Source of the DNA: Candidatus Bathyarchaeota archaeon | GTDB taxonomy: Archaea; Thermoproteota; Bathyarchaeia; Bathyarchaeales; Bathycorpusculaceae | DNA length: 64,000 nt | NCBI GenBank assembly: GCA_018396675.1 | Contig: JAGTQX010000010.1 | Coordinates: forward strand, 1-64,000 | Direction: 5' to 3' | In this document: piece by piece, positions 1 to 64,000 of the stretch | Layout of the letters: each line of letters starts with the position of its first letter | How positions within the stretch are numbered: position 1 is the stretch's first letter | The notes under the pieces: generated by a model | The model's database searches: none | Told to the model about the DNA's origin: nothing | Seen by the model: only the letters and a program-made list of their open reading frames with translations | Translations under genes and position numbers: made by a program

Positions 1-1
1 G

Positions 2-244
2 ATTTCAGCTCTCGCAACAGCACAAAATGCTCCTCCAACCTTAGTCTTTTTACTTCTATTCTTGACCCCGGTTGCATGGTTGGAATTCTTGGCTTATTCA
101 ACCGCTATCACTGAGAGCATATGGCTGGTTAGGCGTGTATTGCAGCGGAGAGGGAAACATGAGCTTGTAAATGCCAGCATATTCGTTTCCATTTGTGCGG
201 TGCTGCTTGCTGTAGCTGCAGTTATAGAAACTGCAATGATATAG
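2..244 (+). CDS. Integral membrane protein, C-terminal part (SpoIIM-like?), truncated by window edge
   Basis: Open frame continues 5' of the listed ORF to the window edge; hydrophobic helices. Confidence 0.45.
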   Translation: MSALATAQNAPPTLVFLLLFLTPVAWLEFLAYSTAITESIWLVRRVLQRRGKHELVNASIFVSICAVLLAVAAVIETAMI

Positions 245-291
245 TAACCATTAAAAATTTGTTAAACGGTAAATCTGTTTGTTCATCACCT

Positions 292-1155
292 TTACTTTTG
301 TAACTTCACAATTTCTAAGCTTATGTCCAGTGTTTTCGCGCTGTCTGTTATTTCTCCGAGGCTTACGATGTCAACGCCAGTTGATGCATACTCAAGAATG
401 TTTTCTGCTGTTATTCCGCCGCTTGCCTCTAGCAAAATTTTACCATAAAAACCAGTTCTTTCTAACTGCTTAACCGCCTCTTTTATCTGGGTTGGAGAGA
501 AATTATCCAACATTATTATGTCAGCTCCAACCCTCGCGGCGGTTAAGGCTTCCTCTATTGTTGTTACTTCAACTTCGATTTTCTTGCTGAAAGAGCAGCC
601 TTCCTTAGCCCTTTTTACTGCCTCTTCAACACTGCCAACTATGGCGATGTGGTTGTCCTTTATTAAAACCATGTCATCCAAATGAAGTCTATGGGTGTCG
701 CCGCCGCCTATCAAGACAGCTTTCTTATCAAAGTAGAGGAGACCGGGAGCAGTTTTTCTTGTACACGCAACTTTTGTTTTGAGACCAGCCTTTTGGATTT
801 TTTTCACAAGATTTCTTGTGGTTGTTGCTATTCCGCTCATTCGCGATAGAAGGTTTAAGAGAGTGCGCTCCGCTGCGAGAATTGTTTTTGCATCTCCGTG
901 AATTTTCAGCAAAGTCTGTTTTGCTTTTACAACTTCTCCATCAGCGGTTAATGCCTCCACATTAAGTCCTAAACTTTCCAGTAGAACTTTCGCTTCCTCA
1001 ATTCCAGCGACAACACCGTCTTCTTTAGCTATTACTTCAGCTTCTGCCATGCGCCCTTCGGGAACCGTTAACTCTGTGGTTATGTCCCCTTGCCCCACGT
1101 CTTCGGCGAGTATTCTTAGAAGTTTTTCCTCCAAGATTTTCCGCGGCAAGAACAT
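292..1155 (-). CDS. nadC: Nicotinate-nucleotide pyrophosphorylase (carboxylating)
   Basis: GDITTELTVPEG, RKTAPGLLYFDKKAVLIGGGDTHRLHLDDMVLIKDNH, LLEASGGI motifs. Confidence 0.95.
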   Translation of the reverse strand: MFLPRKILEEKLLRILAEDVGQGDITTELTVPEGRMAEAEVIAKEDGVVAGIEEAKVLLESLGLNVEALTADGEVVKAKQTLLKIHGDAKTILAAERTLLNLLSRMSGIATTTRNLVKKIQKAGLKTKVACTRKTAPGLLYFDKKAVLIGGGDTHRLHLDDMVLIKDNHIAIVGSVEEAVKRAKEGCSFSKKIEVEVTTIEEALTAARVGADIIMLDNFSPTQIKEAVKQLERTGFYGKILLEASGGITAENILEYASTGVDIVSLGEITDSAKTLDISLEIVKLQK

Positions 1156-1178
1156 ATATTCACTTATAAACAGACAGT

Positions 1179-2384
1179 TTAAAATACTTGCCCATTTTCC
1201 GCCGCTTCAATCACGGCTTTTACTGCGTTTCCCAAGCCATCATATTTCGCCACTTCTTTCCGAATCCTTCTGAGTCTTTTAGGTATCTCACCCTCTAAAA
1301 TCTGTTTAACGTTTTTTAGGAGTTTTTCTCTTGTTAATTCCTTTTGTTGAATGATTTCTGCAACGCCAAGCTTTTCGGCTTGTATTGCATTCCAAAGCTG
1401 TTCCGTGTGATTTGGCGTGGGCACAAGTATCATTGGCTTCCCATAACACAAGCACTGCGTTAGAGTTCCATGTCCAGCGCGTCCAATAACAAGGTCGCAA
1501 GCCTTTAAGTATTCGAAACGATTCGGAATCCATTTATAAATCGTTAGGTTGCCGTGGCGCACCGGGTCAGTGTCAGCGTTTGGATAGCCAAGAGACATAA
1601 CAATTTCATAATCTTCTGGAAAGTTTAGCAAAATTTTTCTCAAAATCCCAATGAGAAAAGCTCTTTCTCTGATTGGGCCGCTTATGGGAACAAAAAGAAC
1701 TGGCTTATCAAGTGGCAGTTGCAGCTCCTTTCGCAGTTCCTCCTGAGTGGGCAGTTCCTCTGGTCTAACCTCCAAAATTGGACCTATCAACTTTACACTT
1801 TTTCTGTAGGATTTTGGAATTGTTAAGTTTCCAGCGCAAATGGTGTAGGGTGGCGGGAAATCTGGAATTAAAACAGTGTTTCCGCCAGTCCATATTTTCC
1901 CGATAATAGTGAGCGTTATGGAATCCGCGAATTTTGCTAGGCGAAGGAAACGTTTCTTTCTGGGTATTATAACCTGAAACTGGTTTAGTATGCAGATTCT
2001 CGGAATCCCTAAAACTCTTGCCGCCAATATCGGTGAAGCTCGAGAATCTGAAACAACAACATTTGGTCTGAAGCCTTCAATAAACCTTATTTCAGCGTTA
2101 ATCTGCCTTAAAAGGGTGAAAGAAGCCAAAAAAGGACCAGGATTTACCGCCGTCTGCTTAAAATCTACAGTTCCGTCAGGCTTAACTTGGAAGCCTATTG
2201 GTGGAGCCTTTATTAAGGGAAGTTTTTCTCGTTCAATATAACGTATGCCCTCGCGGTATGTGGAAAAAACTACCTCAAAACCCTCATCTAAAAGTCTCTT
2301 GGCTATAGGAACACATCTTCCAACATGCCCTAAGCCGATGCCGCATGGAGCAAAATAAACCCGCATGGGCTTATTTCCCGCCAA
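1179..2384 (-). CDS. MurG-like / GT-B glycosyltransferase
   Basis: N-terminal GIGLGHVGRCVPIA and C-terminal GRAGHGTLTQCLCYGKPMILVPTPNHTEQLWNA. Confidence 0.8.
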   Translation of the reverse strand: MAGNKPMRVYFAPCGIGLGHVGRCVPIAKRLLDEGFEVVFSTYREGIRYIEREKLPLIKAPPIGFQVKPDGTVDFKQTAVNPGPFLASFTLLRQINAEIRFIEGFRPNVVVSDSRASPILAARVLGIPRICILNQFQVIIPRKKRFLRLAKFADSITLTIIGKIWTGGNTVLIPDFPPPYTICAGNLTIPKSYRKSVKLIGPILEVRPEELPTQEELRKELQLPLDKPVLFVPISGPIRERAFLIGILRKILLNFPEDYEIVMSLGYPNADTDPVRHGNLTIYKWIPNRFEYLKACDLVIGRAGHGTLTQCLCYGKPMILVPTPNHTEQLWNAIQAEKLGVAEIIQQKELTREKLLKNVKQILEGEIPKRLRRIRKEVAKYDGLGNAVKAVIEAAENGQVF

Positions 2385-2997
2385 GGATTTTGCGTTTCAC
2401 CTCTCCGTTCGGCTTTTCCTCTTCAAAGATTATGGCTTGAAATTTGTAGATCTTTGTGTCCTTTAGCAGCCAACTATCCGGAGGTAAGCCTGCCTTTATG
2501 CAGCACTGGCATAGGAACTCTTCTTCGTCCCATTCCCACTCCACGGGCACTTGCGGTAGAAGCAAGCCTTTAAACAAGCCTCTTTCAACAATCAAACCGT
2601 CTTCCCCAATTTTGATTTTAGAGGGGTACTCATTTGTTTTGTTGACTCGAATTAATTCTGGTGGAGTTAGCACGCTTACCTCAAAAACCACATGGTCAAG
2701 TTCACTTAACGAGAGCGGATAAAACCTAGGGTCTTGCGTCGCCGAACTTATGGCTGACTCTATAACCGCCTGAGCCAACGGCGTAGTCGGGTAGGGGTAG
2801 CCAATGCACCCCCTCAACTCTTTTTCACCGTTTCTTACACTGTTTATTGTGACGAAAACTCCGCAGGGCTGGAGAAGTTTCTTTGGGATACCATCGGGAA
2901 TGCCTATTTGTTTTCCAGTTTTCAAGTATTCCTCCACGGCTTCACGTGCAAGTTTGACAAGCAATTTTCCCTCTTCAAGGCTTAAGTGAAATTGCAA
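2371..2997 (-). CDS. AMMECR1 domain protein
   Basis: LRGCIGYPYPTTPLAQAVIESAISSATQDPRFYPLSLSEL motif. Confidence 0.92.
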   Translation of the reverse strand: MQFHLSLEEGKLLVKLAREAVEEYLKTGKQIGIPDGIPKKLLQPCGVFVTINSVRNGEKELRGCIGYPYPTTPLAQAVIESAISSATQDPRFYPLSLSELDHVVFEVSVLTPPELIRVNKTNEYPSKIKIGEDGLIVERGLFKGLLLPQVPVEWEWDEEEFLCQCCIKAGLPPDSWLLKDTKIYKFQAIIFEEEKPNGEVKRKILGGK

Positions 2998-3081
2998 TCT
3001 GTAAACACTCCATGTTCTGGCGCAATATTATCTGCCGGATTATGTTATTTTGCCTTGCTAAACTTTGTAGGTTTCGGACTT

Positions 3082-3702
3082 TTAGAATTTCATAGACTCT
3101 TCCGCTATCCCATCTTTTGTTATGATTAGGAAATCTATGCCGTCGCCGCTCATTATGTCTCTGCTGATTGCAGATTTTATGGCTCTAACAACCAAGTCCT
3201 TCGCTTCTTTAACCGTCAATTTTTCATCGTATCCTTCCTCCAGCACACCCATGGCAATTTCCGTTCCAGAACCCACAACCGCATACTTGTCAGGTATAAC
3301 CGAACCTAAAACATCAAGCACGTAGAGGGATGGCCCTTCTTCGTCTATTCCGCCTACAATTGTCTGAGTTATTAGCGGCGCCAGTCTGCGGCTGAAAAGA
3401 AGGTTAGACATGAGTTTGGCTGCAGATCTTACGGAAATGTTTCTTCCAACATCTAAAGTGAACAGGTTTGCGTAGGCTTCAACTTCCCTCACGAGAATCT
3501 GCATATCCGAAACGAGTCCAGCGCACGCTGCGCCTATGTGATCTGTTATTTTGAAAACTTTTTTGCCGCCTTTGCTTACTACCAAATACCCGTATGAAAC
3601 TCTTTTTTCAGAAGCTAAAATAACGCCGTCTGTGCACACCACACCTACGGTGGTTGCACCTGGAACCCACATGTAACCCGCTTGCTGCGCTTGTTTTTCC
3701 AT
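3082..3702 (-). CDS. psmB: Proteasome beta subunit
   Basis: Short propeptide then TTVGVVCTDGVILASEKR; catalytic Thr and GSG motif. Confidence 0.92.
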   Translation of the reverse strand: MEKQAQQAGYMWVPGATTVGVVCTDGVILASEKRVSYGYLVVSKGGKKVFKITDHIGAACAGLVSDMQILVREVEAYANLFTLDVGRNISVRSAAKLMSNLLFSRRLAPLITQTIVGGIDEEGPSLYVLDVLGSVIPDKYAVVGSGTEIAMGVLEEGYDEKLTVKEAKDLVVRAIKSAISRDIMSGDGIDFLIITKDGIAEESMKF

Positions 3703-3798
3703 TCTTCATCACCTTTTCCGTGATAATATACAAGCAACTTATTAAACTTAATCATCTAAATGTTCTATAAATCCCTAAAGCGTTGAAAGTGACTTGAA

Positions 3799-4416
3799 AT
3801 GATTGGTCTATATACAAAAAATATTGATGAAGTCTGGTTTGGAGTTGCTTGTGATGACAAAGAAGTTTTTGCGGCGTACTTCGCCTTCAGTCGAGAAAAA
3901 GTTCTCAGTAGTTTGTTGAACGCCATTCCTTATAACATGCCATTTCAGCAGTTTGGAGAAACTTCGACTCTTGCTGAACATGTATTGCACGTCTTAAAGG
4001 ATGCTTATGACGGAAAAGGCTCCAATGAAACTTTGCCATTAAGCACCAAACACCTGTCAAGTTATGCAAGAAAGGTTATTGCGGTTGTTTCCATGGTGCC
4101 TTTAGGGTATGTAACCTCTTATGGTTCTGTGGCAAGGGTTGCTGGGGGAAGCCCGAGGGCTGTTGGTCGTGTTATGGCTTTTAACCCGTTCCCGCTGATA
4201 GTTCCATGTCACAGAGTAGTCTCTTGGGATTTTACCTTAGGCGGATATGGCGGCGGTCTGGATATAAAACTGGCAATTTTAAAGCGTGAAAAGCAAGGTT
4301 ATTCTGTTGAAGCCGAGGCTTCCGTGTGCGGTGGAAAATTGCGGTTGTTTCCCGTTGAGTTCGTGCTTGATAAGTTGGAAAAATTGGGTCGGGGAGTAAA
4401 TATTAAAAGCGTTTAG
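3799..4416 (+). CDS. ogt: Methylated-DNA-protein cysteine methyltransferase
   Basis: VPLGYVTSYGSVARVAGGSPRAVGRVMAFNPFPLIVPCHRVV. Confidence 0.9.
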   Translation: MIGLYTKNIDEVWFGVACDDKEVFAAYFAFSREKVLSSLLNAIPYNMPFQQFGETSTLAEHVLHVLKDAYDGKGSNETLPLSTKHLSSYARKVIAVVSMVPLGYVTSYGSVARVAGGSPRAVGRVMAFNPFPLIVPCHRVVSWDFTLGGYGGGLDIKLAILKREKQGYSVEAEASVCGGKLRLFPVEFVLDKLEKLGRGVNIKSV

Positions 4417-4444
4417 AGGTTACACTCAAGAGAGTGGTGGTGTC

Positions 4445-4969
4445 ATGGTTAAACGTGGACTTTTTGTCGGTAGATTCCAGCCCTTCCATTTGGGGCATTT
4501 GGGCGCGGTGGAAGATATTTTGAAGGAGGTTGATGAACTTGTGATAGTTATAGGGAGCGCCCAGTACAGCCATCGTATAGATAACCCTTTTACGGCTGGT
4601 GAAAGGCTTGTTATGGTTCGTAGAGCTTTAGAAGAGGCAAAGATAGATAATTCGCGAATATGGATAGTGCCGGTGCCAGACGTGCATCTGCACATGATGT
4701 GGGTTTCCGCTGTTGAGGGTTATACTCCACGTTTTGATGTTGTTTACTCTAATGAGCCTTTGACACGGAGGCTTTTTATAGAGGCTGGTTACACGGTCAA
4801 ACCCATACGCTTCCACAGAAGGGACGTTTATTCCGCAACAGAAATTAGGGAGAGGATGTTGATCGGGGGAAACTGGGAGGAACTTGTTCCCAAAAGTGTG
4901 GCTGCTTTTATAAAAGAGATTGACGGCACCAAAAGGCTTCAAGACTTGACAAAAAGCGATAAGGTGTAA
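4445..4969 (+). CDS. nadM: Nicotinamide-nucleotide adenylyltransferase
   Basis: GLFVGRFQPFHLGHL and YSATEIRERM motifs. Confidence 0.93.
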   Translation: MVKRGLFVGRFQPFHLGHLGAVEDILKEVDELVIVIGSAQYSHRIDNPFTAGERLVMVRRALEEAKIDNSRIWIVPVPDVHLHMMWVSAVEGYTPRFDVVYSNEPLTRRLFIEAGYTVKPIRFHRRDVYSATEIRERMLIGGNWEELVPKSVAAFIKEIDGTKRLQDLTKSDKV

Positions 4970-5076
4970 CTTTATTCCTATTCTTAAAGTAAAGAAAGGT
5001 TATTAAATTTCAAAGAACTTAAATTAAAAGGGTTGAAACTGAATTATTTGCGTTTCGCCTTAACGGGAAACGTTTA

Positions 5077-5601
5077 GTGGTTGGATGGAAGTTGGGAAGG
5101 AGAAGAAGAAAAGTAGTTCGCATGCCTAAAAAACGTCTACCAAAGTCGTTTGACTGTCCAGAATGTGGGAAGACAAGCACCATTGGTGTTAACATTACGT
5201 CACAGAAGCCGCTAATAATTGCAAGGTGCAGCGAGTGTGGAAAGGAAATAGTAAAAGAGTTTGTTGGAAACAAAGAAATGACCTTTGAATGTCAAAACGA
5301 AAGTTGTCCAAACTATAACCAGACGATATTGCGGGTTCGCCCCTTTTCAGAACACGTAATATTTGCCGAATGCGGTAAATGTCATGGAAAAACCCTTCTT
5401 CAACTGCCTCTGGAAGATGCTCCAATTAACTGTTCCTGTGAAACGCAAAAACAAGTTAGGTTAACAACCCGCCCAGCTGAGAGGCTTGCAACTTTAACTT
5501 GCGGAAGCTGTGAACTAATCTGCTATCTTTTAGCCAGTCCAGTTGATGAACCAGTTGACATTTACGGAAAATTTTTAGATAGATATTATGGCAAAGGATG
5601 A
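5077..5601 (+). CDS. Elf1-like zinc-ribbon protein
   Basis: Basic N-terminus GRRRRKVVRMPKKRLPKSFDCPECGK and multiple CxxC pairs. Confidence 0.6.
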   Translation: MVGWKLGRRRRKVVRMPKKRLPKSFDCPECGKTSTIGVNITSQKPLIIARCSECGKEIVKEFVGNKEMTFECQNESCPNYNQTILRVRPFSEHVIFAECGKCHGKTLLQLPLEDAPINCSCETQKQVRLTTRPAERLATLTCGSCELICYLLASPVDEPVDIYGKFLDRYYGKG

Positions 5602-5633
5602 CTTCCTCTTCTTTATCCTACATGGTGTGATGG

Positions 5634-5795
5634 TTACAGAACTATGGACAATAATTTTATAATAAATCCTATTAGTCCTACTGCTCCTATTCCTAAGAAG
5701 CAGATTTTAATCGATAGCCAAAGCTCGCTTCTTCCTGGTTTTACAGCGAGTTTTAGTGTTCTTGCACATTGAGATAGAAATGACCTTAAGCCCAT
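5634..5795 (-). CDS. secE: Preprotein translocase subunit SecE/Sec61-gamma (53 aa; absent from ORF track)
   Basis: Manual translation MGLRSFLSQCARTLKLAVKPGRSELWLSIKICFLGIGAVGLIGFIIKLLSIVL; matches short SecE architecture. Confidence 0.85.
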   Translation of the reverse strand: MGLRSFLSQCARTLKLAVKPGRSELWLSIKICFLGIGAVGLIGFIIKLLSIVL

Positions 5796-5864
5796 GGTTC
5801 AACACAAAAATAACATTCAACGTCATATAAGCGTTGCTGAAGCCCTTTTGTCTAATTATATCCT

Positions 5865-6689
5865 TTACACCTTTCGTATAGCCAAGCCCAAATTTTCAAG
5901 CATTTTGATAAGCCCTGTTTTATGTTCGCCTTTTATTCCTTTCCAATCAAGAACTGCATATTCAACCTTTTCCAATGTTTTCTTGACGCATTGCCTAACA
6001 ATTTCTTCGTCAATGTAGGGAACTGCATATTTCGGGATTATGTGACCGAATGCTACGTCACTTTCCAACGCCATCTTCGTAAATTTCATGTTATAATGAG
6101 GCCCTCCTACACCTAACACTGCCCCCGCCTCTATTTTTCCAAAATTGGATATCGCTTCCATTGTTGCAAGCGCCACAGCTTCAGCTGCTTTTTGGTCACT
6201 CCACTGTTTAGGCGAACTCCCCAGCTCAGCGAACATTGCAGGCACATTTAACGATGGACCGTGATGGGTGCATTCATATGAGACTTCGTATTCAAGGTGC
6301 ATCTCGTTTTTGAGTCGCGCCATCGCCTTTAAGCATTCTCTCATGGCTGTTGCGGGCGAGACTGAAACGCTCTTTGGGAGCCCGCCAAGCTCTGCTGCGC
6401 CTAAATTGCCTGGTGTATGCACCGACAATGTTGGAGTGCCGCTTAGACTACTATGTCTTGAAACGAAAATTACAAGTTCAATTTCTTTGAAGAAACTAGT
6501 TAGGTCTTGTGCGAAAACAGGTTCCTTGTTCAACGTCACAAGTTTGATGTCGACGCCATCAACTTCCGCTTCATATACCTTGTTTCCTTGAAAATTCTCT
6601 GACGCTTTCTTGAAATTGAAGTCGCATAAAATTTGTTTCGAGATGTTTAGACCAGCATTGTCTTTATTAGAGGCAACTATCAGAATCAT
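5865..6689 (-). CDS. dtdA: D-aminoacyl-tRNA deacylase (GEK1/DTD2 type)
   Basis: LVIFVSRHSS, HHGPSLNVPAMFAELGSSPKQW, GGPHYNMKFT motifs. Confidence 0.92.
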   Translation of the reverse strand: MILIVASNKDNAGLNISKQILCDFNFKKASENFQGNKVYEAEVDGVDIKLVTLNKEPVFAQDLTSFFKEIELVIFVSRHSSLSGTPTLSVHTPGNLGAAELGGLPKSVSVSPATAMRECLKAMARLKNEMHLEYEVSYECTHHGPSLNVPAMFAELGSSPKQWSDQKAAEAVALATMEAISNFGKIEAGAVLGVGGPHYNMKFTKMALESDVAFGHIIPKYAVPYIDEEIVRQCVKKTLEKVEYAVLDWKGIKGEHKTGLIKMLENLGLAIRKV

Positions 6690-6862
6690 TTGCGCTTCCC
6701 CTTGAAAAGAACACCAGTTGAAGTAAAAACCTTTCTAATGCAACCAAAAAATTTATAAAACAAAGTTTTCGCGAAATCTCGTAGAGATAGAGGATAGAAA
6801 ATATATGTGTAAAATGCTCGTCAACTCGCGTGCAAGCCTAGGGATTTCGACGATAATGTTGG

Positions 6863-7228
6863 GTGTTCGATATGGGCATTCACATTATCGCCGAGTTCCT
6901 GGGCGTAAGCCCGGAAAAGATTGCCAAAGCGGAAAATTTACGGGAGATTTTAGATAGGGTAGTTGCTAAATCTAATTTACATGTGGTTTCCTCTAGTTTT
7001 CATCAATTTGAGCCGTATGGAGTTTCCGCCGTTTACCTTTTGAGTGAATCACATCTAAGTATTCACACGTGGCCCGAATACTCTTATGTGGCATTGGACA
7101 TTTTCACCTGCGGGGAAGATGGTCCTGCATTCAAAGCTTTCAAGTTGCTGGTTGAGGAGCTTCAACCTAAGACTGTTAAAAAGAAGGTTATTAGGAGGGA
7201 AATTCTTGAGGGAAAAAGCGGAAACTAG
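6863..7228 (+). CDS. speD: S-adenosylmethionine decarboxylase proenzyme
   Basis: SESHLSIHTWPEYSYVALDIFTCG motif. Confidence 0.93.
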   Translation: MFDMGIHIIAEFLGVSPEKIAKAENLREILDRVVAKSNLHVVSSSFHQFEPYGVSAVYLLSESHLSIHTWPEYSYVALDIFTCGEDGPAFKAFKLLVEELQPKTVKKKVIRREILEGKSGN

Positions 7229-8270
7229 AATACTACATATGCTTGCCCCATCAAAGAAAACAATATGGGAACTTCTGGAAAACTTTAATGCTCCATTGAA
7301 AGATTTCATTGTTTCTTTAAAAAACCTTTTAGAAAATGGATTAGTTGCCTCGGACATGGAGGGGTTCTATCTCACTGAAAAGGGCAAAAAAGAGGTTAAC
7401 CCAGAAAGTTTAAAATTTAAAAGCAAAATATGTCCGGAATGCTCTGGAAAAAGGGTGATTTTCGAAGGAAAGTTTAAGGAAATCCTAACAGAATTTAAAC
7501 GTATAACAGAGAAACGACCACCGCCGACAATCGATTTTTTCCAAGGTTATATGCAGGAGCGGGATGTAATATCAAGGGTTGCGTTGATGCATAATTACAA
7601 TGATTTAGATGGAAAGGAAATTATCTTGATGGGTGATGACGACTTATTAAGCATAGCCCTATCCTTAACAAAACTTCCAACACGAATCGTGGTTTTAGAC
7701 ATTGATAAAAGATTAGGTGATTTCCTAAAGGAAGTTAATAGTGAATATGGCTTCACAATAGAGTTCAAAGAGTATGATGTTGCACATCCGTTACCAACCG
7801 ACGTTATCGGAAAATTTGACGTTTTTTCTTCGGAACCACTTGAAACGCTAACAGGGTTGAAGGCGTTTATTTGCAGGGGTATAAGTTGCTTAAAAGAAAA
7901 TGGAGTTGGATATTTTGGACTGACGGTTCTTGAAGCTTCTTACAAAAAATGGTTGGCTGTTCAGAAGCTTTTGATGAAGATGAATTGTGTAATCACAGAC
8001 ATTGTTCAAGGGTTTTCGGCTTATCCAATGGATTATGGCAACGTAAACTATGAAAAATTCGTTTACGATATAGGTTTTGTAGTTGATAAAAACCCCGGAA
8101 TAAACTGGTATAAATCTTCGCTTTTCAGGTTCGAAGTGTTGGGGAAACCTAAACTCCTGGTAAAACCCGACGAGTATGTGAGGGTGAAACCTGTTGACCC
8201 AGAAGAAGATTTAACACATCCATCTTTGTATCCGTCAATTCGGAAGAGATTCGCCAAAAGGTGTTCATAA
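7206..8270 (+). CDS. bpsA: N4-bis(aminopropyl)spermidine synthase (branched-chain polyamine synthase); start TTG 7206 or ATG 7239
   Basis: wHTH N-terminus plus DQGYMQERDVISR-like region, LMGDDDLLS, VVLDIDKRLGDF; DUF43 family; next to speD. Confidence 0.88.
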   Translation: MREKAETRILHMLAPSKKTIWELLENFNAPLKDFIVSLKNLLENGLVASDMEGFYLTEKGKKEVNPESLKFKSKICPECSGKRVIFEGKFKEILTEFKRITEKRPPPTIDFFQGYMQERDVISRVALMHNYNDLDGKEIILMGDDDLLSIALSLTKLPTRIVVLDIDKRLGDFLKEVNSEYGFTIEFKEYDVAHPLPTDVIGKFDVFSSEPLETLTGLKAFICRGISCLKENGVGYFGLTVLEASYKKWLAVQKLLMKMNCVITDIVQGFSAYPMDYGNVNYEKFVYDIGFVVDKNPGINWYKSSLFRFEVLGKPKLLVKPDEYVRVKPVDPEEDLTHPSLYPSIRKRFAKRCS

Positions 8271-8295
8271 CCAGTAATGTTAAGGGGTAGTTTTT

Positions 8296-8817
8296 ATGGT
8301 AACGAATAAAGAGAGCATAACAGAGTTAATTCAAACTAAAGTGCGCATTCGCCGGGCAAAGGAAGAAGATCTGCAAGAAGTTGTTAGATTAGCTATGGAG
8401 CTTGGCAGAGATGAAAGTGTCAGAGACTCTATGATATCGGCTTCTCCAAGCGGGTTTCAAAATCCAGAGTGGATTCTAAAGAATATCAAAGGAGGAAATG
8501 CTGCAGTTTTCGTGGCAGAATTGGATGGAAGGATTGTGGGTTATTCTTTGGGTTGGATAAGCCAGCCTTGGGCTTACAAGGGTAAACGCGGTTACATTTG
8601 CGATTGTTTTGTTGAAAAATCCTACAGAGGTAAGGGTATTGGAAGAATGCTTGTCAACCAAATCCTTGAATGGTTTATCAGCAACGGCGTGGAATGCGTT
8701 GAGGCCGATGTTTACTCTGACAACATACGGTCACTAAAGCTGTTTAAATCACTGGGTTTTAAAGAAATATTCAAAAGACTACGCTTTATGGTAAAAGACC
8801 GCGAGAATCAGCTTTAA
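8296..8817 (+). CDS. GNAT family N-acetyltransferase
   Basis: YICDCFVEKSYRGKGIGRMLV, EADVYSDNIRSLKLFKSLGFKE. Confidence 0.88.
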   Translation: MVTNKESITELIQTKVRIRRAKEEDLQEVVRLAMELGRDESVRDSMISASPSGFQNPEWILKNIKGGNAAVFVAELDGRIVGYSLGWISQPWAYKGKRGYICDCFVEKSYRGKGIGRMLVNQILEWFISNGVECVEADVYSDNIRSLKLFKSLGFKEIFKRLRFMVKDRENQL

Positions 8818-8867
8818 AATTATGCTTTTCATAAAACTTATAATGGTTGAGGCTCTCAAGCTAGAAC

Positions 8868-9791
8868 GTGGTTAAAATGCATTTAATCAACTTTAAAGAG
8901 TTATCCGGTAGCCAGCTTATGGAAATAGTTGATAAAGCCATTGACGTCAAGCGTAACCCGGAAAAGTATTGTAATGCCTTGGATGGAAAGTCTCTTGCAA
9001 TGATTTTTCAGAAAACCTCTACCAGAACCAGAGTTTCTTTTGAAGTTGCCATGACCCAGCTTGGTGGACATGCGCTTTACATTGATTGGAGAACTACGAA
9101 CTTCACGATTGCAGATGTTTATGACGAAACGCAATACTTGTCACGTAATGTTGACTGTATAATGGCTAGGCTTCTGCGAAATGCGGATTTGCAGGTTATG
9201 GTTAGGGCTTCCCGCGTTCCAGTAATTAATGGATGCGATGAAAAATATCATCCCAGCCAAGCCATAGGAGACTTGATGACAATGAAGGAAAAGAGAGGAA
9301 AACTAAAGGGCTTAAAGCTTGTCTACATAGGCGTTCACAACAACATCTGCAACTCGCTGATTGAAGGGTGCACAAAAACTGGAGTGAAAATTATCACAGT
9401 GACGCCAATTTTTCATGAACCATGCAGAGATGACGAGCTTTTGGAAAACGCAAGGAAAACTGGGCTTTGGGAAACAACTTTAGATGTCAAGGAAGCGGTG
9501 AAAGACGCGGACTTCGTTTACACGGACACTTGGGTTGACATGGAATTTTTCACAGACCCAAAGTTTGCCGCCGAAAAAGAAAAGCGTGTTAAACTGATGA
9601 TGCCCTACCAAATAAATAAGGAGCTGCTGAAAGGAAGCAACGCTTACATAATGCATGACATGCCAATCCACAGAGGATACGAAATAGCTGAGGATGTCAT
9701 CGAGGATCCAAACTCGGTTATTTATGAGCAAAGCGAGAATAGGCTGTATTCTGCAAAAGCAATACTGTTGAAACTGTTGGGAAAATGCTAA
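8868..9791 (+). CDS. Ornithine-carbamoyltransferase-like transcarbamylase with altered substrate motifs
   Basis: STRTRVSFEVAMTQLGG carbamoyl-phosphate motif; HPSQ and MHDMPIHRGYEI in place of HPCQ / HCLP. Confidence 0.85.
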   Translation: MVKMHLINFKELSGSQLMEIVDKAIDVKRNPEKYCNALDGKSLAMIFQKTSTRTRVSFEVAMTQLGGHALYIDWRTTNFTIADVYDETQYLSRNVDCIMARLLRNADLQVMVRASRVPVINGCDEKYHPSQAIGDLMTMKEKRGKLKGLKLVYIGVHNNICNSLIEGCTKTGVKIITVTPIFHEPCRDDELLENARKTGLWETTLDVKEAVKDADFVYTDTWVDMEFFTDPKFAAEKEKRVKLMMPYQINKELLKGSNAYIMHDMPIHRGYEIAEDVIEDPNSVIYEQSENRLYSAKAILLKLLGKC

Positions 9792-9846
9792 AATGCAAAA
9801 ACAAGTTTAAGGAATTTATGGAAAAAGAAAGCTGATCTCATCCTGG

Positions 9847-10752
9847 CTATTTTAGAATCATTTGTACGAATTTTTCTGGGTTGAACTCCTCTAGGTCATC
9901 GTATTTTTGTCCAGTTCCTATGAATAGTATGGGCTTTTTTGTTACGTAGGTTACGCTTAGGGCTGAGCCGCCTTTAATGTCCGCATCCACCTTAGTCAAT
10001 ATTGTTGCGTCTACTCCAACGCTTTTGTGGAATTCCTCAGCTTGCATTACTGCGTCGTTTCCGGTGAGCGAATCCACCGTCAATATTGTTAAGTCTGGGT
10101 TTATGACGCGCTTAATCTTTGCAAGCTCGTTCATCAAGTTCTTGTTTGTCTGCATTCTACCGGCTGTATCGATTAAAACGACGTTTATCCCATGAGCTTT
10201 CGCATGGTTTATTGTGTCATAGGCTACGGCGGCGGGGTCAGAGCCATACTTGTGTTTTATCATGCGTATACTTAAGCGTTTTGCATGCTCCTCTAACTGT
10301 TCTATTGAGCCCGCGCGGTAGGTGTCGCTACAGGCAAGAACAACCGAATAGCCTTTATTACTGAGGAAGCGCGCTACTTTCGCTATGGTTGTGGTTTTTC
10401 CTGTGCCGTTTATTCCGACAAAAACTATGACAAAAGGTTCGCCTTTTTTGCGTTTTTCTTCAACAGCCTCTAATAGGTTTATTCTGTTGTTTGTGCGCAT
10501 AATCTCTAATAGCACTTCTCTGAGTTTTTCCTCCACAATTTTTCTGCGGTCTTCAAGCCTTTTAACCTGAAGCCCATCTAACAGTTTTCCCATTTCATCA
10601 CATATCTTTTCAGACACGGGAAAGGCGACATCGTTTTCTACGAGGCTTATTTTGAACTCTGAAAGCACTGGGCGGAGGTTTTCAGCCTTAAGCTCTGTTG
10701 TTGTAACCTTGTTTACAAGCCCTTTGAGGCCTGACTTCAGCCTCTCAAACAT
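9847..10752 (-). CDS. ftsY: Signal recognition particle receptor FtsY
   Basis: GINGTGKTTTIAKVA, DTYRAGS, DTAGRMQTN, TKVDADIKGG G-motifs. Confidence 0.95.
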   Translation of the reverse strand: MFERLKSGLKGLVNKVTTTELKAENLRPVLSEFKISLVENDVAFPVSEKICDEMGKLLDGLQVKRLEDRRKIVEEKLREVLLEIMRTNNRINLLEAVEEKRKKGEPFVIVFVGINGTGKTTTIAKVARFLSNKGYSVVLACSDTYRAGSIEQLEEHAKRLSIRMIKHKYGSDPAAVAYDTINHAKAHGINVVLIDTAGRMQTNKNLMNELAKIKRVINPDLTILTVDSLTGNDAVMQAEEFHKSVGVDATILTKVDADIKGGSALSVTYVTKKPILFIGTGQKYDDLEEFNPEKFVQMILK

Positions 10753-11215
10753 TTCTTGGCGTTGTCTCCTCTCTGAATTTGGCTAGCAGGTTGTCAAATT
10801 TTTCTTTTCCTTCGCTCATTCTTTCTGCAATTTGGGCGAGTTGCTGCTGAAGGGACATCCTCGTCTTCTCCAAGCTTTCTAGTCGGTTTTTGATGAGTTC
10901 TTTTGCTTCTTGCAGTGTTTTTTCAACGGATATTCCAGCGCCCATTCCAACGATGATTTTGTCTGGGCTTTCAAGTTTCGCTTTTATGTAGGAGCCCCCT
11001 CCTATGGGAACTAGGAGCTCCGAGTTTTCCTTTTCCTTTTCTAATCCTTCCAGCGTCATACTTGCGTAGGTTAGGTCAGTTATGGCGGCGTTTACCATAT
11101 TTATCCTAGCTTGTATCGCTTCGGCAGTCTGCTCAAGAAAACGTAATTCAACGCTTAATCTACGTAGTTCCTCTTCTTCACTTTTGCTTGCCAAGTTCTC
11201 CTTCTCCAGCAGCAA
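10745..11215 (-). CDS. pfdA: Prefoldin subunit alpha
   Basis: Coiled coil with VPIGGGSYIKAKL; position next to ftsY/rpl18a. Confidence 0.88.
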   Translation of the reverse strand: MLLEKENLASKSEEEELRRLSVELRFLEQTAEAIQARINMVNAAITDLTYASMTLEGLEKEKENSELLVPIGGGSYIKAKLESPDKIIVGMGAGISVEKTLQEAKELIKNRLESLEKTRMSLQQQLAQIAERMSEGKEKFDNLLAKFREETTPRNV

Positions 11216-11435
11216 GTTTTTTCAGTAATAGGCTTTTTATTTCTTCTGGTGGGATTTCTTTAACACTTGCTATTTTTATGTGGAAGCGTTTAACGCGGTG
11301 TTTGCTGCCGAGTTCGCAGTAGACTTTTTCCACGGCGTGTTCTGGTTTGACAGTCATCACTTCCTTTTTGAAGGGTGTTTTCAGGTTTGGTTTTCGAATT
11401 TCGCCTGTGACTCTAAAAACTTTCACTTTGTTCAT
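11178..11435 (-). CDS. rpl18a: 50S ribosomal protein L18Ae (LX)
   Basis: VKVFRVTGEIRK...KEVMTVKPEHAVEKVYCELGSKHRVKR. Confidence 0.9.
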   Translation of the reverse strand: MNKVKVFRVTGEIRKPNLKTPFKKEVMTVKPEHAVEKVYCELGSKHRVKRFHIKIASVKEIPPEEIKSLLLKKLAAGEGELGKQK

Positions 11436-12108
11436 CTTCCTTTACAACATCCAATGCATTCCCAATTATAAACATCTCGGGTCCGGTTGTCAAGGAACCA
11501 GCTATGGCAGCATAACTGTTGCTGATCAATCCCGTTTTAACATATGGTATTCCACAGTTAACAGTGCCGACGTCAACTGGAACCTTCAGCACATCCTCCA
11601 AAAGCTTCTTTTCCTCCTCCTTAAGTAGCGGATGGGCTAAAACTCCCTTGTTTGTAGCTACGGCTAACGAACCAACGTAAGGTAAGCCGGCAACTTCACC
11701 AGTCACTACTTCAACTCCTAAAGTGTCAGAAATTAGCCTTATTTCCCAATCTTTTAATCGTGGGTCAACGACTGCTCCACGGTCGTTTGCTAAAATCATG
11801 TTTCCGAAGGCTGTTTTCTTAGTTTCCATGACTGTTATGTTTCCGTCGAATACGCTTTTTATGGCTTCAAGTTCCTCTTCGTTAACAAAATGCGGAAGCA
11901 CAATACCGTTTGAGTTTGCGCATGCGAGGGCGCCGATCAAAACTGAGCCGCCAATCATTGTGTGTATTAGTTTAACTTTCATCCATTCAGCAAGTCTCTC
12001 AGCCTTTTTAATTGGTGTCAACTTTGGAATGATGATGATTTTATCTGTGGCAAGCGCGTAAACGCCTATACTTGCGCTGCCGAAAAGGCTGGAAAAGTAA
12101 ATGGCCAA
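11413..12108 (-). CDS. eif6: Translation initiation factor 6
   Basis: GSASIGVYALATDK, VLPHFVNEEEL, NDRGAVVDPRL, YVGSLAVATNKG repeats. Confidence 0.94.
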   Translation of the reverse strand: MAIYFSSLFGSASIGVYALATDKIIIIPKLTPIKKAERLAEWMKVKLIHTMIGGSVLIGALACANSNGIVLPHFVNEEELEAIKSVFDGNITVMETKKTAFGNMILANDRGAVVDPRLKDWEIRLISDTLGVEVVTGEVAGLPYVGSLAVATNKGVLAHPLLKEEEKKLLEDVLKVPVDVGTVNCGIPYVKTGLISNSYAAIAGSLTTGPEMFIIGNALDVVKEDEQSESF

Positions 12109-12111
12109 GGA

Positions 12112-12612
12112 TTAGTCTCCTTCAGCCAAATAAACTGTAACATTTCCTTCCTTGTCTTTTGCGGCTCTTATTCGAATTTTTCGCGGGGGCTTCTCTATGC
12201 CTCTGCTCCAAATTTTTTCGTTTACTTCATTGCTGATGATGAGCCGCTTAGGTTCCTCCCCCTCTTCTTTACGCGCGCCTAACTTCATATGCCTCGTTAT
12301 AAAACTTCTGATTATCCGCATCGCTCTTGGCGCTCTTTTATTCGGCGGCATTATCCATGCCCTGTTAAGGGGGATTGTGTAGATCCTTTCTTCAACAATT
12401 TCCTCTTCGCTAACCTTTTCTTCTCGTATTGGTGGTTTAACTTCCTCTTCGATGGCCTCCGGCACTTCTTCCTCTTTCGCCTCAATTTCGTCCGTCGTCC
12501 CCTCTTCTCCCACCACGGCTTTCTCAATTTCTGGTTCTTTTTCTGCGATGGCTTCAACTAATTCTTCCTGTTCTTCCTCGGTTCTTGGCGATTCTTTTTT
12601 GGCATCCTCCAT
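12112..12612 (-). CDS. rpl31e: 50S ribosomal protein L31e with acidic N-terminal extension
   Basis: ERIYTIPLNRAWIMPPNKRAPRAMRIIRSFITRHMK core. Confidence 0.92.
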   Translation of the reverse strand: MEDAKKESPRTEEEQEELVEAIAEKEPEIEKAVVGEEGTTDEIEAKEEEVPEAIEEEVKPPIREEKVSEEEIVEERIYTIPLNRAWIMPPNKRAPRAMRIIRSFITRHMKLGARKEEGEEPKRLIISNEVNEKIWSRGIEKPPRKIRIRAAKDKEGNVTVYLAEGD

Positions 12613-12624
12613 TTGACAGCCCTC

Positions 12625-12780
12625 CTATGCCTTTATTTTTCTTGTTCGCCATTGTCTTCTTTTTGGGTGTGTTCTAAATTTTCCGGCCGTTTTCGCGATA
12701 ACCCATGATGGAACGGCTCGCTTTTGCTTTCCCGCTTTTGCTAGTCTAAGTTTTTTTGCCGTTGGTTTATTTCGCGCCAT
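12625..12780 (-). CDS. rpl39e: 50S ribosomal protein L39e (51 aa; absent from ORF track)
   Basis: Manual translation [51 protein letters not shown]. Confidence 0.95.
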
Positions 12781-12782
12781 AT

Positions 12783-13112
12783 TCATATCCTTCTTATTTT
12801 TGTTTCACGTCTCCTTGCTTGCAGATGTACAAGTATTTGCTTTAGCTGTTCATCTGTTAAGGGCATCGGCAATTTTCCTTGCTGCGCCAGTTGGATTAAC
12901 TGTAATTCAAGTTGAGATGTGAATTCTGGCTTGACCATCTTCAAGTTTGTCAGCCTTTGCCTTGCTTCTGGAGTTAATATGCTTCTAAGTATGGCTTGTT
13001 TCTCAAGTTCCAGTTGTTGCTGCATTTGTACTCTTTTTTCTTCTTCAGCCATTTGGCGTTGTAATTCTAAAAGTTTTCTTTTGCGGAGTTCTTCGAGTTC
13101 TTCGTCTGACAT
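12783..13112 (-). CDS. DNA-binding protein, PDCD5/TFAR19 family
   Basis: [20 protein letters not shown]...[20 protein letters not shown]. Confidence 0.93.
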
Positions 13113-13113
13113 T

Positions 13114-13584
13114 TCAGTCGCCTTTTATTATGTATTTCTCTAATTCTGGAATCTCTTTAACAAGTTCTCTGCTGAGCCCCTCGGCTATTTCCTGTAGGAG
13201 TTTTCTTCCTTCAGCTGTTACTTTTCTTCCGCGTGCTGGAAGCTTTTCAATTAATCCTGCAGTCTCAAGCTGTTGTAGAGCTTTTCTTATTATTGCTCCG
13301 CCAGCCTTTACGGCGTGTTCCGGTCTCACACCGAAGTCCTTTCTTCCACCATATTCAGCTCTTAACCTTTCTAACCCTATTGGTCCGTGAACGTAGATTT
13401 TCCTTAATAGCGAGGCGCATCGGATATACCACCAGTCCGGGTTTTGGGGCGGTTTTTGAACATGAGCGCCTGTTTTAACGAAGATTGACCATGATGGCGG
13501 TTTTATCTCGTCCACATTTTCTTTTAGATGCTGGGCTAATTTTTCTATTAATTTAGATGCTGGTACGTTGTAAACGGTTGTCAA
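13114..13584 (-). CDS. rps19e: 30S ribosomal protein S19e
   Basis: [42 protein letters not shown]. Confidence 0.95.
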
Positions 13585-13856
13585 TTTTCTTATCCTCTTG
13601 TTCCTTCAGTAAGCGTGTTAAGTATGAAATTTAAAAGTTGTGGTAAAAGTTTTTGGATTTAGAAATAGGCGCCGATTATGAGAAAAATGACGAGGAAAAG
13701 GCGACATTTTTGTCCTACTACAAATAGACTATGCCTCTAAGCGCTTATGGCTCCATATCTTACAATCCTATGCAATGAAGCTCCAGCCTAAGATCTATAA
13801 ACTACGAGGAAAACATACAATGTCCGGATTCAAATAAAAACCAAAAACTTTTTTCT

Positions 13857-14156
13857 TTATTTTGGCGGTTTAAAGCGTTTTTCCCGGCGTTTGTAAAGGA
13901 CAAGCGTGTGTCCTCTAACCTCTACAATGGTTGCTCCAGTTTTGTCAGCAATCACCGAGGCAATCTCGCATGCCTTTTTTCCTTCAAGTGCGCTCTTCAA
14001 GATTTTTACTTTAACCATTTCTCTCTGCTCCAGTTGTTTTCCAATTTCCTCCAACAAATTTTGCGAAGCCCCGCCCTTTCCAACCCATATTGTGGGCTTT
14101 TCACCACTAATTTCCCTCTTGATGCGGCGCTTTATACCCGCAGTAAGTTTACTCAT
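13857..14156 (-). CDS. YhbY/CRM-domain RNA-binding protein
   Basis: PTIWVGKGGASQNLLEEI...VKVKILKSAL...GATIVEVRGHTLVLYKR. Confidence 0.88.
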   Translation of the reverse strand: MSKLTAGIKRRIKREISGEKPTIWVGKGGASQNLLEEIGKQLEQREMVKVKILKSALEGKKACEIASVIADKTGATIVEVRGHTLVLYKRREKRFKPPK

Positions 14157-14476
14157 TCCCTAACCTTCTCCTTAACACTCTTTAATGGTATCCGCATATG
14201 TTTTCCACAGTTAAAGCATGTAACTACGACATGCGGCTCCCTTTTCTGCTTTATCCGTACACGACAATTCACACCTGGCAAAATAAAGCTTTTACAATAC
14301 CTACAAACCTGCCGCCTATACTCCTTCGGCAAGCGAACCCTCGCAGCCATCGCTACCCTTCGGGCTATGTCAACATAACGCTGAGCCAAAACAGGATTTT
14401 CCAAATAAGTTTCCCTGGCTAAATTGAAAAGTGTTTGAATACGACTTAAAGCTAATCGCTTAGTATCACTATCCAT
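14153..14476 (-). CDS. rnp4: Ribonuclease P protein component 4 (Rpp21)
   Basis: CRYCKSFILPGVNCRVRIKQKREPHVVVTCFNCGKHMRIP. Confidence 0.88.
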   Translation of the reverse strand: MDSDTKRLALSRIQTLFNLARETYLENPVLAQRYVDIARRVAMAARVRLPKEYRRQVCRYCKSFILPGVNCRVRIKQKREPHVVVTCFNCGKHMRIPLKSVKEKVRE

Positions 14477-14521
14477 GCGTTTGTCCGCCGAACCTATATA
14501 TTATTCAACCATGTTAATAAA

Positions 14522-14545
14522 AGTGCGACCGCCGGGATTTGAGCC
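14522..14545 (-). pseudogene. tRNA 3'-end remnant (T-loop to discriminator)
   Basis: Reverse complement ggctcaaatcccggcggtcgcac looks like a tRNA T-loop/3' T-stem/acceptor end, but no matching 5' T-stem or tRNA body is found. Confidence 0.45.
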
Positions 14546-14610
14546 TCAAAACCGTGGTGCCAAAAGCTTCACATTTTAAGCTTCCTTTTCTGAAAGATCC
14601 TGAGCATAGA

Positions 14611-15378
14611 TTATGTTTGAACTTGAAGTTTTCTGCTTAAGCCGATAATTTTTCGTTTTTCCAGCCAGGAATAGTATGCCTCGTCAATGTTGCATGTGTT
14701 AAGCACGAAATCCCTTATGAATTTGGCGTGTTCTCTAACGAGTTTTTCAGCCTCTTCCCTTGTTAATTTTCCCATTTCTAGGAGAATTTCGAAGGTTTCC
14801 ATGGGTTTGAGGCAGTAAAGCCTCTCAGCACATTTGACATTAGCTTTGTGTCCGAACCCTCTTATTCTTTGAGCCAGTTTCCACCCATTGATGCCTGCTA
14901 AACATACAGTTTTACCTTCAGCTTTGGAGGCTACCACCTCTGCCTCCCAATCGGTTGCTTCTGTTCTAAGAGACCACCTCAAGGTTTTAATCCACTCGTC
15001 AACATCCACTTTGTCGGTGATGTTTACTCTTAAGGTTAGGCTGGCTATTTTGGAAGCTACATCCGCCAACATGTGGTAGTGGTCTACATCCTTGTAGCAG
15101 AAGATTTTAACGTCTTTACGAAGTCTTTGCAAAACCTCTAATATAGGCTCATTTAGATAAAGCCATGAATTCACCGGTTCAGGAATAAAGCTTCCACATT
15201 TTATACGTTCAACCAAATCGTTTAATGATGCAAAGCCATAGGCATAGCTGCAAATAGAAGATTGAAGATTGTATGGATAATTTAGAAAAACTACATTATA
15301 ATTCCCATTAAGCATATTTGCAGCCTTCACAGCTGAACTTCTGAGACTTGGAACTATAAGTACGTCAACTTCAGCCAT
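14611..15378 (-). CDS. Conserved hypothetical protein
   Basis: 255-aa ORF with no clear family motif. Confidence 0.6.
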   Translation of the reverse strand: MAEVDVLIVPSLRSSAVKAANMLNGNYNVVFLNYPYNLQSSICSYAYGFASLNDLVERIKCGSFIPEPVNSWLYLNEPILEVLQRLRKDVKIFCYKDVDHYHMLADVASKIASLTLRVNITDKVDVDEWIKTLRWSLRTEATDWEAEVVASKAEGKTVCLAGINGWKLAQRIRGFGHKANVKCAERLYCLKPMETFEILLEMGKLTREEAEKLVREHAKFIRDFVLNTCNIDEAYYSWLEKRKIIGLSRKLQVQT

Positions 15379-15587
15379 ACAAATTTAATAATCGCTCAGC
15401 AACCAATAATAGATTTCGATTTCATGTGTGAAAACTAAAATTAAATTTGTCGCCTAAAGAGTCGACTCCTGCCAATAATATTACTTATCTTCGGTTTAAA
15501 GGTTCGCAGTGTACTATTGCGGCTGAATAATCTTTATTTTTAAATTGCCATTTCGAATTTAATTGAGAAATTGGGGATGGTGCTTAG

Positions 15588-15698
15588 GTGAAAAAGAGGC
15601 GGCGAAAGGCTTCAGATGTGCTGGACGAGATCGACCTTAAAATGATAAAGGAAGCCCTCAAACTGGACAAAAAGCGAAAGAGAGACTACATTGTTTAG
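15588..15698 (+). CDS. Possible 36-aa basic peptide
   Basis: GTG start after gggatggtg, AT-rich promoter-like upstream; VKKRRRKASDVLDEIDLKMIKEALKLDKKRKRDYIV. Confidence 0.35.
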   Translation: MKKRRRKASDVLDEIDLKMIKEALKLDKKRKRDYIV

Positions 15699-15777
15699 CC
15701 TTAATCACTCTCAATTAGATAGCTTCTAAACTTTAAATTCTGTTTAAACCCTTTCCTCGGTTTTTCAGTAACGTGTC

Positions 15778-16075
15778 CTATGGTGATTCTCGCTTAAAGT
15801 GTTCCTTGGAAGCGATGTGCCAGAGTAACGGTTCACCAGCCTTTAAGCGAAACCAAGACTTTTCAGCTAGGCTTGGAAGCCTCTTCGCCGTCGCTCTAAA
15901 CAGCACTATCGCAATTATAGATGATAAGAATACGTGGAGCGCGTTGAATACGCCGTTGAGGGCTAATGCCCATAATAGGATGCCAATTGTGGAAGTTACA
16001 GTTATTCCCACGTTTTTAATGAATATTCTGAGAACTTCAGGAATTCAGGCGCAACAAATAGGAGGACAACAGCGT
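15778..16075 (-). pseudogene. Membrane-protein gene fragment with apparent frameshift
   Basis: AVVLLFVAPEFLK in one frame continues as LRIFIKNVGITVTSTIGILLWALALNGVFNALHVF in another. Confidence 0.4.
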
Positions 16076-16084
16076 TAAGGAGTT

Positions 16085-16210
16085 ATGGACGTTGTCGTTG
16101 AGAGGAACGCCTTCGGCAGGCAGAGGGAACTCACCGGAGACACACGAATACACCAGTTGCTCATCAACAGGTTAAACACTTTCTGGCGCAAACTCGACGT
16201 AACCGCTTAA
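16085..16210 (+). pseudogene. pdxT remnant, N-terminally truncated and internally deleted
   Basis: MDVVVERNAFGRQ joined directly to ELTGDTRIHQLLINRL; both are PdxT segments normally separated by tens of residues. Confidence 0.6.
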
Positions 16211-16224
16211 AGGGCTGTTCAATA

Positions 16225-16480
16225 ACTTAAACAACTAGATTGAAGTATGAGCACTTGATACTTCGGTGTACGTCGGCTCCTCTACGCAGAGCTTCCTCGG
16301 CGATAGCCACCCCATTCTCCCGGAACTTCTGTTTGTTATAACTCTTATTGGATCAATGTGTTCAAACGTGGGTCCGCCGTTATGAGTAACTTCTTTCCAA
16401 GTAAATCTTTGAATGTGCAAGCTTTCTGATAACCGTGTCTACAACATCCTTTACGTCGGCGATTTTCCTATAAACTCTTT
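16225..16480 (-). pseudogene. coaBC (phosphopantothenoylcysteine synthetase/decarboxylase) fragment with frameshifts
   Basis: KIADVKDVVDTVIRKL / KDLLGKKLLITA / GGPTFEHIDPIRVITNRSSGRMG / GVAIAEEALRRGADV spread over different frames. Confidence 0.7.
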
Positions 16481-16744
16481 AAACACATTTAAATTTCAAT
16501 GCTTGCAAGATGCATTAGAGCCTTTACATCAGCCCCAGCCCAAAAATTAGATTTCCGATGATTTCTTTTAAAATTTCCAAAACTTACATTTCTGTTAAGA
16601 AACGTAAAAGTATAGTTAACTGTTAAAAAAGATATTAACAGCAGTGACTTTCTCATTTTAAAATTCAACTTTCCTAGTTTAATTATTTTATTTATAACGG
16701 AAAATAACACTGATTTAGGCTTCTTTTCTATCATCCTATCAAAG

Positions 16745-16772
16745 ATTAAACCTTATATGCATAAGGTTTAAT
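16745..16772. repeat. Perfect 12-bp inverted repeat, 4-nt spacer
   Basis: ATTAAACCTTAT atgc ATAAGGTTTAAT. Confidence 0.85.
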
Positions 16773-16843
16773 TTTCGTTCGGAAAACAAAAAACAACCCC
16801 CAAAACAAGTTGCTTTCCGTCTATGTATATTAAATAAACTAGT

Positions 16844-17596
16844 TTAGGCGTTCAGCTTTGCTTTCCTCATTTTTGACGCTAACCCCTTCCATCCGCGTCT
16901 TGCGTAGGTTAACGCTGTGCCATAATGTTCCCATGAGAAGTAATCCACTAAGTCTGCAACTTCGAAGCCAAAGTCGCTTACCAGTTGGCTGGCTCTTTGG
17001 CTTCGGAACCAGTGAAGCCACAAGTGCAGCTTGTCAGCTACGAGTTTACCATTTTTAATGAAGGGTTTGTCTAAGCCTAGTTTCTGCTTTAATTCAAGTG
17101 GAAGTGTTTTATCTAGGCTTCTTATGAAGTGGTATGCCCAGAAACGTGACAGTGGCTCTCCATGCTTGTATGGGCTTGGAAAAAGCAGATCTTTGCTTTG
17201 CTCAATCCAAGCTAGCAATATTGGAGTTAAAGGTTCTCTGAGCAATATTGGAAAGGGCTTTCGTGTAGCCTGCACCTTCTCAGTTACCCAATGTTTTTTG
17301 CCTGAAACGTCAACTTGCTCAGCTGTCTTTTTGTATCGTTTAAGCAGTGGCATACCACGAACAATCAGGACCCGTTCTCGCCTCCTCAACTCAAAATTTT
17401 CTTTTCGCAGCGACAACACTTCCCCAACTCTTCCACCCGTTAAAAACAGGCAAGCCAAAAAAGCTCTGTTTCTTCCAGACTCTGCATGGTTGATTAATTC
17501 GCAAAGTGGTTGCCACCCGCAAAACTCTTCAACGAAATCTTTAACGCTTAGCCTTGCATAAGTGTGGCTGCTCCAATGTCCAACTCTAACGAACAT
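16844..17596 (-). CDS. Tyrosine recombinase/integrase
   Basis: LTGGRVGEVLSLRKENF, HWFRSQRASQL (HxxR), ALTYARRG (Tyr). Confidence 0.85.
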   Translation of the reverse strand: MFVRVGHWSSHTYARLSVKDFVEEFCGWQPLCELINHAESGRNRAFLACLFLTGGRVGEVLSLRKENFELRRRERVLIVRGMPLLKRYKKTAEQVDVSGKKHWVTEKVQATRKPFPILLREPLTPILLAWIEQSKDLLFPSPYKHGEPLSRFWAYHFIRSLDKTLPLELKQKLGLDKPFIKNGKLVADKLHLWLHWFRSQRASQLVSDFGFEVADLVDYFSWEHYGTALTYARRGWKGLASKMRKAKLNA

Positions 17597-17771
17597 AGCT
17601 TTCCATCTCCTTTCTTTTCACTCTGTTTTGTTCAAGCCTGTAAGCTTCATATGTGATGACGTTTTCCATCCGCACTTGGTTAAGCATCTCTTTTGAAAGT
17701 TGCCTCTCCAAATCCATTCTACGCCTCTGTCTCTGTCTTCGCTTTTTCATTTTTCCCACGTCTACGTTCAC
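17586..17771 (-). CDS. Small basic protein in integrated element
   Basis: ORF overlapping integrase start; weak support. Confidence 0.35.
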   Translation of the reverse strand: MNVDVGKMKKRRQRQRRRMDLERQLSKEMLNQVRMENVITYEAYRLEQNRVKRKEMESYVR

Positions 17772-17830
17772 CCAACCCGGAAATAATAATGATGATAATC
17801 AAACCGAAAATCAAAAACAAATATTCTCCA

Positions 17831-18004
17831 TTACTCATTTGCCTTTACCCCAAAAATTCGCAGTCGAATAAACTGGCTTACATGTCTCTTACCAGCCAAC
17901 TTCCGCAGCCTTTCATATTCACTCCATGAAACCCTAAAACTGACTACGACACGTTTTGTATTACATCGTTTTTTGCTGTTGCCTAGCCTACTCTTCTCAT
18001 TCAT
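17831..18004 (-). CDS. Ribbon-helix-helix-like DNA-binding protein
   Basis: TKRVVVSFRVSWSEYERLRKLAGKRHVSQFIRLRIFG; internal ATG at 18004. Confidence 0.55.
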   Translation of the reverse strand: MNEKSRLGNSKKRCNTKRVVVSFRVSWSEYERLRKLAGKRHVSQFIRLRIFGVKANE

Positions 18005-18518
18005 TTTTATTCTCCCCCATAAACACACATGCATTCTGCAACAGAACCTTACAAGCCAGCTTATGTTTCGGATAGAGCAAGTTTAAGCTGCTGATAAGCT
18101 CCCCAAGCAAGTCTGTTGGCTTGTTAACCGTCGACACAGGTTCAGAGTCTGCTTTTTGTTTTTTGCCAACTGCAATTAAGCCAAGCTCTTTAAGTTTCTT
18201 ATACACCTTATGTTCTTTCAAGCCAAGTTGTTTTGCTATTGCTCTATGTCCTAGCTTTTGGTTTCTTAACAACTTCAGCTTTTCAACAAGCTCTGGTGTC
18301 CATTCTGGCTGGCTTGACTGCTGCGGCTGATTTGACTTTTTACGTAAAAAGAAACATACTTTGCCGTCTAACCTTCCCTGGAGAATCTGCACGCCTTCAC
18401 TGTCCAACTGGCTTGTCCACATGTTCATGTAGTCTTTGCTTGGAACTGGCACAACAGTGCCGAAGGGATCAATTTGTTTTAAGCCGAACTTTTCAGCCAA
18501 CTGTTCAAACAGTGGCAT
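17997..18518 (-). CDS. HTH-containing plasmid-type protein
   Basis: LLRNQKLGHRAIAKQLGLKEHKVYKKLKELGL helix-turn-helix; internal ATG at 18518 right after the PrimPol gene. Confidence 0.6.
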   Translation of the reverse strand: MPLFEQLAEKFGLKQIDPFGTVVPVPSKDYMNMWTSQLDSEGVQILQGRLDGKVCFFLRKKSNQPQQSSQPEWTPELVEKLKLLRNQKLGHRAIAKQLGLKEHKVYKKLKELGLIAVGKKQKADSEPVSTVNKPTDLLGELISSLNLLYPKHKLACKVLLQNACVFMGENKNE

Positions 18519-18520
18519 AC

Positions 18521-21109
18521 TCACCCACTCCTTTTTGCTGGCTGTCCAGTGTGCAACCTCAAAACATGCAAGTCTAAGTCTGCTTGTGTGGCGAAAAACA
18601 TTGGCTTGCCAATACTTCTGCAAAACTGGCATTCCAGCAAGACGTTGCCATCTTTGGTGTAAACTTTGCTGCCTTCACGCTTCACAATCCAAGAATCCTC
18701 TAACTGACTCGTAACCGAGTTACTAAGTGCACCGAGTTCCAGAGGCGTAGGAGCCTCTTTTTCAACATTGTTTTTATGGACTTTTTCCATAGTTTCAGAA
18801 GTGCTTACACTCTCGGAACTCGGTTCACTCGGTAACTTAGTTACGAGCTCATAGCCATACTTTTTAGCTATTCTTTTCAGTTTGGTTACGTCGAAGGTGT
18901 AGGCTTTAACTCTTGGACATTCCTCGTCGGGTACTCCCTCTAACTTTTGCCTTATTGTTTTCGATTTTCCACTTAAAATCTCCCTAAGTCTATAACCAAC
19001 TTTGTTTTTTGTCACGTCGTCGAATTCGCTTGTATGCATGACATAGTCTTTCTGCAAGTCTATTTTACCATCCAACTCTTCTTGCAAGCTGCTCCAAATG
19101 GTGGAGAACGGAATTGTTGGCAAGCCATCCAAGTTGCTGTTAAACAAGTCAACCACTACTTTGACGATTTTTCCTTCCAACGTGTCTTGTTTTCCACTCA
19201 GTCTTTCTTTCTGCTGCTCTTCCAGAAAAATCTGCAGTGTTTCGTAAACAGGCAAGCCGTAGGCAACTTGCAGCAGAGGCTTCCACAACTCTTTTAATCT
19301 TCCCTTAATTTTAAGCTGGATTTCCGGCAACTCTTGGTTTCGAGTTAACATTCTCCATTTTAGCAGTTTGTTTCGTAAAGTGTTTAACTGTTCCATCTGC
19401 TCTTTTGTTAAGTCAACCCATTCAAGCTGTGGGTAGCCTTCAACCATCGGCACGAAAATGAATCTTTCGTTGAAGCCTTTCACCTTCGGAATCTGCTCGC
19501 TTGCACATGCCTTGAAGCAAAATACATTGTAGTATTTGATGTACCTAGAATATTCCGTCGCTATCATTCTCGGAACTTTGGCTCCTCGAGTGTAACCAGC
19601 CTTGTAAGCTTTGATTTTATCCGTATCCTTCTCAATTCCCTGCACTTCATCCTCTAAAATGCAGCCAATCGAATCTGAATCTTCCAAGTAGCCATACAAG
19701 TCTGCTGCTGGAATAGTCACTCCGAAAAGAGGCCTATAACAAAGTTTGTTTAACACTTTTAGAACTGTGCTTTTTCCACTTTCGTTGTCTCCGTAAAAGA
19801 AAAGGTACGGCACAGTCTGTAGTTTCTCTTGTTGGTAACTCATTAAAACGCAAACTGCAAGGATGTCTTGGTAAATTGGCTCCGCATCAATGAGCTTTTG
19901 AATCCACATCTTGACATCTTCGAACAAGTTTTGAACGTTAACTTCACCTTCATAGAAACCGTAAGGCTCGTAAGGCATGTTTCTGGCTTCTTTCGGAAGA
20001 AACCTTTTTCCTTGAGTTTCAACCTTTTCCGCAATAAAGAATTTTCCAGTGTTCAAAATCAAGAAGCATGGTTTTCCATTGTCGTAAATTGCCTCAAAAC
20101 ATCCGTCTGGCAGCACACCAGAATCCTTTAATTGTTTCTTCGCTAATTCTTGCTCCTTCATTTCCGCTAGACTGCAGTTTTCCATGTCGCATAAGCTTGC
20201 CAGAACGTTGTCGCTGCATCCGAAAACGTACCGTTTTTCCACTGCACTTTTAAAACAAGCAGAAAGTTCAGTTTCAGGTAAAGGAGGCTGGTTCCACTGG
20301 TTCCACTCTTGAATTTGCTTCCAAGCCTTTTTCGGCTCCAACTTCTTAAAGTTGCAGAGAAAAGCCGCCAGTCGAATGGCATATTCATTGCGTAGCCCCT
20401 GCCTCGTGCCTTCCATCAAGTTTTGAATACACGGCGGAGTCTTGCCTCTGTAAGGTTGTTTGGCTAACTCTGGCTTGTCAAACCAAACTTCGGCTGGCTT
20501 TTCAACTTTAACTCCAGCCTTTTCCAAAGCTGAATAAAACAAAGTTTCCAAATCGGAAACTTCTGTTGGAGTATTGTCATTTAGCCTTCTGTAACCTTGG
20601 CTTGGAGCCATTATTAACAGCTTGTTTTCTCCAATTAATTCCAAAGCAGCCACGTTATGAAAAGCAACAATGCTTTTTGGCTTAACACGGCAATAATAAA
20701 TCCAATGTTGTCCTCTGCTTGGAGTCTCTTCCATCTGAGTTATTGGCATAAACTTTAAAACTTGTTTTCCAACTTCCACAACATTTTCTGAAAGATTTTT
20801 TACGTCAAAATCTAAAGCTGTAAAAAACAAGCCGTTAGACAATTGTGAGCCACATACCACGGCAAAGCTATCAGCTTGGCTCCAAGGTAAACTTTCAAAC
20901 TCTTCCTCAGTTTGTTTTTGGCTTTGCCATTTTTGCCATTCATGCAGTGGCTTCTTTTCTTTTAAAACAACAACTGGCAAACCTTGACTCCAATATTCCT
21001 TTGCAACATCCTTCAGGTTCGCTTTTCTCCATGCTTCCACAAACTTTTTAGCTTCGTTTTGCCCTTTTTCCAGTAGACTCTTCCTCCTTTTTTCTGGTTT
21101 AAGCTTCAA
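18521..21109 (-). CDS. PrimPol (AEP primase-polymerase) / SF3-like helicase replication protein with C-terminal C2H2 finger
   Basis: LDFDV, TPSRGQHWIYY, LELIGENKLLIMAPS (PrimPol); GDNESGKSTVLKVL, CILEDEVQ (Walker A/B); CQFCx12...HVLRLH. Confidence 0.82.
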   Translation of the reverse strand: MKLKPEKRRKSLLEKGQNEAKKFVEAWRKANLKDVAKEYWSQGLPVVVLKEKKPLHEWQKWQSQKQTEEEFESLPWSQADSFAVVCGSQLSNGLFFTALDFDVKNLSENVVEVGKQVLKFMPITQMEETPSRGQHWIYYCRVKPKSIVAFHNVAALELIGENKLLIMAPSQGYRRLNDNTPTEVSDLETLFYSALEKAGVKVEKPAEVWFDKPELAKQPYRGKTPPCIQNLMEGTRQGLRNEYAIRLAAFLCNFKKLEPKKAWKQIQEWNQWNQPPLPETELSACFKSAVEKRYVFGCSDNVLASLCDMENCSLAEMKEQELAKKQLKDSGVLPDGCFEAIYDNGKPCFLILNTGKFFIAEKVETQGKRFLPKEARNMPYEPYGFYEGEVNVQNLFEDVKMWIQKLIDAEPIYQDILAVCVLMSYQQEKLQTVPYLFFYGDNESGKSTVLKVLNKLCYRPLFGVTIPAADLYGYLEDSDSIGCILEDEVQGIEKDTDKIKAYKAGYTRGAKVPRMIATEYSRYIKYYNVFCFKACASEQIPKVKGFNERFIFVPMVEGYPQLEWVDLTKEQMEQLNTLRNKLLKWRMLTRNQELPEIQLKIKGRLKELWKPLLQVAYGLPVYETLQIFLEEQQKERLSGKQDTLEGKIVKVVVDLFNSNLDGLPTIPFSTIWSSLQEELDGKIDLQKDYVMHTSEFDDVTKNKVGYRLREILSGKSKTIRQKLEGVPDEECPRVKAYTFDVTKLKRIAKKYGYELVTKLPSEPSSESVSTSETMEKVHKNNVEKEAPTPLELGALSNSVTSQLEDSWIVKREGSKVYTKDGNVLLECQFCRSIGKPMFFATQADLDLHVLRLHTGQPAKRSG

Positions 21110-21284
21110 CTTCTAAAAGTCCATGATTCTCTAAGTCGCGTCGGATTAAATTTCGCAAGTAGTCTGAGAGAGACATAAATGAGCCGAGCCGTTTTTCCAT
21201 GATTCTGTAAAGTTGTTTTGGGATTTTCGCCGCTATTATCTCGGTTTCCACTTTATTTTTAACCATACTCTCACCCGTATTCAA
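21099..21284 (-). CDS. CopG/Arc-like ribbon-helix-helix protein overlapping the replication gene
   Basis: VETEIIAAKIPKQLYRIMEKRLGSFMSLSDYLRNLIRRDLE. Confidence 0.65.
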   Translation of the reverse strand: MNTGESMVKNKVETEIIAAKIPKQLYRIMEKRLGSFMSLSDYLRNLIRRDLENHGLLEVEA

Positions 21285-21382
21285 CCGTGGGTTGTTTAAA
21301 TTTAAATGTTTTTTAAAACAAAATGTAAAATCTTAAAATCAAAAAGTAAAATAAAACGTTAGATTTCTTATGAACACAAAAT

Positions 21383-21399
21383 ATGGATTCTGAATCCAT
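21383..21399. repeat. Palindrome ATGGATTC t GAATCCAT
   Basis: 8-bp arms, 1-nt spacer. Confidence 0.7.
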
Positions 21400-21524
21400 T
21401 TTCTAAATTTGACACTGATTTATGGTGCAATCAGAAACTGTATGGAGACATGCTTAATTAGAATAGTCTTAAATTTCGTCAGTGTATTAACACGATATGT
21501 TTTGCTGTTAAGGAAAATGAGAAC

Positions 21525-23309
21525 ATGGCACAAGATGAAATTGCGTGGGATTTATCCGAAGTTTTTCCAAGCGTTACGGATGCTTCCGTTCAAAAAGCTA
21601 TGGAAGAGATAACGAGACTCGCGGAAAAATTTGTTAATGAACATCGTGGAAAAATAAGAGACTTCACAGCTAATGACTTAGCTGTGTGTCTACAAAATTA
21701 TGAAGTTTTTCTTGCAAAACTGCGCGATGTGACCTTATTTGCCGAACTTTCTTTCGCTGCAAACATGACCTTGCCAGAGACGCAGGCATTACGGGACAAG
21801 ACAATGCGATTGGAGGCTAAACTTGGCAAGATGATGGCTTTCTTTGATCTTGAAGTTGGAGAGCTTGTCTATAAAAAGCCAGAATTAGTCAACAACCCGG
21901 TTCTGTCTAATTATAAACATTTTTTGGAAAGACTACAGAGAAAAGTTCCTCATCAGTTGTCCGAAACCGAAGAAAGACTGATAATTGAAAAAGACCAGTT
22001 TGGAGTAAACGCTTGGGAAGAAATTCAGGCTAAATGGCTTAACACACGCATGTTTGAAGTTGTCATCAAAGGTGAAAAGAAAAAGCTTCCGTTCGGCGCA
22101 GCCTACGGTTTATTCACACATCCAGACAGAGCCACCCGCGAGTCTGCCTATAAATCAGTTTTCAGCCTTGTTGGGAAAGATGGTGAAATCTTTGCATCAG
22201 CGTTTAGAAACATCTGCAGCGACTGGCTAAGCGTCTGTGAATGGAGAAAATACAGTTCGCCAATTGAAGCCAGCTTAATAGAAAACGATGTTGACCATCA
22301 AACTATAAGCAATTTGTTCAAAGCGGTTGAGGAAAACGTCGGCATATACCAGCATTATTTGAAGTTAAAGGCGAAGTTAATGAAGTTGCCGAAGTTAAGC
22401 TGCCACGATATTCTCGCGCCTTTGCCAGACGCGCCTGACATAAAGTTCAGTTTTGACGAAGCAAAAGACCTAGTTATTCGCGCATACAACAGTTTCGACG
22501 AAGAATATGCGTTCGCCGTGAAGGATATGTTTGTTAGAAGACATATTGACGCCACTCCGAGATACGGCAAACAGCATGGTGCCTTCTGCGCTGGATGGTA
22601 TAATGGCAAGTCTGCATACGTTCTTCAAAGCTTTAACGGGAGACTAAACGACCTTTACACTTTAGCCCATGAGCTCGGACACGCAACCCATGATTATTAC
22701 TGTCAGAGAAATCAAACCATCTTAAACGTGAGAATTCCAATGGTCGTAGCTGAAACCGCCTCAATATTCGGAGAACTGCTGCTAACAGATTTACTGCTTA
22801 AAGAGGCAAAAACGGACATGGAAAAGAAGGTTATCCTCTGCAGAATCCTTGATGGCGCTGGACGCGTAATCTTCAGCGTAACCGCACGTGCATGGTTTGA
22901 ACAGTCAATCTACGAAGCGATAAAACGTGGAGAATACTTGAGCCACGAGACAATATGCAAGTATTGGGTTGCCGCAAGAGACAAAACCTACGGCGACACC
23001 GTTGAATGGTTCAACGAAATGCTTTCAGAATGGACAATAACACCACACTATTACATGGCAAACTTCCGATTCTACAACTACCCATACGTTTACGCGCAAC
23101 TCTTCGTTTACGCATTGTACCAGAAATATGTAGAACAAGGGAAAGCCTTCATCCCAAAAATGAAACAAATACTTTCTGCAGGAAGCAGCCTAACACCAGT
23201 TGAAATCGGCAAAATAGCAGGTTTTGACGTGACAATAAAAGACTTCTGGCAAATCGGCATAAAACAATACGAAAGCTTCCTAACAGAACTGGAGAAAATA
23301 TCCCAATAA
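21525..23309 (+). CDS. pepF: M3 family oligoendopeptidase F
   Basis: LAHELGHATHDYYC metalloprotease motif; WDLSEVFPS N-terminus. Confidence 0.92.
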   Translation: MAQDEIAWDLSEVFPSVTDASVQKAMEEITRLAEKFVNEHRGKIRDFTANDLAVCLQNYEVFLAKLRDVTLFAELSFAANMTLPETQALRDKTMRLEAKLGKMMAFFDLEVGELVYKKPELVNNPVLSNYKHFLERLQRKVPHQLSETEERLIIEKDQFGVNAWEEIQAKWLNTRMFEVVIKGEKKKLPFGAAYGLFTHPDRATRESAYKSVFSLVGKDGEIFASAFRNICSDWLSVCEWRKYSSPIEASLIENDVDHQTISNLFKAVEENVGIYQHYLKLKAKLMKLPKLSCHDILAPLPDAPDIKFSFDEAKDLVIRAYNSFDEEYAFAVKDMFVRRHIDATPRYGKQHGAFCAGWYNGKSAYVLQSFNGRLNDLYTLAHELGHATHDYYCQRNQTILNVRIPMVVAETASIFGELLLTDLLLKEAKTDMEKKVILCRILDGAGRVIFSVTARAWFEQSIYEAIKRGEYLSHETICKYWVAARDKTYGDTVEWFNEMLSEWTITPHYYMANFRFYNYPYVYAQLFVYALYQKYVEQGKAFIPKMKQILSAGSSLTPVEIGKIAGFDVTIKDFWQIGIKQYESFLTELEKISQ

Positions 23310-23319
23310 GCCAGACATC

Positions 23320-23712
23320 CTAAAACAGCTCTATCCAAATCCCATTGGGATCTTCAACGTAAGCCCATCTGCCCTCCTTTGACTTCATCTCAAGAACCAC
23401 ATTGTAGCCAGCTTGCCGTGCCTCATGCAAAGCCTTGTCAAGGTTGTCAACCTTAAAGGCTAAATGGTCAAGGCCCTCTCCCACAAAGTATTCAGTGTTA
23501 AATGAGCTGTCTTCCTCGTAATAGTTCAACTCCAATATTAAGCCGCCTTCTGGACATTGCAGAACAGCTACTTCACCCTTCGTCTGCTCAATTTTGCCTC
23601 TATTCAAAATTTTCATGCCCAACAGCTTTGTGTAAAAGTCAATTGACTTCTGCATATCTAAAACCCTTATTCCAACATATGTAAATTTGGCCTTCATAAC
23701 ATCCACGTGCAC
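23320..23712 (-). CDS. VOC family (glyoxalase-like) protein
   Basis: YVGIRVLDMQKSIDFYTKLLGMKIL...HLAFKVDNLDKAL...AYVEDPNGIWIELF. Confidence 0.88.
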   Translation of the reverse strand: MHVDVMKAKFTYVGIRVLDMQKSIDFYTKLLGMKILNRGKIEQTKGEVAVLQCPEGGLILELNYYEEDSSFNTEYFVGEGLDHLAFKVDNLDKALHEARQAGYNVVLEMKSKEGRWAYVEDPNGIWIELF

Positions 23713-23821
23713 TTTATGCGCTTGACAATATAAAAAGTTTCTATTTTTTTTGAAATTAAACGTTGTTGTTCCAGTTTAACACTGTGACAACAACATTTGA
23801 ACCAACACACGCCAACAAAAC

Positions 23822-24745
23822 TTAACTCGCTTTTCCGCTACCGTCGATTCCAGCGAGCTCTCTGTGAACCTTAATTATCTGTTCAAGCAGTCTCGACCTG
23901 CAGTCTCTAATTTTAGCATTTGGCGGAGTCGTAGCCAAAACCAAAACTATGTAGTAGTTTTTGTCGCTTTGCTCTTCAACATAAGCTCTAAAATCCCTGA
24001 AATCTCTGCTTACCGCCTCTTTAAGCTTCGCAAGCACAACATCCGGGTCGTACTGCACTGGGAACTCGTACCTAACTCGGACGGTTTTAGGCTCCTCTTT
24101 CTCTTCCATAACGACGCTGCTGGAAAAAGCCATGTTGTTTGGAATCTTCACAATTTCCCCGCTGTCCGACAGAATCTTGGTGTGAAGCAAACCCACCTCA
24201 ACCACAACACCCCGCAGGGTTGGCATAAACTCGTCGCGGCTGAACATTTTATACGCCGGAAAAGTCACAGCTGAAAGCGGCAAGCCGCCGGAAATCTTCA
24301 CTTCGGTTCCAGGACGCAGAAAACCAGTACCCAAAATAATCAAGCCGGCGAACAGATTTGCCAGAATTGGCTGTAAACCCAGACCAAGCACTAGACCTGA
24401 GACAGTGGCGCCGGCAACAGCGCTTACTCCCGTTACCTCAAACACTGCCAAAAGCATAAGCCCTAAAACCACATAGCCAATGACAAGGATAACGTTTCTA
24501 ACGAGGTAGAGTTCTCTGCCGAGGTGTTTAAGTCTCCGAGTTATAAATGAAGCCACAAATTCAAGAGCTAAAGCGCCAAAAACTATAATCGTCAACGCTC
24601 TGACAATGTTGAAATAGTTTAGGTACGACTCGCGAATTTCTTCAGGCAGCACAGATGGAATGGTGAAAATCCAAAGCACGGTCAATATGACGACGGCCAA
24701 CAAGAAGAGATAAAGTCTCCGTGGAGCCTTCACAACCCATCCCAA
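23822..24745 (-). CDS. MscS-family mechanosensitive channel
   Basis: TM helices plus GLVLGLGLQPILANLFAGLIILGTGFLRPGTEVKI. Confidence 0.88.
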   Translation of the reverse strand: MGWVVKAPRRLYLFLLAVVILTVLWIFTIPSVLPEEIRESYLNYFNIVRALTIIVFGALALEFVASFITRRLKHLGRELYLVRNVILVIGYVVLGLMLLAVFEVTGVSAVAGATVSGLVLGLGLQPILANLFAGLIILGTGFLRPGTEVKISGGLPLSAVTFPAYKMFSRDEFMPTLRGVVVEVGLLHTKILSDSGEIVKIPNNMAFSSSVVMEEKEEPKTVRVRYEFPVQYDPDVVLAKLKEAVSRDFRDFRAYVEEQSDKNYYIVLVLATTPPNAKIRDCRSRLLEQIIKVHRELAGIDGSGKAS

Positions 24746-24821
24746 TAGACTTCATATACGCATAAAGAAACATAAAAAGGAAACGCTAAACAATCTTTAA
24801 AACAGATATTGCTACACGGTA

Positions 24822-25445
24822 ATGCACATGCAACTCATCTTCGTGATAGAACACTTGGAACCAGAAATTGGCAAATGGCTCCTCTACGAATATGCACATG
24901 CCTCCAAAATAGTTGGCAAAAAACATCTAATGTTTACAAACGTCAGAAACAAAAGCGATTGGACGAAGCTTTCAAAACTTGGAAAAGTTGAAACAAGAAG
25001 CGCCACGGAAATTTTCAGCCGAGAAAAAGTTCTAATTCTCGACCCAAAGGCTGATTTGCCGCTTACGCCTGAAGACTTTGCTGGAAAGGGCGTTCTTGTA
25101 GTCGGTGGGATACTTGGTGATATCCCGCCTAGAGGCAGAACTTTTAGGCTCATCACAAAACGTTTTCGAGAAACTACCGTGCGAAACCTTGGCAAGGCAC
25201 ATTTTTCAATTGACGGTGCCATTTACATGGCGAAACTTGTAAATGAAGGAACACCGCTGGAAAAAATACCTATAAAGAAAGGTTTAACGCTAAAGCTTAA
25301 CGAACACGCTGAAGTTTACCTGCCCTACGCTTACCCATTTAAGGATGGAAAACCCGTCATAAGTCATAACCTTGTAGCCTACCTATGCTCAGACAAAATC
25401 GTCAAAGACGAAGAGAAACTCCTAAAAACACGCGCCCAATTATAA
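24822..25445 (+). CDS. SPOUT methyltransferase (Sfm1/DUF431-like)
   Basis: FVIEHLEPEIGKWLLYEYAHAS, VVGGILGDIPPRGRT. Confidence 0.75.
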   Translation: MHMQLIFVIEHLEPEIGKWLLYEYAHASKIVGKKHLMFTNVRNKSDWTKLSKLGKVETRSATEIFSREKVLILDPKADLPLTPEDFAGKGVLVVGGILGDIPPRGRTFRLITKRFRETTVRNLGKAHFSIDGAIYMAKLVNEGTPLEKIPIKKGLTLKLNEHAEVYLPYAYPFKDGKPVISHNLVAYLCSDKIVKDEEKLLKTRAQL

Positions 25446-25952
25446 ACCCAGTTTAGCCTTTATCTTTGGAAGCCATTCCCGCTGCATCTGTGCTGCGCCG
25501 AAACCGGTTATGCGATAACCTCCATCGCTTGTTTTTTCAACAATTTCGCTTTTTACTAGCTCGCCAAGGCGTGTACTCGTGATTTTAGCGTTTTTACCAA
25601 GCTTCACTTGCAAATCTTCTCTGGTTAGCACATCACTTGTGAGTATGCCAAGCTTAACGCCTATGTAGGCGGCTAAAAGATGCAGCGCCAAAGTCTCATT
25701 ATCCGTCAACTTTTCCTTTGAAATAAGCAAATGCGGTGAGTTATCGGCAAAGCCTATCAAGCCTTTGCAGTCTTCAACAAGTTTCTGCAAGTCAGCGCTT
25801 AAAACCAGAGCTTTCGAAATTTCAAAGGCTGGAATAAATTCACCGAAAAACTTGTTAATCGCAGCCCAAACTTCTTCAACGACGCCTGAAAAAGTTTTTT
25901 CAACACTGCCATACTTGACTTGAACGGTTATTTGCGCTTCGTTTTTTGTCAA
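25440..25952 (-). CDS. Hypothetical protein with C-terminal winged-helix-like domain (tandem member 3)
   Basis: N-terminal beta segment, C-terminal TSTRLGELVKSEIVEKTSDGGYRIT. Confidence 0.6.
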   Translation of the reverse strand: MTKNEAQITVQVKYGSVEKTFSGVVEEVWAAINKFFGEFIPAFEISKALVLSADLQKLVEDCKGLIGFADNSPHLLISKEKLTDNETLALHLLAAYIGVKLGILTSDVLTREDLQVKLGKNAKITSTRLGELVKSEIVEKTSDGGYRITGFGAAQMQREWLPKIKAKLGL

Positions 25953-26422
25953 CTCATTTTCCCTCGAAGCCTAGCCAAAACTTCGTCTTCAACCCAACGC
26001 TCGCCTTGAACAGTAAGCTTGAACTCCGGCCTCTTCGGGTCTGGCTTAAAAACTTGTCCACGCCGCGTCATCTCGTTTAAGCGTGCAGGCACCATGCATT
26101 TTATTCCGCTTGACTCCAAAAGCTTCTGAACTTGCGTAGCAGTGTTCTGCCTACTTTCCGAAGCGTACAAAATCAACCCAATAGCCTCATAATGTGTCAG
26201 CTTCTCCCGCGTTATAAGCACTGGACCTTCGGTTGTGAATTCTATTATGCCTTTAAGCTGAGCTGCGGCTGAAGGAGCCAACTTGCCAGAAACGATGTTT
26301 GAAACGTTTTCCACGAAATCTTTTGGAAACGCCTCAAGCAAGCTTAAGACTTCTTGCGGGTTTTCACCTTCAACAACTATTTCGCCAAACGGCGTTTTGA
26401 TGTGTACTTCCACACGTTTCAT
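25949..26422 (-). CDS. Hypothetical protein with C-terminal winged-helix-like domain (tandem member 2)
   Basis: VEVHIKTPFGEIVVEGENPQEVLSLLEAF...VPARLNEMTRRGQVFKPDPKRPEFKLT. Confidence 0.6.
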   Translation of the reverse strand: MKRVEVHIKTPFGEIVVEGENPQEVLSLLEAFPKDFVENVSNIVSGKLAPSAAAQLKGIIEFTTEGPVLITREKLTHYEAIGLILYASESRQNTATQVQKLLESSGIKCMVPARLNEMTRRGQVFKPDPKRPEFKLTVQGERWVEDEVLARLRGKMS

Positions 26423-26434
26423 AAACTTTCCCTC

Positions 26435-26911
26435 CTACTGTACAAAAGCCTCCTTTTCAGCGAGGATATACACGTAACCCTTGTCGGTTTTCCAGCGTCT
26501 AACCAAGCCTTTACGGACAAGCCCAAGCAAGTCTCCAGCCAATGTGCGCCCAGGATAACGGAGATTGTTTGATGCAAGCGCTTCTTTAAGTTCTGTCAAA
26601 GTTCTTGGTCGCCACTTCCCCCAGTCGCTTTCAAGAATCTTTAAGACTGCTTCGCTGCAGCTTCCAGCTTTAGAAATTTTCGGATACTTTTCCACTGGAG
26701 ATTCTGCTTTAACCGTTGCGACTGGCGCTTTAACCGTAACTACTGTAGCGCTTTTAGATTTCAGATTTTCAAAAGCTTTGTTAACGTCCGCCATCAAATT
26801 CGACAACTCTTTCACGGTTTCTAAAACGTCACTGCGGGCGCCTTTAACCTCGACTTCATAATCACCAATCCTCACACGAATAGAAAACTCTTCCCCAGAA
26901 TGCTTCGCCAC
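26435..26911 (-). CDS. Hypothetical protein with C-terminal winged-helix-like domain (tandem member 1)
   Basis: IRVRIGDYEVEVKGARSDVLETVKEL...LAGDLLGLVRKGLVRRWKTDKGYVYI. Confidence 0.6.
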   Translation of the reverse strand: MAKHSGEEFSIRVRIGDYEVEVKGARSDVLETVKELSNLMADVNKAFENLKSKSATVVTVKAPVATVKAESPVEKYPKISKAGSCSEAVLKILESDWGKWRPRTLTELKEALASNNLRYPGRTLAGDLLGLVRKGLVRRWKTDKGYVYILAEKEAFVQ

Positions 26912-27249
26912 CTTCTCACCCGAACTGTTCCACGCATATATGAAGGCGTGTTCTCCTTTTAGAATTTACGCGAAAAAACAACCATCACAACCTTAAGAAT
27001 ACAATCAATTTTAGTAATAAAACCTAGCTTTATGTTTGCAACTGCCGGACAAAATGCGTGAAGCATGGCTCCAGACCTAGCTATCCCATACGACGCAACA
27101 ATCCACTTGTTACACAATTAATGATACCGATCAATATCGCTTGAAAAATTCCATTTATAATTAAGCTTATATGCAGATGTAATCGGGTTGCGGATGAAAT
27201 ATTGCCTTGGCCTCAATGCTTATTATTTTATTGCTTAGAACAAATGAAC

Positions 27250-27639
27250 TTAATTGTGATTTTTGGTGTTCTGCTTATTTTCCAGAATTTTCTTTAAATT
27301 TTCCTCACTGGGGATGCCTTTAAATATTTTATTTCTATATTCAATCGAGGGTATTTGAACGCCTTTAATTCTTAATCTCAATTTGTTAGCAAAATTCATA
27401 GCGCCGACATCGACAACTTCAAACTCCAACCCATTATTACTGCAAAACTTCTTCAAGCGTTCCAAAGCCTCACCGTCTTCGTCGCTTAAGTAACGATTAC
27501 CAAATATGTTTGAAATGCGTTCCAATCCCTCAAAAGCCGTCTTCTGGGCATGTGCACATGCATGTACAGCGCCATCCCTATCAACAAAACCAACCGTCGG
27601 AACACTAAAACTATATACATAAACTTTTATTTTGGCCAT
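27250..27639 (-). CDS. Hypothetical protein, possibly thioredoxin-like
   Basis: VQIPSIEYRNKIFKGIPSEENLKKIL C-terminus resembles the Trx fold; weak. Confidence 0.45.
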   Translation of the reverse strand: MAKIKVYVYSFSVPTVGFVDRDGAVHACAHAQKTAFEGLERISNIFGNRYLSDEDGEALERLKKFCSNNGLEFEVVDVGAMNFANKLRLRIKGVQIPSIEYRNKIFKGIPSEENLKKILENKQNTKNHN

Positions 27640-27857
27640 TCAAGGTCCTTATTAAATAAACGCATTACGTGATAATTAAGCTTTAACCAAGAATGTCACC
27701 CAAAATGCAAGAGCCAAAATATTCTTAAAACGCCGTTACTTCTACCTCAAAATCTTGGAGTGAAAAATAGAAAAAATATGCCTCAATAAGCAGCTTACAA
27801 AACTTTCTAATCATACATATCTCTTAAAATCCCAGTAGAAATATGCGTGTTATTTAT

Positions 27858-28181
27858 AGGGCTGGCGTGTTGGCTGTAACCCGCCTTCTGTTTTATGTGG
27901 CATTCGACTAATCGGGCTACCCGCGCTTTGGGTAGATGCGTCATCAGCGCTTGTTTGCCCTTTCCACGTGCAGGACGGCCGTTTCATCGTTTCCAACTCA
28001 GCATTCTCGACAACTTAACATGCGTCATTGGCATCTGCTGAGTGGACGTTTCGTTTCTGCTCCGTTGCCAAGGCTCTCGCCTTACGCCCTTGCGGGCGTT
28101 GCACTTCTACGTGTGGGCGGAGTTTCCTCAAGCCTTTTTTTAAGTAAGGGCTCGAAAGCCACTCGCCAACTCGCCAGCCCC
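27858..28181 (-). ncRNA. rnpB: RNase P RNA
   Basis: Reverse complement has GAGGAAACTCCGCCCAC (CR-I) and ACAGAAGGCGGGTTACAG (CR-V); long terminal P1 helix ggggctggcg/cgccagccc and gttggc/gccaac. Confidence 0.9.
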
Positions 28182-28283
28182 AAGATAGTATAGATAAAAG
28201 TGCGCAATAAAAATTTTGGAAAGTTTAATTTTGCCGTGGGCGTTTATGTTGTATTAGCTAATGTATAATCTGGTGTGAATGTT

Positions 28284-28871
28284 ATGGTCAGGTTTGTGGT
28301 TCTGGTTACCGGGACACCTTGCGTTGGGAAAACATCTGTTGCGACTCTGCTTACTTCTAGACTTGATGGTCTGTATGTTAATTTAACCGAGTTGGCCATG
28401 CGCGAAAATCTCGTGTTAGGAAAGGATGGCTTGAGAGGTTCTGTGATTGTTGACGAAGTTAAAATGCGGCGTAAAATTGTTGAAATTATTAAAAACTGCG
28501 TTAAGGACGACATTGTGGTTGATGGGCACTACGCTGCAAGTGTTGTTCCAGAAAAGCTTGTTAGCCGCGTTTTCGTTTTAAGGCGTGATCCGGCGGAACT
28601 GCGGGGGTTTATGGAGAAAGCGGGTTTTTGTGGAAACAAGCTTTGGGAAAATCTGGCGGCTGAAATTTTGGATGTTTGTCTTGTTGACGCTTTGAATGCT
28701 TATGGCGAGGATAAGGTTTGTGAATTGAATGTTTCAGGTAGAAGCGTTGAGGATGTTGTTGCTGAAATTTTGGATGTCTTGAAAGGCTCTGTTAAATGTC
28801 GGGTCGGAGTTGTTGATTGGCTGGGCAAACTGGAAAGTGAAGGCTTAATAGATGAGTTTTTGAAAATTTAA
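28284..28871 (+). CDS. Adenylate kinase family (AK6/Fap7-like)
   Basis: VLVTGTPCVGKTSVATLL, VDGHYA, VFVLRRDPAELR. Confidence 0.85.
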   Translation: MVRFVVLVTGTPCVGKTSVATLLTSRLDGLYVNLTELAMRENLVLGKDGLRGSVIVDEVKMRRKIVEIIKNCVKDDIVVDGHYAASVVPEKLVSRVFVLRRDPAELRGFMEKAGFCGNKLWENLAAEILDVCLVDALNAYGEDKVCELNVSGRSVEDVVAEILDVLKGSVKCRVGVVDWLGKLESEGLIDEFLKI

Positions 28872-28889
28872 AAGCGGCTTAGGCGCCTT

Positions 28890-29252
28890 TTATCTTAGGC
28901 TTTGAATTATTTGTTGTTTTGTTAGCAGCATTATTTTTCTTCTGTTAGCGTAAGCCTTTGCATGATCGCTGAATTTTTCTCCAACTATTATGGGGTTTGA
29001 CAGGCCTACTTCTTCGGAAGCTTTGTCGAGGTTTATTACAATGTTTATGCCTATTGTTCTGCTCCAGTCTTTTATCCAGACGCCTTGGGTTAAGCGTCCC
29101 TTCTGTATTATTAGGTCGAAGCTTCTGGATATTCCTCTATAACCTTCAAGGCTTATGTTTTCCTCCACTTTGTAGCCTTTCTTTCTGAAATACTGTGCTG
29201 CAAGCTGTTTGAAATCGGAGGTTTTTTTGGGTTTTTGTTCTTCAGTGTTCAT
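28890..29252 (-). CDS. Restriction-endonuclease-fold-like hypothetical protein
   Basis: FKQLAAQYFRKKGYKVEENISLEG...SFDLIIQKGRLTQGVWIKDW pattern. Confidence 0.45.
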   Translation of the reverse strand: MNTEEQKPKKTSDFKQLAAQYFRKKGYKVEENISLEGYRGISRSFDLIIQKGRLTQGVWIKDWSRTIGINIVINLDKASEEVGLSNPIIVGEKFSDHAKAYANRRKIMLLTKQQIIQSLR

Positions 29253-29290
29253 CGGTATCCTCTTTTGTTAAAGGGTTATTTAGCTGATTA

Positions 29291-29548
29291 GTGAAAAAGG
29301 TTTTCGGAGCGTGCGCAAATTTGACCAGCTACTCTGTTGTTGTTTGCGGCAAGTGCGGTGGTTATTTGTTGGCTAAAACTGACCAGCAAACGAGAACATG
29401 CCCCTACTGCGGCTCAAAAGTCTTGCTGGAAAAAGCGAAGAAGGTTGCTGCAGCCAGAAACGCTTACGAAGCGTCAGAGTTGCTGCGCAAATTCAAGGAG
29501 AAAGCTGCGGCGAAAAATGGCAAAGTTAAGCTTCAAAAAAGATTTTGA
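29291..29548 (+). CDS. Zinc-ribbon protein (DUF1922-like)
   Basis: VVCGKCGGYLLAKTDQQTRTCPYCGSKV. Confidence 0.7.
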   Translation: MKKVFGACANLTSYSVVVCGKCGGYLLAKTDQQTRTCPYCGSKVLLEKAKKVAAARNAYEASELLRKFKEKAAAKNGKVKLQKRF

Positions 29549-30272
29549 GGAACGCCATCAAAGCTATTCCAAGAAGTATTACAATTAGCTGAACGAGAGA
29601 CTCGTCGGCGTGCGTTTTCTTGTGAAGTTCAGGCATAAGGTCTGTCGCGGCTATGTAAATGAAACCACCAGCGGCAAAAGGAACCAATAAAGTTTCTATA
29701 CTTCTCAAGTATACCAGAAAATAGGTCAGTAACGCGCCCATGACGGCTGTAATGGCTGAAATAAAATTGTACACCAAGGCTTTCCTTCGGCTTAATCCTC
29801 CATATACTAGGACTCCGAAGTCGCCTATCTCCTGCGGGATTTCGTGGAAAATCACCGCCAGAGTTGTCGTTAACCCTAACTCGAAAGAGAGCATGAAAGT
29901 TGCGGCTATAACCATTCCGTCAATGAAGTTGTGGACTCCGTCTCCAACGAGGTTTAAGTATACAAACGTGTGGGTTGGGCACTCGCTTTCGTGGCAGTGG
30001 CGCCAGTACAGAAACTTCTCAAGAGCGAAGAAAGTAACGATGCCGACAATAACATAGAAGAAGACGGTTATCGAATCTATTTCGCTGTTTACGGCTTCTG
30101 GCAGAAGATGAAGAAAAGCGCCACCCAGAAGAGTGCCAGACGCGAAACCAACCAACACCATTGTGATACGTTTCAATATTTCTTCTTTTAAGCCTACGAA
30201 GATTACTCCGATAAAGGCAATGAGACTCACTGCTGTAACAGAAGCTAGAATTGCAACTAATTCATTCATCAT
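29526..30272 (-). CDS. ZIP family metal transporter
   Basis: LVGDGVHNFIDGMVIAATF, IFHEIPQEIGDFGVL. Confidence 0.93.
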   Translation of the reverse strand: MMNELVAILASVTAVSLIAFIGVIFVGLKEEILKRITMVLVGFASGTLLGGAFLHLLPEAVNSEIDSITVFFYVIVGIVTFFALEKFLYWRHCHESECPTHTFVYLNLVGDGVHNFIDGMVIAATFMLSFELGLTTTLAVIFHEIPQEIGDFGVLVYGGLSRRKALVYNFISAITAVMGALLTYFLVYLRSIETLLVPFAAGGFIYIAATDLMPELHKKTHADESLVQLIVILLGIALMAFLKIFFEA

Positions 30273-30323
30273 TGATTAATGAGTAAAAAGGGCTTGTGTT
30301 TATTAGAGTATCGGTCAGAAGTA

Positions 30324-31355
30324 TTAACGTTCAGTTTTTATGGCTTGAAGCATTTCACACGCTTTACATACTGTTTGCGCAGCCGGTTCGCCACATAACA
30401 AGCACTTTTTTATTTTTTCCGGTTGTGTTGCTTTTTCCAGAGTTTGCCTCATTTTTTCCACAGTGTTAAACAGCGTATATTTTATCCCCGCATGTTTCTC
30501 TTCCATTCGGTTTAGGAAAAGGCGTACATCGTTTCGCATGGCTTCTGAAGCGTATGGGCATGGAACACTTTGAAACTCAATTTTTTTGGCATAAGCATAA
30601 AGTGCTGTTTCCTTTTCTGGAATCATGCAAAAAGGCTTTACCCGTCTTACAAGTTTTGGATTGTTCTCATCCGTGACTGGCTTTTCTCTTGTTATCCGCA
30701 AAGCGTCTCCATGAAGCATGTTCAACAAGATGGTCTGAGCCTCATCATCTAGAGTATGCGCAGTCGCAAGTCTATTCGCTCCAACTTTTCTGGCTATCAC
30801 ATTTAACGCCTTTCTGCGGAGTACACCGCAGTATGCACACGGCGTCAACTCATTCGTGCCTTTCTTTTTTATGTTGTCTACGATTTCGTCGAGTGTGAAG
30901 CCGTAAAGTTCCTTAAAAGAAATTATATGATGTTCAACACCGAGTTTTCTGCAGTTTTCTTCAGCGATTTTCATTGCTTCGTCACGATATCCTCTGATTC
31001 CTTCATCCACAGAAACCGCCACAAGCGAAGCCTTTGGGTAGTCACGTTCAATTTTAACCATAACATGTAATAGGCTTACACTATCTTTTCCGCCGGAAAC
31101 AGCAACCGCGATTTTATTGTTGAAATCAAGCATTTTGTATTTTGCTATAGTGGCACGGGTTTTGTTTTCAATGGACTGCGTAAAACATTTTTTGCAAAGC
31201 TTTTCTCCTGAATATGACCTAAAAAAGAAAGCTTCTTTACGCTTGCAAACAGTGCACATCATGCCGTTAACAGCCGAAAGTTTCACTTTTCCAGTTCGCT
31301 CCAAAACTATTTTTGGCAGTTTGAGAAAAATAGCCTCACCGGATAAATTTAACAT
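30324..31355 (-). CDS. tRNA 2-thiolation protein TtuA/NcsA family
   Basis: CTVCKRKEA zinc motif, AVSGGKDSVSLLHV PP-loop, CAYCGVLRR. Confidence 0.9.
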   Translation of the reverse strand: MLNLSGEAIFLKLPKIVLERTGKVKLSAVNGMMCTVCKRKEAFFFRSYSGEKLCKKCFTQSIENKTRATIAKYKMLDFNNKIAVAVSGGKDSVSLLHVMVKIERDYPKASLVAVSVDEGIRGYRDEAMKIAEENCRKLGVEHHIISFKELYGFTLDEIVDNIKKKGTNELTPCAYCGVLRRKALNVIARKVGANRLATAHTLDDEAQTILLNMLHGDALRITREKPVTDENNPKLVRRVKPFCMIPEKETALYAYAKKIEFQSVPCPYASEAMRNDVRLFLNRMEEKHAGIKYTLFNTVEKMRQTLEKATQPEKIKKCLLCGEPAAQTVCKACEMLQAIKTER

Positions 31356-31385
31356 TTCCCCGCATAATTTAAACATGTGATGCTT

Positions 31386-32096
31386 GAAATGGTTGAGAAA
31401 CCGTTGAAGCGCGTAGAATTCAGAGAGGTTATTTACAGTGTTGAACATTGGAAACTGCTTGAAAGGTTCAGAGCAAAAGCCGTTTGGTTGATGGAGGCTC
31501 TAGAAAAATTTAACCTGGAGGCGACAGTTCATGGAAGCGTTGCAAGAGGCGACGTTACCGCGAAAAGCGATGTTGATGTTTTCGTACCGAATCCAACATC
31601 ATCGTTCGTTGTTGAAACTGCACTTGAACAGGCGGGTGTTCCCGTAAATAAGCGGTTCATCGTGCAAGCCACACCGACATACGCTATGAAAGCCTACATA
31701 GAAATTGACCCAAATACTTGCGTGTCGTTTCCTCTAATGCAGATGCGCAAGATTGAAAGAGAATTCTATAGATTCGGCGGAGAAGCCACGCTAAAAAATT
31801 TGCGGGACGGCTTGCGTGTTTCAGGCGTGGATAAACGTTTGATGCTTATTGAACCTACTGACAAGGGGCACAGAGAAACCACAATTATTGGATGCGAAGA
31901 ACAAATCGCAAAAAGACTTGGAATATCCATTGAAACCGTTTTTGACAGAGTGCACGCCCTACTACGACGTGACGAAGTTGGTCGAACAGGAGTGTTCATC
32001 AAAAAGGAATTGACGGAGAATGAAACCTTTGAACGGGCTATGGAAAGGCTTGCGGAACAAAACCCAGCGGTTCGCAGAAGACTGAAAGCTGCTTAA
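31386..32096 (+). CDS. Nucleotidyltransferase-domain protein
   Basis: VHGSVARGDVTAKSDVDVFV. Confidence 0.88.
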   Translation, partial: EMVEKPLKRVEFREVIYSVEHWKLLERFRAKAVWLMEALEKFNLEATVHGSVARGDVTAKSDVDVFVPNPTSSFVVETALEQAGVPVNKRFIVQATPTYAMKAYIEIDPNTCVSFPLMQMRKIEREFYRFGGEATLKNLRDGLRVSGVDKRLMLIEPTDKGHRETTIIGCEEQIAKRLGISIETVFDRVHALLRRDEVGRTGVFIKKELTENETFERAMERLAEQNPAVRRRLKAA

Positions 32097-32117
32097 CCGT
32101 CCCCTATCCTCTATTTT

Positions 32118-33203
32118 TCATGTTGAATGTGGCAACGCGAACCTTAAAAGTGCGGCTATTCCGCCTAGCGAGACCAGTTTTGCTCCTGCCTCGTGCTCTG
32201 TGCTGACAACTATAATTTTCCCGTTTTTGTTCTCAACATCCTTCATCAACTGCTCCAGTAATAAGCGCTTTTCGTCTGGAGATTCACGCAAAATAGTGTC
32301 TGCCAAAGTAAGGGTTTCAACTGCTCCAAACTCAACGGCTTTCTGCACTTCTTCCAAGCCATAGGCAACATTATGTTCACCTTTGCCTAATCTTTTAAAA
32401 ATCTCTTCCACAACCATTGTTTCTTCTGCAACCCTCAAATTTTTCATTGTTTTCGCAAGGACACCTGAACGTAAAGCTTCGTAGATTCCGGCGACTCCAC
32501 TGTTGTTTACGCCTTTCACATCCAAGACTGATTTTGCTATTTCCGGGGCTTCTTTCTCCAAAAACTTTGCGAAATAGTTTTTAACGTAGCCAACGCCGAT
32601 TATCGCCATCGGACTGCTTTTCACGTCTAAAATTTGGCGTAAACTGTTTATGACTTTTTGGAAGTATTCTCTGAACGCGGCTTCTCTTTTTTCGGCTTCA
32701 AGTTTTCCAGGCAGTTTTACATGTTCTTCTGCTTTCACATCAACACCATACTGGGTTGTCACGGCTATCGCGTAACCTTCATCATCAACAGCGACAATTA
32801 ATACTGGTTTTTCCGAGGTTTTCTTAGCAGTTTCCAACCTTTCAATGTGGTACGGCGCCCACTTTTCCTTAACTATGGTTATCGGCGAATTTAACCCCAC
32901 GTTAAGCGTGTGATGAGCGCCTGTTGGAACAATTTCAGGCGCGCTGCAGATAACCCCGTGAATTCTTAGTCTGCCAAGAAGTTTGTCCCAAACAATTTTT
33001 TCCACTTTGACACCTATAAAAACTGACACTCTTTCGCCGCGTTTACTCCTAGCATATTTTTCGTCTTGCCTAATCTCCCGTGTAGTGTAAGCGTAAACCT
33101 CGTCGCCAACATTTATAATGTTGTATAAGTGCCACAAATCGTCTAATGTTTCAGGGACAACCTTTACAAAGCCCTTTTTCAAATTCATTTCTGTTATTTT
33201 CAA
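32118..33203 (-). CDS. pelA: mRNA surveillance protein pelota
   Basis: DDLWHLYNIINVGDEVYAYTTREI; eRF1-like middle and C-terminal domains. Confidence 0.95.
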   Translation of the reverse strand: MKITEMNLKKGFVKVVPETLDDLWHLYNIINVGDEVYAYTTREIRQDEKYARSKRGERVSVFIGVKVEKIVWDKLLGRLRIHGVICSAPEIVPTGAHHTLNVGLNSPITIVKEKWAPYHIERLETAKKTSEKPVLIVAVDDEGYAIAVTTQYGVDVKAEEHVKLPGKLEAEKREAAFREYFQKVINSLRQILDVKSSPMAIIGVGYVKNYFAKFLEKEAPEIAKSVLDVKGVNNSGVAGIYEALRSGVLAKTMKNLRVAEETMVVEEIFKRLGKGEHNVAYGLEEVQKAVEFGAVETLTLADTILRESPDEKRLLLEQLMKDVENKNGKIIVVSTEHEAGAKLVSLGGIAALLRFALPHST

Positions 33204-33269
33204 AGCTTCGCCCTCGCCAAGTCAACGCCTAAACTTAAATTATACTAAAAAATGTCGAAAATTTAGTTC

Positions 33270-33734
33270 TTAATATGCGCGGCGGTGAGGTCTCACTAAC
33301 TCCTCTAGTATGGTTAACATGTCCGGAACTTTTGCAACTATGTCCGTAAAAGTGATTATGCCTGCAAGCTTGTCACTGTTGCGAGTTACTAGAAGCCTTT
33401 TAACCCCTTTCTTTGCCATAAGTTTAGCCGCCTCATTTATGCTCGCATTCTCGTCAATCGTAACAACTGGACTCGTCATAACCTGCCTAGCCGTCAAGGT
33501 TTCCGGAGCTAAACAGGGCTCAACAATTCTCCGCAATATATCCCTCTCCGTTATTATTCCAACTGGTCTCTCGCCCTGAACAACAACTATCGAACCAATA
33601 TCAAACTTGTTCATTGTCGCAACAACCTCTTTAACGCTTGAATCCGGCCTAACAACCTTAACATTTTTTGACATAACATCTCTAACGAGAACTATGCCAG
33701 CCAACTCAACGCCTCCAACAAACACTAGATACAT
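33270..33734 (-). CDS. CBS-domain protein
   Basis: Two CBS repeats: GSIVVVQGERPVGIITERDILRRIV and KRLLVTRNSDKLAGIITFTDIV. Confidence 0.93.
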   Translation of the reverse strand: MYLVFVGGVELAGIVLVRDVMSKNVKVVRPDSSVKEVVATMNKFDIGSIVVVQGERPVGIITERDILRRIVEPCLAPETLTARQVMTSPVVTIDENASINEAAKLMAKKGVKRLLVTRNSDKLAGIITFTDIVAKVPDMLTILEELVRPHRRAY

Positions 33735-33925
33735 TCAAAGTATTATTAAAAACTATTTGCATCAGATTCAGATGACGCTTACACGTAAATATCACGCACA
33801 CTGAAGATTGGCGGAGACGATGAATCGTGAAAACAGTCAATGCGTATATAAGCAAGTTTTAAGCAATAACTGTCGAGACTCTTAAAGAAATCCTAAAGAA
33901 ACAGGACTAAGCGGATGTAGGAAGT

Positions 33926-34384
33926 TTGAGAGTATTAAAGATAAAATGGCAGAGGTTTGTATCTGATGGACAAACGTGCCCAAGATGCAGTTCAACAGAC
34001 AAAGAAATTGAAAAAGCAATTTCCATTCTTAAACAAGTTCTCGCACCACTTGAAATAGAAGTTACAATAGAAAAAAGCGAACTTTCTGTTACGGAATTTA
34101 GCAAAAACCCTTTAGAATCCAACAAAATTTGGATCGGAGACAAACCATTAGAAGAGTGGATAAACGCAACAGTAGGACAGAGCCCATGCTGCGAAGTGTG
34201 CAGCCCCCATGAATGCAGGACAGTCGAAGTGGAAGGAAAAATCTACGAAACAATTACTGCAGATTTAATAGTCAAAGCTGGAATTCACGCAGCTTTGCAA
34301 CTACTCAACACTGAACAGAATAAGCCATGCTGCGATAACAAAGACAACAAAACAAGCTGCCTTGGTAAATGCACAGAGCATTAG
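33926..34384 (+). CDS. DUF2703-like Cys-rich protein
   Basis: CPRCSSTDKEI, CCEVCSPHECRTVEVEG, C-terminal Cys pairs. Confidence 0.7.
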   Translation: MRVLKIKWQRFVSDGQTCPRCSSTDKEIEKAISILKQVLAPLEIEVTIEKSELSVTEFSKNPLESNKIWIGDKPLEEWINATVGQSPCCEVCSPHECRTVEVEGKIYETITADLIVKAGIHAALQLLNTEQNKPCCDNKDNKTSCLGKCTEH

Positions 34385-34510
34385 CCGCAAAATTACACTT
34401 TGTCACAATTTGGTTTGCTTGAAATAATTAAAATTGAGCTCTCATTTTTCTAAAACCTTGCTCTTGTTTCAACAAAATCCTTAATAAACGTCTTGCAGAG
34501 TTTAAATCTG

Positions 34511-34585
34511 GGGCCGGTAGATCAGCTTGGTATGATCGCAGCGTTGGCATCGCTGAGGTCGCGGGTTCGAATCCCGCCCGGTCCA
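34511..34585 (+). tRNA. tRNA-Ala(GGC)
   Basis: Full cloverleaf, loop TTGGCAT, G3:U70 acceptor GGGCCGG/CCGGTCC. Confidence 0.95.
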
Positions 34586-34704
34586 CTAATGCCCAGATTT
34601 TTTATGATCTATAAAATCAAGTGTCAAGTATTGTCGCAATTCCACGTCATGGAAAAATATATATGCTACGTTTTATAGACGCGCGCTAAATAAGAGCCAT
34701 AAAA

Positions 34705-36018
34705 ATGGCGGTTCGGGGGAGCGAGTCTGTCATGCAAGAGTCTGCTAAAGTATTTGGTGTGAAGGCTGAAAGTGGAAGATGGCTTATTGTAATTGCTGGT
34801 TTAATGACGATGTTTTGTCTTGGCGCAATTTATGCCTACAGCGTAATTGCTGTGCCGTTGAGAAAAGTGTTTGAAGCTTCGCCTCCAGAAGGTTATGGTT
34901 TAGCGGTTACGTCTACCGAGATGCAGATTCCCTTCATAGTTTTCCTATTTGTTTTCGCGGTTACAATGCCGTTGACGGGAAAGTACATCGAGAAGTATGG
35001 CCCGAAAAAAATTGCCTTGGTTGGAGCAGTTTTCGTTGGTCTTGGATGGTTTTTGGCTTCCTTTGCCACTTCTCCGTGGACTCTTATTTTCCTCTACGGA
35101 GTAATCGGCGGCCTAGGAGTGGGAATCGCATACAACTGTCCAATAGTGACCTCAACTAGATGGTTCCCTGATAGGAGAGGCTTAGCGGTTGGGTTAACCG
35201 TTTTGGGATTCGGCTTTTCAGCAGCCATAGTCGGACCGCTTGTAGACTTTCTTGTGGCAAACTTCGGCGTATTCACAATGTTCCAAATCCTCGGCGTTTT
35301 ATTCTTTGTTCTAATGGTCATCTTCGCATTCTTTCTACGTTTTCCACCCGCGGGCTGGAAACCGAAAGGATGGAAGCCTCCGGAGTCAAAAGCCGCCGCA
35401 AGAGCCGAGTTAACGCGTGGCGAGATGGTGAAAACTGGTTCGTTTTATGCTTTATGGATTTGCTATACTATTGGAACGCTTGCTGGGCTAATGGCGATAG
35501 GCGTAGCCAAAAGCGTTGGGTTAGAAGTAGCCAACAATGCTGGCATAAATGAGGCGGAAATCTCCACGCTGTTAACTGCCTTAATGATACCGTTTGCTTG
35601 CTGTAATGGTTTCGGCCGCCCATTGTTCGGATGGATAACGGACAAGCTTGCCCCGAAAAAAATGGCCATAATCTCCTTCACATTAATCCTGCTGGCTTCT
35701 CTGCTGATTTACACCAACCCAGCCTCAATCATAGCCTACGTTATAACGTTCGCAATTTTATGGCTGAACCTAGGCGGATGGCTAGCCATAGCACCAGCCG
35801 CAACCGCATATTTCTTTGGAACAAAGGATTACGCCCGCAACTATGGATTGGTATTCACGGCTTACGGTGCAGGAGCAGTTATCGGCAACATTTTGGCTGG
35901 ACAGGCTAAAGACTTGTTCGGGGCATACATAATGGTGTTTCCATATGTGATGGCCCTTGCCATTGTAGGGATAATTATAGCTGCGGTGGCGCTTAAATCG
36001 CCGAAACCAAAAGACTGA
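34705..36018 (+). CDS. MFS transporter, OFA family
   Basis: 12-TM pattern, CLGAIYAYSVIAVPLRKVFE. Confidence 0.85.
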   Translation: MAVRGSESVMQESAKVFGVKAESGRWLIVIAGLMTMFCLGAIYAYSVIAVPLRKVFEASPPEGYGLAVTSTEMQIPFIVFLFVFAVTMPLTGKYIEKYGPKKIALVGAVFVGLGWFLASFATSPWTLIFLYGVIGGLGVGIAYNCPIVTSTRWFPDRRGLAVGLTVLGFGFSAAIVGPLVDFLVANFGVFTMFQILGVLFFVLMVIFAFFLRFPPAGWKPKGWKPPESKAAARAELTRGEMVKTGSFYALWICYTIGTLAGLMAIGVAKSVGLEVANNAGINEAEISTLLTALMIPFACCNGFGRPLFGWITDKLAPKKMAIISFTLILLASLLIYTNPASIIAYVITFAILWLNLGGWLAIAPAATAYFFGTKDYARNYGLVFTAYGAGAVIGNILAGQAKDLFGAYIMVFPYVMALAIVGIIIAAVALKSPKPKD

Positions 36019-36051
36019 AAACCAAAAAGGCATGCATTAAGTCTGGAATTT

Positions 36052-37575
36052 CTATTTTCGTTTCAAACGCAGTTTAATCCGCGTTTTTGTTCTGCTTATC
36101 CAGTTGTAAACTGGAATGAGCGGGTATTTTATTGGCTGCGGCAGAACATCTTTAAGTTCCGTGTGTAGTCCTAGTTTTATTGCGATTTTGCCTTTACGCG
36201 ATAAAGGTATGTAGTAACGTGTTAAGTGGAACTGTGTGAAGCCGTTGTTCTCTTTGAACTTGTCAAGAGAAGGATGATTTCCCATTCTGCCATACATTAT
36301 CCACGGAATCTGTCTGGTTGCACAAACTTCAACTGTTTTGGCGATTAACGCGTTGTTTATTGCTTTATCCCAATGTCTCTGCAATGAAAGTATCTGTGAA
36401 ATAATGGCTATGTTTTCGCCTTTAACAAGCTGCACAAACCCGACAAGTTCGTCTTGAAGATATGCTCCAACATAAATGATGTTATCATCTGAAGCGGAGA
36501 CCATTTTCCTCACTGCTTCAAAGGGTTTTCCGTAATGTGGAAAACCGCGCTCCTGCCTTATCGGAGTCTCATTGTATATTTTCCATATGTCTTCAGCCAG
36601 CTTCTCGCTCGGTTCGACTGTTTCGGTTCGTATACCGCTTTTTTCCGCTTTACGGATCATGTTACGCGTTTTCTTTCCTATGTTTTTCCACCATTCTTCA
36701 AATGATGTGACGCGCAGAAGTGCAACGTTATCTTTTCCTTTCACCCAAAAATTCGGCAGGTTTGGAAGTGTTGAACACCATTTCCGTTCTATAAACGTAA
36801 ATATGTCTATGCCCATGTCTCTGATTTTACTGATAAATTTCTCTGTGGGGACGATGTCTCTTTCATATTCTTTAGCGTCCCTTGCAATTCTGAAAAACAA
36901 TTTTTTTCGGATGGTCACCGTTTCAAGTTCTCTGTCCACGTTTAATATCCGCCTTAATGCTTCGTAGAACCTTCCTCTGTAATTTATTTTTCCTCTTTGA
37001 AAAAGCCATATAGGATGAATATGCAGTGCATAACCCTTTTTAACGTGAACCTCAGCCATCTTTACGGCTTCGTCCACGCTGTGCCTATAACAAATTACAT
37101 CTAAACCCATTGAAAGAAATTGGTAAAAGGACTGCAAAGGATAATTCTCTGGAATAGGCGGCGACTTATAATTCCATCGTTTCCACATCAGTCTGGCGAG
37201 CAAACGTGCGGTTCCATGAACCGTGTAATAGTTCACTTTTTTTCCAGTCAACTTCTCGAGCATTTTAAGCTCTTTGTATGGATCATTTGCTACGTGTAAT
37301 GCAATCTCATGTCTGCTGTTGTCAAGCAGTTTTAACAACTCCAAATCTGGAAACGTTTTAGGCGTGAAAAACCAGTAGGCCTTAACTTCTTTCGGCGAAT
37401 CATTAATCATTTTCGCGATTATCTTTGAATTTTTAAGGTAGTCACCACCGCACTTCATTCCTAAAGTCGTGTAAATGAAGCTTCTAAACCGCGAAGGATA
37501 AGGATAGTCAACATCTATTCTAAGCTTTATCAATTTTTTCCCTTTTTCCATCTCTTGGTATTTCAATTGAAACAC
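36052..37575 (-). CDS. Fusion: polysaccharide-deacetylase-like N-domain + FemAB/GNAT-like C-domain
   Basis: LRIDVDYPYPSRF...HEIALHVAND; C-terminal WWKNIGKKTRNMIRKAEKSGI...VGFVQLVKGENIAIISQILS. Confidence 0.65.
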   Translation of the reverse strand: MFQLKYQEMEKGKKLIKLRIDVDYPYPSRFRSFIYTTLGMKCGGDYLKNSKIIAKMINDSPKEVKAYWFFTPKTFPDLELLKLLDNSRHEIALHVANDPYKELKMLEKLTGKKVNYYTVHGTARLLARLMWKRWNYKSPPIPENYPLQSFYQFLSMGLDVICYRHSVDEAVKMAEVHVKKGYALHIHPIWLFQRGKINYRGRFYEALRRILNVDRELETVTIRKKLFFRIARDAKEYERDIVPTEKFISKIRDMGIDIFTFIERKWCSTLPNLPNFWVKGKDNVALLRVTSFEEWWKNIGKKTRNMIRKAEKSGIRTETVEPSEKLAEDIWKIYNETPIRQERGFPHYGKPFEAVRKMVSASDDNIIYVGAYLQDELVGFVQLVKGENIAIISQILSLQRHWDKAINNALIAKTVEVCATRQIPWIMYGRMGNHPSLDKFKENNGFTQFHLTRYYIPLSRKGKIAIKLGLHTELKDVLPQPIKYPLIPVYNWISRTKTRIKLRLKRK

Positions 37576-37664
37576 TGTTTAAACTTATAAAATCTTTATC
37601 GTTGTGTCCAATCATCAGTTGCAAAACACTATTTTTTTATATTGTTGATGTCTAATCATTATTT

Positions 37665-38339
37665 ATGATAACTATCGGAGAAGCGGTAGCAACTGCGTTA
37701 CTTTTCGCTTGGGTTGTTTTCGTAGCTGAAGTTTTAACAAGAAAGCTTTATGCGTATATGATGCGGCGGAACGTGCAGCATTACGTCGCGGTCTACTACA
37801 ACAGGAAGGTTATACATATTTTGACTGGAGGAGTGGTTGCATTGCTTGTGCCTTACATTTTTGCAACTCCTGTGCTTCCGCTTGCAATGGCTGTTCTTTT
37901 GGCTGTTTTCCTTTACATACCGCATAGGAGAGGAAAAATTTTCTACTGGTTTCAGACAGAAGACAACGCTTACGAGGTTTCATTCTGCATCATGTGGGGA
38001 ATAGTGATAACGCTTGGATGGTTCGTCTCCGAAGGCAACTTTTGGTTCGGAGTTCTGCCAGTAATCTTCATGTCAATCGGGGACGCAATAACCGGAATCG
38101 TGCGAAACATAATCTACAAACGCAGAACAAAATCCTGGTGGGGAAACCTAGCAATGGCCTCATTCTCGATACCAGTAGGTGCAGTGCTAGGTGCAGCAGG
38201 CATAATCGCCGGAGCAGCAGCCTCATTCATAGAACACTTCGAATCAAACCCCATAGACGATAACATAACCGTACCCTTATCATCGTTCATGATACTGCTG
38301 TTAGCAAAAATTTTCACACCTTGGCTTCTAACAATTTAA
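37665..38339 (+). CDS. Dolichol kinase / CTP-transferase-like membrane protein
   Basis: NRKVIHILTGGVVALLVP, SIGDAITGIVRN, SFIEHFESNPIDDNITVPL. Confidence 0.75.
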   Translation: MITIGEAVATALLFAWVVFVAEVLTRKLYAYMMRRNVQHYVAVYYNRKVIHILTGGVVALLVPYIFATPVLPLAMAVLLAVFLYIPHRRGKIFYWFQTEDNAYEVSFCIMWGIVITLGWFVSEGNFWFGVLPVIFMSIGDAITGIVRNIIYKRRTKSWWGNLAMASFSIPVGAVLGAAGIIAGAAASFIEHFESNPIDDNITVPLSSFMILLLAKIFTPWLLTI

Positions 38340-38360
38340 ACCGTAAAGACTTTTTTGAAG

Positions 38361-38434
38361 TGGACCGGGGGGGATTTGAACCCCCGACCTCCCGAGTGCA
38401 AGTCGGGCGTTCATACCAGCTGAACTACCGGCCC
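38361..38434 (-). tRNA. tRNA-Ala(TGC)
   Basis: Full cloverleaf on minus strand, loop CTTGCAC, G3:U70. Confidence 0.95.
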
Positions 38435-38554
38435 GTGTCGTTTCTTTCTGAAAAGAACCGACGTTAAGAAATTTAGAGGTTTCGGTTCGTGTTTGGTTAG
38501 TGTATGTGCCTAAAGTTTAAAATGGTGATTTCAGGGTTTAGGTTGGGTTGAGGG

Positions 38555-38947
38555 GTGCACAATTTGACTTTGAATGTGAGTGGAAGGTTTGTTGTTCAGC
38601 GGCATCATGCGAGGCGTTTGCATTATGATTTTAGGCTTGAGATGGATGGCGTTTTGAAGAGTTGGGCTGTTCCGAAAGAGCCGCCGCTTGAGGCGGGCGT
38701 TAGACGATTAGCTGTTGAAGTTGAAGACCATGCTTTAAGCTACTTGAATTTTGAAGGCGTAATACCGGAAGGGATGTATGGCGCTGGAACTGTGGAGATT
38801 TGGGATAAAGGCGTTTACACGCTTAAGAGTAGAAGCAGCGACAAGATAGAATTCACTTTGAATGGTGATAAGATGAATGGTGACTATGCACTGATAAGGT
38901 TTAAAGGCGACGAAAACTGGCTTCTAATAAAAAAGAAAAGCCGTTGA
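38555..38947 (+). CDS. Stand-alone LigD-type 3'-phosphoesterase domain
   Basis: FVVQRHHARRLHYDFRLEMDGVLKSWAVPKEPP, IPEGMYGAGTVEIWDKG. Confidence 0.93.
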   Translation: MHNLTLNVSGRFVVQRHHARRLHYDFRLEMDGVLKSWAVPKEPPLEAGVRRLAVEVEDHALSYLNFEGVIPEGMYGAGTVEIWDKGVYTLKSRSSDKIEFTLNGDKMNGDYALIRFKGDENWLLIKKKSR

Positions 38948-38984
38948 AAGAAGTCAAAAAATCGAAAAGGAAGCGCAATAACAC

Positions 38985-40292
38985 TTGCAACTGCAAAATT
39001 CACGTGGTAAATGGCTAAACAGAATCTTTTACAACCTTGGCATTTTCCAGTTTCTAACTTTTCTAAGAAGAGGAATTTTCTACACTTTCATGATTAACTA
39101 TCTCTACTCGCTTATGCATACTGCCACTTCGACAGCTTCACTTGGGACGTTAAACATGGTGGCTTCGGCTTTGGGTCAAAACCTGATTTGGGGGAAAATC
39201 TGCGACCGTTATAAGGCTAGAACACGTCTAATAATAGCTGGAGAAACAATCGCGGGCATAACCTACATACTCGTGTTTTTCGCCCACCGTTTTCTATTGG
39301 ACGCTGGAGAAAGCTTCACGGCTGGTTTGGCAATAATTTTCGGATTGTCTTTCCTAGAATTTTTCTGGTCAATGTCAGATGTTGGCTGGGCTGCGCTTTT
39401 GACCGACGTTACAACGCCGAAAATCCGCGGAAGAATCGTAGGCATACTGAACTTTGTGGCTTCACTTGGCAGAATGGTCGGCATATTTGTTGCAGGTTTT
39501 CTTTACGCTGGAGGCGAAGGATTCAGAAACGGAACAATATTCTTCACAGTGGTGCTTCTCCTCTTCGCCGGAGCCGCACTTATGGCTTTCATCTCCACAA
39601 GAGTAAAAAAGGCTAACTTTACGCAGACACAAAACATCACAGTTGCAGAAACAGAAAACACACGCGAAACTTCTGTTGGAAACGAGAAGGCATACAACTG
39701 GTTCCTAGCGGCGCTGATAATAATTGTTTTAGGCGCTTCATGCATCAACCAAATATTTCTGCTCTTCATAAAGCTTCCAAGTGGTTTAAACGCGAGTGAC
39801 GGTGAAATGAGCATAATAATCAGCGCTTGGACGGTTGGTGGAATGATTGCGAGCGCCACATCCGGGAGACTTGCAGACAAAATTGGACGAGAAAAAACAA
39901 TACTGGCCGCGCTTGTTCTGGCGATAATTACACCGCTGCTTTACGGCGTAGCCGCGAATTTCCTGTTAATGGCCCTAATTTACGGGCTTAACGGCATATC
40001 GTTCTGGAGCATCCAAACAGTAAGCTTCACTCTTGCAGGAGACCTAATACCAGAAACCAAACGTGGACGATTATTCAGCAGATACAACACCGTTATCGCA
40101 TTAAGCTGGGGACCCGCTGGAATACTTATAGGCGGACCGCTCGCGGATATTCAAGTTAAAATTTTGGGAGCAACCGAATATACCGCGTTTCTAAACACTT
40201 TTTACGTTTCATCAATTATAGTTGCGCTGGGAACAGCCTTATTCAGCATAAAATTTTTGAAAAAACCAGCGACGGAACAGCCTAAACTTTAA
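38985..40292 (+). CDS. MFS transporter
   Basis: 12-TM pattern, SGRLADKIGREKTILAAL. Confidence 0.85.
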   Translation: MQLQNSRGKWLNRIFYNLGIFQFLTFLRRGIFYTFMINYLYSLMHTATSTASLGTLNMVASALGQNLIWGKICDRYKARTRLIIAGETIAGITYILVFFAHRFLLDAGESFTAGLAIIFGLSFLEFFWSMSDVGWAALLTDVTTPKIRGRIVGILNFVASLGRMVGIFVAGFLYAGGEGFRNGTIFFTVVLLLFAGAALMAFISTRVKKANFTQTQNITVAETENTRETSVGNEKAYNWFLAALIIIVLGASCINQIFLLFIKLPSGLNASDGEMSIIISAWTVGGMIASATSGRLADKIGREKTILAALVLAIITPLLYGVAANFLLMALIYGLNGISFWSIQTVSFTLAGDLIPETKRGRLFSRYNTVIALSWGPAGILIGGPLADIQVKILGATEYTAFLNTFYVSSIIVALGTALFSIKFLKKPATEQPKL

Positions 40293-40318
40293 AGCCATAA
40301 TGAAAACACTAGATTTCA

Positions 40319-40819
40319 GTGGGATTTGACATGTTAAAGTTTGAAACTGTAAAGGTTGAAGTGCCTAAAGAGTGCAATGTGATTTTGGGGATGGCGCATT
40401 TCATCAAAACAGTTGAAGACTTATACGAGGCTTTGGTTAACTCTGTCCCAAACATAAAATTCGGCATAGGCTTCTGCGAAAGCTCTGGACCATGCCTAGT
40501 GAGGCACGAGGGAAACGACGAGGAATTAAGGCGGCTTGCAGCTGAAAAAGCCTTCGAAATAGCATGCGGTCACAGCTTCATAATCTTCCTAAAAAACGCT
40601 TATCCAATAAACGTTCTTGACAAAATCCGAAAAGTGCCGGAAGTCTGCACAATTTACGCGGCTACCGCAAACCCGCTTGAAATTATAATCGCGGAAACAG
40701 CACAGGGCAGAGGAATAATTGGCGTCGTTGACGGCTTAAAAAGCCGAGGAATAGAAGCGGAAAACGATATAAGAGAAAGAAAGGAGTTTTTGCGGAAAAT
40801 AGGCTACAAGCTTGGCTGA
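40319..40819 (+). CDS. Adenosine-specific kinase
   Basis: [39 protein letters not shown]. Confidence 0.88.
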
Positions 40820-40945
40820 AACTGAATTCGGACTAAAACAAAAAAGGCATCGCAGGGTGGATTGCGCTGGGCGACTGGTTATTCATGGAAACCTTTTATT
40901 CTGGTTCACAGCGCTTTTTTGAGTGAGGCGGTTTTCATTTATTCT

Positions 40946-41182
40946 TTATCGGGAGGCTATTAACTCCTGTTGGATTTCAAATGGAACTTTTTCTCTCATT
41001 CTTTCGGCGGCATAAGTGACAAGTGTTCTAAACTGTTTTTCTGTCAAAACGTTGCGTGCCCTTGACAAAATTTCGAGACATATTTCTTTAAAAACCAAGT
41101 CGGCGCAACTCATTTTTGCGTCGTCAATTAATTCCTTGCACGCTTGAAGGATTCTGTTGTCCAACGCTATTCCACCCTGCAA
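40946..41182 (-). CDS. Small hypothetical protein
   Basis: 78-aa ORF; no recognised motif. Confidence 0.4.
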   Translation of the reverse strand: MQGGIALDNRILQACKELIDDAKMSCADLVFKEICLEILSRARNVLTEKQFRTLVTYAAERMREKVPFEIQQELIASR

Positions 41183-41269
41183 GCAGATACTTAACGCTGA
41201 AACATTAAAACACTTATGAATTCAAAAACTGAATTGAAAATAAATAATTTTATGCAGCGAAAAATCGTG

Positions 41270-43288
41270 TTAAAGCACCTTGAATATCATGTAATTATAA
41301 CCGTTGAGCATTTGGTCGTAAACTTTCTCAAATTTTGCAGAATCCATGAAAAATTGAACATTTATTCTGAAATTGTTCTCGATGGCGAACATTCTTTCAT
41401 ATTTTGTTACCACTATGAAGTTTACGCCATATGCCTTAATTAGCGTGTAGTTGCCCTTAAACATCTCTATCACGTCTTTTTTAACTTCTTGAACGCGGCT
41501 CCAGTCTATCCCGTGGCTCCAAAGCCATCCCTCATAGCCCAAAACTATTTGTCTGCCCGCAATCGTAACCACTGGATGAAGATAATGTGTGCTTGTTAAA
41601 AAGAGCGATTCAGGAGGAGTGTTCTCTCTTATCCAGTCTGCAAAAGCAACGTCATCGTCAGACCACATCAGATAACTTTCCTGAAAAGCCTTTGCGTGGC
41701 TTAAAAAGCCTGTTGCCATGCTAAAAAAGAGTATAACCACCACAGCTATGGATGCGAAGGCTTTTCTTAAAAACGGTTTATTGAACACGCACAAAAAGGT
41801 GCGTTTGAAGTTTGGAAGCTCTTGCGGAAGCCTCGCGATTTCGATAATGCCATACGCTGCGACTATCACTGTGAGCATGTGCCATTGCATGAAAATCTTG
41901 TAATTATCCCAGTCCCACGGTTGAAACCTTACAAAGTTTCCTAAAACGAAAAGCGTGATGTACGGCGAATAAAATTGTCTAACAAGCCTATCCGATTTTA
42001 GAAGTCCGATGGCAAATGGCACTATTATTAGGCCTATGTTCATCAGCCAAAATTTGGCAAGTATCGAGATGCTTCCGACAGTAGACGCGATTATACTTAA
42101 AGGCGTGCTCCAATCTAACGCTTTCATTTTCGCCAAGTTTTCATTAAGCCAACCAATAGTTAAGCCCATAAACCCGCCTCTGACCTGCGTTTGAATAATG
42201 AGCACTTGTGGAAGCGCCAAAAGCGCTAATGGAACCAGAAAGTAAGCGGCGAATTTCGCGTCTTTTTTGAACTCGAAGATTAAGAAGAAGAACACGACGG
42301 ACACAGCTATAAACGAGTGCGGATGAACGCTCGGAAGAACACCGGACAAAATTCCGGCAAAAACAAGCTCTCGCGTGCTTCCCGAGTTTTGAAGCGCATA
42401 AAGCACAAGTATGTAAACAACCAGTGAAATGCCGATTCCAAGCATGCTGGATCTTTGAGGCATAAGCATGACTGCAATTGGGTTTCCGAAACGCATTTCA
42501 GGTAAAGGTGAAATGCTTGAGCCAGAATAGTCTGTTGGTAAACTTGTTATCCACTTCATAAAATCACCGTAGTTTACGGCGTCGTTAATCGCGTAAATTA
42601 TGCCCATGTTTCCGGCAAAGAAAAACATTAACGCAGAAAGCACTCCAACATATCTTTTCTTGATTAATCTTGAGGCTAAAGAAGCCACCAAGTAAAGGGT
42701 TGAAGCTTGTAAAAGCACGTTTGGAATTATTATGCTGCTTCTAAGGTCGAAGCCTGTTTTAATCAGGATTGAGGAAAGGAAGTCGACCATGAAAGGGTAG
42801 TTCATCGAAGCGTTAACCATTATTGGATATTGGGGTGGAAAATTGTCTCTGTAAGCGAATGAGTTGATTACTGAAACGTGAAAGCTGTAGTCGCCTTGAA
42901 TAAACAGTGAACCGTATAAAGCGTTGGAGTTGTCACTCGCCAAAACGCATTTGAGGTTGAGAGCGGAAAAAGCCGCAATTGCAAACAGCAGCACAATCAA
43001 ATTTTCGGTTCTTACTGCCTTGTCGATGGGGTTTCCACCTAAAGTTTTTCGCCATTTAAAAATGCTTACAGCAGCAATTGTAATGCAGACTAAACCTGCA
43101 ATGATGCTTAGGAAATTAAGTGTTTTTTGTATGCTCGAGAAGACGTAAATGAGTATTGTTGATGTGGTGCATCCGACAATTATTGAGAAGCATACGCGTT
43201 CTTCCAAAGTGAAAATTATTTTTAAAAGCGTTGAAATTGCCAAGCCAAATACTGTGCTAAGAATTATCTGCAGGATTCCTAGAAACAT
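41270..43288 (-). CDS. Large multi-TM protein, GT-C-like
   Basis: Many TM helices; RFQPWDWDNYKIFMQWH and C-terminal soluble ADWIRENTPPESLFLTSTHYLHPVVTIAGRQIVLGYEGWLW. Confidence 0.65.
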   Translation of the reverse strand: MFLGILQIILSTVFGLAISTLLKIIFTLEERVCFSIIVGCTTSTILIYVFSSIQKTLNFLSIIAGLVCITIAAVSIFKWRKTLGGNPIDKAVRTENLIVLLFAIAAFSALNLKCVLASDNSNALYGSLFIQGDYSFHVSVINSFAYRDNFPPQYPIMVNASMNYPFMVDFLSSILIKTGFDLRSSIIIPNVLLQASTLYLVASLASRLIKKRYVGVLSALMFFFAGNMGIIYAINDAVNYGDFMKWITSLPTDYSGSSISPLPEMRFGNPIAVMLMPQRSSMLGIGISLVVYILVLYALQNSGSTRELVFAGILSGVLPSVHPHSFIAVSVVFFFLIFEFKKDAKFAAYFLVPLALLALPQVLIIQTQVRGGFMGLTIGWLNENLAKMKALDWSTPLSIIASTVGSISILAKFWLMNIGLIIVPFAIGLLKSDRLVRQFYSPYITLFVLGNFVRFQPWDWDNYKIFMQWHMLTVIVAAYGIIEIARLPQELPNFKRTFLCVFNKPFLRKAFASIAVVVILFFSMATGFLSHAKAFQESYLMWSDDDVAFADWIRENTPPESLFLTSTHYLHPVVTIAGRQIVLGYEGWLWSHGIDWSRVQEVKKDVIEMFKGNYTLIKAYGVNFIVVTKYERMFAIENNFRINVQFFMDSAKFEKVYDQMLNGYNYMIFKVL

Positions 43289-43380
43289 TTGCTGTCACCA
43301 TAAACCGTAGTTCAGTCTAATAGTTATAAAGACTTTTACGCATGGATGAATGATTAAAATAACAGATTTGAAAACGCGAT

Positions 43381-43818
43381 GTGTATTGGTTTATGCGCGG
43401 CATGAAAAATAAAGGCGTAGTTCAATTCGTAGGCGTTGTTGAAAAAGTCGAGGGAGAAAAAGCGGAAATACGGATTTTCCAAAAGTTCTGCAGCGGACTT
43501 AAGGGAATAGAAGGTTTCTCTCACTTAATCGTACTTTATTGGATTCATTTACGCAACAGCGAGGAGGAAAGGCGAACATTGCTGGTTTTTCCAAGAAGAC
43601 ACACTGCGAAAACGGAGACTGGAGTCTTCGCGTGTAGAAGTCCATCGCGTCCAAACCCCATAGGCTTGTGCGTCGTGGAACTATTAAAGAGGGAAAACTG
43701 CGTTTTGACGGTTAAGGGATTAGACGCTTTAGAAGGTTCGCCGATAATAGATGTTAAACCATATATCCCGCGGACAGACTCCGTTCACAATGCACGCCTT
43801 CCAGAATGGGCAAACTAG
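43381..43818 (+). CDS. tRNA m6t6A methyltransferase TrmO/TsaA family
   Basis: HTAKTETGVFACRSPSRPNPIGLCVVEL, LDALEGSPIIDVKPY. Confidence 0.92.
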   Translation: MYWFMRGMKNKGVVQFVGVVEKVEGEKAEIRIFQKFCSGLKGIEGFSHLIVLYWIHLRNSEEERRTLLVFPRRHTAKTETGVFACRSPSRPNPIGLCVVELLKRENCVLTVKGLDALEGSPIIDVKPYIPRTDSVHNARLPEWAN

Positions 43819-43939
43819 CAAACCAGAAACCGAAAATGGGGACAAATAGAGGAGGCGTTCACTCTGCCTCATGATGATTTTTTATGAATAACATTTTATA
43901 GCAACTAAACAGTAGCATTTATATTAGAAAGGATGAGGC

Positions 43940-44734
43940 ATGACGCAAGCAACTATAACCACAGCAGATTTGCATGCCGTTAAGTTAATGGGAGTTTCAA
44001 AACGGTACGGAAACGTGACAGCGGTTGATTACTTGGATTTAGAGGTTAAGAAGGGTGAAATACTTGGTCTTCTCGGTCCTAATGGTTCCGGCAAATCAAC
44101 GACAATAAAAATGGTTTTGGGAATTGTTAAACCTGACACGGGAGCAGTAAATGTTTTAGGCATTAATGTTGGAGACGATCCAATAACGGTTAAACGTCGA
44201 ATAGGCTACGTTCCTGAAGCGCCACGCATCTACGAGTTTTTGACCGGACTCGAGTTTCTGGATTTCACAGGAGACGTTTACGGAATGAGCCTCGAAGAGA
44301 AAAAAAGGCGAATAGAAGAATTTCTTAAGGCTTTGGATTTGGAGGGACGCGAAGGCGATATGATAAGCTCCTACTCGGAAGGAATGAAGCAAAAAGTAGT
44401 CATAATATCGGCACTCATGCACCGGCCGGAGCTTCTGCTTTTAGATGAGCCTTTAAGCGGTTTAGACCCTAAATCGGCGAGAATTGTGAAGGATTTGCTC
44501 CGTGAGTTAGCCTCTCAAGGCGTTACAACAATAATGTCAACGCATGTTCTGGAAATAGCCCAAGCAATGTGCGACCGAATAGCAATAATGTACAATGGAA
44601 GACTATTAGCGTTAGGCACAATGCGTGAGCTTAGGCAGAAAGCTAAAATGCCCGAGTCAGGGCTTGAGGATATTTTCCTCAAGCTTACTGGAACAGGCGA
44701 CGTTAAGCCTGTGGTTGAGGCGTTGACAAAGTGA
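43940..44734 (+). CDS. ABC transporter ATP-binding protein
   Basis: GPNGSGKSTT, YSEGMKQKV, LLLDEPLSGLD. Confidence 0.95.
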   Translation: MTQATITTADLHAVKLMGVSKRYGNVTAVDYLDLEVKKGEILGLLGPNGSGKSTTIKMVLGIVKPDTGAVNVLGINVGDDPITVKRRIGYVPEAPRIYEFLTGLEFLDFTGDVYGMSLEEKKRRIEEFLKALDLEGREGDMISSYSEGMKQKVVIISALMHRPELLLLDEPLSGLDPKSARIVKDLLRELASQGVTTIMSTHVLEIAQAMCDRIAIMYNGRLLALGTMRELRQKAKMPESGLEDIFLKLTGTGDVKPVVEALTK

Positions 44735-46422
44735 ACTGGAAAACCGTTTTAAGGCTAGTAAGCATAGACGTTAAATCTTCCCGAATGATTAGGGGAACCA
44801 GTATCAGCAAAATACTAGAAAACAAGATTTTGACATACGCGTTATATGTTGGGGCATGCCTATGCGGATTGCTTGTAGGATGGCTTATTGGAAACCTCTA
44901 TGACGGGATGCCCGATGAAGCTTCAAGGAAAATTATTTTTGACGGCGCAGTAAGCCTATTCGTAACGCTTCCAACTCTGGCGCTTATTTATGGGCTTGTG
45001 TTTACGCAGATGAGTCAAATTCAACGAATCGGCGCGAAGGTTATAATTCAACCTTTATATTGGTATCCAATAACCTGGGAAGAACATACATTAGCGTCTG
45101 TGATAGCCAGTCTCATCGGTGCACCGCTGATAATCACGGTTTTCGTGTGCTCGCTGGCTCTGGTTGCGTCAGCGTTTTTGGGGCTTTTGCCTTTGGCGGT
45201 TTGCATGGTTCTCGCTTTACTTGGCAGCCTTTTATCGTCAAGCATAACAACCGAAATCGTTAAAGTTCTTCAAGTTAGAGTTTCTGGAGCAGTTACAAAA
45301 GCTGCTGGCAGAACTGCAGTTTGGATTAGGCTTCTGGGAACGCTAATCTTTCTTATAGCATTTTACGTTATCTATTTCACGATTGTCTACGGCGCTTCTT
45401 TTCCAGCACTAATAGAGTCTTTGGCTGGTGGACAGCGAACACTCTGGTTTATCCCTTACCTCTGGTTTGGCATAAGCCTATCCGCGTTTGTCAGCGGTTT
45501 AAGCCTAGAAACCATAGCTTTTTCTCTCGCATCCATAGGCTTCATTTACGTGCTTTTCGCCGCCGCCGTCCGTTTAAACGCCAAATTCGGCTTGTACGAG
45601 GCACCGTCAATAACCATATCACGCGGAGAATATGTTCCAAAAACCGGTTTACTGGGCAAACTTGGCTTCTCATCTCTGGAGGCAGCCATCATAAGGAAGG
45701 ATTTTAAGGCGTTCACTCGTCGCCGCGAGTTAATGTACATTTTCATTGTGCCAATAGTCTTCATTATTATGCCGATTCTCTCGTCAATGCAGGGAACCAT
45801 GGACTCTGCGTCGTCAACCCTATACTCATTCATGTTCGTCTACATTACATTGCTTCCTGGAACATTGATGGCGGTTTCTCTTGGCGGCATACTAACCGGT
45901 TCGGAGGGAAGCGGTATATGGTACATTTACGCTTCGCCAATATCTGCCAAAAGCTTTGTGAAAGCCAAATATTTCTTTACAGTTTCCTTCAGCCTAACAG
46001 TGACGATAATATGTTCAATATTTGCTACATTCTGGTTTACGCCTTCGCTGCGTGCAGCTCTTGTCGGCTTAATCGAGGGCGTCCTCCTTGTGTTTGCTTT
46101 AAGCATGGTTGCAATAAGCTTTGGGATAAAAGGCGCAGACTTCACTGAACTGCCTAGACCCAGAATGGTTAACCCTCTTTGGAACCTTGTGAATTTGGCG
46201 GTTTGCTTCGTCCTAGCCATCGCCATTCTTTTGCCTGTAATCCCATACGCCTTAAGCGCCCTGTTTAAATTCTTTCTTACGCCAGTGGAAATTGTGCCAG
46301 TTTCAGACGCTTATTTGGGCGTTGCTTTGCTCATAAGCGCCGTCATAGCATCAGCAATATTTCTTGTTTTCCGCCACATAGCCGTCAAAAACGCAGAAAA
46401 CCTGTTCGCAAAAATTGAGTAA
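44731..46422 (+). CDS. ABC transporter permease
   Basis: Multi-TM, overlaps upstream ATPase. Confidence 0.8.
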   Translation: MNWKTVLRLVSIDVKSSRMIRGTSISKILENKILTYALYVGACLCGLLVGWLIGNLYDGMPDEASRKIIFDGAVSLFVTLPTLALIYGLVFTQMSQIQRIGAKVIIQPLYWYPITWEEHTLASVIASLIGAPLIITVFVCSLALVASAFLGLLPLAVCMVLALLGSLLSSSITTEIVKVLQVRVSGAVTKAAGRTAVWIRLLGTLIFLIAFYVIYFTIVYGASFPALIESLAGGQRTLWFIPYLWFGISLSAFVSGLSLETIAFSLASIGFIYVLFAAAVRLNAKFGLYEAPSITISRGEYVPKTGLLGKLGFSSLEAAIIRKDFKAFTRRRELMYIFIVPIVFIIMPILSSMQGTMDSASSTLYSFMFVYITLLPGTLMAVSLGGILTGSEGSGIWYIYASPISAKSFVKAKYFFTVSFSLTVTIICSIFATFWFTPSLRAALVGLIEGVLLVFALSMVAISFGIKGADFTELPRPRMVNPLWNLVNLAVCFVLAIAILLPVIPYALSALFKFFLTPVEIVPVSDAYLGVALLISAVIASAIFLVFRHIAVKNAENLFAKIE

Positions 46423-46501
46423 CGCAACCCACCACAAAACCAAAAATTTAACTCCCAAGCCGCCACCTTTATATTTGAACATTCCACGGAGCAAAAAAAT
46501 A

Positions 46502-47443
46502 ATGAAACATGCAATAGAAACAGTTGGACTAACAAAACGTTACGGCTCACTAACCGCAGTAAACAAGCTTGACTTAAAAGTTGAACACGGCACAGTCCAC
46601 GGTTTTCTTGGACCAAACGGCGCCGGCAAGACTACCACAATAAAAATTTTGATGGGGTTATTGAGACCTGATGAAGGCACAATCAAAATTCTTGATCGCG
46701 AAATACGCGGAGACACCCCAGAAGCTCGTCTAAAGGTGGGCTACATGCCCGAGCTTCCAAGGTTTCCAAAGCATTTGAAAGGATGGGAGCTGCTGGACAT
46801 TTATGGAAAAATGTATGGAATGACCACACAGCAGAGAGGAGAACAGATACCGAAACTTTTGGAAATGGTTGGGCTTAAAGGCAGAGAAAAAGACCTCATT
46901 GGAAAGTATAGTAAAGGAATGCAGCAGCGTTTAGGCATTGCACAAGCGCTGTTGAATGAGCCAGAGCTGGTCATTCTGGATGAGCCAAGCCTAGGCTTGG
47001 ACCCCGTTGGCATGGTTGAGGTTAGAGAGCTAGTAAGGGAAATCGCTAAAGAAGGCAGAACCGTCTTCTTGTCTTCACATTTGCTTTTTGAGGTTGAACA
47101 AGTCTGCACGCACATAACCATAATCCATAAAGGAGTAGCCCTAGCCTCAGACACTATTCAAAACATTTACAGCAAGCTTTCGGGATCATCAACGTTGCAT
47201 GTTGAGCTTGCAACCCCATCAGACATAATCGTTGAAGCCTTAAAGAAACTTTCATTCGTGTCAGACGTGACGCCTGATGGAAACATGTTAACAATAGAAT
47301 TGAAAACAAACGACGATGTTAGACCACAAATCTCTCAAGAGATAACGAAACTTGGAGGAGTAATAGTTTCAATGAACTTAAAGGGGCAGACGCTAGAAGA
47401 TGTTTTTATGCAGCTTATAACGAAAACTGGAGGAGAAAAGTGA
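46502..47443 (+). CDS. ABC transporter ATP-binding protein
   Basis: GPNGAGKTTT, YSKGMQQRLGIAQALL, VILDEPSLGLD. Confidence 0.95.
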   Translation: MKHAIETVGLTKRYGSLTAVNKLDLKVEHGTVHGFLGPNGAGKTTTIKILMGLLRPDEGTIKILDREIRGDTPEARLKVGYMPELPRFPKHLKGWELLDIYGKMYGMTTQQRGEQIPKLLEMVGLKGREKDLIGKYSKGMQQRLGIAQALLNEPELVILDEPSLGLDPVGMVEVRELVREIAKEGRTVFLSSHLLFEVEQVCTHITIIHKGVALASDTIQNIYSKLSGSSTLHVELATPSDIIVEALKKLSFVSDVTPDGNMLTIELKTNDDVRPQISQEITKLGGVIVSMNLKGQTLEDVFMQLITKTGGEK

Positions 47444-47444
47444 G

Positions 47445-48383
47445 ATGCGTGAAAAAACTGGTGGAGACTGGAAAACTCGTTTTTTGGCTGTTGTAAAGTA
47501 TGAGCTTCTGTGGAATATTCGGAAGAAAAAATTCATAGGCGTAATAACCCTTGCTTTTACTCTTGCGACGCTCTCGTTGGTTTTGCCAGTTGCCCTAAGC
47601 AACATGAGTGGCGGAGAGCTTGAAGCGAATCCGGAATACGTTATCAGCACCGGAGCGGGAATTGGTGGACTTGGCATGTTCCTCTTCGCAGTTGTAATGG
47701 TCATGAACAGCATTTCAGGCGAGTTTGAAAGCGGCACAATTGTGCCACTCTTGACGAAGCCAGTTTCAAGGACGACTGTTTTTCTCGGCAAGCTTCTCGC
47801 AGCTTTTATAACGCTTCTTTCAGCCTACGCCAGCTTGTTCATCTATATGACAGTTGGAGGATGGATAATTTACGGACCGCAAAACGACCTCTACCTTCTG
47901 CCGCTCTCGCTGCTTGGAACAATCATCAGCACACTTGTGTGGATGGCGATAGTCCTAGCCATTGGAACAATTTCAAAAAGTTCTTTACTTGCCGCGCTTG
48001 GAACCTTCGGCATTTTTATGGCGTTAACCATAAGCTCTCCTATAATCTCGTTTTTCACAAACCAAGCTTGGATCATGCATTATCTGCCTGGAAGCGGCGC
48101 ATACGGCTTAATCCAAATTCAAACCGAAATTCAAGGAGTGCCAGTAATAAAAAGCATATCGGCATTAACTGGAACAGACAGCATTGCCGCCAACCTTGTC
48201 AATTATGCACGTTATCCATCGGCGAACGTGACCTTCTATAGTTTAAGCAGCAACCCGCTGGAGCCAATCACAGAACCCTTATCCTTTATACTTTTAAGAT
48301 CGCTTGCAGTGGCATCCGCTTACATTATAGGCTTCTTATTTGCCGCTTGGTACTTCTTCAAACGGACGCAAGTGCTCGAATAA
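47445..48383 (+). CDS. ABC transporter permease (ABC-2 type)
   Basis: FESGTIVPLLTKPVSRTTVFLGKLLAAF. Confidence 0.88.
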   Translation: MREKTGGDWKTRFLAVVKYELLWNIRKKKFIGVITLAFTLATLSLVLPVALSNMSGGELEANPEYVISTGAGIGGLGMFLFAVVMVMNSISGEFESGTIVPLLTKPVSRTTVFLGKLLAAFITLLSAYASLFIYMTVGGWIIYGPQNDLYLLPLSLLGTIISTLVWMAIVLAIGTISKSSLLAALGTFGIFMALTISSPIISFFTNQAWIMHYLPGSGAYGLIQIQTEIQGVPVIKSISALTGTDSIAANLVNYARYPSANVTFYSLSSNPLEPITEPLSFILLRSLAVASAYIIGFLFAAWYFFKRTQVLE

Positions 48384-48391
48384 AAAAGGGG

Positions 48392-48877
48392 CTAGTATCT
48401 AATGCTGAGATAAAGCAGAACGAAAAGCGCCGCGAACGTGAATAGGTCCGGCAGAAGCGCGAATGGTCCTAAACCGAACAGCCTAAAGCCGAAGGCGCGT
48501 ATCACTATTGGGTTAGATGAGAGGGCGTACAAGAGCAGAATCACTGAGAATATTATGAGGCCAGCCGTGAATTCTGAACGTGTCTTTCTGTATATGTCAG
48601 CATAGATAATCAGCAGAAAAACCAGCAGAGTTATGTTGATTGTGGAAACCACTGTTTTAGCTATGTAGTAGAATTCTATGTCGCCTGGAATCTCAAACGG
48701 CGGGAATTCTGGGTGTTGCCATGGAAGACGTGGAGACCAAAAGGTTGAGGCTGCCCATATGGCGGCTAGTATGCCTACGGCTAAAAGAACTGGAATGAGT
48801 ATTAACAGTAGCAACGTTCGCGTTTTCTGGTTCATTTGCTGGTTCATTCGTTTTACCTCCTTTTCTACTTTTTCCAA
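48392..48877 (-). CDS. Membrane protein
   Basis: 4 TM segments; overlaps wHTH gene. Confidence 0.6.
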   Translation of the reverse strand: MEKVEKEVKRMNQQMNQKTRTLLLLILIPVLLAVGILAAIWAASTFWSPRLPWQHPEFPPFEIPGDIEFYYIAKTVVSTINITLLVFLLIIYADIYRKTRSEFTAGLIIFSVILLLYALSSNPIVIRAFGFRLFGLGPFALLPDLFTFAALFVLLYLSIRY

Positions 48878-49167
48878 ATTTTCTTCAAAATTTCCTCGAA
48901 CAAAGCATAATTCTCCTCCATAACTGGAGATAGGAAATACGTTTTGCCATATCCTTCACCTGCAGAAACGATTAGCCTATTTTTTTCAAGGACCTCAAGA
49001 TGGTGCCTTATCGTTCTATAATCCAGTTTAAGCATGCCCGCCAGCTGATTCGCGTTCTGCGGAGCATCCTTTAACGCTTCAATTATTCTTGCCCGTGTTA
49101 AGCCGCCCCGTGTGCCAGCGATGAGCCAACCGAGCAAATACTTAAGTGGACGCGCGCTAGCAGACAT
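48865..49167 (-). CDS. ArsR-like winged-helix regulator
   Basis: ARIIEALKDAPQNANQLAGMLKLDYRTIRHHLEVLEKNRLIVSAGEGYGKTYFLS. Confidence 0.88.
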   Translation of the reverse strand: MSASARPLKYLLGWLIAGTRGGLTRARIIEALKDAPQNANQLAGMLKLDYRTIRHHLEVLEKNRLIVSAGEGYGKTYFLSPVMEENYALFEEILKKIWKK

Positions 49168-49279
49168 GCATACCGCCTAAACTGGCTAAACCTTATTCTG
49201 ATTTAATAATAAAAGTGTGTCTTCCCAAACTGTGGTTTATGGATTATGGCTGCATTCTGATATAATCTGGAAAAACCTT

Positions 49280-49395
49280 TACTAACAACCTTTTCGCGTT
49301 AATATCTGATGGTTGGGGATGGGGAAACAATTTTTTCCTCTCCTTTCTCCCCCTTTTTGATCATCCCCAACCGTTACCCAAAAACTGCGTTAGTA
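49280..49395. repeat. Nested inverted repeats / candidate structured RNA or regulatory site
   Basis: Inner 11-bp GGTTGGGGATG(49311-49321)/CATCCCCAACC(49362-49372); outer TACTAAC(49280-49286)/GTTAGTA(49389-49395). Confidence 0.6.
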
Positions 49396-49531
49396 GGTTA
49401 CATTTTTGTTTAATAGTTGTAATTAAATGTGAATAGATTTGGTGTTAATTTTGAAAATTGCTTAATAAAACCACCATGCCTTGGGTATCAAGGTGCGCGC
49501 ACCCTTTCAATAAGTAATGGAGGTGATGTAA

Positions 49532-50053
49532 ATAGACAAAAGAAAAAGTTTGATTCTACTATCGGTTGTGATTGCAGCTGCAGTCATAAGCGGCATCGTT
49601 TTAAACGCATATTCTTCAGCTGTCAGCGCATCACCAGTTGGTGAAGGGACAGTGCAAGGATTACTTGCGCGGAACGGTTTAGGCCTTGAGGGTTTAAACA
49701 ATGGCAACTTTACAGCGGACATGTTTCCGTCAGCGCGTGGCGGAATGCGTGGTCATGGATGCGGCGGATTTTTAATTGAGGTCAGTGAGGAATTTAAGGA
49801 AAACGTGATCAGCATAGCTGAAAACGACAGTGATGTGCAGAGTTTGCTGAATGAAGGATACAATATCACACAAGTGAAACCTATGATAAAAATGGTGGTT
49901 GAGGGCGACGGTAGCGTCACAACAAAGGCAACAAGCGCAGTCTTGACGCTTGAGAAGGATACAACTGGGCGAGCAACCGTTTGGGTAGACCTAGAGCAGG
50001 GAAAAGTAACAAAAATAGCCATAATGACATTAACAGTCATTGACAAATCCTAA
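49532..50053 (+). CDS. Secreted small protein; start may be ATA 49532 or TTG 49550
   Basis: Signal peptide KRKSLILLSVVIAAAVISGIVL; strong ggaggtgat upstream. Confidence 0.6.
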   Translation: MDKRKSLILLSVVIAAAVISGIVLNAYSSAVSASPVGEGTVQGLLARNGLGLEGLNNGNFTADMFPSARGGMRGHGCGGFLIEVSEEFKENVISIAENDSDVQSLLNEGYNITQVKPMIKMVVEGDGSVTTKATSAVLTLEKDTTGRATVWVDLEQGKVTKIAIMTLTVIDKS

Positions 50054-50233
50054 AAACCATTTAAGTAATGAAACACTGCTCTCTTTCCCCTATTTTTGGT
50101 TAATGTTATGGCTTTGATACCGCCTTCTCATATCATGCAGATTGGGAGTTAATTTTGGTCTAATTTTGAAAAATCCTAATATTTCACGCGACGTTCGAGT
50201 CAACAAACTTAGAATACGCCGAACGGTGAGAAC

Positions 50234-51613
50234 TTGGGTGCATTAACAAGAGCTGCTAAAAATATTTCGCGAAGAAAGATGCGCACATTACTGGTTGTAA
50301 TCGCTTTAGGTTTTTCAATAGCAATCATGATTTCCATACCCGCAGGAATAATGGCAAATCAGGAATCTATGCAGACGCTAAGTGAAAACCTCACCAGCAC
50401 AATCACTACAATGCAAGAGGAAATCAACAAAACAGCAACATTAATTGAATGCAGCACAACCCCAAATCAGGGTATGCAGACATTTAGGCCGGGTGGTGGC
50501 TTTTTCGGAGGTGTGAATGAAACTTTTATAAACGAATCCATAGTGGATGAAATATACTCTATTAACGTTAGTGGTGTTAGAGTCGTAAAGGATGTTATAC
50601 CTTCACTTGAGAAATCATCCAGCGAAAACATTACTGAAACGATAACTACACCATTTGGAAACCGCACAGTGTACAGGTCAGCTTATACCATAATTGGCGT
50701 CTGCCTCAACTCCTCAATCATCAGCAGCTACTCGATACTGCCAACAAACATAACAGCAGGAGAAAATCTTTCAGAAGGTGACAGCTGCTACGTTCTTATA
50801 AGTTCAAACTTGACGGAGTACTTTGAAGCAGGCGTCGGCGACACCATAACTATTAACGGCGAACTCTTCACGGTGAAGGGAATATTTGAATCCTCAAGCC
50901 AAACCCGAACCGTTTATATGAACATTTCCGACGCGCAGAGAATCACGGGTCTTACTGGAGAAATAAGCAAGTTATACGTGTATGTGGTGGATTCCTCCTA
51001 TGCAACTCAAGTGGCTGACGTTATAAAAGCGGCGTATCCAGAACTTTACGTGACAAGCTACCAAGACCGTTTAGAAAACCTTCAACAAATGCAGAGCATG
51101 TACACGCAAACTTTGAGCAACGCCGAATCCTCAATTGCTCAAGCGCAATCAACAGCAACTCAAGTAATAATCATAGCTGTTGCAGCCACAAGCCTAATTG
51201 TCCTATTCGTAATGCTGTACTCAGTTAGAGAAAGAACAAAAGAAATTGGAATCTTGAAAGCTATAGGTTTCAGCAACTGGAACGTCATGAGCCAATTCAT
51301 GCTTGAAGGTGTGCTTATAGGCCTAATAGGCGGAGCCACTGGAGTCTTAATTGGAAGCACAATTGCGCCGTTCTTGTCATCGTTTTTAATTCCTCAAATA
51401 AACTTGTTCGGTGGAACACAAAGACCGCAGGCTTCAGTGCAGATGCCATCAACAAACATTGTTGGGCTTCAAAGTTACACGACTGTTACACTGAGTCCAG
51501 AGCTTATTCTTCTGGCGCTTGGCGCGGCTGTTCTTCTCGGCGCAATTGGAAGTTTATACCCTGCTTGGAGAGCCTCTAAAATATCGCCAATCGAGGCGTT
51601 GAGGTATGAATGA
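50234..51613 (+). CDS. MacB/FtsX-type ABC permease
   Basis: N-terminal TM, large periplasmic-like domain, C-terminal GVLIGLIGGATGVLIG...YPAWRASKISPIEALRYE. Confidence 0.9.
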   Translation: MGALTRAAKNISRRKMRTLLVVIALGFSIAIMISIPAGIMANQESMQTLSENLTSTITTMQEEINKTATLIECSTTPNQGMQTFRPGGGFFGGVNETFINESIVDEIYSINVSGVRVVKDVIPSLEKSSSENITETITTPFGNRTVYRSAYTIIGVCLNSSIISSYSILPTNITAGENLSEGDSCYVLISSNLTEYFEAGVGDTITINGELFTVKGIFESSSQTRTVYMNISDAQRITGLTGEISKLYVYVVDSSYATQVADVIKAAYPELYVTSYQDRLENLQQMQSMYTQTLSNAESSIAQAQSTATQVIIIAVAATSLIVLFVMLYSVRERTKEIGILKAIGFSNWNVMSQFMLEGVLIGLIGGATGVLIGSTIAPFLSSFLIPQINLFGGTQRPQASVQMPSTNIVGLQSYTTVTLSPELILLALGAAVLLGAIGSLYPAWRASKISPIEALRYE

Positions 51614-52394
51614 GACTGTTTTGGAAACGGAGAAACTGGATAAAGTTTACAAGCTTGGAGGACGCAGCATCCGCGCACTTTCAGATGTCAACTTGCAAGT
51701 GAAGAAAGGCGACTTTGTCTCAATCATGGGGCCGTCTGGTTCTGGCAAAACAACACTGCTGAATATACTCGGCTGTCTCGACAAACCGACAAGTGGGAGA
51801 ATAATCCTTGACGACGTTGACGTTACCACTGTTCCAGAGAAAGAACTGTACAAGATTAGACGGTACAAGATTGGATTTGTCTTCCAGACTTTTAATTTAC
51901 TTCCGTACTTGAGCGCCATTGAGAATGTTGAACTTCCAATGGAGGGCACTGGAAAATCGAAAGAGGAAAAACTCAAAAGAGCTCGAGAATTGTTAAAGCT
52001 TGTTGGGTTGGCTGAAAGAGAAAACCATAAACCGCTCCGCTTAAGCGCAGGAGAACAACAAAGAGTCGCAATAGCCCGTGCCTTGGCTAACGGTCCATCC
52101 ATACTATTGGCAGACGAGCCTACTGGCAACCTAGACGCCAAAACAAAATACGAAATAGTTAGACTTTTGGGAAAATTGAACACGGAGCATGGAACAACAA
52201 TTGTGATGGTTACTCATGACAACGCCATCGCCTCACATGCGCGCAGAGTACTTTTTATCAACGATGGAAAGATGTTGTCGAAAGAAAAAATGGGCTTGTT
52301 CGCAAAAGAAAAATTAACGTGCCCAGCATGCGGCAGAGAGATTCAAATAACCCATGTTTTTTGTCCTCACTGTGGCAGAAAACTGTCAAATTAA
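51606..52394 (+). CDS. LolD/MacB-type ABC ATPase with C-terminal zinc ribbon
   Basis: GPSGSGKTTLLNILGCLDKPTSG, LSAGEQQRVAIARAL; C-terminal CPACGREIQITHVFCPHCGRKL. Confidence 0.93.
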   Translation: MNETVLETEKLDKVYKLGGRSIRALSDVNLQVKKGDFVSIMGPSGSGKTTLLNILGCLDKPTSGRIILDDVDVTTVPEKELYKIRRYKIGFVFQTFNLLPYLSAIENVELPMEGTGKSKEEKLKRARELLKLVGLAERENHKPLRLSAGEQQRVAIARALANGPSILLADEPTGNLDAKTKYEIVRLLGKLNTEHGTTIVMVTHDNAIASHARRVLFINDGKMLSKEKMGLFAKEKLTCPACGREIQITHVFCPHCGRKLSN

Positions 52395-52402
52395 AATGGT
52401 AG

Positions 52403-53632
52403 GTGAAAATTTTGGATTTTGTTCAAAAACCGAACGGAAAAAACCTTTCAACAATCCTTATCGTGATGATTGTGTTAATCAGTCTAGTTTCAGGTGGGCT
52501 GCTCGGATATTTAGCTGGCTATTTGACGTTTTCGAATAAAATCAACGATTTAAACAGCCAACTTTCAGATTTGCAGACGCAAGTGGCGAATCTCCAGCTA
52601 ACACAGACCATAATAAGCCAGAACAACACTTACATCCTCGGAGAAAATGCTTCACTATCAGAGCTTTACGAGAAAGTCAAAGAATCCGTTGTCGTCGTCC
52701 GCGGAGTAATAGTTCAGTACGACATTTTCCATCGCGCTCACTACACTCAAGTGCAAGGCTCAGGCTTCGTCTACAACCATACTGGACAAATGGTGATAAT
52801 TACAAACTACCACGTGATTGAAGACGCAATCAACATCACAGTCACGTTTATAGACGGCGACGGATACGCGGCAACGGTGCTTGGCTATGACCCCTACGCG
52901 GATTTGGCAGTGCTTTCAACAACGGCACCGCAAAGCGAACTGAAACCTCTCGAAATCATCAGTTCCTCAACATTAGAAGTAGGCGATATCGTAGTTGCAG
53001 TTGGTAACCCCTACGGGCTAGCGGGCTCAATGAGCATAGGCATAGTAAGCGCACTGGGCAGAACAATAACTGAAGAGGAAACCGGCGGATACCCAATCGC
53101 CGACATAATTCAAACGACGACGCCGCTTAACCCGGGCAACTCCGGCGGTCCACTGTTGAACCTTCAAGGCCAAGTTATCGGCATAACAACAGCCATAATA
53201 AGTGACTCGCAAGGTTTAGGCTTTGCAATTCCGTCGAACACCATACTGCGGGAAATCAGCCTACTTATAACATACGGTTATTATGACCAGCATCCTTGGC
53301 TTGGAATAAGCGGCGTAGACATGACCTACGAAATCGCACAAGCCATGAACACAAACGTAACTTACGGAGTACTCATAACACAAGTAATAAGCGATAGCCC
53401 AGCGGATAAAGCGGGATTAAAAGGCGGAACACAAACAGTGCTAGTTTCAGGAGAATACGTCACTATAGGCGGCGACGTAATAACAGCAATAAACGGCACA
53501 AAGATAACAAGCACTGATGAATTATCAGCGTACCTTGAGGAACACACCGCACCGGGGCAAACAATCACATTGACAATAGTTAGAAGCAACCAGGCGGTTA
53601 ATGTTTCTGTTGAGTTAGAAAAGCGGCCGTAG
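52403..53632 (+). CDS. HtrA/DegP-like serine protease with PDZ
   Basis: TNYHVIEDA, DPYADLAVL, NPGNSGGPLLN, PDZ region. Confidence 0.93.
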   Translation: MKILDFVQKPNGKNLSTILIVMIVLISLVSGGLLGYLAGYLTFSNKINDLNSQLSDLQTQVANLQLTQTIISQNNTYILGENASLSELYEKVKESVVVVRGVIVQYDIFHRAHYTQVQGSGFVYNHTGQMVIITNYHVIEDAINITVTFIDGDGYAATVLGYDPYADLAVLSTTAPQSELKPLEIISSSTLEVGDIVVAVGNPYGLAGSMSIGIVSALGRTITEEETGGYPIADIIQTTTPLNPGNSGGPLLNLQGQVIGITTAIISDSQGLGFAIPSNTILREISLLITYGYYDQHPWLGISGVDMTYEIAQAMNTNVTYGVLITQVISDSPADKAGLKGGTQTVLVSGEYVTIGGDVITAINGTKITSTDELSAYLEEHTAPGQTITLTIVRSNQAVNVSVELEKRP

Positions 53633-53717
53633 ACCGCCAACTTTTATTTTTTGTGCAGCAAAATTAATATTTTAAAATTTGATATATTAACGGCGTGCTC
53701 CATGGGAGAATGTAAGC

Positions 53718-54533
53718 ATGGCCAGCAAAAAAATGGAAGAGGGATTCAGGCCAATTCTTGAAATTATTTCGTTGAAGGGAAAACGAGCGCTTATCACTGG
53801 TTCAGGCGCAGGTATAGGTCGGGCAATTGCCAAAAGATTTGCAGAAGCCGGAGCGGCATTAGAGCTTGTGGACGTTAATGAGCGAACATTGGAAGAAGCA
53901 AAGAAGGAGTTGATTCAGTTTGGCGTTGAAGTTAACACTTATAGAGTGAATCTTTCAAAAAAACAAGAGATAGATGATTTATGGGAGAAACTGAAGGGGA
54001 AAGAGCCTGACATACTTATTAACAACGCGGGGATATATCCGACAAAGCCTTTTTTGGAGGTTGACGAGTCATTTCTGAAAAGGGTTTTGGACATAAACTT
54101 AAACTCGGTCTTCTGGATGTGCCAACACATGATAAGAAGTCGGATGAAAAAAGGCGGTGTAATCATAAACATCGGCTCAATTGAAGCCGTTATGCCATTC
54201 AAAGAGGAGCTTGGGCATTATGACGTAAGCAAAGCAGGCGTAATGGTTCTAACAAGAGCCCTAGCCCACGAATACGGAAAAAACGGCTTCAGAATAAACG
54301 CCCTAGTGCCCGGCGGAATATGGACGCCTGGAGCAAAAAACCTAGCGAAGGACGCTTTAAGACTGAAGTTCAACGTGGTTAAGGCTGGCGTCGAATACAC
54401 TATGCGAACACCGCTTGGCAGAATTGGAAGGCCAGACGAAGTTGCATTAATGGCTCTGGTTCTTGCAAGCGACTTGTCAAGTTACGTTCACGGAGCCTTG
54501 ATACCGGTGGATGGTGGCTTCCTGTCGGCTTAA
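53718..54533 (+). CDS. SDR family oxidoreductase
   Basis: ALITGSGAGIGRAIAKRFAEAGA, INNAGIYP, YDVSKAGV. Confidence 0.93.
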   Translation: MASKKMEEGFRPILEIISLKGKRALITGSGAGIGRAIAKRFAEAGAALELVDVNERTLEEAKKELIQFGVEVNTYRVNLSKKQEIDDLWEKLKGKEPDILINNAGIYPTKPFLEVDESFLKRVLDINLNSVFWMCQHMIRSRMKKGGVIINIGSIEAVMPFKEELGHYDVSKAGVMVLTRALAHEYGKNGFRINALVPGGIWTPGAKNLAKDALRLKFNVVKAGVEYTMRTPLGRIGRPDEVALMALVLASDLSSYVHGALIPVDGGFLSA

Positions 54534-54686
54534 TCATTCGCTAGTTTTTGTTTGGATTCTGAATCAGATTTTGTATTTTTTACAAATTTAAAATCTAAAT
54601 TTATAATATTTACAAATACTTATTCTTGCTTCATATAATTTAAATGTAAATCATGAATCCGTATAGTAAATCAGCAGTCTTCAAGG

Positions 54687-55478
54687 ATGTTTGCAAATAT
54701 GGCAAAATCAGAAAACGTCAAAAAAGAAGAACAAGCAACAGTGGCTGAATCAAACGAGGATAAACCGGAAAAACAGGAAATCGAAAAGCTAAAATTCAAT
54801 GTAGAAAAACTGTCTGAAGAGTTAAACACTGCAGTAGCAGAGCTTAAAAGATCAATAATTGATATACGGTCAGCAGTAAGCGAAATTGAAAATCCATTCA
54901 ACCTTTTACGTGTAATATCAAGCGAAAAAGACTTGAAAAAATTGAATGGTGAAAGACTCCCGCCTGGAGTTAAATCCCTAGTACTTGGAAAACCTGAAGA
55001 AAAAACAGAAGAAAGAACAGAAACATTACCAAAACCCACTGCGCCTTTAATGCCTGCACCAGTTTTTGCTCCTGACAAAGAAAAGGAAGCTTTTGAGGCG
55101 AAGGAAACCGCGGCGGCAACAACAGAAGAAGAGAAACAGCGCCCGAAAAGCGAGTTACCTCCATCTGGAACTGTTTACTTGGACTGGGTTTGGTCGCTTC
55201 TCGATTTAGGATTCTCGCCTGACGACATAAAACAACTTTCAGAATCTTATGAACGGTTAGGCTTCTTGCCAGAAGGCTCCAACGAACAAGTTTATTCCCT
55301 AGCAATAGCGGCTGAAAAAGCAAAATCTAAGGGACTCACAAGAAGCAAACTTTTGCTTAACATGTATAAAGCATCAGCAATTTCTGGGATGTGCATAGGT
55401 TTAGAGGACGTGAAACGGTTGATTTCAATAGCTGAAGGACGAGTTAGAGAGGCAAAAAATGCGAAAAGGGTTGCCTAA
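54687..55478 (+). CDS. Archaellum accessory protein, ArlC/D/E-like
   Basis: Coiled coil, C-terminal YLDWVWSLLDLGFSPDDI; first gene of archaellum operon. Confidence 0.55.
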   Translation: MFANMAKSENVKKEEQATVAESNEDKPEKQEIEKLKFNVEKLSEELNTAVAELKRSIIDIRSAVSEIENPFNLLRVISSEKDLKKLNGERLPPGVKSLVLGKPEEKTEERTETLPKPTAPLMPAPVFAPDKEKEAFEAKETAAATTEEEKQRPKSELPPSGTVYLDWVWSLLDLGFSPDDIKQLSESYERLGFLPEGSNEQVYSLAIAAEKAKSKGLTRSKLLLNMYKASAISGMCIGLEDVKRLISIAEGRVREAKNAKRVA

Positions 55479-55978
55479 TGGGATTTTCTCTAACGCTATC
55501 GCACATCATAATGGTTATTTCCTCTGTTTGTTTAGCGAGCGCCTTCTCCGTATATGCGTTCTACACGGGAAACCTTGTTCAAAACGAATTGGCGCAAAAT
55601 GTTAACGACTACAAGAGAATAGTCAGCATGCAGCTGGAGATAGTCTACGCAACGATAGACAACTCTACAAACCCGCCGCACTTTGTAATCTACGCCAAAA
55701 ACATCGGATACCTTTCACTTACAGACTTCACCTTCTTGGACGTTTACGTCGGCGAATACGGAAAAGCACAATTGTTCCTTTACAACGCGGCGGCAGAGGC
55801 TGGAAGTGGACAATTTAAAGTGACCACAGCCAATGGAGACCTCGTATGGGAGCCGCGTGAAACAGTCACAATACGCGCTTATCCATTAAACAATGTGAAC
55901 GGAACAATTTTCGAAGCAAAGCTAGTGCCTTCAAAGGGAATAGGCAGCAGTTACCTCTTTCCAGCGCCGCCGTCTTGA
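55478..55978 (+). CDS. arlG: Archaellum protein ArlG/FlaG-like
   Basis: Single N-terminal TM + beta domain; upstream of arlF-like/arlH. Confidence 0.65.
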   Translation: MGFSLTLSHIIMVISSVCLASAFSVYAFYTGNLVQNELAQNVNDYKRIVSMQLEIVYATIDNSTNPPHFVIYAKNIGYLSLTDFTFLDVYVGEYGKAQLFLYNAAAEAGSGQFKVTTANGDLVWEPRETVTIRAYPLNNVNGTIFEAKLVPSKGIGSSYLFPAPPS

Positions 55979-55997
55979 GGAGAGGAGGATTCAAGGC

Positions 55998-56522
55998 ATG
56001 GGGTTTTCGGTTACAATAACATCATCCATCATTCTAATAGCTATGTTCGCAATATCAACCTCTTTTCTGATAACGCTTTTCCAAGGATTAAAGGAGATAT
56101 CTTACATTGCTGAAAATTACGTTAGCCGTAACAGAGAAAAACTGGATGTTGCCTTGCAGTTGGAAGTGTATCCGGTCAACGCTACTTTATGCAACATAAC
56201 GGTAAGAAACACGGGGTATAACGTTATTTTCCTAGAAGACCAGTCAGGCTTCAAATGGAACACTATACTGCTTTCTTATGGCAATGAGTCTTTCTGGGTT
56301 TCCTACTCCATTGAGGATTATGAAGTTTTAGAAGTTAAGGTTTCAGGAACAAGCTATACCTTTACGCCAAACAGCCACAACTACATAGAGTCTGGAGAGG
56401 AAGCACTAATCTTTTTTAACATTCCAAGCGGAGCGCCAGAAATTCCCGTGAACGGGCTGGTTTCAGTTGTTTTTGTTACGCATTATGGAGTTGCAGCCAA
56501 AGCGGAGGCGGTTAGAGAATAA
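55998..56522 (+). CDS. arlF: Archaellum protein ArlF/FlaF-like
   Basis: MGFSVTITSSIILIAMFAISTSF, beta domain; directly before arlH. Confidence 0.7.
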   Translation: MGFSVTITSSIILIAMFAISTSFLITLFQGLKEISYIAENYVSRNREKLDVALQLEVYPVNATLCNITVRNTGYNVIFLEDQSGFKWNTILLSYGNESFWVSYSIEDYEVLEVKVSGTSYTFTPNSHNYIESGEEALIFFNIPSGAPEIPVNGLVSVVFVTHYGVAAKAEAVRE

Positions 56523-57223
56523 TGAAAGTTGTAAGTTTAGGAATTACGGAACTTGACAGAGACCTTGGCGGCGGAATTCCTCATCCAAGCCTCATATCTA
56601 TTGAAGGCGATTATGGTTCTGGAAAAACCATTTTTGTTCAGCAAATAGCAAGCGCAATGCTCAACACTGGATTACGAGTCTGCATCATAACAAGCGAAGC
56701 AACGGTTAAGGAGTATTTGTCAATGATGCGTTCCGTGAAACTCGACGCAGACGGCTATTACCTTTCAGGACAGCTTAACATTTACCCGCTACACATTGAA
56801 GGCGGAAGATGGAACGACTTCCTAAGCTCATTCTTTCTAAAAGTAACCTCAAACTTTCTCGAATTAAAAAAGCAATACTATGATGCCGTGATAATCGACA
56901 GTCTAAGCGTCTTAACAGTGAACACTCCAAGATCTGAGTTCCTCACTTTCGTTACAAGAATGAAAAACCTGGTGTCAGACGACAGGACGGTTGTTGCCAC
57001 TTTTCACCCAGAATTTCTTTCAGAAGACACAATCATGAAGTTGAGAGCCAGCTCAGATGTTTACCTCGTGCTGAAAAATGCTAGTATCTCCGGAATCGAC
57101 GTCAAAGTGCTGAGAGTTGTAAAGCTTTGGGGAGTAAGCGGCGAAAGAAAAAGCGCGATAACTCTTGAAATTAACCCGCAAATCGGCTTAAGAGTCATGC
57201 CGTTAAGCGGAGTAAAAGTGTAG
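56522..57223 (+). CDS. arlH: Archaellum ATP-binding protein ArlH/FlaH
   Basis: ELDRDLGGGIPHPSLISIEGDYGSGKTIFVQQ. Confidence 0.92.
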   Translation: MKVVSLGITELDRDLGGGIPHPSLISIEGDYGSGKTIFVQQIASAMLNTGLRVCIITSEATVKEYLSMMRSVKLDADGYYLSGQLNIYPLHIEGGRWNDFLSSFFLKVTSNFLELKKQYYDAVIIDSLSVLTVNTPRSEFLTFVTRMKNLVSDDRTVVATFHPEFLSEDTIMKLRASSDVYLVLKNASISGIDVKVLRVVKLWGVSGERKSAITLEINPQIGLRVMPLSGVKV

Positions 57224-57232
57224 GAGGAAACA

Positions 57233-58918
57233 TTGTTGGCGAGTAAGCTAAAGCTGAACTTGAACCAAAAACTTCCAAGCTTCAAGCTGTCGTTGTTCAA
57301 GAAAGAAGAAGAGGAGAAAAAAGAAGATGAAATATGGCCATTCAAGCGGGAAATATGTGAAACGTTAGAAGAAGCATTAACCGCGCATCCATACTTGAAG
57401 ACGTATCTAGATTCGTTGCCAGACAAGCCCAGATACACTTTAAACATTGACTTGGAAGAGTACAGCAAAGAAACCAACATTCTATACCCGCTGGGCTTAG
57501 GAATATACACGCATATCGATATTGGCGGAGAAATTGGAAGGTACAATCTGATAGAGCCTGAAAAACCGGACAGTAAACTTTTAGACGAACTTGAAGCCGC
57601 TGTCGCAATGCTTGTTGGAGACAAGGAGTATAAGGAAAACAAAGAAAACGTTTTAGCTTCACTTTTTAGACAAGCCATCAAAAAGAAAATGGTTAAAATC
57701 CCCAAAGACAGAGACGAAGGCGCAATACTTTACCATTTTCTGCGGGAAAAAATTGGACACGGCTTTCTAGACGGTTTCTTGGCTGACCCATGGCTGGAAG
57801 ACGTGAGTATCCCAGGAGCAGGCAAAGTTTTCGTTTATCACAAGATGTTTGGCCATCTTGAAACCAACGTTGATGTGACAAAGGAAGAGATTAACAGGTT
57901 GCTGCGGAATATATCAGAGAGATATGGTAAAGTCTTAAGCTACACACATCCGATAATAGATATACACTTGCCTGACGGTTCCAGGTTCAACATAGTTTAC
58001 GGCGAAGACATAAGCCTCAGAGGAAGCAATTTTACGATTAGAAAGTTTCCAAAAGAGCCAATTTCGGTGGCGCAGTTAATCCGTTGGAAAACTTTTTCGC
58101 CGGAGTTAGCCGCATATCTCTGGATGCTTTTCGAAGTTGGAGTTTCAGCAATGGTTTGTGGAGAAACAGCTTCAGGAAAAACCACGACTCTAAACGCTCT
58201 CACCGCTTTCATAAACTCTGACTCAAAAATAATAAGCATAGAAGAAACTCCAGAAGTGAACCTGTTCCATAAGAACTGGATTAGAGAAGTAACGCGGCTG
58301 CATACTGGTGTTCCAGTGACAATGTTTGACCTTCTAAAAGCCGCTTTGAGGCAGAGGCCGGACTACATAATTGTAGGTGAAATTAGAGGCGAAGAAGGCA
58401 GAGTGGCCTTTCAAGCTATTGAAACGGGGCACCCGGTTTTGTCTACAATGCACGCTGGAACATTAAGTCAGCTTTTCCAGAGGCTTACTTCGCACCCCAT
58501 CGATGTTCCCAAAACGCACATTGATGGTTTAAACTTGGCTGTTTTCCAAGCGAGAATGGAACGAGGAAAACGGTTCATACGGCGAGTCACGTCAATCAAC
58601 GAGATAATAGGATACGAGTCTGATGAGGGCAGGCTTAATTATTTGCCAACTTTCATTTACGACGCGGACTTGGACAAAATAAGGTTTATGGGTTCAAGCT
58701 TTCATCTGGAGTCAAAAGTTCTCACATTTAGGGGATGGGGCAAAGAAAGATTAAGGGAGCTCTACGACGAGCTGAAAGCCAGAGCAGAAATCCTCACTTT
58801 CCTATCCGAAAACTTCCCAACATACACGGATGTTTGGAAAACATGCATTGCTGTCCGGGAAAGAGGTGTCTGGGAAGTTTATCGTAAAGTCAAAGAGATG
58901 AAGATTCCTTGGGAGTGA
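57233..58918 (+). CDS. arlI: Archaellum assembly/motor ATPase ArlI/FlaI
   Basis: VCGETASGKTTTLNAL, ETPEVNLFHKNWIREVTRL, LRQRPDYIIVGEIRGEE. Confidence 0.95.
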   Translation: MLASKLKLNLNQKLPSFKLSLFKKEEEEKKEDEIWPFKREICETLEEALTAHPYLKTYLDSLPDKPRYTLNIDLEEYSKETNILYPLGLGIYTHIDIGGEIGRYNLIEPEKPDSKLLDELEAAVAMLVGDKEYKENKENVLASLFRQAIKKKMVKIPKDRDEGAILYHFLREKIGHGFLDGFLADPWLEDVSIPGAGKVFVYHKMFGHLETNVDVTKEEINRLLRNISERYGKVLSYTHPIIDIHLPDGSRFNIVYGEDISLRGSNFTIRKFPKEPISVAQLIRWKTFSPELAAYLWMLFEVGVSAMVCGETASGKTTTLNALTAFINSDSKIISIEETPEVNLFHKNWIREVTRLHTGVPVTMFDLLKAALRQRPDYIIVGEIRGEEGRVAFQAIETGHPVLSTMHAGTLSQLFQRLTSHPIDVPKTHIDGLNLAVFQARMERGKRFIRRVTSINEIIGYESDEGRLNYLPTFIYDADLDKIRFMGSSFHLESKVLTFRGWGKERLRELYDELKARAEILTFLSENFPTYTDVWKTCIAVRERGVWEVYRKVKEMKIPWE

Positions 58919-60495
58919 AACCGATAAAAATATCCAGAGATTCCGTTGTTGCTGTTCTACTGCTGGTTCCGTCGCTTCTTTTTGCACTCTACTACTTGTC
59001 TGCGGGCAAAATGCTTGAGGCCATCATCATTTTACCAATAAGCATCGGCGTTTTAATGTTTCTTAAATACATGTCACGTAAACGTTACCCAAAAAAGGTG
59101 GATTTCATGTTAACGACTGTTGTCTTCCACCTGTACGGCTTGTCTCTTGGAGAAACTTCGCCAGATGACCTTGTCAACACAATCGCAGAAAACAGGGAAT
59201 ACGGCTTTTACAGCAGAATTTTTCAAAAAATTCGCAGTTTAGCCAAAGACTTCGGATACGGCATTACAAAGGCTACAGCTCACGTTGCAGACATCGTAAA
59301 GCCACCGTTAAAGGACATTCTTGTGCGTTTTACAAACGTGTTTTCAAGCGTGGAGCCTAAAGGCTACTTGGAGATGGAGTCTTCAATGCTGATTGAAGAA
59401 TATTCAGGTTATTACACGCGTGCGCTTGAAACCTTGAAAACTCTTGGAGGAATCTTTACGTCGTTCCAAAGCGTAACCGTGTTTCTAATAATGACCATAG
59501 TGATTATGGCGATTTTCATGATTGACCCAAGCGCAATAGCTTTCGGCTATTTTATCGCTGCGTTCGCCGTCATAATGATGTACGTTCTTTTCAGGGCGTC
59601 ATCTCCAAGAGAAAACCTTGTTTACATAGGGAAGTATCCGCCAAAACTTTATGTGGCCATGAGATGGAGCCTAATCGCTACTGGAGCCTCCTCAACATTG
59701 CTTGCAGTTCTTCTATACTTTTCTAAAGGTCCCGCCTTCGCTTTTATGGCGTTAGGTTTAGGCATGATTATGCCTGGAATTTTTGGGTACATGCTTGAAA
59801 AGCATGTTAACAAGATTGACAGAAATTATCCGACTTTTTTGAAGGCTTTGGGTGAAAACTTGGCTTCAACATCAGATTTGAGGGCTGCTTTTTCTTATAT
59901 AGTTCAGATGGAACTAGGCCCTTTTAAGAAGCTTGTTAAAGAGGCTTTGGCAAGGTTGAGGCTTGGGATAGGGCATGAGCAAACTTTTGAAACGCTTTCT
60001 TCTGAGGCTGCTTCCTATCAAGTGCATATTAGTAACAGGATATTTTTGGATTCTATGAGTAGAGGAGCGAATCCTCTTGAGATAGGCAACGCTTTGGGAA
60101 ATCGTGTTGTCAAGTTTATCGAGTTTCGGAAATCTAGGGATGTAACTGCGAAGGGTTTCCAAATGATAATAATGGTTATGCAGCCGCTCACCGTTGTCTT
60201 GTTGGTTGTTGTGCAAGTGCTTGCAGAGTTTATGTCCCAGTACCTAGTTAATCTGCCATATTTTGGATTTAACGCTATTCCGATACCAGTAATTGAAACT
60301 GGGAACATAATTCTAGTTTTCATAATGGCTGTTGTTAACGCTTTGACAATCAAAGAGGTTTCAGCTGGTTACTGGGGAACATTTTTCCTCAACTTGGGGA
60401 TTTTGTTGATTGTCAGCGGTATAACGTGGATGGCTGCTGGAGTCTTTATTGAAATGGCTTTAGGCTCGATGCCGAGCATCGAGTTACCTGTGTAA
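58909..60495 (+). CDS. arlJ: Archaellum platform protein ArlJ/FlaJ
   Basis: Multi-TM with T2SSF-like repeats; overlaps arlI. Confidence 0.92.
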   Translation: MGVKPIKISRDSVVAVLLLVPSLLFALYYLSAGKMLEAIIILPISIGVLMFLKYMSRKRYPKKVDFMLTTVVFHLYGLSLGETSPDDLVNTIAENREYGFYSRIFQKIRSLAKDFGYGITKATAHVADIVKPPLKDILVRFTNVFSSVEPKGYLEMESSMLIEEYSGYYTRALETLKTLGGIFTSFQSVTVFLIMTIVIMAIFMIDPSAIAFGYFIAAFAVIMMYVLFRASSPRENLVYIGKYPPKLYVAMRWSLIATGASSTLLAVLLYFSKGPAFAFMALGLGMIMPGIFGYMLEKHVNKIDRNYPTFLKALGENLASTSDLRAAFSYIVQMELGPFKKLVKEALARLRLGIGHEQTFETLSSEAASYQVHISNRIFLDSMSRGANPLEIGNALGNRVVKFIEFRKSRDVTAKGFQMIIMVMQPLTVVLLVVVQVLAEFMSQYLVNLPYFGFNAIPIPVIETGNIILVFIMAVVNALTIKEVSAGYWGTFFLNLGILLIVSGITWMAAGVFIEMALGSMPSIELPV

Positions 60496-60692
60496 TATTC
60501 CATTTTTGCAGATGCTTGTTGTCGCTTGACAACTGTGATGGTGGCTATTTACTTGTTGTATGTAGTGTGGATTCATATTCGGAGTTTGTATTCTGATTCG
60601 CGATTTTAAATAACGCTTTATTATGTCTTAAGACTCGCTATAGTGTTGGTGGAGGTAGTGGTGGAGTAAGTATAAGAGTAGGTGGTGGAAAT

Positions 60693-61574
60693 ATGGGAGA
60701 AAAACCAAACATCAAATGCCAAAAATGCGGGTACGAATGGCACACACGGTCAAAGCTTAAAATGGTGACATGCCCTTCATGTAACCAAAAAATTCCAAAC
60801 GTTGCATTGTACAAACGCCGCCGTTTAGTAAAGGCGCTTGTGCATCAGAAACGTGCAATTATAGGTTTAGAAGCCGCAATAGTTCTTATAGCCTTCGTCA
60901 TAATTGCCGCAGCCTTCAGCTTCATGGTCGTCAACCAAGGCTTGTACGCCACGGAAAGGGGCAAAGTCGTAATTCAAGAAGGTTTAAAACAAGCGAGCAC
61001 ACCCTTGACGATAGACGGAACAACGTTTGTCAGAACGACTCCTGACGGAAAAGCAGTAAACGTCATAATAATTCCAGTAAAAGCCTTCGGAGTGAAATTC
61101 GTAGCCGTTGGGAGAAACCAAACAGTCATAGTCCTACGCGTTGGCGAAAGAGCGTGGGCAAACGCCTATTTGGGCGTGTTATACACGGGCTATCCGAATG
61201 GAACATATTATTATACTGATGATGAGACGTACGACCCAACTGGACAGGAATTCGACGACTTTGTAGGTTTCAGATACGCCAATCAAACCACTGTAGGAGA
61301 AGAACGCAACGTTTACGTAAACGGAACATACGCCAGCGGATATAGTGAGGGGTTGTTCACTGGAGCGGTTCTTGCTATTGCTTATAGCAACGGCGACGAA
61401 GCATTAGATACGAATGAGAAAGGCTTCCTAATAATAACGCTATCGGAGGACGCTGCAGCTCCTGCCAGATCACAGATAAACATTGAGATAAGGCTTGAGA
61501 AGAGTGCTACGCTTTCAGTTGAGATTACGATACCGGAGTCAATGCCGAAGAACACGTATGTGCCAATATTCTAG
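60693..61574 (+). CDS. arlB: Archaellin (type A) with N-terminal zinc ribbon
   Basis: CQKCGYEW...VTCPSC followed by class III signal HQKRAIIG/LEAAIVLIAFVIIAAAFSFMVVNQGL. Confidence 0.88.
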   Translation: MGEKPNIKCQKCGYEWHTRSKLKMVTCPSCNQKIPNVALYKRRRLVKALVHQKRAIIGLEAAIVLIAFVIIAAAFSFMVVNQGLYATERGKVVIQEGLKQASTPLTIDGTTFVRTTPDGKAVNVIIIPVKAFGVKFVAVGRNQTVIVLRVGERAWANAYLGVLYTGYPNGTYYYTDDETYDPTGQEFDDFVGFRYANQTTVGEERNVYVNGTYASGYSEGLFTGAVLAIAYSNGDEALDTNEKGFLIITLSEDAAAPARSQINIEIRLEKSATLSVEITIPESMPKNTYVPIF

Positions 61575-61586
61575 GAGGAGAAAGTC

Positions 61587-62210
61587 ATGCGGAGAATAAC
61601 GAGAAACAAAAGGGGTATTGTTGGCATCGAAGCCGCCATCGTCCTCATAGCCTTTATTATAATTGCTGCAGCGCTCAGCTATGTAGTTATCAACATGGGT
61701 TTCTATACAACGCAAAAGACGAAAGAAACAATGCAGGGAGGCCTCGACGAGTCTTTAACCGCCCTGCAACTTGATGGAATAGTGACTGCAAAAACCGACA
61801 GTTCCGGGCACATAGAATATTTAGCCATTCCAGTGAAACTTTCTGCTGGTCGTGCTGCTATAGACCTTGGTGAAAACGCGGTTGTGGTTTCGGTATATCT
61901 TCAAAACGCAACGCTTATGAACGTGTATCAGGGCGCTACTCCGGCGAATGAAACAACTTGGGATGCTCTGATCAGTGCTCTTGGTTTAACTAGCGAAGGC
62001 GCAAAGTTCGCCATATATAATGGGAATAATAACACGGTGATTGAGTCAACCGAAAAAGCGTTTCTGATAATCTGCCTCGACGAGCAACATAGGATTAGTG
62101 ACTACGAAACTGTAAAGATTGAGGTCAGAGGTGCAAAGGGCGCCGCTTTGACGGTTGTACGAACTGCTCCAGGCGGCATGCTTCCAGATTCGTTTGTAGA
62201 CCTGGGTTAG
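61587..62210 (+). CDS. arlB: Archaellin (type B)
   Basis: RNKRGIVG/IEAAIVLIAFIIIAAALSYVVINMGFYTTQKTKETMQ. Confidence 0.93.
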   Translation: MRRITRNKRGIVGIEAAIVLIAFIIIAAALSYVVINMGFYTTQKTKETMQGGLDESLTALQLDGIVTAKTDSSGHIEYLAIPVKLSAGRAAIDLGENAVVVSVYLQNATLMNVYQGATPANETTWDALISALGLTSEGAKFAIYNGNNNTVIESTEKAFLIICLDEQHRISDYETVKIEVRGAKGAALTVVRTAPGGMLPDSFVDLG

Positions 62211-62403
62211 CCCCGCTTTCCCATTTTTATGCTGCGTCATTGCCGTCGGTGGTTTTCGTTGTTTTTCTTTGTCGGATTTCGAATTGAATTCGATATTTTA
62301 TTCATTTTTTGAATCAAAATTAGCAATTTTACCAATCTAAATTATCATTTCATAACTCTTAATATAAGAACAAGCATAACTCAAAAAGCACCAAAAAAGG
62401 AAG

Positions 62404-63045
62404 ATGAAAAAAATGAACTGGAAGAAAACTTTGATGAAACTAGTAAAACAGAAACGTGCCATGGTGGGTCTAGAAGCTGCAATAATCCTCATAGCCTTCG
62501 TCATCATCGCAGGCGCCTTCAGCTTCATGGTCATCAACCAAGGCTTATTTGCAACAGAACGAGGCAAAACAGTAGTTCAAGACAGCCTAAGACAAGCAAG
62601 CACACCCTTGATAGTGGACGGAAGCATATACCTAAATGCTGACTCATCAACAACTATTAACGCTATTGTCATCCCATTAAGGGCTTACGGTGTTAAGTAT
62701 GTGGCGCTCGGAGAAGACGCAACCTCTGTTTCCCTTCAAGTGGCTGGAAGCGCTTGGCCAAACGTATATGAGGGCATAAACGGAACATTTACTACGAGCG
62801 ACAATTTCGGCGACCTTGTTGCCAACGTAACTACTGGTCACGCGGCTCTGTTCATCCAAAACAGTAATGGAGACGACTCTTTGGATTCCAACGAGAAAGG
62901 CTTTCTTGTTATATCTTTGAGTGCTTCTGCAAATGCTAGAGACCACATAGTTGTTGAAATCAAGCCAGAGAAAGCTGCGCCGTTGACAATTGACTTCTAC
63001 GTGCCCGAATCTTTGCCAAGCGGCTGGATAACGGTGGCTGGCTAA
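62404..63045 (+). CDS. arlB: Archaellin (type A')
   Basis: KQKRAMVG/LEAAIILIAFVIIAGAFSFMVINQGLFATERGKTVVQ. Confidence 0.93.
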   Translation: MKKMNWKKTLMKLVKQKRAMVGLEAAIILIAFVIIAGAFSFMVINQGLFATERGKTVVQDSLRQASTPLIVDGSIYLNADSSTTINAIVIPLRAYGVKYVALGEDATSVSLQVAGSAWPNVYEGINGTFTTSDNFGDLVANVTTGHAALFIQNSNGDDSLDSNEKGFLVISLSASANARDHIVVEIKPEKAAPLTIDFYVPESLPSGWITVAG

Positions 63046-63046
63046 A

Positions 63047-63691
63047 ATGTTCGCAAAAAAACTGTTTAAAAACCGGAAAGGCATTGTCGGTGTAGAAGCC
63101 GCCATCGTTCTCATAGCCTTCCTGATAATCGCCGCGGCATTAAGCTACGTGGTCATAAACATGGGCTTCTACACAACACAAAAAACAAAAGAGACAATGC
63201 AGACAGGCCTCGATGAATCATTAACAGCTCTACAACTGGACGGCGTGGTCACAGCGAGGACCAACGACACCTCACCTCACATATTGTATATCCTTGTCCC
63301 AGCGAAGCTCTCAGCGGGTAGAGGCGCAGTAGACCTAAGCACAAGCTCAGTCGTAGTGTCGGTGTATTTGCCAAACGCTACTTTAATGAATATATATGAA
63401 GGCTCAAATCCATCAACGGATGATGTGGCATGGGACGATTTGGTTAGCACTTTGTCGCTGAGTGATAAACAAGCCAAGTTCGCAATCTATAATGACGACG
63501 GCGACACTGTGCTGGAATCGAACGAAAAGGCTTTCCTGCTGATACGCCTAGACTCAACAGACGCACAAAGCATGCTAAGCGAATACCAAACAATAAAAAT
63601 TGAAGTCAGAACTGCAAAAGGCGCCGCACTAACAGTAATACGCACAGCCCCAGGCGGCTTAGCGGCAAACTCTTTCGTCGACCTAGGCTAA
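63047..63691 (+). CDS. arlB: Archaellin (type B')
   Basis: KNRKGIVG/VEAAIVLIAFLIIAAALSYVVINMGFYTTQKTKETMQ. Confidence 0.93.
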   Translation: MFAKKLFKNRKGIVGVEAAIVLIAFLIIAAALSYVVINMGFYTTQKTKETMQTGLDESLTALQLDGVVTARTNDTSPHILYILVPAKLSAGRGAVDLSTSSVVVSVYLPNATLMNIYEGSNPSTDDVAWDDLVSTLSLSDKQAKFAIYNDDGDTVLESNEKAFLLIRLDSTDAQSMLSEYQTIKIEVRTAKGAALTVIRTAPGGLAANSFVDLG

Positions 63692-63795
63692 TAAAGGCTT
63701 TCCCCACTCCACCACCCACCTCCACCATTTTTTCTACAACCCACTACCTTTTTATTTCGTCAAACATTTCCCAAAAAAAGAATGTTTTTGAAAAG

Positions 63796-63906
63796 CGCCG
63801 GGGGTGGGATTTGAACCCACGCGGCCCAAAAGGGCCACAGGCTTTTAGGCGCTTCCAAGTTTTTTCGTCTCCAGGCCTGCTCCCTACCTGACTAGGAGAC
63901 CCCGGC
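63796..63906 (-). tRNA. tRNA-Ser(GGA), class II, with ~25-nt anticodon-loop intron
   Basis: Acceptor GCCGGGG/CCCCGGC, G73, long variable arm ggcccttttgggcc, anticodon stem CAGGC/GCCTG enclosing a 32-nt loop starting CTGGAG. Confidence 0.85.
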
Positions 63907-64000
63907 TGTGTTGTAGGGTTAATTATGTGATTTTTTATGCGCGCCCTATTATGTTTAAGCATTGTTTTGCGGGTGTTTTATCGTTTTCTCACGCGGTTAA

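Follow-up and report, generated by a model that had tools for sequence, protein, structure and literature searches.

The window, as we call the whole 64,000-nucleotide stretch of DNA that was analysed, holds an archaellum locus in which the machinery genes lie upstream, and three archaellin genes without a ribbon (61587, 62404, and 63047) lie downstream, of an archaellin gene whose product begins with a predicted zinc ribbon (Table 1). The latter gene (60693-61574, forward strand) is a single open frame of 293 codons with an ATG start, its translation matches exactly that given in a first-pass annotation of this DNA, and its ribbon cysteines are spaced C9-x2-C12-x14-C27-x2-C30 (CxxC-x14-CxxC), in the sequence context KPNIKCQKCGYEWHTRSKLKMVTCPSCNQK. 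PF01917, the archaellin domain, was matched over residues 57-277 (E 2e-14, 54.7 bits against a cut-off of 29.5), and TIGR02537, which covers the class III signal and the hydrophobic filament helix, was matched at 28.3 bits (cut-off 20). Considering also the cleavage motif described below and the fact that it is encoded with the arlF-J machinery, the protein is an archaellin by every criterion tested except leader length. Among the machinery genes, Pfam matches were obtained for arlF, arlG, arlH (KaiC), and arlI (T2SSE), and the arlC/D/E-like gene and arlJ, which have no Pfam match, were named by their position and by conserved synteny in related loci. The four archaellins (60693-63691) make up two A-B pairs (A with the ribbon, B, A', and B'), and, by analogy with the M. 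villosus filament, which consists of two alternating archaellins (PMC8821640), the pairs of the window may form A-B heteropolymer filaments. Beyond them, on the minus strand at 63795-63910, the sequence resembles, by eye, a tRNA gene that has either an intron or a long variable arm; ARAGORN reports none there.

Table 1. Features of the archaellum locus, with positions in the window and the evidence for each.
Feature	Position	Strand	Evidence
Archaellum machinery	54687..60495	+	arlC/D/E-like 54687, arlF 55478, arlG 55998, arlH 56522, arlI 57233, arlJ 58909
Inferred TATA-type promoter element TTTATTA	60616..60622	+	Conserved in 14 aligned upstream regions and the decayed G177 copy; role inferred
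Probable 5'UTR, C-free (A/G)GT-triplet tract	60645..60692	+	6-9 RGT per 50 nt in 14/14 ribbon archaellins
Zinc ribbon (by motif and model), residues 1-36 (C9, C12, C27, C30)	60693..60800	+	Alignments; pN/pS 0.136; AlphaFold pLDDT 81-88 (residues 11-40)
Linker and ordinary basic class III leader, residues 37-55	60801..60857	+	FlaFind motif in 13/14 orthologues; linker pN/pS 0.516; predicted cleavage after A55 (KRA|IIG)
Mature archaellin (type A), filament helix and globular domain	60858..61571	+	PF01917 E 2e-14; TIGR02537
Archaellin B, short leader, without ribbon	61587..62210	+	PF01917; tree
Archaellin A', 19-residue leader, without ribbon or RGT tract	62404..63045	+	PF01917; tree; upstream triplet count
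Archaellin B', short leader, without ribbon	63047..63691	+	PF01917; tree

Archaellin leaders typically have 6-12 residues (PMC4307647), and 26 residues were considered unusually long for the leader in O. meridianum (PMC12448462). The leader of the ribbon archaellin has about 55 residues (51-57 across orthologues), and in this it departs from a usual, not a defining, property of archaellins. The first-pass annotation had put about 58 residues ahead of the cleavage site; the long, ribbon-bearing leader was upheld, but the site was relocated three residues earlier, to KRA55|I56. Indeed, KRA55|IIG58LEAA, with G58 as the conserved +3 glycine, fits the published motif [KRDE][GA][ALIFQMVED][ILMVTAS] (PMC4307647), as do 13 of the 14 orthologues (FlaFind motif), while the later site G58|L59 fits it in no orthologue, so that the mature protein is predicted to start with IIGLEAAIVLIAF. 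The A' archaellin at 62404, to which a short leader had also been ascribed, lacks the ribbon as claimed, but its leader has 19 residues up to the same site and not a dozen; hence, the ribbon archaellin looks like a 36-residue ribbon placed before a complete, ordinary leader. Prepilin leaders stay in the cytoplasm and are removed by a peptidase with its active site on the cytoplasmic side (PMC10191384), and leaders may differ greatly in length and still be processed by these enzymes (PMC4307647). Of the 14 genomes with the fusion, 13, including the window's own, encode a peptidase A24 family member that exceeded the cut-off; the match is absent in G046, perhaps through incompleteness of this genome.

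Protein searches of relatives and of genome contigs, together with profile searches covering the window's family (91 genomes) and class (257 genomes), identified the in-frame fusion in 14 genomes, the window's own among them. In the family, archaellins were found in 13 genomes, each of which has a single ribbon archaellin, and the 14th fusion belongs to G182, from another family of the same order; wherever enough of the locus was available, the ribbon was on the archaellin encoded nearest the motor genes and on no other. When 73 archaellins were placed in a tree with their leaders left out, the 14 ribbon archaellins constituted one group, requiring one change (SH-aLRT 99), with short-leader A-type archaellins of G182 nearest to it. 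Outside the window's family and G182 no ribbon fusion was found in an evenly spread phylum sample of 398 genomes (151 of which matched, mostly through archaellin helices), the archaellins of the other sampled families had no ribbon, and the long-frame candidates G432, G393, G391, G566, G467, G505, and G247 were rejected as fusions for want of one. Moreover, G177, which belongs to the same family as G182, retains the promoter region, the 5'UTR tract, the ribbon, and the linker (L105, minus strand, about 7700-7870), but it reads ACG where the start codon would be, a stop codon comes after the linker, and of the archaellin just out-of-frame remnants are left. Judged by these remains, it is a decayed fusion, and its reading as a free ribbon without archaellin was rejected. 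From the tree, the phylum sample, and this decayed copy, it follows that a single gain of the ribbon is most likely and that its loss can accompany that of the archaellum.

The in-frame ribbon ahead of a class III signal reported in the first-pass annotation is therefore real, since the frame was as read and the same fusion is present in 13 other genomes; the search for N-terminal ribbons on related archaellins that it had recommended yielded the 14 fusions described above, and its view that the ribbon is specific to one copy agrees with the three other archaellins of the window, which have none. It had also named two observations that would speak against a true precursor. The former, a ribbon encoded as a separate gene in homologues, was found adjoining an archaellin in none of the 257 genomes of the class. 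The latter, translation from the in-frame GTG at 60840, would mean that initiation occurs within the linker and that the ribbon region is left untranslated, and we regard it as extremely improbable. That GTG is present, but it has no SD-like motif and is not a common feature of orthologues, which share no internal start at all, whereas an ATG, GTG, or TTG is conserved a few codons ahead of the ribbon in all 14 fusions, the frame is open in the 14 genomes, and the pN/pS of the ribbon is low (0.136); consequently, this and any other internal start were rejected.

In the 14 ribbons, the four cysteines and many non-cysteine residues are invariant. Among 12 aligned sequences, pN/pS was 0.136 for the ribbon, 0.516 for the linker, 0.073 for the signal and helix, and 0.248 for the globular domain, with pS near 0.7 throughout, meaning that synonymous divergence is saturated. 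The ribbon is under stronger purifying selection than the globular domain and the linker is loose, its length between ribbon and membrane varying by several residues among orthologues. For the 57-residue leader, AlphaFold2 with 14 sequences predicted strands ordered as in a ribbon, and a helix that starts at residue 37 (pLDDT 81-88 over residues 11-40), in agreement with two CxxC knuckles, invariant in the 14 sequences, in a three-stranded ribbon. The full-length model was poor outside the ribbon (mean pLDDT 52), and for this reason no interface was read from it. By motif and model, residues 1-36 are a zinc ribbon of no named family, with putative zinc binding. Sequence profiles matched it below cut-off only (RNA polymerase subunit P, HypA, and generic ribbons), and HypA, Zn_ribbon_4, Zn_ribbon_8, PRK14890, and RNA polymerase subunit P were all rejected as families on this ground. 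Likewise, a Foldseek search of the ribbon model against the PDB returned weak matches only (best E 0.46), including RBR/IBR zinc domains, zinc ribbons from RNA polymerase and the ribosome, and HVO_2753. In family f15 (L155-L161; e.g., G160, G161, and G166), a protein of about 218 residues, by eye a NuoE-like subunit, starts with a similar ribbon; this type of ribbon is reused as an N-terminal module elsewhere. In the window, an ABC transporter ATPase (51606-52394) with an extra C-terminal zinc ribbon (CPACGREIQITHVFCPHCGRKL) was also observed, adjoining a MacB-like permease at 50234.

Upstream of the ribbon archaellin, the inferred TATA-type element lies about 27 nt ahead of the RGT tract, which is for this reason probably the whole 5'UTR. 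Within the C-poor 50 nt that precede the start codon, each of the 14 ribbon archaellins has 6-9 RGT triplets, the 14 being related genes and so not independent events for the pairing of ribbon and tract; the maximum is 4 among about 60 ribbon-less archaellin genes, which include paralogues of the same clusters and a few genes fetched twice, and 5 among the other long ORFs of these loci (mean about 1.8, with a few ribbon genes still included). In its own genome, the tract occurs once when up to 3 mismatches are allowed. The exact sequence varies from GGTGG-rich near the window to AGTAGT-rich in G105, G117, and G182, and is still recognizable; no consistent RNA structure was found in this 5'UTR, and a G-quadruplex reading was rejected by visual judgement; the last three genomes keep the RGT triplets without GG runs. 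A 5'UTR of RGU repeats specific to the ribbon archaellin leans towards a regulator, one of the roles that the first-pass annotation had listed.

Free-standing ribbons of the same type were also seen in other genomes of Bathyarchaeia. In G035 (L114, minus strand), one precedes an ORF (1431-2489) that is by eye CRISPR cas1-like, and upstream of it stands ACTACTACCACTACTACT, which is an RGT tract in reverse complement. In G114, near-identical ribbon genes with RGT/RGC triplets upstream lie at four contig ends (L108, which is C22; L109, which is C21; C7; and C23), as expected of a repeated, possibly mobile, element. A general link between the ribbon type and RGT tracts, suggestive in G035 and G114 and absent in G230 and G115, was set aside, the cases being too few.

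In the mechanism that we propose, the ribbon would fold in the cytoplasm and remain on the cytoplasmic face when the archaellin inserts in the membrane, and the prepilin peptidase would cut after KRA55, giving one basic zinc-ribbon microprotein of 55 residues per matured subunit. Once free, the ribbon would act as a small regulator that signals archaellin maturation. It would most likely bind nucleic acid and exert feedback on the expression of archaellins or of motility genes, its own unstructured RGU-repeat leader being the first candidate target. As read from the sequences, the anatomy of the ribbon-bearing precursor and the selection on it are close to certain, and release of the ribbon into the cytoplasm by cleavage is likely. 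A regulatory role of the released peptide is the best single reading and is put forward tentatively; that its target would be its own 5'UTR is doubtful, and still more so is the complete chain, in which maturation frees a leader otherwise discarded, which binds its own RGU mRNA leader (or DNA) and so matches archaellin output to export capacity. A similar logic is known from the export-coupled feedback of bacterial flagella, with the difference that the regulator would here be made from a signal peptide.

The released regulator was judged best on account of the motility effects of Haloferax zinc-finger proteins, described below, and of the exclusive pairing of ribbon and RGU tract (14/14 ribbon archaellins and 0 of about 60 others). 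This reading further draws on the 14 in-frame fusions of single origin, on the stronger constraint on the ribbon than on the globular domain, on the retention of the cleavage motif with its +3 glycine and of a peptidase A24 gene, and on the weak resemblance of the predicted ribbon to nucleic-acid-associated zinc ribbons and HVO_2753. In addition, a linker that tolerates change between a ribbon and a cleavage site that do not is expected if both parts act separately after cleavage. Against it, the 14 genes are of common ancestry and may have inherited ribbon and tract jointly without function, the tract may do no more than enhance the translation of an abundant protein, free ribbons of the same type do not all have RGT tracts (G230 and G115 are without), a role in cis would produce the same conservation, and G046 lacks a peptidase match.

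The main rival, somewhat unlikely in our view, is precisely such a role in cis, in which the ribbon, while attached, would bind a partner in the cytoplasm (the ribosome or SRP, ArlH/ArlI, ArlC/D/E, or the peptidase), dock the precursor there, and so give this subunit a set place in the order of insertion or use, such as the first, at the base of the filament. The cut peptide would then be waste. Restriction of the ribbon to the archaellin nearest the motor genes, its basic character beside the membrane, and a conservation that suits protein contact all accord with docking, which nevertheless leaves the ribbon-specific RGU 5'UTR unaccounted for and fits poorly with a linker so loose in sequence and length and with neighbouring archaellins that manage without a ribbon. 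The tract could instead be a translation enhancer for a highly expressed subunit and the ribbon unrelated to it, either with some other trans or membrane role or as part of a precursor that persists partly uncleaved as a membrane component. The C-free, unstructured nature of the tract would fit this, as would the GGTG/GGAGG motifs by which the tracts of near relatives can pair with 16S rRNA; distant orthologues, however, retain the RGT triplets without GG motifs, the other archaellins, abundant too, have no such tract, and the cleavage site is kept, so that we consider this improbable. Weaker still is the case for a pro-domain gated by zinc or redox state, whose folded ribbon would block cleavage or assembly until zinc loss or thiol oxidation and make maturation condition-dependent. 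CxxC pairs are natural zinc or thiol switches and the ribbon lies 19 residues before the scissile bond, but invariance of all four cysteines and many other residues goes beyond the needs of a switch, the peptidases tolerate very different leader lengths (PMC4307647), and no link to zinc or redox genes was seen. Both the gated pro-domain and the uncleaved membrane component are less likely than the released regulator or the docking role.

In type IV pilin-like proteins, the leader peptide is regarded as a throwaway part. Of the four archaellin copies, just one has the conserved folded domain and the RGU-repeat 5'UTR, and its leader therefore very probably does something. Should the released ribbon prove to be a regulator, archaeal gene expression would be directly coupled to the maturation of the filament, and a search for other functional leaders would be worthwhile; the ribbon archaellin offers a concrete handle on motility control in Bathyarchaeia.

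Compared with known archaellin precursors (PF01917, ArlA/ArlB, with a class III signal cut by ArlK/PibD), the ribbon archaellin has the same domain, filament helix, cleavage motif, and archaellum cluster, and differs in a leader of 51-57 residues that contains a zinc ribbon. The open literature, searched without subscription papers and preprints, yielded no account of an archaellin or prepilin leader that carries a domain, nor any archaellum study in Bathyarchaeia. The free-standing CxxCGYxW...CPxC ribbons of Bathyarchaeia (G035, G114, G115, and G230) share the motif and 44-51% identity with the window ribbon over the aligned part, but they are unfused to archaellin and lie outside archaellum loci as far as seen. 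Zn-ribbon proteins of arCOG07264 and arCOG06883 have likewise been linked to archaeal type IV pilus loci (PMC4858521), one with the ribbon at the N-terminus of a membrane protein; by their description, they are set apart as separate genes that do not encode filament subunits. ArnA of Sulfolobus, a repressor of the archaellum composed of a zinc finger and an FHA domain (PMC6509490), provides a C4 zinc finger in archaellum control, but this is a RanBP2-type finger on an FHA protein; the ribbon archaellin has no FHA match, and kinship to the ArnA finger was unsupported. The zinc-finger microproteins of H. volcanii, such as HVO_2753, are free-standing genes without significant sequence match to the ribbon, which is part of a filament subunit. 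Like it, they are small zinc proteins with two CxxC motifs, HVO_2753 appears among the weak Foldseek matches, and, in Haloferax, 6 of 16 deletion mutants of small zinc-finger proteins lost swarming, 5 of these 6 making more biofilm (PMC6562870).
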